This document shows positions 1 to 64,000 of a stretch of 64,000 bases of DNA, in pieces; positions within the stretch are counted from its first letter, which is position 1; the number at the start of each line of letters is the position of its first letter. Source of the stretch: Bacteroidia bacterium. GTDB taxonomy: Bacteria; Bacteroidota; Bacteroidia; Chitinophagales; Chitinophagaceae. The translations under genes were made by a program, and so were the position numbers. The stretch lies in NCBI GenBank assembly GCA_030426665.1, contig JAUHYD010000001.1:1-64000 (forward strand), written 5' to 3'. Under the pieces are notes generated by a model. It was not told where the DNA came from. It was given only the letters and a program-made list of their open reading frames with translations, and did not search any database.

Positions 1-3000
1 CGATATTTACACCCGTACCACCCGCACAATAACTACCGCCACCCGTTACACTGTGTACAACAGGAAGACTGCTCGCATTAACAATTGCGCTGCCACTCAT
101 CGTTGCTGCGCACGTAGTGGCTGGGTTGTAGGCAAGTACTGTATAAGTACCGCCGGCTGTCTGACTGCCGAAGTTCAGGGATAATCCCGTACCGGTCATC
201 ATGCTGCCGATGGCAACACTGCCATTGTACAACTGATAGGCTATACCTGACTGAGAGCCATTCAAACCAACCAATACGCCTGTACCGCCCGTGCAATAGC
301 TTCCGCCACCGGTTACATTATAAGTAGTTGGCAGGTTGTTTACGGATACCATTTTGCTGCCGCTCATCGTTGTGCTGCAACCCGATACGCCGCCGGTACC
401 AATCACCTGGTACGTACCTGCTGTCGTTTGTAAACCGAAGTCTAAACCTGCTCCTGTGCCTGCCATTGGGCTGCCTACTGCCAAGGAACCATTGTACAAC
501 TGATAGTTGACACCGGCATTGGAACCACTCAGGCCAAGGCTTACACCTTCACCACCGGAGCAATACGCACCGCCACCGGTTACATTGTAACTCATCGGTG
601 CAGCATTAGTGCTTACTGTGGCACTACCACTCATTGTGTTTTCACAACCTGTAGTAGCATTTATTCCTTTTACAAAAAAGTTACCGTTAGCAGTAATTGA
701 AGAGTAGCTTATCGCACTACCGGTACCAGCCTCAGGAACTCCCACAGCTGTCAAACCGTTATACAGTTGATAATTTACACCAACCTGCGAACTATTAACC
801 CCAATTGATACACCACCTGTACCGGCACAATAGTCACCACCACCTGTTACTGTGTACGCAGTTGGAACCGCATTTACAACAACATTTGCAGAACCCGACA
901 TGTTACGAGTACATGATGAAGATGTATTTGTCGCCATTACAGTATAAGTACCAGCCGCTGTCGCCATGCCAAAGCTCAAAGCAGCACCTGTTCCTGCCAT
1001 TGGAGCACCTACTGCGCCAGCACCGTTATATAATTGATAATTTACTCCTGTTTGAGAACCAGTCAGGTTAACTGCAACACCGGCACCACCGCTACAGAAA
1101 TTACCACCACCGGTAACTCCGTAAATAGAAGGTAGTGCATCAATTGTGATAATTGCAGAACCTGTCATCATACGAGTACAAAGCGTCGTGCTATTAGTTG
1201 CCATTACTTTATAAGTACCGGCCGCTGTCTGATTACCGAAGCTAAGTGCACCGCCTGTTCCAAGAACAACCGCACCAACCGGCATACTACCGTTGTATAA
1301 CTGATATTCAACTCCTGATGTGGAACCTGTCAAGCCCACGGTAATGCCCGTACCACCTGCACAATAATTTGTTCCTGAATAAGTAACAGTATAAAGTGTC
1401 GGCAACGCATTAATTGAAACGGTTGCACTACTTGCCATATCTGCCTCACAACCTGTAACCGCATTTACCGCATGAACTGTATAAGTACCTGCCGGCGCAA
1501 TAGAGCCGAAGCTAACAGCACCACCGGTACCCGCTACTACACTCGCCAAAGTTCCACCTTGATATAAACGATAATTAACTCCCGAGGTTGATGAACTCAT
1601 TCCTATAGCAACACCCGTACCACCTTCGCAATATTCGCCACCACCGGTAAGCGCATAAGACGTTGGTAATGGGTTGATACCGATTGAAGCACTTCCACTC
1701 ATATTATTTGTACAACCAGTAGATGTAATAATTGCAAACACCGTATATGTACCTGCCAAAGTCTGATTTCCGAAACTAATAGGAGAACCTGTACCTGACA
1801 TTGCTGTACCAACAAGTGTTGCACCATGATATAATGTATAACTAGCTCCTATAGTAGAACCACCAACACCAATCGCAGCACCTGTATCGCCAAGGCAATA
1901 GTTACCTCCACCAATTACCGGATATATTGTAGGCAATGCATTAACCACAACTGTAGCAGAACCCGACATGGACCCGGAACAACCTGTCGTTAAGTTGGTC
2001 GCAATTACAGTATATATACCTGCTTCAGTCTGAAGACCGAAATTAAGGCTACTACCTGTACCTCCAACCGGACCACCAACAGCTACACCGGAACGGTATA
2101 ATTGATAGTTAACACCTGTTTGAGAACCTGATAATGTAACGGTAAGACCAACACCACCTACACAATAACTACCACCACCACTCATTGAATATGCCGTTGG
2201 ATTTGCGTTTATTGTAATAGTAGCAGAACCGGACATATTAGAAACACAACCGTTACCATTTTCTGCCGACACCGTATAAGTACCTGAAGCTGAAATCGGT
2301 CCGGATGTAAGTGCTGCTCCCGTTCCGGACATTGTGCCTACTGCACTTGTTCCCTGATACAATGTATAGGTTACGCCTGCGGTAGAACCATTAAGCGTTA
2401 CTTCTACTCCTGAACCACCCGAACAGAAAGAACCACCACCACCAACAGTAAATACCGGAGGTGTTGCATGTACAATTACTGTCGCGCTGCCGCTCATTGA
2501 TGCAGTACAACCGTTACTGTTTGTTGCCATTACAGAATAAGAACCTGTAGTAGCAATAGCTCCAAAACTTATTGAAGAACCAGTACCCGTTACCGGTGAA
2601 CCAACCGTTGAAGCACCGTTGTATAACTGATAGCTCACACCTGCCTCAGAAGACGCAAGACCTACATCAACGCCTGCATCACCTGCACACAAAGTACCAC
2701 CACCAGTTACCGTCTGTGCGGTTGGCGTTGCGTTTATTCCAATAGTTACTGTACCAGACATATCGTTGGTACAACCCGTAGAAGAATTTTCAGCAGAAAC
2801 TGAATACGTTCCGGCTGCTGTCATATATCCGAAGCTTACAGTGCTATTTGCACCTGCAACTGATGTTACTAAAGAAGAACCATTATATAAATGATACAAT
2901 GTCCCGGCAGCACCATAAGTACAGGTAACCAAACTACCCGATCCACCGTCACAATAATTACCACCACCGCCTACTGAGTAAGCAGTTGGTAATGAGTTAA

Positions 3001-6000
3001 CACTAACCGACGAACTACCAGACATTGACACCTGACATCCGGCGCCGGCACCAGGGTTTGCAATGGCAGTATAACTACCAGCTACAGTCTGCAAGCCAAA
3101 AGACATTGGCGTTCCTGTACCGGTAATAAGACCTCCTACCGGAACCGCACCACGATATAGTTGATAACTAACACCTGCGTTAGTACCACTAATTGTAACG
3201 TCAGAACCAGTACCGCCTGCACAATATGCACCTCCACCTGTCATTGTATATACAGAAGGAACAGCCGAAATAATTACCGGAGTATAACCCGTCATATCCA
3301 CGTCACATCCGCTGCTACCATTTGAAGCAGAAACCGTATATGTACCAACAACAGACTGTAGCCCGAAGTCAAGCGCTGAACCTGTACCGGCGATAGGCGA
3401 ACCTACTGCTGTACCGTCTCTATAAAGTTGGTAATCATTACCGGTAGTTGATCCGGCAAGACCCATTGCCACACCCGGACCACCAGTACAATAACTACCA
3501 CCACCGGTCATCGCAAAAATTTCAGATGCCGAGTTAACGGTAATTGTTGCCGTATTTGATGATGTAGGGTTAGAAACGCAACCTATATCATTTGAAATAC
3601 TATTAATAGTTACGACTGTGCTTCCACTTGCCGTCAGCAAAGAACCAGGCACCGTAAATGTACCGCTCGTTGGCCCCATGATGATAACAGCCGATACACT
3701 TGTAGCGGTATTTGCACCACTTAAACTATATACAACATCGTACGTACCGGTCCCCAAAGATGTACTGTTTACGGTTACCGTAGATGGCAAATAGGCACAA
3801 ACTGTTGATGCAGATGTACCCGTGAAGTTGCTGATATCCGGACCATCGCCAACCTCAAACGAAGCGGTATTACTACTTGTTACCGGCGTAAGGCACACAT
3901 CATATTTTATTCCGGTAATGGTCACGGTTGTCGTACCATTAGAAGTTAACAATGATGATGGGATACTGAAAGTACCACTACCACCTGTCATCGTAAGCGT
4001 CGTAGAATTACCTGTCGATGAATTTGCTCCACTTAAATCGTAGAATATTCTAAACGTGTCAACACCCAATGAAGTTGAGTTAACTGTTACTACAGAACCG
4101 GAACCGGAACAAGAATTTGTAGCCGTAGGTGAAGTAAAGTCTGACACTACCGGCGAATAATAACGAACGGTAGAAACTACATTGGTTGTACTGATATCTG
4201 AGCTACAAGCCAATTTAGCTCTGTAGTACATAGTACCTACCGAAGTTATGTCCGGTGTTTGATAAGAAGAATTCGTTGCACCTGCAATAGCAGAGAAACC
4301 AGAGGAAGGACTAGATGATGACTCCCACTGATAAGTAATGCCATTTGCTATTGTTCCTCCGACATTATATAAATTACCTCTGAATAATGAACAGGAGTTT
4401 GATGGACCTACACTGATAGCACCAGCTTCCGGTGCTCCGGAGCATGTTGCCGGTCCGCCACCATTAATATAAACAGAATAGTCCCGAACCTCACCATAAG
4501 TAATAGCACTTGTCGGACAAGGGTTCATTGAAGGATAAGTGCCATTACCACAACAGTTGTAGTTACCGGTGATACGCATACGGAATGTTCCGGTAGGGGC
4601 ACCAGAAGGTATTGTCAAAGTAACTGGTACATTCGTAGAAGGAAAATCATAACCACGTCCACCTACCGTTTCATCACTGGTAAAAGAACCGTCATTGTTG
4701 AAGTCTATCCAAACCTGACAACCCATTGAATAGTAATACGACCCTCCGGTATTTACAGTTGCAGTATATGATGTAGCTGCATTGAGCGTACAAATGTAAG
4801 ATGCTGTCAAATTAGAATACCCGGTACCATTACATGCAGATGCATCTGATATAGAACCTGACTCTCCGGTCAAACTCGCAATCCTCATCCACATTGAATA
4901 CGAGGAACAAGCTGAAGACGCTGAGCTGAAAGTAGGGGTACAACTGGACGCCGCAGGCGTACCGACAAATGTTACGGAAACCGGCGATGAAGCTACCGGA
5001 TCTGTAGAACCGCAAGTTACCATACAACGGAAGTCCATGTCTTCAGACAAACCCGATGCAGTATAAGTGCTATGGATACCGTCCGGAATATTAACCCAAG
5101 TGGTTCCTCCGTCATTAGACGACTGCCACTGATAAAACATGTTACCACCGGTAGAAGCACCGGACAAACTAAGAGCAAAATTCGTAGATCCTCCACCTGT
5201 TGACGGAGATACAGTGGCGCTTCCGGCTGTTGCCCCACCGGTACACTCGGTAGCATGAGCAGAACCAGACACAGGAACAGTTACCGCAGAGGTTAACCCG
5301 CCGCCGGTAATAGATAACGCAGTAGATGCTGCGCCCGGCGCACTCGGAGTAAACTGAACATAGATATTTCCTGCTGCATCGCCTCCGGAATTAGTAAGCG
5401 TTGCAGAACTACCCCATGTTGTACCATCGGTCGATACTAAAAAGTTACTGGAAGGAGAAGTGATTGTCAAATCAGCAGAAAGGTTTATACCTGTAATGTG
5501 CGTATAACCCAACGGCACAGACACTTCATCAACTAATGCTGCATCACCCATATCAATAGTCGCAGGAATAGCTTCTGCACTTGGAGGAGGAATATACTCC
5601 CATGTATATATTGTACCAGATGAAGGAGAAGAATTAATACTAGAGTAATAAGAAGTTGAAGGGGATGATGCTGTTGTGGAAGTCAGCGTATAATAATCCG
5701 ACGTACTGTTTGATATTCCTATTGTAGCAGTTCTGCTTGAAAAGGACAGCGGACCGTACAAGAATTGAATCTTATTCGAAGTTTCATATAGCTTCACTTG
5801 GAACGTTCCATCAGACCCTGAACCAAGAGGTCTCCACCCGGAAGAGTTGCGTCCCCACTGGAAAGTGAAAACCCTATTAGGAGCACTACCCGTAGTTATA
5901 TAATAACATTGCCTGCCGGAACCCGTCAAGTCATCCCAAAAAGGCATCAAACAACCAACAGCACTGTTTGGCAAATTAGAAATAGAGGAATTGCTATACG

Positions 6001-6280
6001 CACTATTACTGGCAGAATTAGCCATCCTTATCCAGCCATTCGAACAAACAGTTACTTGCGTAGTCGAGGCACCGCAATAAGAAAAACTAAAACCAATACT
6101 GACCGTCATTCTTGAGTCATCACCACTAATTGAAGTAGTAGTAGTGACACCCGATGTCCCGGAAATATCGGTGTAAGTACCCGAGGACCTCGTATACGAA
6201 TAATCCTCCGCATTCTGAGCGTTGATAGTCATGCTAACACAACATAGCAGCAATAGTAAATAGATTTTTCTCATATTCAT
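1..6280 (-). CDS. Giant repeat-containing surface/adhesin-like protein, C-terminus beyond the left edge
   Basis: Reading the minus strand from ATG at 6280 (or 6274) gives M(NM)RKIYLLLLLCCVSMTINAQ, a Sec signal peptide. The frame appears open to base 2. It includes a GEVED-like segment (...GTFRMRITGNYNCCGNGTYPSMNPC...YGEVRDYSVYI) and about 13 repeats of ~88-90 aa with the pattern YxVTGGGxYCxGGxGVxVxLxGSxxGVxYQLYxGxxxVGxxxxGTGxxLxFGxQTxxGTYTVxAxNxxxxCxxxMSGSA. It is absent from the supplied ORF track, presumably because it has no stop inside the window. Confidence 0.88.
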   Translation of the reverse strand, partial: MNMRKIYLLLLLCCVSMTINAQNAEDYSYTRSSGTYTDISGTSGVTTTTSISGDDSRMTVSIGFSFSYCGASTTQVTVCSNGWIRMANSASNSAYSNSSISNLPNSAVGCLMPFWDDLTGSGRQCYYITTGSAPNRVFTFQWGRNSSGWRPLGSGSDGTFQVKLYETSNKIQFLYGPLSFSSRTATIGISNSTSDYYTLTSTTASSPSTSYYSSINSSPSSGTIYTWEYIPPPSAEAIPATIDMGDAALVDEVSVPLGYTHITGINLSADLTITSPSSNFLVSTDGTTWGSSATLTNSGGDAAGNIYVQFTPSAPGAASTALSITGGGLTSAVTVPVSGSAHATECTGGATAGSATVSPSTGGGSTNFALSLSGASTGGNMFYQWQSSNDGGTTWVNIPDGIHSTYTASGLSEDMDFRCMVTCGSTDPVASSPVSVTFVGTPAASSCTPTFSSASSACSSYSMWMRIASLTGESGSISDASACNGTGYSNLTASYICTLNAATSYTATVNTGGSYYYSMGCQVWIDFNNDGSFTSDETVGGRGYDFPSTNVPVTLTIPSGAPTGTFRMRITGNYNCCGNGTYPSMNPCPTSAITYGEVRDYSVYINGGGPATCSGAPEAGAISVGPSNSCSLFRGNLYNVGGTIANGITYQWESSSSPSSGFSAIAGATNSSYQTPDITSVGTMYYRAKLACSSDISTTNVVSTVRYYSPVVSDFTSPTATNSCSGSGSVVTVNSTSLGVDTFRIFYDLSGANSSTGNSTTLTMTGGSGTFSIPSSLLTSNGTTTVTITGIKYDVCLTPVTSSNTASFEVGDGPDISNFTGTSASTVCAYLPSTVTVNSTSLGTGTYDVVYSLSGANTATSVSAVIIMGPTSGTFTVPGSLLTASGSTVVTINSISNDIGCVSNPTSSNTATITVNSASEIFAMTGGGSYCTGGPGVAMGLAGSTTGNDYQLYRDGTAVGSPIAGTGSALDFGLQSVVGTYTVSASNGSSGCDVDMTGYTPVIISAVPSVYTMTGGGAYCAGGTGSDVTISGTNAGVSYQLYRGAVPVGGLITGTGTPMSFGLQTVAGSYTAIANPGAGAGCQVSMSGSSSVSVNSLPTAYSVGGGGNYCDGGSGSLVTCTYGAAGTLYHLYNGSSLVTSVAGANSTVSFGYMTAAGTYSVSAENSSTGCTNDMSGTVTIGINATPTAQTVTGGGTLCAGDAGVDVGLASSEAGVSYQLYNGASTVGSPVTGTGSSISFGAIATTGSYSVMATNSNGCTASMSGSATVIVHATPPVFTVGGGGSFCSGGSGVEVTLNGSTAGVTYTLYQGTSAVGTMSGTGAALTSGPISASGTYTVSAENGNGCVSNMSGSATITINANPTAYSMSGGGSYCVGGVGLTVTLSGSQTGVNYQLYRSGVAVGGPVGGTGSSLNFGLQTEAGIYTVIATNLTTGCSGSMSGSATVVVNALPTIYPVIGGGNYCLGDTGAAIGVGGSTIGASYTLYHGATLVGTAMSGTGSPISFGNQTLAGTYTVFAIITSTGCTNNMSGSASIGINPLPTSYALTGGGEYCEGGTGVAIGMSSSTSGVNYRLYQGGTLASVVAGTGGAVSFGSIAPAGTYTVHAVNAVTGCEADMASSATVSINALPTLYTVTYSGTNYCAGGTGITVGLTGSTSGVEYQLYNGSMPVGAVVLGTGGALSFGNQTAAGTYKVMATNSTTLCTRMMTGSAIITIDALPSIYGVTGGGNFCSGGAGVAVNLTGSQTGVNYQLYNGAGAVGAPMAGTGAALSFGMATAAGTYTVMATNTSSSCTRNMSGSANVVVNAVPTAYTVTGGGDYCAGTGGVSIGVNSSQVGVNYQLYNGLTAVGVPEAGTGSAISYSSITANGNFFVKGINATTGCENTMSGSATVSTNAAPMSYNVTGGGAYCSGGEGVSLGLSGSNAGVNYQLYNGSLAVGSPMAGTGAGLDFGLQTTAGTYQVIGTGGVSGCSTTMSGSKMVSVNNLPTTYNVTGGGSYCTGGTGVLVGLNGSQSGIAYQLYNGSVAIGSMMTGTGLSLNFGSQTAGGTYTVLAYNPATTCAATMSGSAIVNASSLPVVHSVTGGGSYCAGGTGVNI
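60..3530 (-). repeat. Tandem ~260-270 bp (88-90 aa) Ig/PKD-like coding repeats, about 13 copies
   Basis: The MSGS-encoding motif recurs near 91, 358, 624, 893, 1160, 1432, 1688, 1961, 2230, 2490, 2753, 3018 and 3290. Two Cys are conserved per unit. Confidence 0.85.
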
Positions 6281-6822
6281 TGTTTTGACGTTACTTATAT
6301 TTTATCACTCATTAATTATTCAATATTGGCTCCATATGGTCGCACTGTTGCGTAAATTATTCATATGGACTTAAGTAGCTATTCGCTATACTTCTACACC
6401 GGCTGTCAAATCACCCCTAAAACTCATACAGACAATACTTTAGAGGATTTTCAGGTTACATACCAGTCTCAGAATTTCTATAACTAAAGAATAAAAAAAC
6501 GTAAACTAATATTTTCTAACCGACTACTAAAATACTTGCTTTATTTAACTTTAACAAAAAAAATAGTTAATAAATTTTTCAGATTGTTGAATTTCAACGT
6601 TTTAATCTTGCTAATTAATCCCAAAAAAATATAAACATTTGACTAAAAATGAATGTTTAACTGAAAGCTAATCAAATATTTCAGGTGCGATTGTGGGTAT
6701 CCTTTGGTGGAGTCAATTACGCAAAATTTCTTAAAGAAACTTGTGAGATAGCCTGACAGGTAGGGAACGAAATTTTCGAGAAATAAATGCTCAATATCAG
6801 ATCAAAAAGTCAATTAATTAAA

Positions 6823-6850
6823 ACGACCACTTTCGTACGAAAGTGGTCGT
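6823..6850 (-). terminator. Perfect 28-bp palindrome, putative terminator of the 6879-7481 gene
   Basis: acgaccactttcgt|acgaaagtggtcgt is followed on the minus strand by a T-rich tract (ttttaattaa) and lies just 3' of the CDS end. Confidence 0.7.
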
Positions 6851-6878
6851 CAATAATTATACATAAGAAAGGTTTCTA

Positions 6879-7481
6879 TTAGTGTAATTTCCTACCTGCA
6901 AGCACCTTGCCTCCCGTAGGAACTGGTTTCATGCCGGCACCAGCCTGACTTCTGCGAATCACCAATTTCGCCTCGCCTGCACTGCCGCAACCATCGCACT
7001 GAGCTTTAAATATCTTATTGTCATACTTAATGTCCGTAACCCCATTGTACCAGTTAGTACCCTGTAACATAAAGTGCTCATTTTCATAAACAGCAGCAAA
7101 CACAAAAGAATTTTGTGGCGCATCAAAACTAATGTACAGGCTATCTCCCTTCACGCGCTCACATACACCGGGCGTATACGCAGGGATAGTAAATTCTGTA
7201 ACCTGCTGAGAGTTGTCATACATTACAGTACCGGACTTGATAGCACTACCACCGGCACTCGCCGTGTTTCTAAGAATTATCGTTTTGTCGAGATAAAACT
7301 GAATCTTTCTAAGGTCTGCCCTATCCTGATCCAGACGATATTTCATATTTTTTGAAAACGGAATGTAATCGGAGGGATTAACTTCCGCAGTAGCAGAATC
7401 TTTCGTATATACCTTGTTACTGCAAGATGAAGCCATCATAACAAACAACACAGGAACCAGAATGAGTACTATTTTCTTCAT
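6879..7481 (-). CDS. Putative lipoprotein of unknown function, 200 aa
   Basis: Complete ORF with a lipoprotein signal (MKKIVLILVPVLFVMMASSCSNK). Confidence 0.75.
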   Translation of the reverse strand: MKKIVLILVPVLFVMMASSCSNKVYTKDSATAEVNPSDYIPFSKNMKYRLDQDRADLRKIQFYLDKTIILRNTASAGGSAIKSGTVMYDNSQQVTEFTIPAYTPGVCERVKGDSLYISFDAPQNSFVFAAVYENEHFMLQGTNWYNGVTDIKYDNKIFKAQCDGCGSAGEAKLVIRRSQAGAGMKPVPTGGKVLAGRKLH

Positions 7482-7910
7482 GAAATCGATATTTAGATTT
7501 TTTAAAGTTTTTTATTGTCCGACAGGCTTTAAGGATTGCTATATTACTAATACTTTTTGAGATTTTATATTTTTTAGGGAAAAATTATTCCAAACAACCT
7601 GATTTCGAAGAAGAAAGCACAAATATTGTTGCCGATATTATTAACTCAGTTATATAAAACGTGTTCGGATTAGAAAAAGGGAAGCCCGTATATCGTCAAT
7701 ACTATCATTTTAACACTTACAAATTTTGTCACGAAGAGGCTATTGGCAATCAACGATTCCAAAAGAAACTGCCACTTTACAAATAAGCTAATCCGCGTAG
7801 TCAATTTTGCGTATTAACATTATTCTACAGCAACTATCTTTATCTTTATGCCATCACAATAACTATAGTAGCAACCCAAAGCGATTTTTATATGTATATT
7901 CATTTGCCTT

Positions 7911-8375
7911 ATGAAACTGGAAGATGCAATTAAATCTAACCGCTTTACCGATGAACGGAACAAAGCTGCCATCAACCTGTTATATACCTCATATTGGCTG
8001 AAAAGCAGTCTGAGTATCGGCCTTAAGGAGCTTGGCCTTACACTGGAACAACACAATGTATTGCGCATTCTTAAAGGGTCTTATCCCAATGCAATGTGTG
8101 TAAAAGATATTGCTTCCCGAATCGTAGAAAAGAATTCTAATGTACCTCGGATAATCGATCGTCTTGTAGCAAAAAAATGGGTTAACCGGAAGCAGTCAAA
8201 ACAAGACAAACGAGAAACCTTGATTTCGCTTACAGACGCCGGAATAAATATCATCGAATTAGCAAAGGACTATGTCGATAACTCTAATAGGCGAACCATC
8301 AACCTGTCTGATGAAGAAGCACAGACGCTTAATGCACTGCTCGAAAAAACAAGAACTACCCCTGAGTCAGACTAA
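7911..8375 (+). CDS. MarR-family winged-helix transcriptional regulator
   Basis: LGLTLEQHNVLRILKGSYPNAMCVKDIASRIVEKNSNVPRIIDRLVAKKWVNRKQSKQDKRETLISLTDAG matches the MarR wHTH layout. Confidence 0.88.
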   Translation: MKLEDAIKSNRFTDERNKAAINLLYTSYWLKSSLSIGLKELGLTLEQHNVLRILKGSYPNAMCVKDIASRIVEKNSNVPRIIDRLVAKKWVNRKQSKQDKRETLISLTDAGINIIELAKDYVDNSNRRTINLSDEEAQTLNALLEKTRTTPESD

Positions 8376-8402
8376 CCTGATAACCAGCCCCTCAAAAATA
8401 TC

Positions 8403-8434
8403 TTGTAAGATGTAAAAGTGAATACGTACATTTG
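8403..8434 (+). promoter_or_regulatory. Candidate Bacteroidota-type promoter upstream of the riboswitch
   Basis: TTG at 8403 and TACATTTG (TAnnTTTG) at 8427-8434, just before the riboswitch. Confidence 0.45.
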
Positions 8435-8439
8435 CTGCT

Positions 8440-8606
8440 GCAACGGTTTCCGCCTTGGCGGAATTAAAAGGGAATCAGGTGAAAATCCTGAACATTTCCC
8501 GATGCTGTTAGCTCCTATACAGTTTTTTGCATCCTGTATTGCCACTGTTCAAATTTAGCTTGAATGGGAAGGCCGCAAAAAACGGAGTAAGTCAGAAGAC
8601 CTGCCT
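8440..8606 (+). ncRNA. Cobalamin (B12) riboswitch
   Basis: Contains aaaagggaatcaggtgaaaatcctgaacatttcccgatgctgt ... gccactg ... tgaatgggaaggccgcaaaaaacggagtaagtcagaagacctgcc. This matches the conserved cobalamin riboswitch order (GGGAA, GGTGAAAaTCC, CCCG..GCTGT, GCCACTG B12 box, TGGGAAGG, AGTCAGaAGACCTGCC). It precedes a TonB-receptor operon. Confidence 0.93.
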
Positions 8607-8750
8607 TTGCATGCCGGAAGAATCCGGTACTTATCGCTGCTTTCGGGAACAAAAGCACAGATAAGACAAGGGCAATAGTACATGCCTTTATCTTCATCTG
8701 ATTTTCACCCTTAGCTGCATTAAAATTGTTTTTTAAAAACCAATTTCAAT

Positions 8751-9761
8751 ATGCGCAAAGTAACAATCATGCTGGCCTCAATTCTATTGGGCGCTGTAGC
8801 ATCAAAGGCACAAACGGTAGCCTCGTTCGAATCGTTAAGTCTGGCACATGCGGACACGTTTTACACCAACTACACAGCCTCCGGAACCGATGTAGGTTTT
8901 GACGACGGGCTTGTACATTTCCCATGTGTCTATGACACTTCATGGGGTGGGTATTGGGAACAAGGCTTCGCCTACTCAAACATGACAGATAGTGTAACAA
9001 GCGGTTATACAAACGACTATTCAGCAAAACCGGCAACCGGATACGGAGGGTCAGAAAAGTATGCAGTTTCTTACTGCTATAATCCCACAACCTTTGAAAA
9101 TACTACTAAAGTTCACCTGACCGGAACTGCCATTGGGCACCCGGTTAAAGGCTTCTATGTGACAAACAGCACGTATGCTTTCAACAGCATGAGAGACGGT
9201 GACGCATTTGCAAAGAAATTCTACAGCGGCGACTGGTTTAAGTTGATGGTGAAAGGTTTCTACGAAGGAAGTCTGAAATCAGATAGTGTACAGTTCTATC
9301 TTGCAAATTTTCTTCAACCCGATTCTAATGACAACTACATTGTAAATACATGGGAGTGGGTAAACCTTGAACCGCTGGGCAAAGTAGACAGTCTTGTATT
9401 CTCGTTGTCGTCCTCTGACACCGGTTCGCTGGGCATGAATACACCGGCATACTTTTGCATCGACAACTTTACAACATACGAATCGTATGATACAACTACA
9501 CCACCCACTGCAGTAGTTTCAGAAAAATCAGATGTTATTAAATGTTACCCGCAACCAGCTCAAAATTTACTCTATGTTGATTTGCCGACTAATGCTAATG
9601 CACAATTTACAATAGTCGATATTTCCGGTAAAGTAGTGGCACAACAGTATACAAACACAAAACACAATTCAATCAATACTGCAGGATTGACACCCGGGAT
9701 ATATATTCTGCAAATAAGTAGTTTTGGGAACAAAGCAACCATTCGATTTATCAAAGAATAA
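8751..9761 (+). CDS. DUF4465-like surface protein with T9SS C-terminal sorting domain
   Basis: Signal peptide. WGGYWEQGFAYSNMTD...DWFKLMVKGFYEG...VQFYLANF...WEWVNLEPLGKVDSLVFSLSSSDTGSLGMNTPAYFCIDNF is typical of DUF4465. Ends with a T9SS domain (KCYPQPAQNLLYVDLP...GLTPGIYILQIS...FIKE). Confidence 0.85.
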   Translation: MRKVTIMLASILLGAVASKAQTVASFESLSLAHADTFYTNYTASGTDVGFDDGLVHFPCVYDTSWGGYWEQGFAYSNMTDSVTSGYTNDYSAKPATGYGGSEKYAVSYCYNPTTFENTTKVHLTGTAIGHPVKGFYVTNSTYAFNSMRDGDAFAKKFYSGDWFKLMVKGFYEGSLKSDSVQFYLANFLQPDSNDNYIVNTWEWVNLEPLGKVDSLVFSLSSSDTGSLGMNTPAYFCIDNFTTYESYDTTTPPTAVVSEKSDVIKCYPQPAQNLLYVDLPTNANAQFTIVDISGKVVAQQYTNTKHNSINTAGLTPGIYILQISSFGNKATIRFIKE

Positions 9762-9820
9762 TATTTTCACGGCAGCTATACACAATGTATGGCTGCCATT
9801 TTTTAATATCGAGAAATACC

Positions 9821-10819
9821 ATGAGAAAGATTGCGCTCATTTCGCTATTACTGAATTCATATCTGGCACCTGCCCAGTATGCTCCCCAGGCAGGCCTTGC
9901 CGGCAGTACAGCTGTTAGTGCAAGCAGTAGCGACATTGTAGGGTGGGCCTCTGGGTGCATTGTCAACAGAGGCTACATAGACATTGCTAATCAATCGCTG
10001 GGATATGTAACAGGCGGCGACGCATCGAACGGTGTTGGCGCATCAGATGGCGCAGTGGTAAGTTTAGGCGATAGCGGAGTAGCCGTACTTTCCTTCCCCT
10101 CAGCTATATATAACGGTCCCGGCCCGGACTTCGCGGTATTTGAAAATGGATTCATCGACCCGGCCAACCCTTCTGCTGCATTCCTGGAACTTGCCTTTGT
10201 GGAAGTAAGTTCAGACGGCATTAACTATTTCAGATTCCCATCACACTCCAATACCCCTACAAATACGCAAATACCCGGCTCCGGAGTATATATGGATGCC
10301 ACGCTGATCAATAATCTAGCCGGCAAATACATCTCCCATTTTGGCACTCCTTTTGACCTTGAAGAACTAAGTGGAATTTCCGAACTTGACATAGACAATA
10401 TCACCCACGTACGACTCATAGATGTTGTCGGTAGTACTACTACTCACACCACCTTCGACGATGCCGGAACAGTAATCAACGACCCCTACCCTACCAACTT
10501 TCCGACCGGTGGTTTCGACTTAGATGCAGTAGGAGTAATGCATCGGCATAGCACCATTATTAAATCGGAATTGGCACCGTTTGGGGTAAGTGTCTATCCT
10601 AACCCGGTAAAGGATCGGCTCTATATTTCTCTAAACAATAAAACGACGAATGAACTGCACCTCTCCCTAACATCCTCGGTGGGCCAGACAGTTTTACAGA
10701 GTACCATTAGCGGCGAACATGCAACAATAAACATAGCAGAGTACCCGGCGGGAATGTACTATCTTGCCATTACCGACACAAACGGAAAAAAATGGGTTGG
10801 AAAAATATTAAAATACTAG
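9821..10819 (+). CDS. Secreted surface protein with T9SS type A sorting domain, likely corrinoid-locus associated
   Basis: The track gives start 9785, but MRKIALISLLLNSYLAPAQ at 9821 is the better signal peptide. Ends with VSVYPNPVKDRLYISL...YPAGMYYLAITDTNGKKWVGKILKY. Confidence 0.8.
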   Translation: MRKIALISLLLNSYLAPAQYAPQAGLAGSTAVSASSSDIVGWASGCIVNRGYIDIANQSLGYVTGGDASNGVGASDGAVVSLGDSGVAVLSFPSAIYNGPGPDFAVFENGFIDPANPSAAFLELAFVEVSSDGINYFRFPSHSNTPTNTQIPGSGVYMDATLINNLAGKYISHFGTPFDLEELSGISELDIDNITHVRLIDVVGSTTTHTTFDDAGTVINDPYPTNFPTGGFDLDAVGVMHRHSTIIKSELAPFGVSVYPNPVKDRLYISLNNKTTNELHLSLTSSVGQTVLQSTISGEHATINIAEYPAGMYYLAITDTNGKKWVGKILKY

Positions 10820-11856
10820 CTCCATTCCTACTATTGTTGGCTTGCGTAAAAGACAAGCCCAACACCGTAACTTCAACCAACACAGCAAACGGCAATGTGT
10901 ATATTGTTTGTGAGGGCAATTTCGGTAATGGAGACGGAACACTCTATTCTTACAATTCAGAAACTGACAGTGTCTACAGCGACTTATTCCGTAACGCCAA
11001 CGCACAGCCTCTCGGCGATGTATTTCAGAGTATCAATAGAATAGGAGACAGCCTTTATTTGTGCATCAACAACTCAGACAAAATATTAGTATTAAACGCC
11101 CTTGACAAAAGCCTGAGTGGGGTAATAAGCCTACCTAAACCAAGGTATATATTGCCTGTTAGCAATACTGTTGCCTATGTGTCATCCCTCTATAACAACA
11201 AGGTATACATCATTAATCCAAAAACAATACAAATAACAGGAACAGTAAGCCAGCCATACATCAATACTGAGGGCTTGTGTCTGAACGCCGGCACTATCTA
11301 TATAGCTGTTTGGGATACTTCCTGCAGCCAGATCTATGCTACAGATGCATTTTCAAACAGCATTTCGAAAACTATCAACATCAATAGCTTTGCCCCCCAC
11401 GATGTGCTCATTGACAAAGAACAAATGCTATGGGTACTGTCAGGAAATCCTACCAAAGGACGACCATCAGCGCTATATCGCATAGATCCGTCAACAGGAA
11501 ATATTCTTAAAGAATACAAATTCGACTCAGAAACAGACGCGATAAAACCGGTGTTTAATGCGACAAAAGACACACTTTACTTTATCGCGGTAAAATATGA
11601 TGGCACAACAAAAAATAACGGCATTTACCGAATGAATATTTCGGCCAATGAATTGCCATCCGCCCCATTTGTACAAGCAGAAAAATATCAGTACTTCTGG
11701 GCGCTTGGCATTGCACCGTCTTCCGGATATATTTATGTCGGAGACCCGAAAGGATTCACACAAAAAGGGGTTGTAACAATCTACAAACAAGATGGCACAA
11801 TATTTAAAACATTCAAAACGGGAGTAGGGCCGGGACAATTCTACTTCAGCGAATAA
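10792..11856 (+). CDS. YncE/DUF5074-like beta-propeller lipoprotein, BtuG-like
   Basis: Lipobox (LLLLACVKDKP). Propeller-type repeats (NVYIVCEGNFGNGDGTLYSYN..., YILPVSNTVAYVSSLYNNKVYIINPKT...). It lies directly upstream of the TonB receptor in the riboswitch operon and overlaps the previous CDS by 28 nt. Confidence 0.75.
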   Translation: MGWKNIKILAPFLLLLACVKDKPNTVTSTNTANGNVYIVCEGNFGNGDGTLYSYNSETDSVYSDLFRNANAQPLGDVFQSINRIGDSLYLCINNSDKILVLNALDKSLSGVISLPKPRYILPVSNTVAYVSSLYNNKVYIINPKTIQITGTVSQPYINTEGLCLNAGTIYIAVWDTSCSQIYATDAFSNSISKTININSFAPHDVLIDKEQMLWVLSGNPTKGRPSALYRIDPSTGNILKEYKFDSETDAIKPVFNATKDTLYFIAVKYDGTTKNNGIYRMNISANELPSAPFVQAEKYQYFWALGIAPSSGYIYVGDPKGFTQKGVVTIYKQDGTIFKTFKTGVGPGQFYFSE

Positions 11857-11866
11857 CTGCCTGCCC

Positions 11867-13789
11867 ATGCGCAAAAAAGCAAACATACCGCCGCTGGCCC
11901 ATTCGTGCTTTCTCCTTTGCCTGAGCATTTTTACGACCATCGCATGCCGGGGGCAGGTACATCACGATACGTTAATGTCCGTGGACATCAGAGCTAAGAA
12001 AAAAGTGTCATCGGAGGCACGTCTGGATGTATTTTCTTCCGGCCAAAAAATCAGTAGTATAGACAGTACAACCCTTCAGCAATACAGCAATCAAAGTATA
12101 GCGAATTTGATATCGCAACAACTACCGGTATTCGTAAAGTCGTACAGCTTTAACGGCCTGGCAACGGTATCATTCCGCGGGGCGTCTGCAGCGCAGTCGC
12201 AAGTAATGTGGAACGGGGTACCAATCCGAAATGCAGCACTTGGTGTTGCAGATATTTCCACCTTGCCCGTACTCTTTGCAAACAAAGTAAATGTTGTGTA
12301 TGGCAGCTCCGGCGCACTATACGGCAGCGGAAATATTGGTGGTGCTTTACTTATAGAAAGCGAAAAAGCAATTTTTGACACCGGGCATAGAAGCCTGTCT
12401 GGGAGTTTCGGCACCGGAAGTTTCAATCAGTTTTCCGGCAGCATAAAAGGGGCCATCTCAAGAAAAAAATGGTATCTATCTGCAAATGCATTTACACAAA
12501 CTGCACAAAACAATTACCCCTACAAAACGTCGTCCGGGAGCGAACAGAAAATGCAAAATGGACGATTACAAAGTGTATCTGGAATGATGAAGACCGCTTA
12601 CAAACTTGACAACAATAACGTCGTTGACATCAACCTCTGGTACCAGCAATACGCCCGACAAATACCACCTGCTTTATTTGAACCTTATTCTGTAAAACAC
12701 CAGGAAGACAATTCATTCCGCACAGTGGCAAAATGGACACATAATGCCACGAGACATAACTTGTATGCAAAGGCATCGTTTATCTCAGACTTGATAAAGT
12801 ATGAAGACTCTTCCGTTCAACTTAGCACGTCCAACCAGGTACATCAGTATTATATTGAGACAGGCTGGAAGCAAATATTAGGCAATAATACACAACTGCT
12901 CGTTTTCACGCCTGTTCAGTTGTCGGCCCTGCCGAATGGCGTGGATTCACAAAAGCAAACACGCTTTGCTTTGGCTACTGCACTTAACCGGAAATTCGCA
13001 AACAAGAAGGTTGATTTGTCTGTGCAGGCACGTGCCGAATTAATTAATAACACCAAGATATTCTTACCCGGATTTGGACTCTCTTATCGCATTGCTGAGT
13101 GGCTCGGTTTGCGAGGAAATATACAACGTACTTATAGGGCGCCATCGCTTAATGAGCTATATTACTTCCCTGGTGGCAACACAAACCTCAAACCTGAAAA
13201 TGGCTGGAGCGGCGATATGGGTTATAGGGCGACGGCACACTCAGGGAAACTGTCTTTTATTCACGACCTCAGCGCATTCTCTCGTAACATTAACGACTGG
13301 ATTGTATGGCTGGGAGGCGCTGTATGGACACCCCATAATCTGGCAAAAGTTCACAGCAGGGGGGTAGAAACTGAAAACAGGATTGCGTACAAAACAGGGA
13401 ATTGGCGCATCAACCTTTCCGTTAATACTTCCTACATTCTCTCAACAACCACCGCAAGCTATGTGATTGATGACGCATCAATAGGCAAACAAATTCCATA
13501 TGCGCCTCGCTACAATGGGCGATTAATTCTGGGGGTAAACTTCAAGCAGCTTTACGTAAGCTACAACCACTCCTACACAGGCTACCGATTTATTACTACT
13601 GACGAATCTGCCTATCTTGAACCCTATCAGACCGGCAATATACTTGCCGCGTATACATTTGACATTAACAAAATAAAGCTACAGTTGAATGCTCAATACA
13701 ACAACATCTACGGAGCGAACTATAGCGTAGCGGGATTTCGCCCTATGCCGCTGTCTAACTGGATTACAGGGATAAGAATCACGCTTTGA
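11867..13789 (+). CDS. btuB-like: TonB-dependent outer-membrane receptor, BtuB-like
   Basis: Plug domain (TVSFRGASAAQSQVMWNGVPIRNAALGVADISTLPVLFANKVNVVYGSSGALYGSGNIGGALLIES) and C-terminal beta-barrel. Last gene of the cobalamin-riboswitch operon. Confidence 0.88.
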   Translation: MRKKANIPPLAHSCFLLCLSIFTTIACRGQVHHDTLMSVDIRAKKKVSSEARLDVFSSGQKISSIDSTTLQQYSNQSIANLISQQLPVFVKSYSFNGLATVSFRGASAAQSQVMWNGVPIRNAALGVADISTLPVLFANKVNVVYGSSGALYGSGNIGGALLIESEKAIFDTGHRSLSGSFGTGSFNQFSGSIKGAISRKKWYLSANAFTQTAQNNYPYKTSSGSEQKMQNGRLQSVSGMMKTAYKLDNNNVVDINLWYQQYARQIPPALFEPYSVKHQEDNSFRTVAKWTHNATRHNLYAKASFISDLIKYEDSSVQLSTSNQVHQYYIETGWKQILGNNTQLLVFTPVQLSALPNGVDSQKQTRFALATALNRKFANKKVDLSVQARAELINNTKIFLPGFGLSYRIAEWLGLRGNIQRTYRAPSLNELYYFPGGNTNLKPENGWSGDMGYRATAHSGKLSFIHDLSAFSRNINDWIVWLGGAVWTPHNLAKVHSRGVETENRIAYKTGNWRINLSVNTSYILSTTTASYVIDDASIGKQIPYAPRYNGRLILGVNFKQLYVSYNHSYTGYRFITTDESAYLEPYQTGNILAAYTFDINKIKLQLNAQYNNIYGANYSVAGFRPMPLSNWITGIRITL

Positions 13790-13883
13790 CCGGCTACCAA
13801 CCGCCCGCTCATAAAATACTTTTACTGACGTGGGTGATAAATTCCTCTTTACGGTATTAACCTATGTCCTAACTTTGTATAAG

Positions 13884-14429
13884 ATGCCACATTTGACCGA
13901 TGAAGTACTACTGTTGCAGTTGAGAAATGAAGTTCGTAATGCATACGACCTTCTCTACTCTGAGTATTTCCCTTCTGTCATGAAGCATATTCTTCAAAAC
14001 TCCGGAAGCAATGAGGATGCAGAGGACATCTTTCATGATACTGTACTTATCTTCCTGCAAAAAATCAGGCAACCGGAATTTGTACTTACCTCTTCGCTAA
14101 AAACATACCTGTTTGCTATCGCGAGAAATCTCTGGCTGAAAAAGCTAAAGAAAGACAAACAGCTGCCCACGAGCGCTCTTCCGGAGCATGTTCCGTTTGT
14201 CGATGATTATGATGGTACCATTGACAGCTCATACAAGGTCGACATTTTGCTGACACGCATAACGCTGCATTGTCGCAGGGTTATTAAAGCAATCTTCATC
14301 TATAGGGTATCAATGGAATCATTAATGCAAAAGATGGGCTGGAAAAACAGGCACACCGCTGCCAACCAGCAATACAAATGCATCCAACAAATGAAACGCG
14401 AACGCGCGCTTGACCCCGAATTGCAATAA
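13884..14429 (+). CDS. ECF-type RNA polymerase sigma factor
   Basis: NEDAEDIFHDTVLIFLQKI...LKTYLFAIARNLWLKKLKK is sigma region 2-like. ATG at 13884 preferred over GTG at 13830. Confidence 0.75.
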   Translation: MPHLTDEVLLLQLRNEVRNAYDLLYSEYFPSVMKHILQNSGSNEDAEDIFHDTVLIFLQKIRQPEFVLTSSLKTYLFAIARNLWLKKLKKDKQLPTSALPEHVPFVDDYDGTIDSSYKVDILLTRITLHCRRVIKAIFIYRVSMESLMQKMGWKNRHTAANQQYKCIQQMKRERALDPELQ

Positions 14430-14541
14430 GGCTGCAACAGCGGCCACAGGTACTTCATGCATCTTTTCGTCAAGCATTGTCTGCCGAACAATTCGCAGCC
14501 ATAAATCTGAATCTAATATTACGTAAACTAAACAATGAATA

Positions 14542-15078
14542 ATGAAATTATCAGCAACACAACCGGCTCCACTATTTATTGCCGAAGATTATAAGGGCAA
14601 CAAAATCGACCTGGAATCGTACCGGGGACGACCCGTATTACTTTGCTTTCACAGGTTTGTCGGATGTCCGGTGTGCAACCTTCGCTTTCATCAGTTGGAG
14701 TCAGAGGCCACATATTTCAAATCAAAAAATCTTGCACTGATTTCAATATTTGAGAGCAGCACAGAGCATATCAAAAAATACGCTCAGGGAGATAGTTTCT
14801 ATTCGACACTAATAGGAGATAAGGAAGAACGCATTTACGGCATTTATGGCGTAGAAAGGAGCATGGGAAAGGTATTTAAGGGAATGTTTAAAGGAGGAGC
14901 AGGCAAGGCGATGCGTGGCATTAAACTTTTCAAGCAAAGAGTATCCATCGATGGACCGCTTGACCGTATCAGCGCAGACTTCCTAATTGACAATAATGGC
15001 ATCCTGCTTGCTTCCTATTATAGCAAACATATGGGCGACAACTTGCCGGTGGCAACTATCAAATCGCTAATGGACTAA
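14542..15078 (+). CDS. Peroxiredoxin-like (AhpC/TSA) protein
   Basis: PAPLFIAEDYKGNKIDLESYRGRPVLLCFHRFVGCPVCNLRFHQLE; redoxin fold with a CPVC motif. Confidence 0.82.
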   Translation: MKLSATQPAPLFIAEDYKGNKIDLESYRGRPVLLCFHRFVGCPVCNLRFHQLESEATYFKSKNLALISIFESSTEHIKKYAQGDSFYSTLIGDKEERIYGIYGVERSMGKVFKGMFKGGAGKAMRGIKLFKQRVSIDGPLDRISADFLIDNNGILLASYYSKHMGDNLPVATIKSLMD

Positions 15079-15110
15079 ACTCGAGACAATCAGAAACATT
15101 TCAAAAGTAA

Positions 15111-15140
15111 AAAGGCGACTACCCGAAGATAGTCGCCTTT
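15111..15140. terminator. Bidirectional hairpin terminator between convergent genes
   Basis: aaaggcgacta-cccgaaga-tagtcgccttt followed by tttgtttt. Confidence 0.8.
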
Positions 15141-15165
15141 TTGTTTTAGTATTTATGCGTTGTTA

Positions 15166-16971
15166 TTACTCAACATTTAACCGCATAACAGCACGTCTGT
15201 TTTCTGCTCTGCCTTCTTCAGTGTCATTGCTTGCAGCAGGGTCTTTCTCGCCATGGCCAACAACTTTAATTCTTGAACCATCTGCACCCATATCAACCAA
15301 TTGCTGCTTAACAGCATTTGCTCTTCTTAGCGACAAACGCTTGTTGTAAGATGTTCTTCCTCTTGAGTCAGCATGACCATGAATCACTACAATTGCATTC
15401 GCATCGTCAGCCAGCGTCTTAACCGCTACTTCAAGTACAGGCATTGATGACTCCTGAACAACAGTTTTGTTGGTTTCAAACAAGATAGGAGTCGACAACG
15501 GTACAGCAGGAGGCGGAGGTAACGGACATCCGTTATTGCTTGCAGGACCTGCCACGGTAGGACACTCATCTTTATCGTCAGAAATGCCATCACCATCTGT
15601 GTCAGGACATCCTTTGAACTTAGCCAATCCCGCTTCGTCAGGGCAAGCATCCTTCTTATCCGTTATTCCATCACCATCACGGTCAGGGCAACCATTCATT
15701 CCTTTAGAACCTTTCTCGTATGGACACTCATCTTCCTTATCAGGAATTCCATCTCCGTCAGAATCAGGACAACCATGGAAAGCAGGAAGACCTGCAACGG
15801 TACGGCAAGAATCCTCAGAATCCTGAATGCCGTCTTTGTCTGTATCCGGACATCCTTCAAATTGCTCAAGTCCCCATACATCAGGACACTTGTCATGTTT
15901 ATTCGGAATACCATCGCCGTCAGTATCTTTAAGCTTACCAAACAAGAAGCGAACACCAACGCTACCACCAAACGACTGCACTATATTAGATGATACGTTG
16001 TTCAGCGATGAACTATATTCCATGTTGGTGTTCATTAGCGCATAGTTGCTTACATTATCATTCTTGAAAGACTGATACATGTAATACACTCCGAAATTGA
16101 AAGCAAATTTATCCGACAGGTACCAGCTTAAAGCAGGACGTACTAAGAAACCTATCGAGCCGGTTGTATAAGACACATCGCTCTTAGAATTTGTAGGCTT
16201 TTGAGACAACCCTACATTATATCCTGCGTCACGCTGTTGTTGAAACAGTGTATTTATGTCTACTCCGGGTTGGTGAGTAGCAAGCGCATTCCGTGTAATC
16301 AAATCAGACGTCGGAGAAAAACCGGGATCTGTATCATAAACTGTTGCACCACCATTAGTACCATCCGACCCTGTGTATTTGTATACTGCTTCATAGTCAA
16401 AATTGCCATTCATTGTGGTTGTATTCTTCATCTGAAGATTAATAACCGGACCTGCATCAGCAGTAAATCCTAAACTCTTAGAGAACCTGTATTTGTACTT
16501 CAGCAATATCGGTAAATTAAGGTTGGTGATTTTCACCGACTCCTTAACATTGTTACCGGTTATCAACTGACGATAAACATCATTGTCAGCATCAGTTGCC
16601 TGATACTCAACATGATAGTTATCCAAAGAGAAGTCACCTTGCTGGGACAAATACATAAATCCGAGACCTACGCCCCAATGGCATTTAGGACCGAAAAAGT
16701 ACCCAATCTGAGCATCGAAACCAAAGGAACTACCTTTATCAAACGACAAGTTACCTGTATTGAGATTCAAACCATTCAGATAGCCGGAAGTAGACGTACC
16801 TGTGGTCGGGTCTTGCGTCATAATACCACCCAAAGCGTTCACATCAATGAACCATCTGGACAAGTCTGCATCTGTAGTATAGTCTGCCGACATCTTTTTC
16901 TCAGTAGTTTTCTGCGCTATTGAAGAAAACGCTACAGAAGCTGCGATAAACAAGAAAAATATCTTTTTCAT
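15166..16971 (-). CDS. OmpA-family protein with N-terminal beta-barrel and thrombospondin type-3 repeats
   Basis: DTDGDGIPNKHDKCPDVWGLEQFEGCPD repeats, then an OmpA C-terminal domain (VIHGHADSRGRTSYNKRLSLRRANAVKQQLVDMGADGSRIKVVGHGEKDP). Confidence 0.92.
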   Translation of the reverse strand: MKKIFFLFIAASVAFSSIAQKTTEKKMSADYTTDADLSRWFIDVNALGGIMTQDPTTGTSTSGYLNGLNLNTGNLSFDKGSSFGFDAQIGYFFGPKCHWGVGLGFMYLSQQGDFSLDNYHVEYQATDADNDVYRQLITGNNVKESVKITNLNLPILLKYKYRFSKSLGFTADAGPVINLQMKNTTTMNGNFDYEAVYKYTGSDGTNGGATVYDTDPGFSPTSDLITRNALATHQPGVDINTLFQQQRDAGYNVGLSQKPTNSKSDVSYTTGSIGFLVRPALSWYLSDKFAFNFGVYYMYQSFKNDNVSNYALMNTNMEYSSSLNNVSSNIVQSFGGSVGVRFLFGKLKDTDGDGIPNKHDKCPDVWGLEQFEGCPDTDKDGIQDSEDSCRTVAGLPAFHGCPDSDGDGIPDKEDECPYEKGSKGMNGCPDRDGDGITDKKDACPDEAGLAKFKGCPDTDGDGISDDKDECPTVAGPASNNGCPLPPPPAVPLSTPILFETNKTVVQESSMPVLEVAVKTLADDANAIVVIHGHADSRGRTSYNKRLSLRRANAVKQQLVDMGADGSRIKVVGHGEKDPAASNDTEEGRAENRRAVMRLNVE

Positions 16972-16998
16972 TTATTCTATTTTAAGTATTTAAACGTA

Positions 16999-19900
16999 TT
17001 ATTTTTTTACAAACTTAGAAGCACCGATTTTCACACCTTCCATGTAGCACTCTACTATATAGATGCCTGAAGGCAATGATGCAACATTGATATCGGCTTT
17101 ATTATTCACTGTATTTGTATTAGCGATAACCTGGCCAAGCATATTCAACACTTCAATGTGAACATCACCTACTGCTTCTGTCGTCAATTCTACATTAATA
17201 GAATAGGTTGCTGGATTAGGGAAAATATTAACTGACGCTATATCATCATTAATATTGCTAACAACTCTTGGAGTATTATCCGCTGGTTTGTTGTAATACG
17301 CTTTTCTCATGCAGTCGCCAGAGTTAACCATTACCCAGTAATGCTTACCGCTGAAATCAGGTGTACTGTTAAAGTAACTCTGCCCTGTCTCACCATCCAT
17401 AACTACTGAATCAAGAGTTATAGCATCATCATATCCCCACTGAAAATCCTTAACATCGTTACGCAAACAAATGAATTTACCTTTTCTGTATATCACTGCT
17501 GGCATTGGAGCGGTCGAACTATTTACATCAACAGTATATGAAGTTTTACCTACACAGCCCGTAGCGCCAATAGTAGAAGAAAGTGTTATTACAGCAGTAC
17601 CTGCAGTATTAAAGTTCACGATACTGTTTTGATTATCACTTCCTGTGGCATATATCTCCGCATTTTCGGCACTCCAGGTATAAGTAACTCCGGTAGCCGG
17701 CGCACTTTCTGCACCAAAGTTCTGGTACAGCGTTCCCTCACACAATGATGAAGGAGGCATAATACCTATAACCGGGGCTGCCGCTGCAGGTCTTACCGCA
17801 ACATTTACAGACTGTACATTTGTACACGAAGCTCCTACCGTTAGTGTGTATACGTATATCACGTTTATTGTACCTGTAGTGCTGTTAATCAAAGTCTCAT
17901 TAATAACTCCCGAATCAGCGGCAGACGTCGGTGATATTCCGGCAACAGCCGTACGACTCCATTCAAAACTCACAGCCGGATTGGTTTTAGTATCAGGATT
18001 GTAAACAAACGGCAAGTCAGAACAAGCACTATCAACCAATGCAGTTGGCAACAATTCAGGTGTTGGATGTACCAAAACATTTACCGTTTGCTCGTTAGAA
18101 CAGCCGTTTGCCGTAAGTGTATATATGTAAGCAACATTTACATTAGCGTAAGTTGTATTGTCCAGCACTTCATTTACAGCAAAGGTATCGTTACCGGCAA
18201 GTAATTCTATTCCACTAACATACGGACGACGCCATTTAGCACCAAATCCCACAGTAGCACAAGATGGAGTAAATGCAAATATTGTACTATCACAAATTGG
18301 AGTAACCGGCGAGTTAGTCAACTTAGGCCTTGGGTTAACAACAACTACTACACTCTCTGAGTTAGAACATCCATCTATGGTTGTAGTAAACTGATAAGTC
18401 ACTGCAACAGTAAATGATGCTGCACTTCTTAACCGCTCACTCGGGTTATTAGTACCACTTGCAGCAGGATTGGTTATGTTAGTAACCGCCGCACGTGACC
18501 ATGCATATGTAGCACCGGGGGTGTTGCTTCCGGGGTCGTAATCGAAGAAATTGCTATCACATATAGCAGGAGGTGTCAAGGTAGTGTTCAGCGTAGGTGT
18601 TGGGTTTACAGTAACCATTACTTGCTGAACGTTGCTACAACCATTCGCAGCCAGCGTGAAGTCATAAACAACCGTCATCTGCGTATCGGTAGTATTTGTA
18701 TGCCCCTCATGTACGGTGTCACCGCCCGTCGCATACGGACTTGAAATACCGGCGATTGCCATACGCTCCCATGATATGGTAGTACCTGCCGTAAGGCTGG
18801 CTGCACCATAGTCTAAAGTATCATTATTACAAATTGAAGAAAGAGTCAATGATGAACTTAATTTTGGTGTCGGATTAACAACTACCGACACAGTCTCCGT
18901 TGTCATACAACCGTTGATATGCAACGTATCTACATAATCCACAGTAATCGGATCAGGTGTACTGTTGAACAGCATTTCATTGATGTCATCAACACCACTG
19001 GCATCAGGATTAGTAATACCTGTAACCGATGCCCTGCTCCATGAATAAGTTACTCCGGGTGTTTGACTGTTTTGTAAAAATGAAAAAGTGTCGCCATCAC
19101 AAATTGTACCTACAAGCGGTGTAGGGAAAAGCGTTGGAGTAGGATTAACTGTTACGGTTACAAACTGTGAATTTGTACATCCGTTTGCTGTAAGAGTGTA
19201 AGTATAGGTAACTGCTACCGGATTTACAGTAGTATTGTCAAGACTTTCACTTATCGAAACTGAACCTGAGGTGCCTGCCCCGAAAATACCGAATACTGAC
19301 GGACGACTCCACATAAATGTGGTACCGGAAACCGCACTTGCAGCTGTATAATCGAATAAAGCGTTGTCGCAAATGTACCCTATAGTAGTATCACTACTCA
19401 ATGTTGGCGTTGGGTTTACAGTTATCACGAACGTATCCATTGCGCCAGAACATCCGTCAAGTTTAGGTGTTACGACTACCATAGCTTCCGTAGCGGAAGT
19501 TGTACTATTCATGGCAGTGAATGAAGCAATATCACCTATTCCGGTCGCTGCCAAACCAACTGAAGTATTATCGTTCGTCCAGTCAAAGGATGTTCCGATT
19601 AATGAACCGGAAAAGCTCACGGCTATAGTGGCGGAGTTATTACAAACGGTCTCATCAACCGTAGCATTTACGTCAGGTAATGGCTTAACCGTTACATATA
19701 TTGTCACAGTCTCCGTAATGTTGCCATCTGTAACGTCAACCATAAATGTATCTGCCCCGTCATACCCCATGTCCGGAGTATAGGTCATTCCCATTGGAAC
19801 AACTGTCGAGCCTGTGGTTGTATCACTGTACGCAACCGATAGCGTACCGTGCATAGGTGCTGTATTCTCACTCCACGTCAATGTATCTCCTACCGACGGA

Positions 19901-20124
19901 TCATCAACAGACAGAACGGTATTTATGTCATTGCTTCCTGAGCTGCTACAGACGGATATCGTGTTTGTTGGGCCGCCCGTGAATGTAAGGCCACTGGTCG
20001 GAGACGCAAAAGCAGGAATTCCGAATAGCAACATGCCCGCACACAGTACAGATTTCCCAAAAGACTTTAAGGCTTTTTTGTGGTTGCAGGCAACAGTTTG
20101 GAGATAAAAGTTTCTTAGCTTCAT
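16999..20124 (-). CDS. PKD/Ig-like repeat surface protein with T9SS type A sorting domain
   Basis: Repeated ...VTVNPTPTL...ICDxxxFxYxxxSxTxGxTYxWSRxxVxGI... units. C-terminus ASVNIFPNPATYSINVELT...LPSGIYIVECYMEGVKIGASKFVKK. ATG at 20124 is a better start than the 20154 in the track. Confidence 0.85.
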   Translation of the reverse strand: MKLRNFYLQTVACNHKKALKSFGKSVLCAGMLLFGIPAFASPTSGLTFTGGPTNTISVCSSSGSNDINTVLSVDDPSVGDTLTWSENTAPMHGTLSVAYSDTTTGSTVVPMGMTYTPDMGYDGADTFMVDVTDGNITETVTIYVTVKPLPDVNATVDETVCNNSATIAVSFSGSLIGTSFDWTNDNTSVGLAATGIGDIASFTAMNSTTSATEAMVVVTPKLDGCSGAMDTFVITVNPTPTLSSDTTIGYICDNALFDYTAASAVSGTTFMWSRPSVFGIFGAGTSGSVSISESLDNTTVNPVAVTYTYTLTANGCTNSQFVTVTVNPTPTLFPTPLVGTICDGDTFSFLQNSQTPGVTYSWSRASVTGITNPDASGVDDINEMLFNSTPDPITVDYVDTLHINGCMTTETVSVVVNPTPKLSSSLTLSSICNNDTLDYGAASLTAGTTISWERMAIAGISSPYATGGDTVHEGHTNTTDTQMTVVYDFTLAANGCSNVQQVMVTVNPTPTLNTTLTPPAICDSNFFDYDPGSNTPGATYAWSRAAVTNITNPAASGTNNPSERLRSAASFTVAVTYQFTTTIDGCSNSESVVVVVNPRPKLTNSPVTPICDSTIFAFTPSCATVGFGAKWRRPYVSGIELLAGNDTFAVNEVLDNTTYANVNVAYIYTLTANGCSNEQTVNVLVHPTPELLPTALVDSACSDLPFVYNPDTKTNPAVSFEWSRTAVAGISPTSAADSGVINETLINSTTGTINVIYVYTLTVGASCTNVQSVNVAVRPAAAAPVIGIMPPSSLCEGTLYQNFGAESAPATGVTYTWSAENAEIYATGSDNQNSIVNFNTAGTAVITLSSTIGATGCVGKTSYTVDVNSSTAPMPAVIYRKGKFICLRNDVKDFQWGYDDAITLDSVVMDGETGQSYFNSTPDFSGKHYWVMVNSGDCMRKAYYNKPADNTPRVVSNINDDIASVNIFPNPATYSINVELTTEAVGDVHIEVLNMLGQVIANTNTVNNKADINVASLPSGIYIVECYMEGVKIGASKFVKK

Positions 20125-20592
20125 AATATAAAAGATAAATCGGTTATTGTACACAATAAATCAATGGCAAAAATAGAATAAGTTATACAGACTAACTACT
20201 GTTTTTTAGAGAAAAACTTAATTTGTTGATTAATTGTACATTAACTCACCGATAAAATTTGTCTAATGTAATTCCGGCAAAAAACGCTAATCGAGCATTG
20301 TATTCAACCCGGTGATTCAAACAACATTGCATAATATTTCCTAATATACTACTTCCGTTCATTCATGCAAATATTTCGTTCTATTCGGACAACCAAACAA
20401 AAAAACCGAACTGACTTCAATGCAGGCAAGTAACAAAATGCAGTGTAGCGCATTGAATAATATCCACAAAGCGAATCTTTAATGGCTGCATAATAGAATT
20501 ATTGTTTGTTAAATATTTTACCATCTACCTTAATCTGCCGCAAAATGTAACGGAAGTTATTACTTTTGAAACTTGACTATTAAACGCCCCAC

Positions 20593-21789
20593 ATGGCATT
20601 TTGGAATAAAAAAGAAAAAAAGGCCGAAGAAAACGCCAATAAAAAAAGAAAATCAGTTTTAAGGGAATGGCTTGATGCGGGGCTTTTTGCTATAGTAGCA
20701 GCAACACTTATTCGTACATTCTTCTTTGAAGCCTATACAATCCCTACGGGGTCAATGGAGGGAACAATGCTCGTCAACGATTATTTGTTCGTCAGCAAAC
20801 TGGCTTATGGTCCCCGTATCCCGATGACGCCCCTCGCAATACCATTGGTACATAATACTATGCCTTTGACAGGTGGAAAGTCTTACACCGAGGCTGTTCA
20901 GTGGGGTTACCATCGTATTCCGGGATTCGGCAATGTAGAACGCAATGACGTAGTAGTCTTCAATTTCCCTGCCGGAGATAGCGTTATGGCGGAATACCCT
21001 GATCAGGACTATTATTCAGAGTGCAGAAGATCTGGCAGAGACCTGGTCAACAATCGACTCACAATCATTACTCGTCCGGTAGACAAAAAAGAGAATTATA
21101 TTAAACGATGCGTTGCAGTGCCGGGCGATGTGTTGGAAATAAAAAACACAAGAATATATATTGATGGTAAGGCCACGCCATTATTCCCGCACTCGAAATT
21201 ATTTCATATTGTTTCAACTAACGGCCGCGCCCCTGACGTTTCTGAAGATTTCGAACTGTATGAACGAATAAGTGACAACAAATACGTCTACAATCTCGAA
21301 AACTGCCAGATAGCGGAAATGAAAAAAGCAGGCAACGTAACCGACGTGACTACTTTTATTAATTTCCCTGCAGGTGTTTCATCGCCGCACCCCGGCGAAT
21401 GGGTTTTCCCGCACGACACTGCCCATTTCAAATGGAATCGGGATAATTACGGCCCGATTACTGTTCCTAAGAAAGGAGCAACCGTACAGTTGTCAACCGA
21501 AAACATTGCCCTTTACCGCCGTATCATCGCAAATTATGAAGGGAATAAACTTGAAGAACGTAATGGACAAATCCTGATTAATGGTCAGGTAGCTACATCA
21601 TATACCTTCAAAATGGATTACTACTGGATGATGGGAGATAATCGGCATAACTCACTGGATTCCCGTTATTGGGGATTTGTTCCGGAAGACCACGTTGTCG
21701 GCAAAGCATGGTTTGTTTGGCTCAGCTACGGAGAGCATGGCATCAGGTGGAAGCGACTATTGCACGGTATCCACGCACTGGAAGAGTAG
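20593..21789 (+). CDS. lepB: Signal peptidase I
   Basis: FFFEAYTIPTGSMEGTMLVNDYLFVSK (catalytic Ser), NYIKRCVAVPGD (catalytic Lys) and MMGDNRHNSLDSRYWGFVPEDHVVGKA. Confidence 0.95.
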   Translation: MAFWNKKEKKAEENANKKRKSVLREWLDAGLFAIVAATLIRTFFFEAYTIPTGSMEGTMLVNDYLFVSKLAYGPRIPMTPLAIPLVHNTMPLTGGKSYTEAVQWGYHRIPGFGNVERNDVVVFNFPAGDSVMAEYPDQDYYSECRRSGRDLVNNRLTIITRPVDKKENYIKRCVAVPGDVLEIKNTRIYIDGKATPLFPHSKLFHIVSTNGRAPDVSEDFELYERISDNKYVYNLENCQIAEMKKAGNVTDVTTFINFPAGVSSPHPGEWVFPHDTAHFKWNRDNYGPITVPKKGATVQLSTENIALYRRIIANYEGNKLEERNGQILINGQVATSYTFKMDYYWMMGDNRHNSLDSRYWGFVPEDHVVGKAWFVWLSYGEHGIRWKRLLHGIHALEE

Positions 21790-21957
21790 TCGATTGCATT
21801 TATCCCGCCGGTATGTTCATCTTTACTCTAATACTTTAGCGGGGAGAATACACATTTTCCGAATTATGTCTTCGTTTTATGGAAAACAGGCTTTACTGTA
21901 TCTTTAGAATGTACGGGCAGTGCTAATCAAAGTGCTGATAGTACAAATTAAGACAAT

Positions 21958-22530
21958 TTGCATCCACACTCCAAACATAACGAACTAACAGACAACGAAC
22001 TTTTGCTGGCATACCGGGCAGATAACAATAATATCTGGCTGGGTTATCTGTTACAGCGGTATACGAGTCTCTTATTGGGTGTGGCATACAAATACCTTCA
22101 GGATAGCGCAGCTGCCGAAGATGCAGTGCAACAAGTTTTCGAGACGGCCCTTACTCGACTTCCAGATGAAAAAGTGCAAAACTTCAAGGGGTGGCTCTAT
22201 ATTGTTATGAGAAATCATTGTCTGCAACAAATACGCGACAAAAAGTATTTCGCTGATGAATCAGTAATCAACTCTTTGACTTCAAATGAGACATCACTGG
22301 AAGAAGCGAAATGGTACAACCATTCCCTGGACCAATTGGACGAGGCTCTGAAAATGCTTAATGACGCACAGAGAGAAACGATAACTTTGTTTTACCTGAA
22401 AAAATGCAGTTACGAACAGATAACCGAAAAAACGGGTCTTAATTTTATGCAGGTAAAAAGTTACATTCAAAACGGAAAAAGAAACCTCAAGACGATACTA
22501 TTGAAGAAACTTAGGAATGCAGAAAAATGA
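21958..22530 (+). CDS. ECF-type RNA polymerase sigma factor
   Basis: DSAAAEDAVQQVFETALTRLP...LYIVMRNHCLQQIRDKK and a region 4-like C-terminus. TTG start in the track. Confidence 0.85.
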   Translation: MHPHSKHNELTDNELLLAYRADNNNIWLGYLLQRYTSLLLGVAYKYLQDSAAAEDAVQQVFETALTRLPDEKVQNFKGWLYIVMRNHCLQQIRDKKYFADESVINSLTSNETSLEEAKWYNHSLDQLDEALKMLNDAQRETITLFYLKKCSYEQITEKTGLNFMQVKSYIQNGKRNLKTILLKKLRNAEK

Positions 22531-22877
22531 GTAGAGAAGAAAACATATCGCCATTGAATAATCAACCCGAATCGCTTTCGGAAGATAAGCTGAAGGCTTA
22601 TCTGGACGGCATTTTGCCGCCAAACGAGCAACACCGGATTGAACTATGGTTGGCAGAAGAGGGAATGGAAAGCGACGCGTTGGAAGGGCTGAAAAAAATG
22701 GATCAAAACCAACGCAGAAAATCAGTTAACAACCTCAACGTTAAATTAAGCAAGTCAGTAAAAAACAGGAAAGCAAAGCGAAGAAAAGTAAACCCTGACA
22801 TCAATATCTTTATTGCTGTTGCCGTGATTCTGATGTTGGCAGTAATTTGCATGATGGTTATTAAATATGCCCTTTAG
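22527..22877 (+). CDS. Small single-TM protein, candidate anti-sigma factor
   Basis: Overlaps the sigma gene by 4 nt (ATGA). N-terminal LSEDKLKAYLDGILPPNEQHRIELWLAEEG resembles anti-sigma-type domains; C-terminal TM segment (IFIAVAVILMLAVICMMVI). Confidence 0.6.
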   Translation: MSREENISPLNNQPESLSEDKLKAYLDGILPPNEQHRIELWLAEEGMESDALEGLKKMDQNQRRKSVNNLNVKLSKSVKNRKAKRRKVNPDINIFIAVAVILMLAVICMMVIKYAL

Positions 22878-23161
22878 AAACCCTCCAATTTAGGGCAAAA
22901 ATTAGTGCAAAACACCTACAATATTTTTACTTAATATTCCTGCCTTACATACAAACGTAATTCAATGTCATCTTTTTCCTAATGGTTGGTTAATGGCGCC
23001 AACTTTGTAGGTAAGCATCGGCATTTGTTCTATTTTTATCAAAATATATAGCACAAGATTATAATAAGTTTATTCAAGTTAGTATAGCTTGAACTTGTAG
23101 TATATGTGCTACTGTATATTTTGAAATGAAAAACGAGTTAGTAAGCAAATAAATCTAAGAC

Positions 23162-26100
23162 ATGAAACAATTCCCCTTGTTTTGCTTAGCACTTGGTGCA
23201 GGCATCCTTTTGTCATTATCATCGTACGGTCAAAGTACCACGATCACGACCTTTGCAGGTAACGGTGTTTCCGGATATTCCGGAGACGGTGGTCCGGCAA
23301 CAAATGCAAATATCAGAAACACTTACACCCTCGGCAGCGACGGCGTAGGAAATGTATATATTGCTGATACGCATAATAATGTTGTCCGTAAAATCACCAA
23401 TACCGGTGTTATCAGCACCATTGCTGGTAATGGTACTACAGGTTTTAGTGGCGACGGAGGTCAGGCTACTGCGGCTCAACTGAACGGGCCTTACGGTATC
23501 GTAGTTGACGCAAGCAACAATGTCTATATTGCCGATAATTCCAACAACCGTATTCGCAAAGTAGACCCTTCCGGAATCATCACGACGTTTGCAGGTGGTA
23601 GCCTTGGTTCCCCGATTGACGCTGGCCAGGCAACAGATGCGGTTCTTGCTAGTCCTTCATCGCTTGCTGTTGATGCGAGTGGGAACATATACGTTACAGA
23701 ATTCCTGACTGCAAAAGTTCGCAAAATAACTCCGGGCGGAGTATTTTCTACTATTGCAGGTAATGGTACTTTTAGCTACACGGGAGATGGTGGTCCGGCA
23801 ACAGATGCAACTGTCGGCCAAATTCGCGGGATTGGTGTAGATGCGAGTAACAATGTTTACTTCTACGACAACACATACAGCGTTGTACGTAAAATATCTG
23901 CCGGTGGTATAATCAGTACAGTTGCCGGTGGCGGTGTAGACAATGTTGCAGATAGTGTTGATGCGCTTACTGCTTCAATAACAGGATTGTATTCTATGGC
24001 AGTAGATCCATCCGGAAACATCTACCTACCTGATGGCATTGATGCAGTTGTAAGAATGGTGAATACAGACGGGATTATTAAGACAATTGCCGGTACACAT
24101 TCTTCGCACTTTTATGCAGGTGATGGCGGTCCCGCAACTGACGCTTCTATCATTTATCCTCAATGTGTGGCGGCAGATGCTGTTGGAAATATATACGTTG
24201 GTGACTATGGTAACGAAAGAGTAAGAAAAGTGGCATTGGATTTTACAGGGTCTAACACAATTTGTCAAACATCTGTTACAACTATGAGTTATCCTGTAAG
24301 CGGTGGTACATGGAGCAGCAGCAATCCGGCAGTTGCAACAGTAAACAGCAGCACAGGAGAAATTACCGGTTTAACAAACGGAACCGTAATAATCAGCTAT
24401 ACTATCGGGGGCTTCTCTGCAACTGTTCTTGCCACAGTGATGCCTTTGCCAAATTCAGGCACAATATCCGGTCCTTCGGTCGTTCCAATCGGTGGATCCA
24501 TCGCACTGTCAAGCACTCAACCGGGTGGCGTATGGAGTGGCTGTAACAACTCTGTAGCAACAATTGATGGAGGCGGAAATGTATCCGGACTATCTAATGG
24601 TAGTGCTTTGATGTCTTATACAGTTACCAATGGCTGCGGCTCTTCACATGCTACATTCCCGGTAACGGTAGGTAGCTGTGTTGCAGCAACTAATATATCA
24701 ACAATAGCCGGCAACCACGTAGCAGGATATAGTGGCGATGGCGGACCGGCGAGCGAAGCAGAATTAACTGCACCACATGCCATAGTAGCAGATGCAAGCG
24801 GTAACGTGTTTATTGCCGATAGATTTAATCATGTAATTCGCAAAATTAATCCTTCAGGAACCATTAGCACTATTGCGGGCACGGGCGTTGCGGGTTTTTC
24901 AGGAGACGGTGGTCCGGCTTCTAATGCAGCACTTAACAACCCTGCAGGTCTCGCATTCGATGGTGACGGTAATCTATACATTGCTGACATGTACAATGAG
25001 CGTATTCGTAAAATTGACTTGTCTGGAAACATCTCTACGGTTGCCGGAAATGGCTATCATGGAGGTTGGATGGGTGCACCATTCGGAAATGGCGGCCCTG
25101 CAACTGATGCTGCATTGGTTTATCCGATTGCCTTAGCAGTTTCTTGCTCTGGAGAAATGTATATTGCTGAATATGGTAGTCAAAGAGTACGCAAAGTCGA
25201 CGAAGCAGGCATTATAACAAACTTCGCAGGTACTGCAAGAGCAGGATATAATGGCGATGGCCTTCCGGCAACAGATGCAGAACTTAACCACCCTCACGGT
25301 GTTGCCCTTGATGTAGATGGCAATGTATATATTGCTGACGCATGGAATAACAGAGTTCGTATCGTAGAAGCAACTACCGGAAAGATGTACACATATGCTG
25401 GCAATGGTGCAGCAACATACGCGGGCGACGGTATGCCCAAAGGGTCTGCAAGCCTTTGGATACCATGGGGTATTACATTTGATGGTTGTGGTAACTTATA
25501 TATCTGTGATTACAACAATAATGCTGTTCGGGTAGTTGACAAATCAACAGGCTACATTACAACGTTCGCAGGAAACGGTCAACGTGGTTGGGGTTATACC
25601 GGCGACGGAGGACCGGCAACTGATGCAAGTATATACTTGCCAAGCGGTCTTGCTATCGACGGATCAGGGAACATCTACGTAGCAGACTATGGTAATAACC
25701 TTATCCGCCTTATCGGCTCAACTGGTTATGCAGCTCGTGCTTACGCAGGAGGAACTACACAAACTATACATACGTGCGAAGGCAAAACCACTTCAATCGA
25801 CGACATGATGGCTATCTCAAACGAAACAGGAAGCGCTACATGGACTATCGGTAATAAGCCGCTCCACGGAACCATTGAAGGACTTAACGGAGCTACAGCT
25901 CAAAAAGGTGGCATGATTACCACAAAGGGTCTTACTTACGTTCCAGAGGCCGGATTTAGCGGTGTTGATGAATTCACTATTCTTGTTAATGATGGCACTT
26001 CGAAAGCAGCAACTACAATTACAGCAATAGTAAACGCATTGCCAAATGTTGGAGCTATCGTAAGCGACAACGTTATAACGGACAGCAAAGTTGCACTATC

Positions 26101-26545
26101 TAATCCTACTGCCGATGAAGGAGGACAATGGAGCAGCAGCAATACACAAATTGCAACAGTTGATGAAAATGGCGTAGTTGCCGCTCACATGAATGGCGTA
26201 GTAACCATTTCATATACTTTGACAAATGAATGTGGTGCTAAAAGCGCAACATCTACTATAGTAAGTGAAGTAAATGTTCCCGGCCCTTCACAGCTTTCTG
26301 TGTTCCCTAACCCAACAACAGGTACCTTTAGCTGCGAATTCAGCAGCGATGTAGACGCACAGTTGGAGTTGGTAACAACAGACATGACGGGAAGAGTATT
26401 ATTTACACAACCGGTAACTGCAACACCGGGACTAAACAAAGTAAACGTGACATTGCCTGATGGTGTAAATTCAGGACTGTTTATGGTTTCACTTGGTAAT
26501 GGTAGCGTAAATTATCAAAGCGTAAAAATTACAGTTGGTAAGTAA
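23162..26545 (+). CDS. NHL-repeat beta-propeller surface protein with Ig-like domains and T9SS sorting domain (paralog 1)
   Basis: Many NHL units (STIAGNGTTGFSGDGGQATAAQLNGPYGIVVDASNNVYIADNSNNRIRKVD). Ends PSQLSVFPNPTTGTFSCEF...SVKITVGK. Confidence 0.9.
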   Translation: MKQFPLFCLALGAGILLSLSSYGQSTTITTFAGNGVSGYSGDGGPATNANIRNTYTLGSDGVGNVYIADTHNNVVRKITNTGVISTIAGNGTTGFSGDGGQATAAQLNGPYGIVVDASNNVYIADNSNNRIRKVDPSGIITTFAGGSLGSPIDAGQATDAVLASPSSLAVDASGNIYVTEFLTAKVRKITPGGVFSTIAGNGTFSYTGDGGPATDATVGQIRGIGVDASNNVYFYDNTYSVVRKISAGGIISTVAGGGVDNVADSVDALTASITGLYSMAVDPSGNIYLPDGIDAVVRMVNTDGIIKTIAGTHSSHFYAGDGGPATDASIIYPQCVAADAVGNIYVGDYGNERVRKVALDFTGSNTICQTSVTTMSYPVSGGTWSSSNPAVATVNSSTGEITGLTNGTVIISYTIGGFSATVLATVMPLPNSGTISGPSVVPIGGSIALSSTQPGGVWSGCNNSVATIDGGGNVSGLSNGSALMSYTVTNGCGSSHATFPVTVGSCVAATNISTIAGNHVAGYSGDGGPASEAELTAPHAIVADASGNVFIADRFNHVIRKINPSGTISTIAGTGVAGFSGDGGPASNAALNNPAGLAFDGDGNLYIADMYNERIRKIDLSGNISTVAGNGYHGGWMGAPFGNGGPATDAALVYPIALAVSCSGEMYIAEYGSQRVRKVDEAGIITNFAGTARAGYNGDGLPATDAELNHPHGVALDVDGNVYIADAWNNRVRIVEATTGKMYTYAGNGAATYAGDGMPKGSASLWIPWGITFDGCGNLYICDYNNNAVRVVDKSTGYITTFAGNGQRGWGYTGDGGPATDASIYLPSGLAIDGSGNIYVADYGNNLIRLIGSTGYAARAYAGGTTQTIHTCEGKTTSIDDMMAISNETGSATWTIGNKPLHGTIEGLNGATAQKGGMITTKGLTYVPEAGFSGVDEFTILVNDGTSKAATTITAIVNALPNVGAIVSDNVITDSKVALSNPTADEGGQWSSSNTQIATVDENGVVAAHMNGVVTISYTLTNECGAKSATSTIVSEVNVPGPSQLSVFPNPTTGTFSCEFSSDVDAQLELVTTDMTGRVLFTQPVTATPGLNKVNVTLPDGVNSGLFMVSLGNGSVNYQSVKITVGK

Positions 26546-26575
26546 TAGCGAGAATTAATTAAACCATTCATCCGG

Positions 26576-26606
26576 AAAGCCTGACGTTGTAAAAACGTCA
26601 GGCTTT
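26576..26606 (+). terminator. Rho-independent terminator
   Basis: aaagcctgacgtt-gtaaa-aacgtcaggcttt hairpin followed by a T-rich tract after NHL paralog 1. Confidence 0.8.
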
Positions 26607-26891
26607 CTTACTTACATACCCGACAATAAATGCAGCCCGGTCGTTGTCTTCACAAGTGTTGATTATTAAATCGCTGACAATCAATCATATTTTCGTATCC
26701 AAACTCTATTTCATTTTAGTAAACGGTATGTTAATGACTATCATTTACATACTACGTAGTAAACATTTCTCTACTTTTATAAGATATTAAATTGTGAATT
26801 AATTTCTTGGCTCATTGTGCTCATCTCGGCTTGTGCGTCAGGAAATAAACATTTGGATTCCGATTTAATAAAACAATAAATCTAAAAAGCT

Positions 26892-29800
26892 ATGAAACAG
26901 TCCCCCTTGTTCAGCTTTGCACTATGTGCAAGCATTTTTTTGTCATCTTCGTTGCACGCACAAAACAGAACTATAACAAATTTTGCCGGTGGCGGATCGT
27001 CTTATGGTGACGGAGGTCCGGCTACCGATGCAATGCTCCACACACTTTCTGAAGTTGCTACCGATGGCATCGGCAACGTGTACATCGTGTGTTATAGTGA
27101 CAACGTTATCCGGAGAGTAGATAATATGGGCACAATTACTACCGTTGCAGGTAATGTATCATCCGGATTTAGCGGTGATGGCGGACAAGCGACTGCAGCC
27201 CAATTGAATGCACCTACCGACATTGCAGTTGATGCCAGTCAAAACATATACATTGTAGATAGAGGCAATAACCGTATACGTAAAGTAGACCCTTCAGGGG
27301 TTATCACTACGTTTGCCGGAGGAAGCCTTGGGTCTCCAATTGACGTAGGACCAGCAACAGACGCTGTATTAGACAGACCGAATTCTATAACCGTCGATAA
27401 AAACGGATATGTCTACTTTACCGAACAAACAAGTAATAAAATTCGTCAGGTATCTCCAAGTGGAAATATGACCCTTTATACACAAAGTGCCGGCTCCGGC
27501 TACAGTGGAGATGGCGGTCCGGCAACGGATGCACAATGGGGTGGCATGGATAACCTGACCGTCGACAATGACCTGAATCTTTACTTTTTCGACTTTAATA
27601 ATAATGTCATTCGTAAGATATCTTCATTAAACGGTTACATTAGCACATTTGCTGGGGGAGGTTCTGACTACAACGCTAATAACATAAGTGCCTTAACAGC
27701 TGATTTGTCAGGAGTAACTTCCATAACATTTGATGCCACAGGAAGCATGTATCTCGGAGATCGTGATTATGCAGTCGTTCGCATGATAGATACAAACGGT
27801 ATTATCTCAACAATTGCCGGTAGCGTATTTTCGTTCGGTTATAGCGGTGATGGAGGTCCTGCAACTGCCGCCCAACTACCGTTTCCTAATGGACTTGCAA
27901 CAGACGCAGTTGGAAATGTTTATGTTAGCGACCACGACATTTGGGCCGTTCGGAAAATAGCATACGACTTTTCAGGAACCAATACTGTTTGTGTGTCGTC
28001 TACCACAACATTAAGCTATCCTGTTAGTGGTGGCGCATGGAGTAGCAGTAACCCGTCTATAGCTTCAGTAAATAGCAGCACAGGCGAAATAGACGGTATT
28101 TCCGCCGGAACAGCAACAATCAGCTACACAATTAGCGGATCTTCTGCAACAACAGTTGTAACGGTAATGACGACTCCTGACGCCGGATCTATATCAGGTC
28201 CATCGGTTGTTTCAGTTGGTGGTTCGATTGCACTTTCAAGCACTCAACCTGGCGGTGTTTGGAGTGGCTGTAACAATTCAGTAGGAACAATAGATGGCAG
28301 CGGAAACGTATCAGGGATATCAAACGGAAGTGCATTGATGTCCTATACTGTAACAAGCAGCTGTGGATCGTCAACTGCTACATTCCCTGTAACGGTGGGT
28401 AGTTGTGTTGCGGCAACTAATATATCTACAATAGCCGGAAATCACGTAGCAGGATATAGTGGCGATGGCGGACCGGCAAGTGAAGCACAAATTACCGCAC
28501 CTCATGCTGTAGTAGCTGATGCGGTAGGTAATGTATATGTCGCTGACCGTTTCAACCATGTTATTCGTAAAATCAATCCTTCAGGAATAATTTCAACAGT
28601 AGCGGGTACAGGTACTGCCGGTTTTACAGGAGACGGCGGTCCGGCATCGAATGCAGCCCTAAATAACCCTGCAGGTTTGGCGTTGGACGGCGACGGCAAT
28701 CTGTACATTGCAGACATGTATAACGAGCGTATTCGTAAAATTGACCTATCAGGAAACATCTATACCGTTGCCGGAAATGGCTATCATGGAGGTTGGATGG
28801 GTGCACCTTTCGGAAATGGTGGTCCCGCAACTGATGCCGCATTAGTTTATCCTATCGCACTGGCAGTATCTTGCTCAGGTGAAATGTATATCTCTGAATA
28901 TGGCAGCCAACGCATTCGTAAGATTGATGCAAATGGAATTATTTCAAACTTCGCAGGTACAGCAAGAGCAGGATACAATGGAGATGGCATACCCGCTACC
29001 GCTGCTGACTTGAATCATCCGCACGGTATTGCGCTGGATGCAGAGGGAAACGTTTACATCGCTGACGCATGGAATAATAGAATCCGAATAGTCGAAGCAA
29101 CTACCGGGAAAATATATACTTATGCAGGTAATGGCGTTGCGGCTTACGCCGGTGACGGTATGCCAAAAGGGTCTGCAAGCCTTTGGATACCATGGGGAAT
29201 TACATTTGATGGCTGTGGCAATTTATACATCTGCGATTACAACAACAATGCTGTGCGCGTTGTAGATAAAGCTTCGGGCTATCTTTCCGGCTTCGCAGGA
29301 AACGGTCAACGTGGCTGGGGTTATACCGGCGACGGTGGACCGGCAACTGATGCAAGTATCTATCTGCCGAGCGGTCTTGCTATCGACGGATCAGGAAACA
29401 TCTACGTAGCAGACTACGGTAATAACCTTATCCGCCTTATTGGCTCAACTGGTTATGCAGCTCGTGCTTACGCAGGTGGAACTACACAAACTATACATAC
29501 GTGCGAAGGCAAAACCACTTCAATCGACGACATGATGGCTATCTCAAACGAAACAGGAGGCGCTACATGGACTATCGGTAATAAGCCGCTCCACGGAACA
29601 ATTGAAGGCCTAAACGGTGCTACTGCTCAAAGAGGTGGCATGATTACCACAAAGGGTCTTACTTACGTTCCCGAGGCAGGATTTAGCGGTGTTGATGAAT
29701 TCACTATTCTTGTTAATGATGGCACTTCGAAAGCAGCAACTACAATTACAGCAATAGTAAACGCATTGCCAAATGTTGGAGCTATCGTAAGCGACAACGT

Positions 29801-30272
29801 TATTACGGACAGCAAAGTAGCGCTATCTAATCCTACCGCCGATGAAGGAGGACAATGGAGCAGCAGCAATACACAAATTGCAACAGTTGATGAAAATGGC
29901 GTAGTTGCCGCTCACATGAATGGCGTAGTAACCATTTCATATACATTGACAAATGAGTGTGGTGCTAAAAGCGCAACATCTACCATCGTAAGCGAAGTAA
30001 ATGTTCCCGGCCCTTCACAGCTTTCTGTGTTCCCCAACCCAACAACAGGTACCTTTAGCTGCGAATTCAGCAGCGATGCAGATGCTCAGTTGGTGCTGGT
30101 AACAACAGACATGACGGGAAGAGTTTTATTTACACAATCGGTAATCGCAACACCTGGACTAAACAAAGTAAACGTGACATTGCCTGATGGTGTAAATTCA
30201 GGATTGTTTATGGTGTCACTTGGTAACGGTAGCGTAAATTATCAAAGTGTAAAAGTTACGGTATCAAAATAA
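26892..30272 (+). CDS. NHL-repeat beta-propeller surface protein with T9SS sorting domain (paralog 2)
   Basis: Same architecture as 23162-26545, with near-identical C-terminal half including PSQLSVFPNPTTGTFSCEFSSDADAQL. Confidence 0.9.
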   Translation: MKQSPLFSFALCASIFLSSSLHAQNRTITNFAGGGSSYGDGGPATDAMLHTLSEVATDGIGNVYIVCYSDNVIRRVDNMGTITTVAGNVSSGFSGDGGQATAAQLNAPTDIAVDASQNIYIVDRGNNRIRKVDPSGVITTFAGGSLGSPIDVGPATDAVLDRPNSITVDKNGYVYFTEQTSNKIRQVSPSGNMTLYTQSAGSGYSGDGGPATDAQWGGMDNLTVDNDLNLYFFDFNNNVIRKISSLNGYISTFAGGGSDYNANNISALTADLSGVTSITFDATGSMYLGDRDYAVVRMIDTNGIISTIAGSVFSFGYSGDGGPATAAQLPFPNGLATDAVGNVYVSDHDIWAVRKIAYDFSGTNTVCVSSTTTLSYPVSGGAWSSSNPSIASVNSSTGEIDGISAGTATISYTISGSSATTVVTVMTTPDAGSISGPSVVSVGGSIALSSTQPGGVWSGCNNSVGTIDGSGNVSGISNGSALMSYTVTSSCGSSTATFPVTVGSCVAATNISTIAGNHVAGYSGDGGPASEAQITAPHAVVADAVGNVYVADRFNHVIRKINPSGIISTVAGTGTAGFTGDGGPASNAALNNPAGLALDGDGNLYIADMYNERIRKIDLSGNIYTVAGNGYHGGWMGAPFGNGGPATDAALVYPIALAVSCSGEMYISEYGSQRIRKIDANGIISNFAGTARAGYNGDGIPATAADLNHPHGIALDAEGNVYIADAWNNRIRIVEATTGKIYTYAGNGVAAYAGDGMPKGSASLWIPWGITFDGCGNLYICDYNNNAVRVVDKASGYLSGFAGNGQRGWGYTGDGGPATDASIYLPSGLAIDGSGNIYVADYGNNLIRLIGSTGYAARAYAGGTTQTIHTCEGKTTSIDDMMAISNETGGATWTIGNKPLHGTIEGLNGATAQRGGMITTKGLTYVPEAGFSGVDEFTILVNDGTSKAATTITAIVNALPNVGAIVSDNVITDSKVALSNPTADEGGQWSSSNTQIATVDENGVVAAHMNGVVTISYTLTNECGAKSATSTIVSEVNVPGPSQLSVFPNPTTGTFSCEFSSDADAQLVLVTTDMTGRVLFTQSVIATPGLNKVNVTLPDGVNSGLFMVSLGNGSVNYQSVKVTVSK

Positions 30273-30303
30273 AATAGTAACAGAAGTCAAAAATTAATAG
30301 AAC

Positions 30304-30335
30304 AAAATGCCTGGCGTAATTCGCCGGGCATTTTT
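30304..30335 (+). terminator. Rho-independent terminator
   Basis: aaaatgcctggcg-taatt-cgccgggcattttt after NHL paralog 2. Confidence 0.8.
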
Positions 30336-30385
30336 CGTTTAAAAACACTTCATACAGGTTTGTACTTTTTTATATTATCTTCACA

Positions 30386-31036
30386 ATGAGTTGTTTTACA
30401 AAGAGTATCATGAACAACAGTAAAAAAGAAAATTCCAATTCCACAGAGCAAAACCTTTCTGTACTAATCAATAGTACGGAAGACCCTATATGGCTCGTGG
30501 ACACCAATTGCGCGATACTTGAGTGTAACTCGGCGTTTCATAAATGGGTAAGTCATTTTATAGGTTGCGAATTGTCAAAAGGCGACAATGTCCTATTTGA
30601 TGGCAAGAACAAAGCCTACCACGATAAGTTTGCGATGTGCTACCAACTCGCGCTAAACGGCAAGGAGTTTCGCGCTGTAGAAGACATGTTGATTGATGGA
30701 AAAATCCATTACACAACAGTCAACTTCAAACCGATTTTTGATAGCAATAATAAAGTTACCGCAGTAAGTTGTTTTGCCAGAGACATTACCGAACACAGAC
30801 AGCATCTGTATCACATAGAACATCAGAATGCTGCCCTTCGGGAAATTGCATTCATTGAGTCCCATAAAATAAGGGGACCTGTTGCTACCATATTAGGACT
30901 GGAACAAGTGTATAATTATGACAACCCTTCCGATCCGTTTAACAAAGAAGTTATCAACTACATCCGCGAGGTAAGCCTTGACTTAGATAAAATTATTCGA
31001 GAGGTAGTGAAACTTACTGACGAAATCGGGATGTGA
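30386..31036 (+). CDS. PAS-domain protein with DHp/HisKA-like C-terminus but no ATPase domain
   Basis: PAS segment (PIWLVDTNCAILECNSAFHKWV...FKPIFDSNNKVTAVSCFARDITEH) then ESHKIRGPVATILGLEQVY (H-box-like). ORF ends before any HATPase motif. Start may be the internal ATG near 30410. Confidence 0.75.
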   Translation: MSCFTKSIMNNSKKENSNSTEQNLSVLINSTEDPIWLVDTNCAILECNSAFHKWVSHFIGCELSKGDNVLFDGKNKAYHDKFAMCYQLALNGKEFRAVEDMLIDGKIHYTTVNFKPIFDSNNKVTAVSCFARDITEHRQHLYHIEHQNAALREIAFIESHKIRGPVATILGLEQVYNYDNPSDPFNKEVINYIREVSLDLDKIIREVVKLTDEIGM

Positions 31037-31064
31037 ATTCAACCAGTGCGAACAACAGCGCGCG

Positions 31065-32630
31065 CTATAAGTATTTTCCCAATACCGGCATCCCTTTCAA
31101 CTCCTCGCGCTCTCTGCGCAAGATGAGAAACCCGAATAACGCCATTAGGCAGATACCCGACAAAAGCCGCAACGCAATAATATCAGTAAACACAAGTACT
31201 CCCTTTTGTACAAAAAACAAAGCCAGCATTGCAGTAATGTATCCCGTAAGCCTTCCGATGGGATATGGCACCGGGAAATACCTCTGACCGAGGGTATATG
31301 ACAAGACCATCATTGAGCCATATGCCGCCAATGTAGCCCAAGCGCATGCGTACATACCGTACACCGGAATCAGGAACAGGTTAAGCACAACAGTAATCGC
31401 AGCACCAACAAGCGTAATAAACATCCCGAATTGCATCCGGTCCGTTATCTTGTACCATACCGACAAATTATAGTAAATACCCAGTGCAATATTTGCTGCC
31501 AGCAAAATAGGTACAATACCCACCCCTTCCTGATACTTAGGTGCTATTAAGTGTTTCCACAAATCATCGGCAAACAATGCGGTAAACAAGAATGCACCAC
31601 ACAATGTAATAACAAACCACTTCATAACTCTCGCGTATGTTTTAGGTGCATTTTTATTTTCAGCTTCACGAAAGAAAAACGGTTCTGCAGACATCCTGAA
31701 AGCCATTATGAACAGCGTAATAAAAATGGCAATTTTATAATTTGCAGAGTATATGGCTACTGTCGTCTTTTGCTCCTCCATCGTCCCCGGAAGCAACTTC
31801 AGTAGCATTATCCGGTCAAGCGTTTCGTTTACCATACCTCCCATACCCACGATTATCATCGGCCAGCAATACGCAAATATCTTCTTCCACAAGGCAGCAT
31901 CGAAACGAAACCTGTAAGTACCCCACTCCCTGGCCAACAACAAAAATGTAATTACGTTTTGTACCACATTTGCCAGCAATACGAAGCCCACCGGTGTATA
32001 TCGGGCATACCAAATCGCAAACGCACTATCAGGGTGCGCAGACACAACGCCTGGGCAATAACCAATAAAGAAGATCGTCAACAGAACATTTACAGTTATA
32101 CCTGCAATACGGGTGAACGCATATTTACGGGGCCTACCCTCCTGACGCAACACAGCAAATGGTATAGCTGAGAGCGTATCAAATGCGAGTATCAATACAC
32201 ACAATACTATATACTCCGGGTGGCTGCCTTGTTCGAAAAAATCGGCAATCTGCTGACGTAATGCAATCAACAAAATACTAAAGAAGATCGTAGAAACTAA
32301 TAACGATGAAAAGGATGTTTGAAACAACCGATTCTTGTCATTCGACTTTGCAGCAAACCGGAAATAAGCAGTTTCCATACCATAGGTATAGATGATGTTG
32401 AAAAACGGAATAACTGCGTAAAAAACACTGATGTCGCCATACTGAACCATCCCCGAAGGACTGTTAAGCATGTAGGTAATTACCGGAGTCAGTACATAAT
32501 TGAGCAGCTTAGAAGCTATATTACTCAACCCGTACCAAATAGTCTGTCCGGCAAGTTGTTTTATCGATGTCAAGTGTTTTCTTTCAAAAATACACAGTAG
32601 CCGACAGAAGTCTGCATATTTTAAGACCAC
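31065..32630 (-). CDS. Wzx-like oligosaccharide flippase / polysaccharide biosynthesis membrane protein
   Basis: IKQLAGQTIWYGLSNIASKLLNYVLTPVITYMLN with many TM segments; typical MATE/Wzx N-terminus. Confidence 0.88.
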   Translation of the reverse strand: MVLKYADFCRLLCIFERKHLTSIKQLAGQTIWYGLSNIASKLLNYVLTPVITYMLNSPSGMVQYGDISVFYAVIPFFNIIYTYGMETAYFRFAAKSNDKNRLFQTSFSSLLVSTIFFSILLIALRQQIADFFEQGSHPEYIVLCVLILAFDTLSAIPFAVLRQEGRPRKYAFTRIAGITVNVLLTIFFIGYCPGVVSAHPDSAFAIWYARYTPVGFVLLANVVQNVITFLLLAREWGTYRFRFDAALWKKIFAYCWPMIIVGMGGMVNETLDRIMLLKLLPGTMEEQKTTVAIYSANYKIAIFITLFIMAFRMSAEPFFFREAENKNAPKTYARVMKWFVITLCGAFLFTALFADDLWKHLIAPKYQEGVGIVPILLAANIALGIYYNLSVWYKITDRMQFGMFITLVGAAITVVLNLFLIPVYGMYACAWATLAAYGSMMVLSYTLGQRYFPVPYPIGRLTGYITAMLALFFVQKGVLVFTDIIALRLLSGICLMALFGFLILRREREELKGMPVLGKYL

Positions 32631-32683
32631 TTTGTGTATAAAGTATCATAATATAGCAGGCTGTTAGCAAAAAGGCTACCTGA

Positions 32684-33724
32684 TTATTCTATAGTCCAGG
32701 TTTCCTTGCCTGATAATAGTTTATCAAGGTTCCCCTTCCCTTTTACCGCGATAATTTCCTGCAACTGCAATTGCATCTCATCTTCGTAAGTCGGTCTTTC
32801 CTTGGCATAAAATACGCCGAATGGTCTCGGAAAGTGTCCGGGCATAGAGGGGTTATCAAAGAAACGAGTGAGCATTTGCGCCTTATAGAAATCTGATTCA
32901 TCGTGTATCCAAAGGTCATCGACGCTTACGTCTCCACCAATCTCTACCAACTCTGGCTTATAGCCGTTTATGCGAATGCCTTTATTCTTTTCAGCACCAT
33001 ATATCAAGGGTTTTCCATGCTCCAATATCAGCGTCTCTTCCTGTTTTGTTCCCTTCTCGGTAAATATTGCAAAAGCCCCATCATTGAAGATGTTGCAGTT
33101 TTGGTAGATTTCCAGAAATGAAGAACCGTGATGGCCATGAGAACGCAAAAGCATCTCTTGCAAGTGCTTAGGGTCTCTATCCATTGCCCTTGCTATAAAT
33201 GAAGCGTCAGCACCGAGGGCCAATGCCAATGGATTAAATGGGTGATCAAGACTTCCCGCAGGAGTTGACTTCGTTACTTTATGCACCTCTGAAGTCGGGG
33301 AATACTGTCCCTTTGTCAGTCCGTATATCTGATTGTTAAATAGCAGAATATTTACATCGAAATTTCTCCTTAGCAAATGAATGGTATGGTTTCCGCCAAT
33401 GCTTAGTCCGTCTCCGTCTCCCGTAACAATCCAAACACTCAACTCCGGACGCGTCGCTTTCAAGCCCGACGCAATTGCAGTAGCACGTCCATGAATTGAG
33501 TGCATACCGTAAGTATTCATGTAATAAGGGAAACGCGAACTACAGCCTATTCCGGAAATAATAACTATCTGCTCTCTGGGAATCCCCGTCTGTGGAAGTA
33601 TTGTCTGAACTTGCTTCAATATTGAATAGTCTCCACAACCGGGACACCACCTCACCTCCTGATCGGTAGTAAAATCTTTCGCCGTAAGTGGCGCCGCTGC
33701 TACCGGAATTGTTGCTTCACTCAT
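32684..33724 (-). CDS. korB: 2-oxoacid:ferredoxin oxidoreductase, beta subunit
   Basis: VRWCPGCGDYSILKQVQ...IISGIGCSSRFPYYMNTYGMHSIHGRATAIASGLK...VWIVTGDGDGLSIGGNH (TPP-binding). Start likely MSEAT at 33724; track start is 33757. Confidence 0.92.
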   Translation of the reverse strand: MSEATIPVAAAPLTAKDFTTDQEVRWCPGCGDYSILKQVQTILPQTGIPREQIVIISGIGCSSRFPYYMNTYGMHSIHGRATAIASGLKATRPELSVWIVTGDGDGLSIGGNHTIHLLRRNFDVNILLFNNQIYGLTKGQYSPTSEVHKVTKSTPAGSLDHPFNPLALALGADASFIARAMDRDPKHLQEMLLRSHGHHGSSFLEIYQNCNIFNDGAFAIFTEKGTKQEETLILEHGKPLIYGAEKNKGIRINGYKPELVEIGGDVSVDDLWIHDESDFYKAQMLTRFFDNPSMPGHFPRPFGVFYAKERPTYEDEMQLQLQEIIAVKGKGNLDKLLSGKETWTIE

Positions 33725-33821
33725 ATTAGGTGCAAAATTACAACTTTGAACGCTCACGAAAAATAGATAATAAAGAAATTACAAATAATTTGAAATATTC
33801 CTTACATTTATAAGTGAAACA

Positions 33822-34256
33822 ATGTATTTGATTATGAAACATTCAATTATTCTCTTCGTTAGTCTATTGTTTTCATGCACTTTGTTTGCACAGGAATATC
33901 AGCCTGAAACATCCGCTCCATCCAGAAAAAAACCCAAAACAGCTATAGCAGGTACAATAAAGAATGCGAGAAAAATTCCCATGCAGAGTATTAAAGTATT
34001 TGTGTACAAAGGGGAAACCGATATTGTATCTTCAGGATATACAAATGAAAAGGGGTATTACGAAACAAGTTCCTTCCAACCCGGAGAGTACACCGTTAAG
34101 GTTATCTACCCTTCTTTCCGCAGGCTTGTTATTACTCGCGTCCCCGTCAGCTACCATAAGGTGACGCCCTTATACCTCACACTCAACGAGCCATTAGAGG
34201 ATTCTACGTTTATCTATTCTGATATTGCACCAACCAGGGCGTATACGCGCAGATAA
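33822..34256 (+). CDS. Secreted carboxypeptidase-regulatory-like domain protein
   Basis: Signal peptide, then IAGTIKNARKIPMQSIKVFVYKGETDIVSSGYTNEKGYYETSSFQPGEYTVKVIYPSFRRLVITRVPV. Confidence 0.75.
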   Translation: MYLIMKHSIILFVSLLFSCTLFAQEYQPETSAPSRKKPKTAIAGTIKNARKIPMQSIKVFVYKGETDIVSSGYTNEKGYYETSSFQPGEYTVKVIYPSFRRLVITRVPVSYHKVTPLYLTLNEPLEDSTFIYSDIAPTRAYTRR

Positions 34257-34284
34257 CACAATCCGGGGAGAAAAAACCACCCCG

Positions 34285-34339
34285 GCAGTAAAAAATGCTT
34301 CGCTTTTTTACTGCTTCCCCTCCTAAAAAATAGGAGGGG
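34285..34339 (+). terminator. Double hairpin after the 33822-34256 gene
   Basis: gcagtaaaaaa-tgcttcgc-ttttttactgc (11-bp stem, 34285-34314) followed by cccctccta-aaaaa-taggagggg (9-bp stem, 34317-34339). Confidence 0.6.
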
Positions 34340-34421
34340 AGTTCCCGTGTTATTTGTTCGTGTTGATTGTTGTTTGGGAATTGTCTGAGTCCGGATTTTC
34401 AGGACATGGCAGATGCAAGTA

Positions 34422-34685
34422 GCCGGGAAGGGGTTGCGCAATAGTTTTCTTTTTGCACGCGTTACTGTTGATAATCAGGTATTTATGCTGATTCTGCTTG
34501 TCAGAATTGCGCATTTTTTGCACACTCTTTGCCAGTGTTTGGGCAATTCTTGGTTGCAAGGGGGTGTCGTTTTGGAGTGCAGGATTTCTGTGAATTTGGC
34601 ATAGTGATAGGTTTTGGTTTGTAGTTATCTACGTATCAAAAATCAAGCCAAAAAGTGTAGTTGGCAGGGGAATGATATCATATTT
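34422..34685. repeat. Diverged dispersed intergenic repeat, copy A
   Basis: Collinear similarity with 56537-56803, including gataatcag...gaattgcgcattttttgcacactctttgcc..gtgt.tgggcaatt and catagtgata.ggttt...caaaaatcaagccaaaaag...aatgatatc. Confidence 0.7.
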
Positions 34686-34889
34686 GCAATAGTCGGCTTC
34701 CGACTCCGGTCATTGACAGCACCTTAACTCCAGGTTATCACAACACACTAAAACCCAACCTAATATCCATCCGTGAAAAAATTATAAATTTTCTGTATTT
34801 AATTTTAAATTTTTTTTTTGACTATATTTTGCTAACTTCATTTTTAAAATATAAAATATACCTTTTTCAAACCTTTAAAACACCTTATT

Positions 34890-36554
34890 ATGGCTAGCGT
34901 TTATGAAGTTTTTTGCGACCCGTCAGTAGCTGCGTTCAACACAGTCCGAACCGACTGCGTTTCAACAAATAATGTTGGAGTTGTCGGTGGAGCCTGCTCC
35001 TCAATTTTCGGGGGAGTACCCGCAGCAACTCCCAACAATACCAACAATGCAGACTTATCGACCATCCTTAACGGACAAAACCAGACCATCAGCATTTTTG
35101 CAGCCGGCCCACCTGCTGTACCCGGAGAGTACAACCTTATAGGCAATGGCTCGGGAAATACAGTTGCCGGCTTCTTCTCGGGCATTGCATTAGGAGAAGA
35201 CAACAATGTGTGTGGCACACACTCTATGATAGGCAGTGGACATTCCAATTGTATAGGTAGTGCATCTGCAGCTGCTGCGTTGCCTGTTGACTTTAGCTTT
35301 ATAGGAGGTGGAGAAAGCAATTTAATAGACTCTGACGCGACCAACGCCGCCAGCTATGGAGCAATAGGCGGCGGATTGAATAACCAGATAATAGCGGGCG
35401 TTAACCATGCCAACATAGGTGGAGGCAGTGGAAATATGGTTAATGGAGATTGCTCCAATATAAGTGGCGGTGATACCAACGGCATCGGAGGAGGTGCATC
35501 AATGCTACCTGCTGGCTTTAGCTTTATTGGTGGAGGACAGCAAAATTTTATCACAACGACAGCCGCATTGGGCAATACATTTGGCGTGATAGGCGGCGGT
35601 GAGGGAAACTACCTGCTGGAAAACTCGAATGCATCCTTTATTGGCGGAGGAAAGGATAACAGGGTATCGGCAGACCACTCTGTATTAAGTGGTGGGGAGA
35701 ACAACTTTGTTGGTGGCCTTACTCCGGGTGTTGATTGTGCTTGTTATAACTTCCTCGGTGGCGGCCAGAGAAACTGTATTGAGAGCAATAACCAACTATC
35801 TGTATTTCATAACGTATTGGGAGGAGGCTGTACCAATACTATATGCACAGATACCTGCCATAGCTTCTTAGGCGGCGGTAACATAAACTGTGTAGAAGGC
35901 AACTGGAACGGACTGGTAGGCGGCTGCAATAACCGTATGAACTGTTGTTTTTCCTTTATAGGTGGCGGACTTAACAATAATATCACCCTTACCGGGGCAG
36001 CTCCCGTAGGCACCTCTGCAATAGTTGCCGGTAACGATAACCGTATACTCAATCACAGTGTGTACTCAACTATCGGAAACGGTGTACTCAACAGGATAGA
36101 CAATACTTTCGGTTCGTTTATCGGTAGTGGCACAGACAACTGCATTGCTGCAGTATTGCCTGGTCCGGATATTGAGCGTTCGTTTATAGGCGGTGGTTAT
36201 ATTAATACGGTAAATGACAGCTGCGCTTCTATAGTAGGAGGAATGGAAAATACGATAAATGCAGGTGGTGTTGGTGGTTTTATTGGCGGTGGTTTAGGCA
36301 ACGTGGTCTCCGGCAACTACTCTGCTGTATTGGGTGGAAGTGGTAATAACGATGGAGGTTTCGCTTTTGCAGGTATATTTGGAAATGGTATTAATGCCGT
36401 AGCTAACGATATGTTCCATGTTTCCTGCTTGAATGCCGTGAATACACCTGTATTGGCTGGGCAGCCACTTGGCACACTAACATATGTTAACGCTACGCCT
36501 GGCATGGTTGCCGCGGGGTTTCCTTTAGGTTCAAAGATTGCTATGATAGCATAA
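34890..36554 (+). CDS. IGGG-repeat protein, predicted left-handed beta-roll/helix (YadA-head-like) of unknown function
   Basis: About 20 or more repeats like SFIGGGxxNxIxxxxS / NxIGGGSGNMVNGDCSNISGG; Cys-rich. N-terminus MASVYEVFCDPSVAAFNTVRTDCV shows no signal peptide. Confidence 0.8.
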   Translation: MASVYEVFCDPSVAAFNTVRTDCVSTNNVGVVGGACSSIFGGVPAATPNNTNNADLSTILNGQNQTISIFAAGPPAVPGEYNLIGNGSGNTVAGFFSGIALGEDNNVCGTHSMIGSGHSNCIGSASAAAALPVDFSFIGGGESNLIDSDATNAASYGAIGGGLNNQIIAGVNHANIGGGSGNMVNGDCSNISGGDTNGIGGGASMLPAGFSFIGGGQQNFITTTAALGNTFGVIGGGEGNYLLENSNASFIGGGKDNRVSADHSVLSGGENNFVGGLTPGVDCACYNFLGGGQRNCIESNNQLSVFHNVLGGGCTNTICTDTCHSFLGGGNINCVEGNWNGLVGGCNNRMNCCFSFIGGGLNNNITLTGAAPVGTSAIVAGNDNRILNHSVYSTIGNGVLNRIDNTFGSFIGSGTDNCIAAVLPGPDIERSFIGGGYINTVNDSCASIVGGMENTINAGGVGGFIGGGLGNVVSGNYSAVLGGSGNNDGGFAFAGIFGNGINAVANDMFHVSCLNAVNTPVLAGQPLGTLTYVNATPGMVAAGFPLGSKIAMIA

Positions 36555-36595
36555 TTGGGTTTGGGTTCAAATCTCACACAACTAATTTTTGTATT

Positions 36596-37936
36596 ATGAA
36601 GTGTTATATAGTATGGATTTTATTTTTGTTAGTTTCTACTGCGAGTGCACAAACGATTACCACATTTGCAGGTAACGGCACGGCCAGTGGCACTATTGGA
36701 GATGGGGGACCTGCAACTGCAGCATCGATAAATGGTGCGAATGGTGGCGCATTTGACAAACTGGGTAATTACTATGTTTGTGACATACTCGGACATAAGG
36801 TAAGGATGGTATCTCCTGCAGGAATTATTACTACAGTAGCCGGAACAGGAACAAGTGGAGATGGTGGGGATGGTGGACCTGCCACGGCAGCACAGTTAGA
36901 CAATCCGGGTGCTGTTGTTTTAGACACTTCAGGTAACGTTTACATAAGCGATGGTAATAATTTTAAAATCAAAAAGGTAACTAAAAGTACAGGGATGATA
37001 ACTACTGTAGCGGGAACAGGAATATCCGGTTATAATGGTGATAATATACCTGCTACCAACGCCCAATTGGGTGTCGTGCAGGACATGTGTATTGACAATA
37101 TAGGCAACTTGTACCTTGCTGACCAAGGTAATTATAGGGTTCGCAAAATAAATACATTGGGAATAATCAGTACAATTGGCGGGAATGGCGGGTTTAGTGC
37201 GACTGGCACCGGTGATGGTGGGGCTGCAACCACTTCTACGTTTAACTGGATAGCAAGTGTTATCGTTGATTATATGGGAAATGTTTTCGTTGCAGACATG
37301 AATGGTGCTAAGGTAAGAAAAATAAATACATCAGGCAGTATCAGCACAATTGCCGGAAACGGCGTTTACACTTACGTTGGAGACAATATACCTGCTACAG
37401 CGGCTCAATTTAGCCCTATGCGTATTACACTTGACAGGTCAAACAACATCGTAATAGCAGACAAATACAACCGTAGAGTATTGAAGGTGGACAATGTCGG
37501 CATTATTCATAGTATTGCTGGCAATGGCGCAACAGGGTATAGTGGTGACGGAGGCTCTGCCACAGCCGCTTCTTTAGATTTTCCGGCAGGTATTGTTTAT
37601 GACACCTGTGGTAATTTATATATTGCAGAATCTACCAACAGACGCGTACGCAAAGTAGCTTTCAACCCCGACTGTGTGCCTATAACCACCCATGCCATAA
37701 AACACAGCAAACATACCAACATATCGCTACACCCAAACCCCGCTACAAACACCATAACTATCACCACAAATGAGAACATGCACACCCTCACTATCTCCAA
37801 TATGCTGGGGCAGGTGGTGCTATCGGCGGAGTATAGTGGGCGCAAGCAGGCAAGGGTAGATGTGTCTGCCCTGCCACCGGGTGTGTATATGGTAAGGGTA
37901 AATGATAGATGGGTAGAGAAAATGATAAAAAGGTGA
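36596..37936 (+). CDS. NHL-repeat secreted protein with T9SS type A sorting domain
   Basis: Signal peptide (MKCYIVWILFLLVSTASAQ), NHL units (TVAGTGTSGDGGDGGPATAAQLDNPGAVVLDTSGNVYISDGNN). Ends ISLHPNPATNTITITT...LPPGVYMVRVNDRWVEKMIKR. Confidence 0.88.
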   Translation: MKCYIVWILFLLVSTASAQTITTFAGNGTASGTIGDGGPATAASINGANGGAFDKLGNYYVCDILGHKVRMVSPAGIITTVAGTGTSGDGGDGGPATAAQLDNPGAVVLDTSGNVYISDGNNFKIKKVTKSTGMITTVAGTGISGYNGDNIPATNAQLGVVQDMCIDNIGNLYLADQGNYRVRKINTLGIISTIGGNGGFSATGTGDGGAATTSTFNWIASVIVDYMGNVFVADMNGAKVRKINTSGSISTIAGNGVYTYVGDNIPATAAQFSPMRITLDRSNNIVIADKYNRRVLKVDNVGIIHSIAGNGATGYSGDGGSATAASLDFPAGIVYDTCGNLYIAESTNRRVRKVAFNPDCVPITTHAIKHSKHTNISLHPNPATNTITITTNENMHTLTISNMLGQVVLSAEYSGRKQARVDVSALPPGVYMVRVNDRWVEKMIKR

Positions 37937-38078
37937 CCCCTCCCAGAGCTACGCTCGTTCACTTGCGTTCACCCCAAAGGGGAGGAGGTGTTATTAGACA
38001 CTTGGCAAATGTTAGCGGTCCATGTTATGTTGTAAAGGTTGGTAGCACATGAACAGATAAAAACTTAAAAAACCCAAA

Positions 38079-39011
38079 ATGAAAATAGTACTACAGGTAA
38101 GTGGTGGTATTGGCAAAAGCATTGCCGCCACAGCAATATGCGCTGCCATTATGAAACAATACCCGGATGCAGAGCTTATCGTGCTTTCAGGCTATCCAGA
38201 TGTATTTGCACCCAACCCTAATGTGGCTATGTCGCTCAGCTTCAACAATCTCAACTACTTCTTCCCTCAGCACATTGAGGGAAGAGATACAAAGCTGTTT
38301 CTGCAAGACCCCTATCACGAAGAGGACTTTATATACCAGCGGGGACATCTTATAGAGGTGTGGTGCAAGATGTTCGGCATCCCCTACAATGGAGAACTGC
38401 CAGAGCTATACCTCACCTCTAAGGAGCAAACACAATACGCACCATTGTTCGCCTCAAACAAACCACTATTAGTTATGCAGACCAATGGCGGTGTATCGCC
38501 ACAGGGCGATAAATACTCCTGGCCCAGAGATCTGCCGATAGGTACGGCACAAAAGGTAGTTAACGCCATGGCAGAACAATACAACGTAGCACACATACGC
38601 AGAAAAGACCAACTGGCATTGCAAGGTGCCTACCCTGTTCATGCCGACTTCCGGGCATTGGCGGTACTGATAGGCATGAGTACCAAACGGTTGTTTATAG
38701 ATAGCTTTGCACAGCATACCGCTGCAGCATTGGGTTTACCCTCGGTAGTCTGTTGGGTAGCCAATGTACCATCACAGTTTGGGTACAAGATGCACACCAA
38801 TATAATGGCACATGACCCCACTCTACGCCCGGAGATGCGCAACTCTGTTTTCAGTAGATTCAACATCACCGGAAACGTAACGGAGTTCCCCTACCGCAAT
38901 GAGGAAGAAATATTTGATGCCGACCAACTCATAACAACACTCCGGGAAGAACCCAAAACAGAAATCAAAAAAAAGCAGTCAGAGAAAAATAGCGGAGCAG
39001 CCGTCAGGTAG
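38079..39011 (+). CDS. Glycosyltransferase family 9-like protein
   Basis: MKIVLQVSGGIGKSIAATAICAAIMKQYPDAELIVLSGYPDVF...FIDSFAQHTAAALGLPSVVCW resembles heptosyltransferase/GT-B ADP-sugar folds. Confidence 0.6.
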   Translation: MKIVLQVSGGIGKSIAATAICAAIMKQYPDAELIVLSGYPDVFAPNPNVAMSLSFNNLNYFFPQHIEGRDTKLFLQDPYHEEDFIYQRGHLIEVWCKMFGIPYNGELPELYLTSKEQTQYAPLFASNKPLLVMQTNGGVSPQGDKYSWPRDLPIGTAQKVVNAMAEQYNVAHIRRKDQLALQGAYPVHADFRALAVLIGMSTKRLFIDSFAQHTAAALGLPSVVCWVANVPSQFGYKMHTNIMAHDPTLRPEMRNSVFSRFNITGNVTEFPYRNEEEIFDADQLITTLREEPKTEIKKKQSEKNSGAAVR

Positions 39012-39172
39012 CGGGGAAGAATAGCGGAGGAGGTTGCCTACGTATAAGTATTTTGTCATGTTGACGCAGGAGACATCCACTACTGTTGCTGTTCATTAGA
39101 CCCTTCCTATCGGCAGATAAAGGTGACAGATGGGTTGGGAAGTCCTATTTCGGTAGCCAACGCACGCTGCCA

Positions 39173-39476
39173 CGGTTCGGCACGGCTGCCAATGACAAGA
39201 GGTTCTTTACTAAATTCGAATCTACCCCCAACCCCTAAAGGGGGGCGTGCTGCTGATACATCCCATGATGTCATTTTTAAAGTGCTTGTGCGCAGCAAAT
39301 TGTCATTCAGGTTGACCCACATATATAATGCCAACGCACACTAACTCGGTTCGGCACGGCTGCCAATGACAAGAGGTTCTTTACTAAATTCGAATCTACC
39401 CCCACCCGTAAAGGGGGGCGTGCTGCTGATACATCCCATGATGTCATTTTTAAAGTGCTTGTGCGCAGCAAATTGT
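39173..39476. repeat. Direct tandem repeat, two ~130-bp copies offset by ~174 bp
   Basis: cggttcggcacggctgccaatgacaagaggttctttactaaattcgaatctaccccc...gtgcgcagcaaattgt at 39173-39303 and 39347-39476. Confidence 0.9.
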
Positions 39477-39627
39477 TCACTCACCGTGACAGACTATACT
39501 ACCAGTGGGATGCCAACCCCATGTTTCTCTAAATTGTCAGGTCGACAACGGAGACATCCCCTAATCCTGCCGACTATCTTTAGGCATGGTGAGCCGAGCC
39601 GAAACATGACATTAAGGGTAAAACCGC

Positions 39628-40740
39628 CTACTTCTTGTAAACCTTTACGACAAAGGTAAAATCTTCAATTTTGTCAATCTGCTGCTCTCTGCCTATCCTA
39701 CTGATTTTGGGATATTTTGGTAGCTTGATACTCTTTTCATCGGGCAATTGCTGCAGCAAGTCAGTAATGGCTTTTGCGCTCACGGCATAAGTCTTTTCTT
39801 CTTTTTGTGAACCAACAGCGGTAAGCAAACCAAGAATATTGCCCTTTCCATCAATCATAGGGGAACCACTCTGTCCATGACCAACAGGCAACTCAAGCGT
39901 ATATTGGAGCGTGTTGCCATCAAAACCGTTTCTTGAGCTAATATACCCTTCGCTATAGGACAACTCATCTGTCGGATAGCCAAGGGTAAATATATGTGTT
40001 CCTAATCCTGCTTTAGACTTAGAAAAAGTGTACGGCAAATCGCCATCAGCAAACCTAAACCCTGCTCTGTCAACCTTCATTATTGCTACGTCAGCGTCAG
40101 CATCAAAGGTCACAAGAGAGGCCTTGAAATACTGTCCGTCGTTATTCAATATATACACAGAATCTCCATAACCATTTTCATCGTGTAGCACATGGTAGGC
40201 TGTCACGAAATAGCCATTATTGGTAAGTGCAAAACCGGTACCGGTCTTCTTTACATCAGACGGCGGCGGAGTACTTTTAATTGTCTTGTCTAGGTCAATC
40301 TCTAATTGCTTTTGCTTTTCTATCTGTTTTGCCTGAGCAATCTTCAGCCCCTTCACTTCCCTGCTGATGGTATTATACTTCGATTCTGTTTTGTTGAGCG
40401 TGGGCTTCAAACTCCAGAACGTGACTGTTGATGCAACAAAAGCAACACTTGCAGCAACACCAACCGTACGCCACAATTGCCCTGAAAATATAAAGTAATT
40501 CTTCTTTTGCTTTACCGGGGTGTCTATGACCTCCTGATGCACATCGCGCAGCATATTCTTAAAGCGTCTATGCTTCCCGCTATCAACCATAGAACGGAGG
40601 AGGTCTAAGGTTTCCTGAAATTCAGCCGCAAACACAGAATCAGAACGCAAACGGGCTGTCAATACATCTAATTCTTCAGGGGCCATCGTACCGGCGAGAT
40701 AGGATTCGGCAAGTTCACTAATTTTTTTGTTGACAGACAT
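39628..40740 (-). CDS. Membrane-anchored trypsin-like serine protease with N-terminal anti-sigma-like cytoplasmic domain
   Basis: N-terminus ISELAESYLAGTMAPEELDVLTARLRSD, TM segment (TVGVAASVAFVASTVTFW), coiled region, then protease motifs YFVTAYHVLHD (His), DADADVAIMKVDR (Asp), PVGHGQSGSPMID (Ser). Downstream of an ECF sigma gene on the same strand. Confidence 0.8.
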   Translation of the reverse strand: MSVNKKISELAESYLAGTMAPEELDVLTARLRSDSVFAAEFQETLDLLRSMVDSGKHRRFKNMLRDVHQEVIDTPVKQKKNYFIFSGQLWRTVGVAASVAFVASTVTFWSLKPTLNKTESKYNTISREVKGLKIAQAKQIEKQKQLEIDLDKTIKSTPPPSDVKKTGTGFALTNNGYFVTAYHVLHDENGYGDSVYILNNDGQYFKASLVTFDADADVAIMKVDRAGFRFADGDLPYTFSKSKAGLGTHIFTLGYPTDELSYSEGYISSRNGFDGNTLQYTLELPVGHGQSGSPMIDGKGNILGLLTAVGSQKEEKTYAVSAKAITDLLQQLPDEKSIKLPKYPKISRIGREQQIDKIEDFTFVVKVYKK

Positions 40741-40785
40741 TTATATAGTATATATCTTATTAAAACAATATTCCTTTTTCACTTA

Positions 40786-41364
40786 TTACCCCTGTTTGGC
40801 ATAAAATATTTTCTTCAGGCGAGTAAGACACTTATACTTCTGCGTTTTAGCATTATCGGGATTGGTATAACCAAAGTCCGCTGCTATCTCTTGCATACTC
40901 TTTTCCTGATAATAAAAAGCCTTTAACAAAGACCTGCATGGCTCACCCAAATCGTCAAGCGCAAACTCCAGCTGCTCATAATGTGCCTCCCTTTCTATAT
41001 GGACGCTTATATCGTCTTCGTACGCAATCCCCGTTCTATCATCATCGGTCCCTAAACTATCTGTCAAGACCTCCGGCGACTTGTCATTCTTGTTAAGCCG
41101 TTTATACCACAGATGTTTACAAATAGCAAAAAGATACGTTCCGATACTACAAGTAAGCTTAAACTCACTATCCTGCGCCTTCCCGAACAGCACCACCATT
41201 GCCTCCTGAAACAAATCAGTCACATCGCCGGCCACTCCTCCATGCTTCACAATCCAACCACTGACAATATGGTAGTTGTCCCGGTAAATTTGCTCTGTTG
41301 CAGCACGCTCACCACGCGCCAGTGCAGCCAATGTTTGTTGCTCTATGTTGTATGAACCTTGCAA
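40786..41364 (-). CDS. ECF-type RNA polymerase sigma factor
   Basis: VTDLFQEAMVVLFGKAQDSEFKLTCSIGTYLFAICKHLWYKRLNKNDKSPE... plus C-terminal HTH-like region; 46 nt upstream of the protease fusion. Confidence 0.8.
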   Translation of the reverse strand: MQGSYNIEQQTLAALARGERAATEQIYRDNYHIVSGWIVKHGGVAGDVTDLFQEAMVVLFGKAQDSEFKLTCSIGTYLFAICKHLWYKRLNKNDKSPEVLTDSLGTDDDRTGIAYEDDISVHIEREAHYEQLEFALDDLGEPCRSLLKAFYYQEKSMQEIAADFGYTNPDNAKTQKYKCLTRLKKIFYAKQG

Positions 41365-41548
41365 ATATTAATACCTATTTATTGAAAAAGTAACCCTCAA
41401 AAAAACACCTTTTTGAAAAGCAAGCCAAATTCTTATCTATGACCAAAGATAAATACATTTTTAATCTCAAAATGTATTTACAAATACAATTTACAGTGGC
41501 ACAACTGAAAGCTAACTCAAAATAAGATGAGTGTTGCCACAAACCAAA

Positions 41549-41568
41549 AACGCCCTGAATAGGGCGTT
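41549..41568. terminator. Hairpin terminator
   Basis: aacgccct-gaat-agggcgtt with flanking A/T runs, 3' of the 41598-42068 gene. Confidence 0.65.
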
Positions 41569-41597
41569 TTCAAATATTGATTTACAAATTGCCCTGA

Positions 41598-42068
41598 CTA
41601 CGGAGCTATGGCATAAGTAATATTGCATTTTTCCTCATTATCTATACGCATCAGCGTCAGGTGATGTGTTTCCACCATCGGAATCATATACTTAGCTGTC
41701 GTACCCACTTTATCCTTCTTAAGCGTAAGCACTACGTTACCCACTTCATCGCTTGTAAGGGTATATGTTCCTTTTTCTCTCGGATTGTCACGCATGTCCC
41801 TGTAAGTCTTGACATAAGTCCCAAAGTTCAGGTTGTTCGCATTGCTTACTGTTAACTGTAACGTAGCAAACCATTTGATGTAGTGCGCTTCTGATTCCAA
41901 TTTGTCAGGACACTTCATCCCTACAAAACACCACTCTTTGTCAAAAAGCTCATAACGATTTATCGGGTCGGTGTTACTAGGAGGGAACGGGGGCTTCTGA
42001 GCCATTGCCACCATCGGGAACGCCATAAGGCATGTCAGTAAAATATTTTTAATCATATTCTTCACCAT
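41598..42068 (-). CDS. Secreted hypothetical protein (lipocalin-like size), 156 aa
   Basis: Signal peptide (MIKNILLTCLMAFPMVAMAQ); complete ORF. Confidence 0.65.
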   Translation of the reverse strand: MVKNMIKNILLTCLMAFPMVAMAQKPPFPPSNTDPINRYELFDKEWCFVGMKCPDKLESEAHYIKWFATLQLTVSNANNLNFGTYVKTYRDMRDNPREKGTYTLTSDEVGNVVLTLKKDKVGTTAKYMIPMVETHHLTLMRIDNEEKCNITYAIAP

Positions 42069-42225
42069 AAAAAGTTTTTCTTCGAGTAAAAGTAATAAAA
42101 CCTGCGTTTAAATGCATATAGTTAATCACAAAATAGTCATTATTATTTTAATCGTGCAAGGAGACGAAAAAAAACGGGCAAATTCCTCTTATGACTATCT
42201 GTTTTGCTACTCGGCTATATGCAAA

Positions 42226-42254
42226 AAGAAGCCCGGCTGATTGCCGGGCTTCTT
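42226..42254. terminator. Hairpin terminator downstream of gcvP
   Basis: agaagcccggc-tgatt-gccgggcttct flanked by an A-tract (minus-strand T-tract). Confidence 0.75.
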
Positions 42255-42278
42255 CGTGTGTAACTAAATCTTTAAAAA

Positions 42279-45149
42279 TTATGCGTAAGCCTCAGTAGGT
42301 TCACAAGAGCATACCAGATTACGGTCGCCATACGTGTTATTTACTCTTGCCACACTCGGCCAGAACTTGTTGTTTTTTACATAGGGCAACGGAAACGCGG
42401 CCTGCTGGCGGCTATAACTATGCGTCCACTCATCGGCAGTAATTACAAACTGAGTATGTGGCGCATTCTTCAACGGATTGTCGACTTTGTCCATTTTACC
42501 GTCTTCAATCGCACGAATCTCTTCGCGAATTCCCAGCAAAGCATCACAGAAACGGTCCAGTTCGGCTTTGTCTTCACTTTCCGTAGGTTCTATCATAATA
42601 GTACCTGCAACCGGGAAACTCATTGTTGGTGCATGAAAACCATAATCAATCAAGCGCTTCGCAACATCTTCCGCTTCAATTCCTGCTGTCTTCTTAAACG
42701 GACGCAAATCAACAATAAACTCGTGAGCACATGTACCACCACTTCCGGTGTACAGAATGTCAAAGTCATTTTGAAGGCGAGCACGCATGTAGTTAGCATT
42801 TAGTATGGCATACTCAGTAGCATCTTTAACCCCGGCAGACCCCAGCATGCGAATGTATGCATACGAAATCAGCAATATGCTGGCCGAACCAAACGGCGCT
42901 GCAGAAACTGCATGTGCCATTTCACCATTATTACTGTTGAACACATGACCCGGCAAGAACGGCTCCAAATGTTTACGAGAACATATCGGCCCCATTCCCG
43001 GACCACCACCACCGTGCGGAATAGCAAATGTCTTATGCAAATTGAGGTGACAAACATCAGCACCTATTAAGCCCGGAGCAGTCAACCCAACCTGCGCATT
43101 CATGTTAGCGCCGTCCATATACACCTGACCACCATGGCTGTGCACGATGTCTGTAATCTCTCTTACTGTTTCCTCATAAACACCATAGGTAGAAGGGTAA
43201 GTAATCATGATACCTGCAAGATTGGCAGCATGTAGGGTTGCTTTTTCCTTAAGGTCAGCAACATCTATATAACCATTCTCCAAAGCTTTAACAACAACAA
43301 CCTTGTAACCTGCCATTACCGCACTTGCCGGGTTGGTACCGTGAGCAGAAATAGGAATAAGCATAACATTTCTATGCCCTTCACCACGACTTTCATGATA
43401 CCCTCTTATAGCCAGCAATCCGGCGTACTCTCCCTGTGCACCGCTGTTGGGCTGCAAGCTGCATGAATCAAACGCAGTCAACTCACACAAATACGCAGAC
43501 AAGTCTTTTGCCATTTGCATGTAACCTTCGGCCTGAGAGACAGGAACAAATGGGTGCATCTTTCCCCATGTCGGCCAGCTCAATGGCATCATTTCTGAGG
43601 CTGCATTCAACTTCATGGTACAACTTCCCAGGGAAATCATACTCGTGTTCAGGCTCAAATCTTTGTTTTCCAACATCTTCAAATAACGCATCATCTGCGT
43701 TTCGCTGTGATGGCTGTTAAACACCTGCTGTGTAAGGAATTCGCTTGTACGTGTAAGAGAGCTTGGTATATGAAGAAGCGATGTCTGCTCGTCAATCGAA
43801 ATAGTAACGGGCTCTTCAGAGTTAAGTATCGTATGAATAATATCCAGTACATCAGTGGACGTAGTAGTTTCGTCTAAAGAAATACCGACTACGTTTCCAC
43901 CATGGTAACGGAAATTGATTCCGTTATTTTCTGCAGCATTACGTAAGGCAACACTATCCGAAACATGCACTGAAATAGTATCGAAGAATGAATTGCTCGC
44001 TAACTTCAAACCAGCGGCAGTAAGCGTATCTGCAAGAACCTGCGTCAGCAATGCCACTCTTTTGGCTATGTCTTTTAACCCGTCAGGACCATGAAAAACG
44101 GCATACATCGCAGCCATATTCGCAAGTAGTGCCTGAGCCGTACAAATGTTGGAAGTTGCCCGCTCGCGCTTGATATGCTGTTCGCGTGTTCCAAGTGCCA
44201 TTCTTAGTGCACGATTGCCCTGAGCATCAATACTGATACCGATAATTCTACCGGGAATCTGACGCTTAAAATCATCCTTTGTCGCGAAGAATGCAGCATG
44301 TGGACCACCAAAGCCCAATGGAACACCAAAACGCTGTGCCGAACCGACCGCAACATCTGCCCCCAATTCTCCGGGAGGTGTAAGCAGGGTAAGTGCCAAC
44401 AGATCTGTTGCCATTACAACATAACCACCAAGGTTGTGAACCTTAGTTATGCAATCGCGATAATCTTCAACACTTCCTTTGTCATTTGGATATTGCAATA
44501 ATGCACCAAAGAAAGACTCATCTATTTCTGCCGTATTATAGTCGCCATATACAACTTCAATACCAAGAGGCATCGCACGCGTAACAACAACATCCTTTGT
44601 CTGAGGGAAAGTTTCGTTATCGACAAAGAACTTAGGTTTCGTAGGAGCACTAGTATCTTTATTCGCAGCATGAAAAAACATGTTCATTGCTTCTGCAGCG
44701 GCAGTCGCTTCATCCAGCAAAGAAGCATTGGCAATAGGAAGCGCCGTCAAATCACTCACCATAGTCTGAAAGTTTATCAGACTCTCTAACCTACCCTGAC
44801 TGATTTCTGCCTGATAAGGTGTGTACTGCGTATACCAACCCGGGTTTTCAAATAGATTTCTCAAAATAACACTCGGCGTATGCGTATCATAATACCCCTG
44901 ACCAATATAGGTCTTCATTACTTTATTTCTGTCCGACAGTTCCTTTACTTGCGCCAAATAGGTAGCTTCACTCACCCCGGCCGGAATTTTCAAGCTATGA
45001 TCCATTCGGATAGATTGCGGTACCGTTCGCGATATCAGCTCATTCATGTCGCTCACACCAATGGTCTTGAGCATATCTGTAGTTTCCTGTTGGTCCGGTC
45101 CTATATGCCGACCAATAAACTCTGCGCTTTGCTTTGAAAACAAGTTCAT
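42279..45149 (-). CDS. gcvP: Glycine dehydrogenase (decarboxylating), glycine cleavage P-protein
   Basis: [21 protein letters not shown]..., [45 protein letters not shown] (PLP lysine); 956 aa. Confidence 0.97.
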
Positions 45150-45382
45150 AAATTAATTTAAAATGAAGCAGTGATTTTGAAAAAGATGTGCAAAGATAAA
45201 ATATTAATTATTAACACGAGGAGTTACAACTATTGTAAATAATATCTTTTGCCAGCCCATAGAGGGATAATACAATTAAACAAAAAAAGAAAAAAATCAT
45301 GTATCAACTATTATTGTCTGATTGTTTTATTATTCCGATATTTGTTTCTATCTTTCCGAGCTAGTTAACAAAAATTTAAGCG

Positions 45383-46243
45383 TTGAAACGACTAATACTC
45401 TCATTGGCATTGGCACTTCCCTTCTGCGTTCAGGCACAAGAGACACACCATGAAATCGGTTTAGGCCTCGGTTTGGCTAATTATTACGGCGATTTACAAC
45501 CTAAGTTTTTTGCTTCTGACGGTTACCGACCAATGGCTACAGTTGTTTATAAGTTCTTTGTTACGCCAAAAATCGGTTTACGTACGGGGTTTTCTTACGC
45601 TCAGGTTACGGCGGCAGATAGCTTAAGTAGAATCCCGATTAACCAAAGCCGGAATCTTAGCTTTACTTCGAATATATTTGAGTTTCACGGTGCGGTAGAA
45701 TATAACTTCCTGCCAATTGATGTGTTACACCGAAAAGTAACACCATACATTTTTGGAGGCGTTGCACTTTTTTATTTCAACCCATTTGCCGAAGACATAT
45801 CCGGAAACAAACACTATTTAAGACCACTTAGTACAGAAGGTCAGGGCTTGCCCATGTATCCTGACCGCAAGCAATATAGTCTTGTGAACATGGCGTTCCC
45901 TTTTGGTGGTGGTTTCAAATTCTTTATTGGCAAAACATTGATGGTAACGCCTGAAATTGGTTTCCGCTATACTAATACCGATTACATTGACGACGTGAGT
46001 AAGTCCTATGTCAACATGGATACACTACAAGCATACAAAGGAAAACTGGCGCGAGCAATGTCTTTCCGCGGGAATACTGCAAAAAGCTGGGATAATAACA
46101 ATCCTAACTACGGTTACCAAAGAGGTGACAGCAAGGCAAATGACTGGTATTGGTTCACCAATATCACCGTGACTGTCTATTTCCGATCGTTTGGTAACAG
46201 ACGCCCATATACCAAGACAGCTTGTCCCGGATTGTTTAGGTAA
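45383..46243 (+). CDS. DUF6089/PorG-like outer-membrane beta-barrel protein (possible T9SS component)
   Basis: Signal peptide then HEIGLGLGLANYYGDLQPKFFASDGYRPMATVVYKFFVTPKIGLRTGFSYAQVTAAD; barrel-like strands; TTG start. Confidence 0.7.
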   Translation: MKRLILSLALALPFCVQAQETHHEIGLGLGLANYYGDLQPKFFASDGYRPMATVVYKFFVTPKIGLRTGFSYAQVTAADSLSRIPINQSRNLSFTSNIFEFHGAVEYNFLPIDVLHRKVTPYIFGGVALFYFNPFAEDISGNKHYLRPLSTEGQGLPMYPDRKQYSLVNMAFPFGGGFKFFIGKTLMVTPEIGFRYTNTDYIDDVSKSYVNMDTLQAYKGKLARAMSFRGNTAKSWDNNNPNYGYQRGDSKANDWYWFTNITVTVYFRSFGNRRPYTKTACPGLFR

Positions 46244-46269
46244 GTAAATCTCGATATAAAATCATTAGC

Positions 46270-46292
46270 AAAGCCCCACAGACAGGGGCTTT
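46270..46292. terminator. Terminator between convergent genes
   Basis: aaagcccc-acagaca-ggggctttttt. Confidence 0.75.
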
Positions 46293-46309
46293 TTTGTTCG
46301 CAGGGCACG

Positions 46310-46798
46310 TTACTTTGGTTTATTGACTATCATCTTCAGCGAATCAGAATCGCCATCGTCTGCGTCATTTTCTACAACTACAAAACCGCATTTGTTGTAC
46401 ACTGCAATTGCTTGCTTGTTTTCCTTGCTTACAAACAGGTAAATCGAACCCAACCCACTTTTGAACCCTTCCTCAACCATTAGTCTCGTAGCGATGGAAG
46501 CGATGCCCTTTCCCCAATGCTCAGTTGCACCAATAAATATGTGAAACTCTGCGGCACCTCCATTAATGCTCGTTAACTGTACATTGCCCACATACTCATC
46601 TGTTTCTTTCAGACAAATAGCGTTTCTCATACTATTGCCTTCTGTCATTACCCGTTCTAACCATTCTTTTTCAATGGCTTCAGTTACGGTAATGTCCGGT
46701 CTCGAGCCAGTCAATGCCCATACCTTGGAGTCATTGCGCCACTTGTAAGACACTTTATGATCTCCTGCTCTCAACCGTCTTAAATACACCTCAGTCAT
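46310..46798 (-). CDS. GNAT-family N-acetyltransferase
   Basis: VYLRRLRAGDHKVSYKWRND...FHIFIGATEHWGKGIASIATRLMVEEGF...NKQAIAVYNKCGFVVVEND. Confidence 0.85.
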   Translation of the reverse strand: MTEVYLRRLRAGDHKVSYKWRNDSKVWALTGSRPDITVTEAIEKEWLERVMTEGNSMRNAICLKETDEYVGNVQLTSINGGAAEFHIFIGATEHWGKGIASIATRLMVEEGFKSGLGSIYLFVSKENKQAIAVYNKCGFVVVENDADDGDSDSLKMIVNKPK

Positions 46799-47726
46799 TT
46801 TGTATTATTCTGATTATTACTTCCATTTCCCTTGGGCTATACCGTTGGTCAATCGGCAGGCAGACGAGGTTTGTAGCAAGGTCATATTCTACCGAACCTG
46901 TTGCAGTGTTTTTAATCACGTCTGTCCAATAAGTACCAACATACACTTTCGACTGAATCAACTTATTTCTTAAACCAGCTGATGACAAATAGGGATAAAA
47001 TAAAAAATCTCCGTCGTTCGGCAGATCCAGCCTGTTGCTACTTTGCAGCGCAGCACTTAACGTATTAAAATTTTCTCTTCTTATCTGCTTAACCGCATCA
47101 TAGTCGATTGCCGACAACACCTTTTGGGTAGACCGGGACATCTGCTTTACTTCTTCTTTATCCAGACTTTCCTCCAGTGCGGCATACTCCTTATAGAAGT
47201 CCGAAGCACTTTTGTCTGTTCTTCCCACAAGATGTCTATAACGATCGTACGACAAATCCTTTGGCAACGCTCCCTTTAACTCTATATTAGTAGATAAATA
47301 TGCTCCATCCGGCACACCAAAAAACTTCCGACAAGAATAAATAGTATCAACCCCGGGTAAAGGACGAGAAAAAAAAGATTGTGCATTATCGATTATCATG
47401 TTGGCATACTTCGCAGTTACTTGTCTTACAAATTCATCCTTTAGACCGAAAAAATTGATATATAATATTGCTTCATTATCTTCAATTTCGAATGGCGCAA
47501 ACTCGAAATTGTAGTCAATCGGATAAAATGAATAAGGAATACCGAGCCTTTTTAACGGCGTTTGTAATACATGGCAATGGTAGTATGGCAAATAGACCTT
47601 CTTGTAATTTCTTGCTCTTAATATATACTCCAGAGCATTCCTACCTGTATTCAATGACAATAATCCGGAGTGGTATTCTTCACCACCAGGTAATTCCAAC
47701 TCTAAAAATCCGCCTATTTCGTTCAT
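46791..47726 (-). CDS. DegT/DnrJ/EryC1-like PLP-dependent aminotransferase (divergent)
   Basis: SLNTGRNALEYILRARNYKKVYLPYYHCHVLQTPLKRLGIPYSFYPID...IIDNAQSFFS...YSCRKFFGVPDGAYL. Confidence 0.7.
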   Translation of the reverse strand: MNEIGGFLELELPGGEEYHSGLLSLNTGRNALEYILRARNYKKVYLPYYHCHVLQTPLKRLGIPYSFYPIDYNFEFAPFEIEDNEAILYINFFGLKDEFVRQVTAKYANMIIDNAQSFFSRPLPGVDTIYSCRKFFGVPDGAYLSTNIELKGALPKDLSYDRYRHLVGRTDKSASDFYKEYAALEESLDKEEVKQMSRSTQKVLSAIDYDAVKQIRRENFNTLSAALQSSNRLDLPNDGDFLFYPYLSSAGLRNKLIQSKVYVGTYWTDVIKNTATGSVEYDLATNLVCLPIDQRYSPREMEVIIRIIQND

Positions 47727-48385
47727 ACTAACGTGTATTCTGTCAACATTTGCTTAATAGTCTCTTTGTCGTGATTCATGCAGATATCAATAATAGACAA
47801 ACTGCCGGAACCTTTCAAGAAATTGAGTCGAATACCATATGCCTCAAACTGCTCTTTAGTGTAAATACCCTGCCCCCCGATTGGATTAATGTACTCCGCG
47901 GCACCTTCACATTCTAAAATATTGACAATGTTCCTGACCTTATCTCCAGTCTTCTCATACCCTTCTTTCGACGATATTCTAAACTCAGTATTCAGACCTA
48001 GGTATCCGGAAAAAGTTACCACACTATCAATTGCTAACTCAGATATTGTATTGGGCCTCTTATCAAAAAAATGCTCAACCATTGGAAACACTTCATTGAA
48101 AAAAGGGGCTTTCTTATAGGAGAGTTTCACATTATTAATGAACTTACTTACTTCTTTCGACTTCCAGTTAATATATGTATCCTTAATCAGCTTAAATGAA
48201 CTTGCATCACTTAATGGAATTGTAAATAGAAACTCCTGCTTATTCGAAATAATCCTGTTGCGATTTATCCAGCCGCCTTTAATAAAATTAACATCATCAT
48301 AAAACACATATCTATCTACACTTGATACCAATTGAAAATAACCGATATATGGACAAAAATAGGGTTGCATAATCGCAATCTTCAT
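47723..48385 (-). CDS. WbqC family protein
   Basis: MKIAIMQPYFCPYIGYFQLVSSVDRYVFYDDVNFIKGGWINRNRI is the characteristic WbqC N-terminus. Confidence 0.9.
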   Translation of the reverse strand: MKIAIMQPYFCPYIGYFQLVSSVDRYVFYDDVNFIKGGWINRNRIISNKQEFLFTIPLSDASSFKLIKDTYINWKSKEVSKFINNVKLSYKKAPFFNEVFPMVEHFFDKRPNTISELAIDSVVTFSGYLGLNTEFRISSKEGYEKTGDKVRNIVNILECEGAAEYINPIGGQGIYTKEQFEAYGIRLNFLKGSGSLSIIDICMNHDKETIKQMLTEYTLV

Positions 48386-48528
48386 GTCTTTCCGTTTTTA
48401 ATTAAAATATCTCGCCATAAATATCGGCAATAAGAAGAACTTAAAATAAAACTGCCGTCAAAATAGTTTCAATACCATCATAAAATAACCTCAACCGAAA
48501 CCTCCTTCTAAATTTATCCGGCCAGCGA

Positions 48529-49539
48529 CTATTTTTTTGACCTTAATAAAACCGGAAAAAACAAGACAGCTGCAAAGTAAAGCAGTTCTTTTAAGTTGAA
48601 AGGTGCATACCTAAAATAAAGCGGACAATTGTTGAGTACGTGTTTAAGCTTTTCAGTTCCTCGCTTGTCTTTAGAATAATACATCAGCACAGTTTTTGAC
48701 ATTTCTGCCAGACGTTTGCTAAACACACTATCATACTTTCCACGATAATATACGTTTGCTTCCGAATATAACTTAAATAAGTCTCTGTAGGATTTGTAAC
48801 TATGATTTTCTGCTCTCGTAACACCGCCGCCATGCTGTCTGTAAGCAGCTGTTTTCCCGGGGAGATATTTCGCCGTTCCCATATCGCAAAACATGATGTG
48901 CATGGCGATATCTCCACTATTTGCTTCCTTAAAAAACTTTGGCAACGGACTAGGCAAGTTATTCCTGAAAAACAGCGTTGCGGTTGGAATGAATACCTGT
49001 GGTGACATCACAACCTCCTCCATTTCGATATCTTCTTTTGGAGGAGGTAAAAATGTCGGCTCTTGTGCCGTGCCTATATTGTTGATAATCTCTACATCGG
49101 TAAAACACATGCTATAGCCCGGGTTTTCTTCTAAAAACTTAACCTGTCGTTTTAGCTTAGTTGTATCAATCCATTTATCGTCGCCTTCTAAAAATGCAAT
49201 ATACTTGCCGGTACACCTCAGCAAGCACTCTACCGAATTTGCCTTTGCTCCGATGTTACTTTTCGGATATAAAGGCACAATAATATCCGGATACTCTTTA
49301 TGGTATTTGTCAATGATGGCGCGCGTATTGTCCTTCGAGCAATCATCACCGATAACAAACTCAATCCTGAAATCACGTTCCTGATTAAGCACGCCGCAAA
49401 TAGCCTCCTCAATATATTGCTCATGGTTGTACGTGATTGTACAAATGCTTACTAAAGGCCGTTCGGTGTCTGCGCTCATACTAACATTTATATTCGTGTC
49501 CGTTGCTCTTGTGTCGACAGTATTGTTATAAAATAACAA
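48529..49539 (-). CDS. Glycosyltransferase family 2
   Basis: PLVSICTITYNHEQYIEEAICGVLNQERDFRIEFVIGDDCSKDNTRAIIDKY...YIAFLEGDDKW. Confidence 0.92.
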   Translation of the reverse strand: MLFYNNTVDTRATDTNINVSMSADTERPLVSICTITYNHEQYIEEAICGVLNQERDFRIEFVIGDDCSKDNTRAIIDKYHKEYPDIIVPLYPKSNIGAKANSVECLLRCTGKYIAFLEGDDKWIDTTKLKRQVKFLEENPGYSMCFTDVEIINNIGTAQEPTFLPPPKEDIEMEEVVMSPQVFIPTATLFFRNNLPSPLPKFFKEANSGDIAMHIMFCDMGTAKYLPGKTAAYRQHGGGVTRAENHSYKSYRDLFKLYSEANVYYRGKYDSVFSKRLAEMSKTVLMYYSKDKRGTEKLKHVLNNCPLYFRYAPFNLKELLYFAAVLFFPVLLRSKK

Positions 49540-49716
49540 AATCGGAATCTGAGTGCTAAAATAGATAAATTAGTGGGTAGATACGAAGCGAGCTCCCACA
49601 TTTGAATACAATAACTGCACAATGAGCGTATTTTCAAACCCCATTGAGTTTCGACTTCCGGCATATATTTACTTACTTCTTTTTCAATCCGATTTCTTAA
49701 AGTATTTTTATGCTTA

Positions 49717-51744
49717 ATGGCTAAAAACAAAAATAGCAAGCCTGCTGCACCTGTTCCTGCTAGAAAACCTTCTAATAGAAAGGCTACGTCGAACGATAGA
49801 GCTAAGAAACCTTCTGGCACTATATCAGAAGCCCGGCTCCAATGGCTGGCGGCTGGTACTGTTGCGGTCCTAACCTGGCTATTTTATAAAGTATGCCTGA
49901 ACAACCAGTTGACCAACTGGGATGACCCGGGGTACATAAGAGACAATAAGTTGATAAAAGACACTTCGGCAGAGGGGCTAAAAGAAATATTTACGACCCC
50001 CATCATGGGTAACTATCACCCATTGACCATACTTAGTTATGCGATAGAGTATAGCTACGTGCGGTTAGAGCCATGGTTATACCATTTGGACAGTGTCCTG
50101 TTTCATATATTGGTGACAGTTCTGGTTTATGTTTTTGTACAACAACTGACACGCAAAACGGTTGCAGCATTCATAACTGCACTTCTTTTTGGCCTTCACC
50201 CCATGCACGTAGAGTCTGTAGCCTGGTTGGCCGGCAGAAAAGATGTGGTTTATGGAACATTCTATATGGCCGCATGCATCGGGCACCTTTTCTACATTAG
50301 AAATACGGCCAACAAAAAATGGCTTTGGTATGGCGGTGTAATACTTATGTTCGTCTGCTCTCTCCTGTCTAAACCTGTTGCGGTAACCCTTCCAGTTACG
50401 TTGCTGGCGATAGATTATTGGGAGCGAAAAGAATGGAACATAAAAATACTCCTTGAAAAAATCCCTCTTTTTATCCTATCCATCGGATTTGGTATCCGTT
50501 CCGTAATAGACCAACAGGACTTTGGTTCGCTTGGCACTCAAAATGTAACTTATAGCATCCTTGAGCGTATTGCATTGGGTGGATATGCATACATAACCTA
50601 CTTGCGCAATGCCATTTTCCCTACCGGACTCAGCAACTTCTACCCATACCCGCCTAAAGTTGACGGCACATTACCCTTACCGTATTACCTGTATACTTTG
50701 GGTACATTACTTACGTTGCTGGTACTTTGGAGATTCAGAAAAAACAAGGCGGTTGTATTTGGCTCACTGTTTTTCCTCATCAACATAGCTCTGTTACTGC
50801 AGTTTGTTCCGGTAGGTGGTGCCATCCTGGCCGACAGATACTCTTACATACCCTACATGGGACTGTTCTTTATTGCGGGATGGATAATTTCCAAATTAAT
50901 AGAAACTCCCGAAAAGAAGCAGATTGGCCTCATCACATTCGCCGTAGTATGTGCCTACTCTCTTTACCTCGGCAAGCTAACTACTGACAGATGTAAGGAT
51001 TGGTATGATACTGCCAGCCTATGGCGAGACGAAATTCAAAAACAACCCCTTGCTCCAAACGCCTTTAATAATCTTGGGTTTCACTACTTCAATAAATTCA
51101 ACGAAAGCGTAAACCCCGCTGAGCGAAAGATATATTTCGACTCATCTTACATGCTGTTAAACCAATCTATCGCGCTACAAAGCACATTTGCAAACCCTTA
51201 TGTTTCTCTGGGGGAACTGCACAGAGCAAACGGCCAATTGAACATAGCGAGGTCATACTATTACAAAGCCCTTTCGCTCAAAGACAAGGAGGGCTCCGCG
51301 AATGCGTATCTGGGACTCGCTATCATATATGCGATGTCAGGCAACCTTGATTCTTCCGGTATTTGCTTTAGAAATGCCATAGAATACAAGCCGTATTTCC
51401 CTGAGTTGCACAGCAACTACGGCAACTTCTTCGATATGTCGCATAAACCTGACTCTGCTTTAATTCAGTACGGCATTGCCATTTCTCAGAACCCGGATAT
51501 GTATGCCCCTCACCTGAACAGGGCCAGGCTATACAGCCGACAAAACAAGTATCAGGACGCGCTGAATGACTTTGCCATCGCTGCCAGTCTGAATCCGGAT
51601 ATGGGTGAAATATATTACTCCCGTTCTTTTACCTATAACAAGATGGGCAATAAGGCCGCTGCATTACGTGACGTTGAGCAAGCAATTCGCCTTGGATTTC
51701 CGAATGTAGATCAGGCATACTATAAGATGTTGAAAGGTCAGTAA
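49717..51744 (+). CDS. TMTC-like polytopic membrane protein with C-terminal TPR repeats (candidate protein O-glycosyltransferase)
   Basis: LTNWDDPGYIRDN...HPLTILSYAIEYSYVRLEPWLYHLDSVLFHILVTVLVYVFV...LLFGLHPMHVESVAWLAGRKDV plus TPR units near the C-terminus. Confidence 0.8.
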   Translation: MAKNKNSKPAAPVPARKPSNRKATSNDRAKKPSGTISEARLQWLAAGTVAVLTWLFYKVCLNNQLTNWDDPGYIRDNKLIKDTSAEGLKEIFTTPIMGNYHPLTILSYAIEYSYVRLEPWLYHLDSVLFHILVTVLVYVFVQQLTRKTVAAFITALLFGLHPMHVESVAWLAGRKDVVYGTFYMAACIGHLFYIRNTANKKWLWYGGVILMFVCSLLSKPVAVTLPVTLLAIDYWERKEWNIKILLEKIPLFILSIGFGIRSVIDQQDFGSLGTQNVTYSILERIALGGYAYITYLRNAIFPTGLSNFYPYPPKVDGTLPLPYYLYTLGTLLTLLVLWRFRKNKAVVFGSLFFLINIALLLQFVPVGGAILADRYSYIPYMGLFFIAGWIISKLIETPEKKQIGLITFAVVCAYSLYLGKLTTDRCKDWYDTASLWRDEIQKQPLAPNAFNNLGFHYFNKFNESVNPAERKIYFDSSYMLLNQSIALQSTFANPYVSLGELHRANGQLNIARSYYYKALSLKDKEGSANAYLGLAIIYAMSGNLDSSGICFRNAIEYKPYFPELHSNYGNFFDMSHKPDSALIQYGIAISQNPDMYAPHLNRARLYSRQNKYQDALNDFAIAASLNPDMGEIYYSRSFTYNKMGNKAAALRDVEQAIRLGFPNVDQAYYKMLKGQ

Positions 51745-51797
51745 TTACCGCCGGTGGACGAAAAACCCTACTTACAAGTAGTACCTTTACAATCGCT

Positions 51798-52586
51798 ATG
51801 ATAGTTACTCTTTTATCTGACTTAGGCACCAAAGACGGCGCTGCGGCTACCGCAAGAGCATATTTGACGCAGCATCTGCCGGGGGTAACATTCGTAGACT
51901 TAACACATAGTATTACCGGGCTCAGCCAACGTAGGGCCGCATATGTATTAGCGAATGCTTACCCATCATTTCCGAAAGGCACCATTCACTTAAGTATGGT
52001 GTTTCCTTTTGCAGGCACGGCACCGGCAATGGTAGCAACACAAGTAAGTGGACATACCTTTATTGCCCCGGATAACGGACTGCTACCAACCGCCTTAGGG
52101 GCGGACAAAACCAACGATATCCGACTGCTCTACAAGTACCAAAAACCATATAGTTTTAAACGGTGGTTAGCAGACGCGACTCAGGCGATTCAACAGTTTT
52201 CAGAATCGGGATCATTGCCGCAAAATATCATCATTCCTAAGACGCTACCACCGTGCCCGGCGCCATCAATTACACCCTCAGGCATTGACTGTTTTATTCT
52301 TTACTCAGACCACTACGGCAACGTGATACTCAATATATCAAAAGATGAGTTTACGCAAGCAACGACCGGGAAAGAATTCAATATCAGATTCGTGAAAACA
52401 AGCAACATAAACCATATCAGCACCCATTACTCAGAAGTCGAAAATAATACTCCATTGTGTCGGTTTAACAGTATGGGGCTTCTGGAAATTGCCGTCAACC
52501 ATGGCTCCGCAATTGAGCTACTGGGGCTGAAGCAAGAGGACTACCCGCATCTTAGAAATATGACCGTACACATTTCAACTCAATAG
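51798..52586 (+). CDS. SAM hydrolase / SAM-dependent halogenase family protein (DUF62)
   Basis: MIVTLLSDLGTKDGAAATARAYLTQHLPGVTFVDLTHSI...FIAPDNGLLPTALG...CFILYSDHYGNVILNI. Confidence 0.88.
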   Translation: MIVTLLSDLGTKDGAAATARAYLTQHLPGVTFVDLTHSITGLSQRRAAYVLANAYPSFPKGTIHLSMVFPFAGTAPAMVATQVSGHTFIAPDNGLLPTALGADKTNDIRLLYKYQKPYSFKRWLADATQAIQQFSESGSLPQNIIIPKTLPPCPAPSITPSGIDCFILYSDHYGNVILNISKDEFTQATTGKEFNIRFVKTSNINHISTHYSEVENNTPLCRFNSMGLLEIAVNHGSAIELLGLKQEDYPHLRNMTVHISTQ

Positions 52587-52597
52587 TCTGCAACCAC

Positions 52598-53620
52598 TCA
52601 GTTTTCCGGCCGTTCCAACACACTAATGCGTCTGACAACACTATCGAGATTACGAAAGTGTATAAATGCCTTTCTATATGCCTTAGCATCAAATGCAGGC
52701 GAACCCATATAAACGCCACCGGGTTTAGAGATACTCTTCGATATTCCGGATTGTGCCGTAATAATGGTATTATCGGCAATCTGTAAATGGCCCACTATTC
52801 CTACCTGGCCACTGAACATACAGTTTTTCCCAATCTTGGTGGAGCCTGCTATAACATTACATGCAGCCAGATAAGAGTTTTCTCCTACTTCCACATTGTG
52901 AGCAATGTGTACCAGATTGTCGAACTTGACGCCCTTTCTGATTATCGTCGACCCAAGTGTAGCACGATCGATGGCGCAGTTAGCACCTACTTCCACATCA
53001 TCCTCGATAATTACGTTTCCAATTTGCGGCACTTTACGCTCACCCTCGGCATTTTGCGGTTCAAACCGGAAACCATCGCTACCGATGACGGTACCGGAAT
53101 GTATAATGCACTTACTTCCTATCTGTGTGTCTGAGTATACTTTCACACCTGCAAACAATGTTGTGTTATCGCCGATTACCACATTGTCACCGATATATAC
53201 CTGAGGGTAAATTTTTACATTATTACCAATTCGCGCATTATCACTAATTACTGCAAAAGGCCCGGCATACAAGTTCTCTCCCGTGACTGCACTTTCGGAA
53301 ATATATGCCTGCTTAGACACCCCCGTTTTATTGAGCTTTACCTGATTGTACATCTCCAGCAGCTTTGCGAAGGCCACGGCTGCACTATCTACGCGTATCA
53401 AAGTCGCCTCAATCGGTTCAGCGGCTACAAAGTCACGATTTACAATAACGATAGAGGCCTTTGTACCATATATATATTGGGTATAAGCAGGATTGGCAAG
53501 AAATGAAATTGACCCCGGTGTCCCTTCTTCTATTTTAGACAAAGTACTAACTGTTGCCTCCGGATTTCCTTCTATGGTTCCGTTCAGGATACCAGCTATT
53601 TGTTGAGCACTAAACTGCAT
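52598..53620 (-). CDS. lpxD: UDP-3-O-(3-hydroxymyristoyl)glucosamine N-acyltransferase
   Basis: Hexapeptide repeats; [76 protein letters not shown]. Confidence 0.96.
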
Positions 53621-53686
53621 TTATTAAACGTTTGCGTACAAAATAGATGAAAATCGGGGATTTTTATAACAATGTACGAGGTGCAG

Positions 53687-54544
53687 CTACTTAGGCATGG
53701 CACCATAGTCTTTGAGAATTTCTTTAAGGACATCAATTCGGGTGGAAAACCAGTCCTTTGAGGCATCGGTTGCAGGCTTTTCAAAATTCATAGAAAAGAA
53801 GTAAGGATAGTTTCTGATGTCTACTTTGTTCATTGAACCTTTGGGCTCCTTTACATGCTTAATACGCTCAATAAATCCTGTTATCCAATACACATTCTTG
53901 TCTCCGGAAACACCGGTTCCGGTCTTATAGTATAGCTTGTATCCTTCCGTGTCTTCCTGCAACATCATGTTCTTTACAATACGCTGACTGCGCTCAGAAA
54001 ATGGCAACTCTGCAAAATACATACGCTTGATAAAGCCCGCCTGCTCATCGGCGGAAATCTGCAGTGAGTCGTTCAACCAAAAATTGTCAATACTTCCTGA
54101 CGCATTCATATTGCCATACTTCACGGTATCAACATAATGCTTCATTCTTTCAGGCCCAATTCTTCTCGCAATCTCCCGATAGTACCACACACAACTATTA
54201 CTGAAAGCCTCCTGCATCGTCAGGTCTTTGTCACATGCTGTTCTGCCGGTAGTGGTGCTGTCCCACTTGATCAGCAGCCGTTCATCAGGTGCCAGTGCCG
54301 TTTCCAGCGCGACTAGAGAATTGAAAATCTTAAAAGTTGATGCCGGAAGGAAGCGCTTCAGGCAACGTTCTTTGTTGTAAAAATGGATAGCTTCATGATT
54401 ATTATCGCGGAGTATAAAACAGGCGTTCTCTATGCCATGTTTCTTATAAACAGCTCCCCACTCTTCATGCTCTGTTATCCGAGCCTCTCTGCAAGAGCAG
54501 AATACCGTTATCAATATAAGCGTAATAAATATGCGAATCTGCAT
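53687..54544 (-). CDS. Class D (OXA-type) beta-lactamase-like lipoprotein
   Basis: PASTFKIFNS (STFK), SNSCVWYY (SxV), YGN, FWL (Trp154 position) and YYKTGTG (KTG), in correct order; lipobox (ITVFCSCRE). Confidence 0.88.
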   Translation of the reverse strand: MQIRIFITLILITVFCSCREARITEHEEWGAVYKKHGIENACFILRDNNHEAIHFYNKERCLKRFLPASTFKIFNSLVALETALAPDERLLIKWDSTTTGRTACDKDLTMQEAFSNSCVWYYREIARRIGPERMKHYVDTVKYGNMNASGSIDNFWLNDSLQISADEQAGFIKRMYFAELPFSERSQRIVKNMMLQEDTEGYKLYYKTGTGVSGDKNVYWITGFIERIKHVKEPKGSMNKVDIRNYPYFFSMNFEKPATDASKDWFSTRIDVLKEILKDYGAMPK

Positions 54545-54599
54545 TAAAACTGACTATTTGTAAAACCTGTTATGAATATTATGACTGTTGTCCACCGAA

Positions 54600-56384
<1,785 letters not shown>

Positions 56385-56536
56385 TTATCCCCAACTTAGA
56401 ATAAGCGAACCAACGTTATCATCTTCCCGTTGACGACCTGAGGTTACAACTGAATTACGGAAAAGACGAATTCAGGATATCGTTCGATGGAAGTCCGGTT
56501 AACTTATAAAAAATATCTATACAACCAGTTACTTTT

Positions 56537-56803
56537 ACCGGGAGTGTGCAACAATTTTTATTTTGCACAACCTATCATTGACAATCAGCCACTTACGTTA
56601 TTTTCCCTTTCCGAAATTGCGCATTCTTTGCTCACTCTTTGCTATTGTGTGGGCAATTTTGCCTTTTGTTTGAGCTGTCAGGTTGCTTTTGCATCAAGCA
56701 ACAAGATTTGAATAAAAGCATAATGATACGGTTTGGTGACACTTGGTTTATGCCTCAAAAACCAAGCCAGAAAGAGCGGCTGACAGAAAATGATATCCAC
56801 ATT
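56537..56803. repeat. Diverged dispersed intergenic repeat, copy B
   Basis: Collinear with 34422-34685: accgggag.tgtgcaacaatttttattttgcac...gacaatcag...gaaattgcgcattctttgctcactctttgctattgtgtgggcaatt and cataatgatacggttt...caaaaaccaagccagaaag...aatgatatc. Confidence 0.7.
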
Positions 56804-56981
56804 TTCAAAATTGCCTCCGAACGCTCTGTAAGCAACTCCGGGAAGGTTGTAAGCCGGATAAATTATGTTGGGTATGGTCTGCTTGAGCACTTAAGCAGGC
56901 TGAGTAAGCGAGGTAACGCAGGCGTGACGCTTGCAGTTGTATGGACGAAGGTGTGAACTTGACATTGGGATCTAGGGAGCA

Positions 56982-57926
56982 TTAAAGCAAACCAAAGGCA
57001 TTATTTTTCCGAAGATACTTATTTCTAATCCGGACAAAATCATTACCATAATCACTTCGTTCAAGATATTCTTTATATAGAAAAGAGTTGTATTTCGACA
57101 AGTAAGTTGCCAAACATGCAGTGGCATTTGCTATATTGTTATCAGACGGAATGGAGATATTCAATTTTAATAGTTCTCTATTGAGGTTTTTATTAACTGA
57201 AAGAAAGTCAATATGAAACAAACTGTTATCTAAGTCAAGGAACGACGAGTCTGCATTATAATTGAGTTTATTTCTAAGCTTTGAAGGAAAGTCGTTCTTA
57301 AATTGAGAAAAAATTGACAGGAGCTTAGTCAACAAAACCAATTCCTCCGTGTCACAATCTGGAATAAGTCCACGAAACGCATTTTCTATTTGAACCCAAT
57401 TAGACTGATGGACATTTTCCCCTTTATAAGTAAGAGTCAATATAATATTACCATGTTCATTTTCCTCTTTAAAACAAAAAAAATAGTTACCACTGTCTAA
57501 TTTTATTGGATCCGAATACATAGCAATCGAAAAACTCTCATACCTGCTCTTTTGCTCTGAACTCAAGAACATAAACCCCTTGTTTAAGAACCTCAAAAAA
57601 CAAACTGCGTTAAAAAAAGCAAAATAGTAAAGTGTGACATAAGACCAACAAGGTGAGCCAGACTTAGATTTCAGCAAATCAACAAATTGTATATGTACCT
57701 TGTTTTGAAAAAGCTCAATATCACAGTGAAGAGCTTTATAATAATCGTCTTTGTTTAACTCAATTTCAATTGATTTGCCAGTAAGTTTTCTTAGTGAAAT
57801 TATTTTGTTTGTAACAACATCCTTAAATGACCAAAATTCATATTTACTTCTTGGAATCCCGAAATGTACCATTGGGAGTAAGAAACGATTTCTTAATGCG
57901 AGAAAACTTTCACCGAGTATTTGCAT
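56982..57926 (-). CDS. Uncharacterised protein paired with a DGQHR protein
   Basis: Complete 314-aa ORF, 5 nt downstream of the DGQHR gene on the same strand. Internal WSYVTLYYFAFFNAVCFLRFLNKGF is loosely HEPN/YaaC-like. AT-rich. Confidence 0.75.
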   Translation of the reverse strand: MQILGESFLALRNRFLLPMVHFGIPRSKYEFWSFKDVVTNKIISLRKLTGKSIEIELNKDDYYKALHCDIELFQNKVHIQFVDLLKSKSGSPCWSYVTLYYFAFFNAVCFLRFLNKGFMFLSSEQKSRYESFSIAMYSDPIKLDSGNYFFCFKEENEHGNIILTLTYKGENVHQSNWVQIENAFRGLIPDCDTEELVLLTKLLSIFSQFKNDFPSKLRNKLNYNADSSFLDLDNSLFHIDFLSVNKNLNRELLKLNISIPSDNNIANATACLATYLSKYNSFLYKEYLERSDYGNDFVRIRNKYLRKNNAFGLL

Positions 57927-57931
57927 AAGTA

Positions 57932-58972
57932 TTAGAAAAGAGAGCTACTATTCAAGTCGTGATATTTGTTGTTGTATTCATTTAATTCGCTACGCATGTC
58001 GTCAACAACTTTCTGAAACGTAGCATTACTTGTCCCAGTATACGAATCAAAACTCAACCTTGAGATTGGCTCAAGCGAATTCACAATCGACTCACTTTTC
58101 AAATCTGAATACGACCCTAGAGTTTTATCAATAACTTCATTGAAAATTGCGAACACTGCCCTAAATAAAATTGAGTTGGTCAGTTTTGCCTTGTCAGACT
58201 TACTCTTTCTGAAAACTTTCTCTGCAGCTTCGAGGTAGTTCATTACTCCTTTACAAACAGTTTCGTTGTCTTTATTCTGAAAAAATCCACTTTCGAACAA
58301 AGCAGTTGTTGCCTGATTAAAAGCAGTTCTAGATATTTTTCCAACTCGACTTTTTTCGGCAGACATCAAACCAGCTAACACACTCTTCTTATTCAAGCTA
58401 TCAAAAAGTTGTCTCTGCCTATCCTCAAGCTTAGTCTCGATACCTGCCAAATTCTTTATATCGAGAATGAGCGTTTTTGGGACTCCCTTTTGAGTAGTGT
58501 TGATATCAATAAACAACTTAACCTCATTGGATACATTTAGCTTATTGAAGATCACAACTGGAATACAGTGCTTATTCCTTGAAGATATAAGTCCCCATAA
58601 ACGGTGCTGCCCATCGAGAACCATAAAACTTCGAGAGTTCGTTACAAAGGAGACTTTATTGGAGTTTCTATCAAAACTAAATTTGGCAGAGTCTTGTGCA
58701 CTTAGTATTAGTGCGGAGGGTATAATCCCTTTAACTTCATCTAAATACTTTGTGATATCTTTTGCCCTAGACTCATTTAGCGACCGTTGAAAACCTTTTT
58801 CTGGATTTTCCTCACGCCGAGAAACAAAACAAGTACTTTTTAGAATATCGTTTGGCAAAACAACAACGTAGAATTCGGTACTATTTTGTTTACAAGTAAG
58901 AGCGTCAAACCTAACAGCTCTTACTGAACTAAAACTACTTACTCTTTTTGCCGCTTTCTTTACTGTTCCCAT
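57932..58972 (-). CDS. DGQHR-domain (DndB/DpdB-like) protein
   Basis: SFMVLDGQHRLWGLISSRNKHCIPVVIFNKLNVSNEVKLFIDINTTQKGVPKTLILDI; DGQHR plus F-x-DIN-x-x-QK signature. Confidence 0.88.
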   Translation of the reverse strand: MGTVKKAAKRVSSFSSVRAVRFDALTCKQNSTEFYVVVLPNDILKSTCFVSRREENPEKGFQRSLNESRAKDITKYLDEVKGIIPSALILSAQDSAKFSFDRNSNKVSFVTNSRSFMVLDGQHRLWGLISSRNKHCIPVVIFNKLNVSNEVKLFIDINTTQKGVPKTLILDIKNLAGIETKLEDRQRQLFDSLNKKSVLAGLMSAEKSRVGKISRTAFNQATTALFESGFFQNKDNETVCKGVMNYLEAAEKVFRKSKSDKAKLTNSILFRAVFAIFNEVIDKTLGSYSDLKSESIVNSLEPISRLSFDSYTGTSNATFQKVVDDMRSELNEYNNKYHDLNSSSLF

Positions 58973-59176
58973 AGAAATAAAAAAGTAAATATATATATAT
59001 TTTTACCAAACCCCAAAATATGAATCTATATTCCTAGATGAAACGATTCAACATAAAATTGTCTTCCAGAATTCTATACTACTTTCGTTAGGCGGATTTT
59101 CACATTTATCGTAAAACAGATAAAGCATCTTAACTCAAAAAACACCCGTTAATAGCTACACCCCTTCTTCATTTAC

Positions 59177-59650
59177 TCAAATCCCACTTACTATCTTCTT
59201 CACCTCACGCTCTGTTACCTGCCCTTCAATAAATTTTTTAAACTGTTTACCGGTATTGATAACTACAGTCGCGGGGATGGAGCCTTGCCAGGACTTATCG
59301 ACCTTTGGTACAAAGTCATTGGGGTTGGTATCAGTAAGCCATATCACCTCCGGGGTCAGCCGCTTACGTTGTACAAACGTCTGTAATCGCAGCGGGTAAT
59401 TTTCTTTAAAATCGAGGCTTACCAGAATCACTTTTACAGGTTTGCCCGCATAGTGCCTGTTCAATTTATTGAACTCCGGCAACTCCTGTACACAAGGCGC
59501 ACACCATGTTGCCCAGAAGTTCACAATATAGGTGGTATCCTTTGATGACGCATACTTGATTATATCATCGATGCTCATGGCAGCAATCTGCTGCGCCTGT
59601 CCGCAATAGCAAAAAGCACATGCCAGAGCTGTAAATAAAAAACGCTTCAT
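59177..59650 (-). CDS. TlpA-like periplasmic thioredoxin
   Basis: TYIVNFWATWCAPCVQELPEFNKLNRHY (WCAPC) with signal peptide. Confidence 0.92.
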   Translation of the reverse strand: MKRFLFTALACAFCYCGQAQQIAAMSIDDIIKYASSKDTTYIVNFWATWCAPCVQELPEFNKLNRHYAGKPVKVILVSLDFKENYPLRLQTFVQRKRLTPEVIWLTDTNPNDFVPKVDKSWQGSIPATVVINTGKQFKKFIEGQVTEREVKKIVSGI

Positions 59651-59760
59651 ATTCGCAATATATTAGCCTTAGATATAAAGGTACAGATGAAATGAACACA
59701 ACCACAATAATTAACTTTTCGTGTGTTTCTGCTATATTTACTTATACAAACCAAAACGCA

Positions 59761-60138
59761 ATGGCTTCTTCATTCCTCGGACTTCGTACTGTCGTTTACA
59801 AGACAACTGACCTATCGGCAGCTAAAGAATGGTATGCTGACGTATTGGGCATACAGCCCTACTTCGACGAACCATTTTATGTAGGGTTTAATGTAGGTGG
59901 ATATGAACTGGGGCTACACCCGGCAGAGGGCACACCACCGGAAGACGCCGAACCATTAGCCACCACCTATTGGGGCGTTAACGACGTAGAAGGCGTCTAT
60001 AATAAGCTAATAGCCGCTGGTGGCACTCCTGTGGAGCAACCAAGTAATGTAGGCGGTGCTATAGTTGTAGCATCAGTAAGAGACCCGTGGGGAAATATTT
60101 TCGGCATCATTTACAATCCTGATTTTTCACTCGGTTAA
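59761..60138 (+). CDS. VOC (glyoxalase/bleomycin resistance) family protein
   Basis: LRTVVYKTTDLSAAKEWYADVLGIQPYFDEPFYVGFNVGGYELGLHP...VASVRDPWGNIFGIIYNP. Start MASSFLG at 59761 preferred over 59692. Confidence 0.9.
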   Translation: MASSFLGLRTVVYKTTDLSAAKEWYADVLGIQPYFDEPFYVGFNVGGYELGLHPAEGTPPEDAEPLATTYWGVNDVEGVYNKLIAAGGTPVEQPSNVGGAIVVASVRDPWGNIFGIIYNPDFSLG

Positions 60139-60148
60139 AACTTCTGAA

Positions 60149-61258
60149 ATGACATTGAAAAAACTGCTGCTTACCTCATTTGCCTTTGCTCTATTGGCAG
60201 GGCTGAGTGCTTGCCATGTAGGGCGTTTTTTCATCTGGAATTTTGCTGACATACACGACAATAAGAAGTTTGCAGAAGCTTCAATTCCAAAAGGAGCAAA
60301 TACTTTTACGTTTGCCGAGAACACCAACAAAAGCGTTGTGAAACTCCCAAAAAAAGTATCCATAAAAAAGCGGGAATACACCTTCGATGAACTACTACAC
60401 AAGACTAAAACTGTTGCCTTTCTGGTTATTAGAAATGACACACTGCTCCATCAAAAATACCTGAATGGCTATACAGAATCGACAATTGTCCCTTCGTTCT
60501 CTGTTGCGAAATCTTTTACATCTATGCTCGTCGGCATAGCCATTGGCGAAGGAAAAATAGAAAGTGTGCACGACCCGGTTACCAAGTATCTGCCGGAACT
60601 TAAAAAAGCAGGATTTGAAAAAGTAACTATTGAGCATCTGCTCAATATGCGTTCCGGCATAAAGTCGAATGAAAGCTATTTCAACCCGTTTGCCGGGATT
60701 GCAAAACTCTACTACGGGCGCAATCTGAAAAAATACATACGAAAACTAAAAACAGAAAAAGATCCGGGCGGTGCATTCAACTACCAAAGTGTTAATACTC
60801 AGGTATTAGCGTTAATCGTAGAACGCGCAACACACAAGTCGCTACCGGAATATATGGAAGAGAATATATGGAAGTACATTGGTGCCAAATACGATGCAGG
60901 CTGGAGTATAGACAGCCGTAAGCATCAGGAGGCAAAGGCTTTCTGCTGCTTTAATGCCCGACCAATAGATTTCGCAAAAATGGGAAGACTCTATCTAAAT
61001 AATGGAAACTGGAACGGCAAACAGTTGGTTCCTGCCGATTGGGTAGAACAGTCATTAAAAGTAGAAAATACGAAGAAGGGCGTTAGCTATACTTATCAGT
61101 GGTGGCACACGAAACCTAATGACTTTTTTGCAGACGGGCTTTTAGGTCAGTATATATATGTATTGCCGGAGAAGAATATAATTATCGTTCGCATGGGCAA
61201 GAAGGAGGGCATTCCCGTATGGACGAGGTTGCTTCGCTCAATTGCGGAGCAAAACTAG
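60149..61258 (+). CDS. Class C beta-lactamase-fold serine hydrolase, lipoprotein
   Basis: VPSFSVAKSFTSMLVGIAIGEGKI (SxxK), HLLNMRSGI, FNYQSVNTQVLALIVERAT (YxS/N-like); lipobox LSAC. Confidence 0.88.
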   Translation: MTLKKLLLTSFAFALLAGLSACHVGRFFIWNFADIHDNKKFAEASIPKGANTFTFAENTNKSVVKLPKKVSIKKREYTFDELLHKTKTVAFLVIRNDTLLHQKYLNGYTESTIVPSFSVAKSFTSMLVGIAIGEGKIESVHDPVTKYLPELKKAGFEKVTIEHLLNMRSGIKSNESYFNPFAGIAKLYYGRNLKKYIRKLKTEKDPGGAFNYQSVNTQVLALIVERATHKSLPEYMEENIWKYIGAKYDAGWSIDSRKHQEAKAFCCFNARPIDFAKMGRLYLNNGNWNGKQLVPADWVEQSLKVENTKKGVSYTYQWWHTKPNDFFADGLLGQYIYVLPEKNIIIVRMGKKEGIPVWTRLLRSIAEQN

Positions 61259-61321
61259 ATGATTGCCTTTTTATAATGCGAGGGAGAAGATTTCAAAACG
61301 GAGCGCATTGAATTCGAGGTA

Positions 61322-62695
61322 CTAATGCAACTTACTAATCCATTGCTCGGGATTCAGTTTAATGATTTTACCTTTCGAATCCATTTTCCAAATCTGAAAA
61401 TTCACAACAGGAAGGTCTTCTTCGTCTAAGGTCACCTTTCCTAAAACTTCTTTTACTCTAACTACGTCTCCAATATCTACCGACACTTTTTCCAGTCCGC
61501 GATAAACCGTAAAATAGTTACCATGTTTTACCATGACAATTTTACTACTACCTATGACAGAAAAAATGCGTTTGACCGTTCCTTCAAATACACATCTCAC
61601 ATCTGCATTTTCAGATGTTTGGATACTAACTCCAGCATTTTCAATCTTCACAGATGGGTATAGGGGATGGGAATGCACGCCGAAGTGGTCTATGACGTAA
61701 CCTTTCTCGACCGGCCAATACATCTTACCCATATTTTCTGCAAAGTTATCCGCCAGCTTTATGTCGCTTGGGGTCAGCATCAGCTCTATGTCATCATGCT
61801 CTTTGGGCGTCGACTCCGGAATAGTGTTTACTGCCACTCCTCCACTAGAGGGCTTGCCCTCCGAAACCTTAATTTTCGACTCATTTGCCTTTGCAGCTGC
61901 CTTAGCAGATTTTGCCATCTCGCGCTCAATCAAATCCTTAATTGCCTTATTGATACGCTCAGTAATTTTCCTGTTCTTCTCTATATCTGCCCGTAATTTA
62001 TGCTCTTTGCCCTTTAGCCCATCAATTACCTTGTTGGTTTGGTTCTTCTCCTTCTCCAGTACATTTTTCTGCTCTTCTTCTGTCACCAACAGCTTGTCTT
62101 TCGCTGTTTTCTCAGCATTAAGCGTGCCAATCTTTTCCGTTAACTTTTGCTGTGTACGATGTATTTCATCAACCTGTGACTTTCTGAAATCTCTAAATTT
62201 CTTCAGGTATTTCATTCTCCGCATTGCTTCATTAAAATCGCGAGAAGAAAAAATAAACGCCAGCATATCGTAGGAACTGCGGGAGGTGTAGGAATACCTT
62301 ATAGACTGGGCATAACTTATTTTAAGTTGCTCCAGCTTTTGTTTTAGTGTCTGCACTTCTCTTGATGACTTACGAATATCCTTATTGATATACTGCATCT
62401 CGTGGTTGATATTCCGGATAAGTCGCTGACGATCACGTAGCTTATTTTGCAGTGCCCGCAACTCACCCATTGTTGCGCGCTTATCATTCTTAATGGCTTC
62501 TAATTGCTTTTCCGTTTCCCGAATGGCTTCCAGAATTTCCTTTCGCTTAGCCATATAGGTTTCCTTAGACTCGCCATACTGAACTTGCTGCTGGGCAAAT
62601 GCACCGGCAGAGCAACAAAACAATATAATACAAAGGAATACACGCATAGAGGTCGCAGAATAAGCGCAAAAGTAACCAAATATAGCCCCCTTCAT
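61322..62695 (-). CDS. EnvC-like murein hydrolase activator (coiled-coil plus degenerate M23/LytM domain)
   Basis: Long coiled-coil (EILEAIRETEKQLEAIKNDKRATMGELRALQNKLRDRQRLIRNINHEMQYI), then a LytM-like domain lacking zinc ligands. Confidence 0.87.
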   Translation of the reverse strand: MKGAIFGYFCAYSATSMRVFLCIILFCCSAGAFAQQQVQYGESKETYMAKRKEILEAIRETEKQLEAIKNDKRATMGELRALQNKLRDRQRLIRNINHEMQYINKDIRKSSREVQTLKQKLEQLKISYAQSIRYSYTSRSSYDMLAFIFSSRDFNEAMRRMKYLKKFRDFRKSQVDEIHRTQQKLTEKIGTLNAEKTAKDKLLVTEEEQKNVLEKEKNQTNKVIDGLKGKEHKLRADIEKNRKITERINKAIKDLIEREMAKSAKAAAKANESKIKVSEGKPSSGGVAVNTIPESTPKEHDDIELMLTPSDIKLADNFAENMGKMYWPVEKGYVIDHFGVHSHPLYPSVKIENAGVSIQTSENADVRCVFEGTVKRIFSVIGSSKIVMVKHGNYFTVYRGLEKVSVDIGDVVRVKEVLGKVTLDEEDLPVVNFQIWKMDSKGKIIKLNPEQWISKLH

Positions 62696-62804
62696 GTTCT
62701 TTTTGCCGTTTTTAGGACGATTTTATAAACTTTTTCCATAAAAATTTACGAATGGCCTACTAATTGACCGACCTTTGCTTTCCTTTGTTTTAAAGTTATT
62801 TCTT

Positions 62805-63680
62805 ATGTTATATTCGATGACCGGCTTCGGACGGGCAGAAGCTACAGTAAACCACAGACAAATAGTAGTAGAACTTAAGGCCCTGAACGGCAAACAGTTT
62901 GATGTAAACACCAAATTGCCACCTATTCTCCGGTCCTGGGAATTAGATATACGTTCTATGCTATCAAACCTGCTTATGCGTGGAACGATAGACCTTACCA
63001 TTACCGTAAAACAGGAAGGAGCATCGAAGCCCATGGTCATTAATACCGACCTAGCGTTATTTTATTATCAGGGCATGCAACAAATAGCACAAAAAACAGG
63101 TGTACCGGAAGATAATGTCTTGTCTACGCTAATGCGAATGCCGGAGATTGTTGCTCCAGACCAGGATGTACTACCCGAAGAAGAGTGGGAACACGTGAAA
63201 AAAGTAATTGTACAGGCGGCCAATGACCTGATGGAACATAGAAAGCGCGAGGGGGAAGCAATGCGTAAAGATATTACCAGCCGCATCACCAATATCGACA
63301 AACTACATGAAAGCATTCTGCCATTGGAGTCTGAACGTATTGAGCGAGTACGCACCCGTATCAATCAGTGGCTGGAAGATATGGTGAGCAAGGAAAAGAT
63401 AGATGAAAACAGATTTGAGCAAGAAATGATTTACTATCTGGAACGTATGGATTTCTCCGAAGAAAAAATAAGACTGAAGCAACACTGCCAATACATTACA
63501 GATACCATCAACGAGAACGACCTTGCTATAGGTCGCAAACTAAACTTCATTCTTCAGGAAATAGGACGGGAAATAAATACGCTCGGCTCAAAGGCGAACC
63601 ATGCTGTGATTCAGCAAATAGTCATCAACATGAAGGACGAACTGGAAAAAGCAAAGGAGCAGGTACTGAACATACTGTAG
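62805..63680 (+). CDS. yicC: YicC family protein (endoribonuclease family)
   Basis: MLYSMTGFGRAEATVNHRQIVVELKALNGKQFDVNTKLPPILRSWELDIRSML...GREINTLGSKANHAVIQQIVINMKDELEKAKEQVLNI. Start 62805 preferred over 62775. Confidence 0.94.
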   Translation: MLYSMTGFGRAEATVNHRQIVVELKALNGKQFDVNTKLPPILRSWELDIRSMLSNLLMRGTIDLTITVKQEGASKPMVINTDLALFYYQGMQQIAQKTGVPEDNVLSTLMRMPEIVAPDQDVLPEEEWEHVKKVIVQAANDLMEHRKREGEAMRKDITSRITNIDKLHESILPLESERIERVRTRINQWLEDMVSKEKIDENRFEQEMIYYLERMDFSEEKIRLKQHCQYITDTINENDLAIGRKLNFILQEIGREINTLGSKANHAVIQQIVINMKDELEKAKEQVLNIL

Positions 63681-63683
63681 CCG

Positions 63684-64000
63684 CTAAAACGGATAACCAA
63701 TAGCAATATTGAGGATCATATTTTTTCTCCTCCAGTCTTTGTCAGAAAAATCTATGTCTCGGACTACCCAACGCTGACCTTCACTCAGCCATGGCTTACG
63801 GACAGGAATACCTAAATCAAAACGGAGCAGAAGAATACTAAAGTCGAACCGGAGCCCCACACCTAGTTCTACAGCCAGCTGCTTATAAAAGTCGGAGGTA
63901 AACTTTCCACCGGGAAAGTCGGGATTGCTTCTGTATTGCCAGATATTACCGACATCAACAAATAGTCCTGCATGCAGAAAATTGTAAATCCGCTGCCGCA
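63684..64000 (-). CDS. Omp85/BamA-TamA family surface antigen, C-terminal fragment cut by the right edge
   Basis: The minus strand reads LFVDVGNIWQYRSNPDFPGGKFTSDFYKQLAVELGVGLRFDFSILLLRFDLGIPVRKPWL...MILNIAIGYPF*, a typical Omp85 terminal barrel. Not in the ORF track because its start lies outside the window. Confidence 0.88.
   Translation of the reverse strand, partial: RQRIYNFLHAGLFVDVGNIWQYRSNPDFPGGKFTSDFYKQLAVELGVGLRFDFSILLLRFDLGIPVRKPWLSEGQRWVVRDIDFSDKDWRRKNMILNIAIGYPF

Follow-up and report, generated by a model that had tools for sequence, protein, structure and literature searches.

A cobalamin-riboswitch operon with two T9SS-sorted proteins, of the BtuJ family and probably distantly BtuH-like, preceding a BtuG-BtuB importer

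How are cobamides collected at the surface of a Chitinophagales-type bacterium, and do two proteins bearing type IX secretion (T9SS) sorting domains, encoded between a cobalamin riboswitch and a BtuG-BtuB pair, take part in it? The locus lies in a window (i.e., the whole stretch of DNA analysed) of 64 kb.

Riboswitch, operon layout and importer

The features of the locus are the following.

8403-8434, + strand: Bacteroidota-type promoter (-33 TTG at 8403-8405, 21-base spacer, -7 TACATTTG at 8427-8434)
8427-8623, + strand: cobalamin riboswitch aptamer (RF00174, cmscan; B12 box 8590-8605)
8751-9761, + strand: gene 1, BtuJ-family (DUF4465) protein of 336 aa with Sec signal, DUF4465 domain and T9SS type A sorting domain (PF14717, TIGR04183, PDB relatives)
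8940-9470, + strand: DUF4465 domain of gene 1 (profile match)
9435-9455, + strand: HI-loop motif MNTPAYF of gene 1, read in the sequence; position of the B12-contacting Tyr of DUF4465 proteins
9546-9758, + strand: T9SS type A sorting domain of gene 1 (TIGR04183, residues 266-336, 55.5 bits for a cut-off of 23, 4e-15)
9771-9797, + strand: terminator-like hairpin separating gene 1 from gene 2 (stem of 12 bp followed by ATTTTTT)
9821-10819, + strand: gene 2 («U2»), protein with a T9SS sorting domain, family undescribed (profile searches, predicted fold)
9875-10552, + strand: U2 core domain (alignments A1, A4, A5)
10127-10153, + strand: conserved motif DFAVFENGF of gene 2, its N and last F aligned with Asn399 and Phe401 of BtuH2
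10592-10813, + strand: T9SS type A sorting domain of gene 2 (TIGR04183, 42.9 bits for a cut-off of 23)
10792-11856, + strand: gene 3, BtuG2-type beta-propeller lipoprotein of 354 aa, overlapping gene 2 by 28 bp (8p97_B, PF16819)
11867-13789, + strand: gene 4, BtuB2-type TonB-dependent cobamide receptor of 640 aa, starting 10 bp after gene 3 (8p97_A, PF00593, PF07715)

The riboswitch is the sole Rfam match of the window and one of two RF00174 matches in the genome. It scores 102 bits (gathering score 31.5, E 2.2e-24), and the alignment is complete (model positions 1-189 of 189), B12 box included. The promoter adjoins the 5' edge of the aptamer, and the Rfam match opens with the 8 bases of the -7 element. 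Among 20 aligned riboswitches, TAnnTTTG at this edge is almost invariant, and a correctly spaced TTG lies upstream of it in just 6. A preliminary description, made from the letters alone, had claimed a cobalamin riboswitch followed by four close-packed genes of the same strand; the Rfam search and the four + strand ORFs between 8751 and 13789 bear this out. The riboswitch and the four-gene order, whose conservation that description proposed to check, are kept in relatives, and the locus is thus far beyond chance.

The hairpin may limit read-through to the genes downstream. As a general switch it was rejected, since a similar one occurs at no more than 6 of the 54 other gene 1/gene 2 junctions. 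A longer ORF for gene 2, starting at 9785, was discarded too: its ATG falls inside the hairpin, and 9821 is thus the likely start.

Gene 3 has BtuG2 (8p97_B) as its closest PDB relative (E 4e-41 over 334 residues, 18-351), matches PF16819 DUF5074 (E 3e-14), and has a lipobox LLAC followed by VKDKP, read in the sequence. The closest PDB relatives of gene 4 are the BtuB2 chains 8p97_A and 8p98_A (1.7e-48); it contains Plug and TonB barrel domains (PF07715, PF00593), and matches TIGR01779 at 1e-26, i.e., under the equivalog cut-off of that model. These matches are strong evidence, at the level of sequence, for the families BtuG and BtuB, in agreement with the earlier reading of a DUF5074/BtuG-like lipoprotein and a BtuB-like TonB receptor. 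By analogy with family members tested elsewhere, gene 3 would bind B12 and gene 4 would import it. Both resemble the BtuG2-BtuB2 complex (8p97) over their full length, in the same order and with the lipoprotein lid adjoining the receptor; however, identity is only about 30% and the source is a Chitinophagales-type bacterium.

The two T9SS-sorted proteins

Gene 1 matches PF14717 DUF4465 with E 1e-53 (182.8 bits, cut-off 25), and its PDB relatives are 9hmu (1e-25), 9qpm and 9fct (BtuJ1). It is alike over the whole domain to BtuJ1 (9fct), BtuJ2 (9i2l) and D5EK51 (9hmu), with E from 1e-20 to 1e-25, and bears MNTPAYF at the HI-loop, where the (G/N)TPAYF motif of DUF4465 proteins includes a B12-contacting Tyr (PMC13398666). 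On these sequence criteria gene 1 belongs to the BtuJ family. All eight DUF4465 proteins studied in the literature bind B12, and gene 1 is only distantly related to them (PMC13398666); by analogy with these members gene 1 would bind it as well. Its presumed B12 role is of a known kind and not new, B12 binding by DUF4465 proteins having been published in 2025/2026 (PMC12751083, PMC13398666). T9SS is mentioned in neither of these two papers. The characterised BtuJ members of B. thetaiotaomicron are lipoproteins, whereas gene 1 has a T9SS sorting domain instead.

Gene 2 is the new part of the operon: as far as its sequence can be classified, the family is undescribed. Outside its tail there is no accepted Pfam domain, phmmer and hmmsearch find no sequence relatives in the PDB, and a search against plasmids gave no match. 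Several assignments were rejected: DUF4465 relative (profile match absent), LIC_13355 lipoprotein (NF033170, 27 bits for a cut-off of 120) and BtuL (no similarity to the BtuL-position protein of a Bacteroidaceae operon, L137). The core is predicted to fold as a galactose-binding-like beta-sandwich.

Sequence and predicted structure point weakly but consistently to BtuH, to whose B12-binding domain U2 is probably related. Against 185 ORFs from Bacteroidaceae B12 loci, the U2 profile gives 4 matches (E<0.05), all of them BtuH-domain proteins (best E 1.7e-5); hhalign gives E 2e-4, but with a probability of 47% over 54 columns. For models of two U2s 55% identical to each other, Foldseek ranks BtuG1 (8blw_B), which carries a BtuH domain, first among 350,542 PDB chains (E 2.3e-3 and 9.8e-5, prob 1.00, TMq 0.43 and 0.46), with a high rmsd and the aligned region of BtuG1 not reported. 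The BtuH2 crystal structure 7biz is absent from the top 50 of these models, and ranks 2 and below are mostly carbohydrate- or lipid-binding F5/8C and CBM32 domains. The best fold match of gene 2 would tentatively be BtuH (8blw for the H domain of BtuG1; 7biz), with a profile match that is weak but specific.

The two seem to share a segment, VSLG-GG...F...I-N..G.DF...N-F, that contains the Asn399 and Phe401 positions. Among the B12 contacts of BtuH only these two map to conserved U2 residues (FEN-x-F), Gln333, His476, Tyr510, Trp511 and Trp577 being unplaced. On the other hand gene 2 has no significant pairwise match with BtuH, its core is shorter, the Trp/Tyr/His contact loops are unalignable, a T9SS tail takes the place of lipidation, and PKD domains are lacking. 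This probable kinship suggests that gene 2 may handle B12, by binding it or by holding it for transfer. The proposal that both T9SS proteins would be corrinoid-binding or cobamide-scavenging candidates is upheld for gene 1 as regards its family, that of known B12 binders; for gene 2, binding would follow from the probable kinship.

Distribution of the U2 family

A sample of 149 Bacteroidia genomes yields 45 copies of U2, spread over 44 of them. Within 6 kb of the copy, RF00174 is found for 28 of the 45, and RF00174, BtuG or DUF4465 for 33; the copies standing alone, with no riboswitch or B12 gene detected nearby, number 12. Among loci of close relatives, 73 of 80 adjoin other B12 elements. A same-strand B12 box lies within 6 kb in 60 of 80 U2 loci, so that the T9SS genes do co-occur with the riboswitch, a point on which the preliminary description had staked its reading. 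Three loci (L074, L103, L126) have DUF4465 and U2 fused in a single ORF. In five others (L207, L206, L098, L084, L208) U2 comes directly behind its own cobalamin riboswitch, followed in L208 by CobT-CobS-phosphatase.

The first position of the operon varies (DUF4465, DUF4430-type or propeller-like T9SS proteins), and U2 is kept as neighbours and order change. In the fetched loci T9SS tails are carried by 66 of 67 DUF4465 proteins and 92 of 99 U2s, and by none of the 81 BtuG homologues. Partial U2-like repeats also occur within large proteins of other families. A repeat protein («H») of L048 and L050 was tried as BtuH and rejected: it has no PDB match, its profile misses BtuH proteins and a relative in L105 is a DUF4430 protein.

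Proposed mechanism and alternative explanations

The host needs B12 and probably cannot make it, since its genome has a class II NrdJ, an nrdB behind the second RF00174 riboswitch, and no CbiC. The genome encodes the T9SS translocon SprA (2452 bits). The Sec signal peptides of genes 1 and 2 were judged by eye, and both products end in a T9SS type A sorting domain; delivery of the accessory proteins by T9SS, as first suggested for what were called a DUF4465-like and a second T9SS protein, agrees with this.

It is probable, with good though not full confidence, that the operon is a B12-repressed system of outer-surface cobamide capture and import, in which T9SS-delivered BtuJ- and BtuH-like proteins feed BtuG-BtuB. 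Regulation and T9SS export are strongly indicated by the sequence. When cobamide is scarce, the riboswitch would permit expression of the operon; the importer would consist of BtuB (gene 4) and its lid lipoprotein BtuG (gene 3). Genes 1 and 2 would be exported by Sec and then, via their C-terminal sorting domains, by the type IX system, and finally anchored at the cell surface or released. Gene 1 (BtuJ) would bind B12, and gene 2, a probable distant relative of the BtuH domain, would likewise bind it or hold it for transfer; we infer that both would hand it over to BtuG-BtuB.

The closest known systems are operons 1 (BtuJ-BtuH-BtuL-BtuG-BtuB) and 2 (BtuK-BtuH-BtuB-BtuGH-BtuJ) of B. thetaiotaomicron. 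They share with the present one a single transcription unit with a cobalamin riboswitch, a BtuG-BtuB pair, a DUF4465 protein and a BtuH(-like) protein. The soluble capture proteins of B. thetaiotaomicron have lipoprotein signals, whereas both have T9SS sorting domains here; moreover, the BtuH-type protein here has neither PKD nor propeller domains and amounts to a short core (about 225 residues), BtuL is lacking, and btuFCD lies outside the operon.

Some T9SS cargo goes into the medium, and genes 1 and 2 could be released as secreted B12 traps or vesicle cargo acting off the cell, in the way that BtuJ1/J2 work on vesicles in B. thetaiotaomicron (PMC12751083). This reading, compatible with the capture and import proposed above, is somewhat unlikely, as encoding them together with the receptor would favour a role on the cell. 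Type A sorting domains, besides, usually lead to lipopolysaccharide anchoring. For gene 2 alone, it must be noticed that BtuL of the B. thetaiotaomicron B12 operon does not bind B12, affects vesicle release and has been proposed to act in surface or vesicle assembly (PMC12751083); membership of a B12 locus is thus in itself no proof of binding. Gene 2 could accordingly be a B12-regulated structural or scaffold protein that does not bind B12, e.g., positioning BtuJ near BtuG-BtuB, or serving surface or vesicle assembly. The DUF4465-U2 fusions suit a scaffold equally well as a second binding site, and the predicted fold is a general binding-module fold. We nevertheless hold this to be unlikely: no BtuJ is adjacent where U2 stands alone under a riboswitch (L206, L207, L098, L084) or with CobT-CobS (L208), U2 resembles BtuH-domain proteins and not the BtuL-position protein of the Bacteroidaceae locus, and its best conserved motif aligns with residues through which BtuH2 contacts B12.

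F5/8C- and CBM32-type modules are common on T9SS cargo. Such modules make up most of the lower Foldseek ranks, 12 of the 45 U2 copies are unlinked to B12 elements, and the partial repeats lie in proteins of other families; gene 2 might therefore be a carbohydrate-binding or adhesion module without a cobamide role. This is quite improbable, given that BtuG1 is the top structural match twice, that three loci fuse U2 to DUF4465 and five place it directly behind a cobalamin riboswitch, and that U2 is retained while neighbours and gene order change.

A wider reading, extended to the phylum, is as likely as not. On it, gene 2 would found a Bacteroidota-wide family of T9SS-exported cobamide binders, a divergent or ancestral BtuH domain, forming with DUF4465, DUF4430-type and propeller-like T9SS proteins an external B12-capture layer of which the gut Bacteroides lipoprotein system would be a variant. 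Surface B12 capture in Bacteroidota has so far been known from gut Bacteroides lipoproteins; across much of the class Bacteroidia the capture proteins would be type IX cargo instead, which was not found described in the literature searched. A hypothesis of function is thereby offered for U2, a family that about 30% of the Bacteroidia genomes sampled encode and that no Pfam domain model covers. If true, vitamin scavenging would join enzymes, adhesins and gliding, the usual topics, as a use of type IX secretion, and competition for cobamides, in soil and water as well as in gut communities other than those of Bacteroides, would include an extra layer of surface binders. The preliminary description spoke of a non-gut lineage, yet the arrangement extends to gut bacteria: T9SS-tailed U2s also occur in riboswitch loci of gut Bacteroidales MAGs, from rumen, horse faeces and roe-deer gut (L100, L105, L114, L123).

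The riboswitch-led operon and its relatives

In this operon, B12 capture machinery of a known kind is predicted to take another route of export and is joined by one undescribed, widespread family (gene 2 and its relatives, i.e., U2). Its features are:

TTG at 8403, +, Bacteroidota promoter; the -7 element, TACATTTG, is the first eight bases of the RF00174 match
8427-8623, +, cobalamin riboswitch (RF00174)
8751-9761, +, gene 1, DUF4465 and T9SS type A sorting domain
9821-10819, +, gene 2 (U2), T9SS sorting domain
10792-11856, +, gene 3, DUF5074 lipoprotein
11867-13789, +, gene 4, TonB-dependent receptor

RF00174 (102 bits) is the sole match of the Rfam covariance search in the 64 kb window and bears out the riboswitch of the preliminary description. 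The -7 element TACATTTG is almost invariant across 20 aligned riboswitches. The four genes are, as previously read, closely packed on one strand (overlap of 28 bp between genes 2 and 3, gap of 10 bp between genes 3 and 4). The earlier domain assignments also hold: both domains of gene 1, the T9SS sorting domain of gene 2 and DUF5074 in gene 3 are matched. Among solved structures, the matches of gene 1 are the B12-binding DUF4465 proteins 9hmu, 9qpm and 9fct; gene 3 aligns from end to end with BtuG2 (8p97_B, 4e-41), and the match of gene 4 is BtuB2 (8p97_A, 1.7e-48), in agreement with the BtuG-like and BtuB-like roles first proposed. Beyond its sorting domain, gene 2 has no accepted match in Pfam or NCBIfam.

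In B. theta, BtuJ1 and BtuJ2 (DUF4465) bind B12 (PMC12751083). Binding is also found in DUF4465 members of several phyla, including one from Fluviicola, and the HI-loop motif is reported as critical (PMC13398666); in gene 1 this motif is MNTPAYF. T9SS goes unmentioned in both papers, and no T9SS-exported B12 binder was found in the open-access literature at the level of titles, abstracts and term counts.

In the fetched loci a T9SS tail is carried by 66 of 67 DUF4465 proteins, 92 of 99 U2 and 0 of 81 BtuG homologues. The soluble capture proteins would thus be exported by T9SS while the receptor's lid has no such tail, and the earlier interpretation (T9SS delivery of accessory capture proteins) is supported in substance. 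In the window the lid (gene 3) is a lipoprotein. Among genomes labelled Chitinophagales, Bacteroidales, Flavobacteriales and Cytophagales, the same split spans isolates as well as MAGs, some of the latter from the gut.

Probable kinship of U2 with BtuH

U2 is quite probably a remote homologue of BtuH, and a cobamide-binding function is rather likely. No relative was found in the PDB by sequence. Among 185 ORFs from Bacteroidaceae cobalamin-riboswitch loci, the U2 profile gives 4 matches with E<0.05, and each is a protein with a BtuH domain. Profile-profile comparison with BtuH gives a common segment, VSLG-GG..(I)..F...I.N..G.DF.(V/I)..N.F (E 2e-4, probability 47%), in which the conserved Asn and Phe of U2 align on Asn399 and Phe401 of BtuH2 (numbering with an offset of 100, taken from the alignment). 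These two residues contact the phosphate and lower ligand of B12 in 7biz (PMC8941943).

The AlphaFold2 model of U2 is a confident beta-sandwich (pLDDT 92.6, pTM 0.91). With this model, Foldseek ranks B. theta BtuG1, which has a C-terminal BtuH domain (PMC10404256), first of 350,542 PDB chains. BtuG1 is again first (E 9.8e-5) for a second model, built from the U2 of a rumen-type member of the Bacteroidales that shares only 55% identity. Points against the kinship are TM-scores of 0.43-0.46, an output that does not say which stretch of BtuG1 was aligned, and the absence of 7biz from the first 50 matches.

In a few families, U2-like partial domains recur many times per genome (G049, G062, G109, G146, G179), several of them within large proteins; they seem to form a broader superfamily of surface modules.

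Conservation and B12 linkage of U2

Of 34 genomes from the same genus, 32 have a relative of gene 2, and the remaining two are 85% and 59% complete. The order riboswitch-DUF4465-U2-BtuG-BtuB, proposed earlier for a conservation check, is preserved in the fetched neighbourhoods, with variants at greater distance. The scan of genome contigs gives at least 549 U2 relatives. Among the best 80, 60 have a same-strand B12 box within 6 kb, so that the T9SS genes do co-occur with the riboswitch; the letter pattern used overlooked a few later detected by cmscan (e.g., L101, L084). Of the same 80 loci, 69 have BtuG or BtuB nearby and 73 have one or more B12 elements, the most frequent architectures being riboswitch-DUF4465-U2-BtuG-BtuB (17) and riboswitch-DUF4465-U2-BtuG (10).

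Since these 80 loci are the closest relatives, a class-wide sample is the fairer test. Among 149 Bacteroidia genomes, 44 have U2, 37 DUF4465 and 32 both (Fisher p 1.5e-17, a descriptive value that ignores relatedness). RF00174 lies within 6 kb of at least 28 of 45 U2 copies, for about 0.2 expected by our estimate with one or two riboswitches per ~4 Mb genome; RF00174, BtuG or DUF4465 is near at least 33. Twelve lone U2 genes (L194-L205; e.g., G152:C1, G129:C4, G087:C9, G185:C20) have no detected riboswitch or evident B12 neighbours. A T9SS tail is detected in all except one of them.

U2 has its own cobalamin riboswitch immediately before it in L206, L207, L098 and L084, and L208 (- strand, 1973-5869) is a riboswitch-U2-CobT-CobS-histidine phosphatase unit. 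In these five loci the link between U2 and cobamides does not depend on BtuJ or BtuG. In L208 a T9SS-tailed U2 is first in a nucleotide-loop assembly operon. DUF4465 and U2 are encoded as one protein in three loci, with one recognised T9SS tail in L074 and L103. The L074 contig (JANLJF010000121.1), filed as Azovibrio restrictus, carries this fusion in a Chitinophagales-type B12 operon; its source is probably a mislabelled or contaminated MAG.

Host, proposed route and neighbouring proteins

The host genome encodes (i) the class II, B12-dependent ribonucleotide reductase NrdJ (C18); (ii) a second cobalamin riboswitch (G000:C28:57077-57296, L002) upstream of nrdB (class I, B12-independent); (iii) the T9SS translocon SprA (2452 bits). 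CbiC, whose step is required for de novo corrin synthesis, was not found in it. The host is therefore a B12 user, probably unable to make B12, and can perform type IX secretion.

When cobamide is low, the riboswitch would permit expression, as others of its class are known to do; for B. theta there are reporter data (PMC12751083). The products of genes 1 and 2 would pass through Sec, then T9SS, to surface display. The former would bind B12, as its family does, and the latter may bind or relay it. BtuG would receive B12 for import by BtuB with TonB, as in B. theta (PMC10404256). A terminator-like hairpin 3' of gene 1, present in few relatives, may lift the level of gene 1 above the other genes. 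The undescribed, widespread U2 family now has a testable role.

Tandem-repeat T9SS-tailed proteins take the place of DUF4465 directly after the riboswitch in L105 (8757-9947), L100, L114, L091, L048 (1286-2851) and L050 (7620-9599). That of L105 matches DUF4430, a domain similar to the C-terminal one in animal transcobalamin/intrinsic factor. A related 262-aa protein lies in a Bacteroidaceae B12 locus (L179:6373-7158). T9SS-tailed proteins resembling YncE-type beta-propellers (L083:4486-5751, L107:910-2178, L113:8559-9935, L121:2105-3379, L112, L117, L125, L128, L132) adjoin U2 upstream and follow the riboswitch in those loci that show one. Their propeller part has no Pfam match where tested, and they are possibly a T9SS-sorted BtuG analogue. 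Elsewhere in the window, a 1051-aa protein (16999-20154, -) has several Ig-like repeats and an apparent T9SS-type tail, and its neighbour (15166-16971) is OmpA-like and contains repeats of calcium-binding type.
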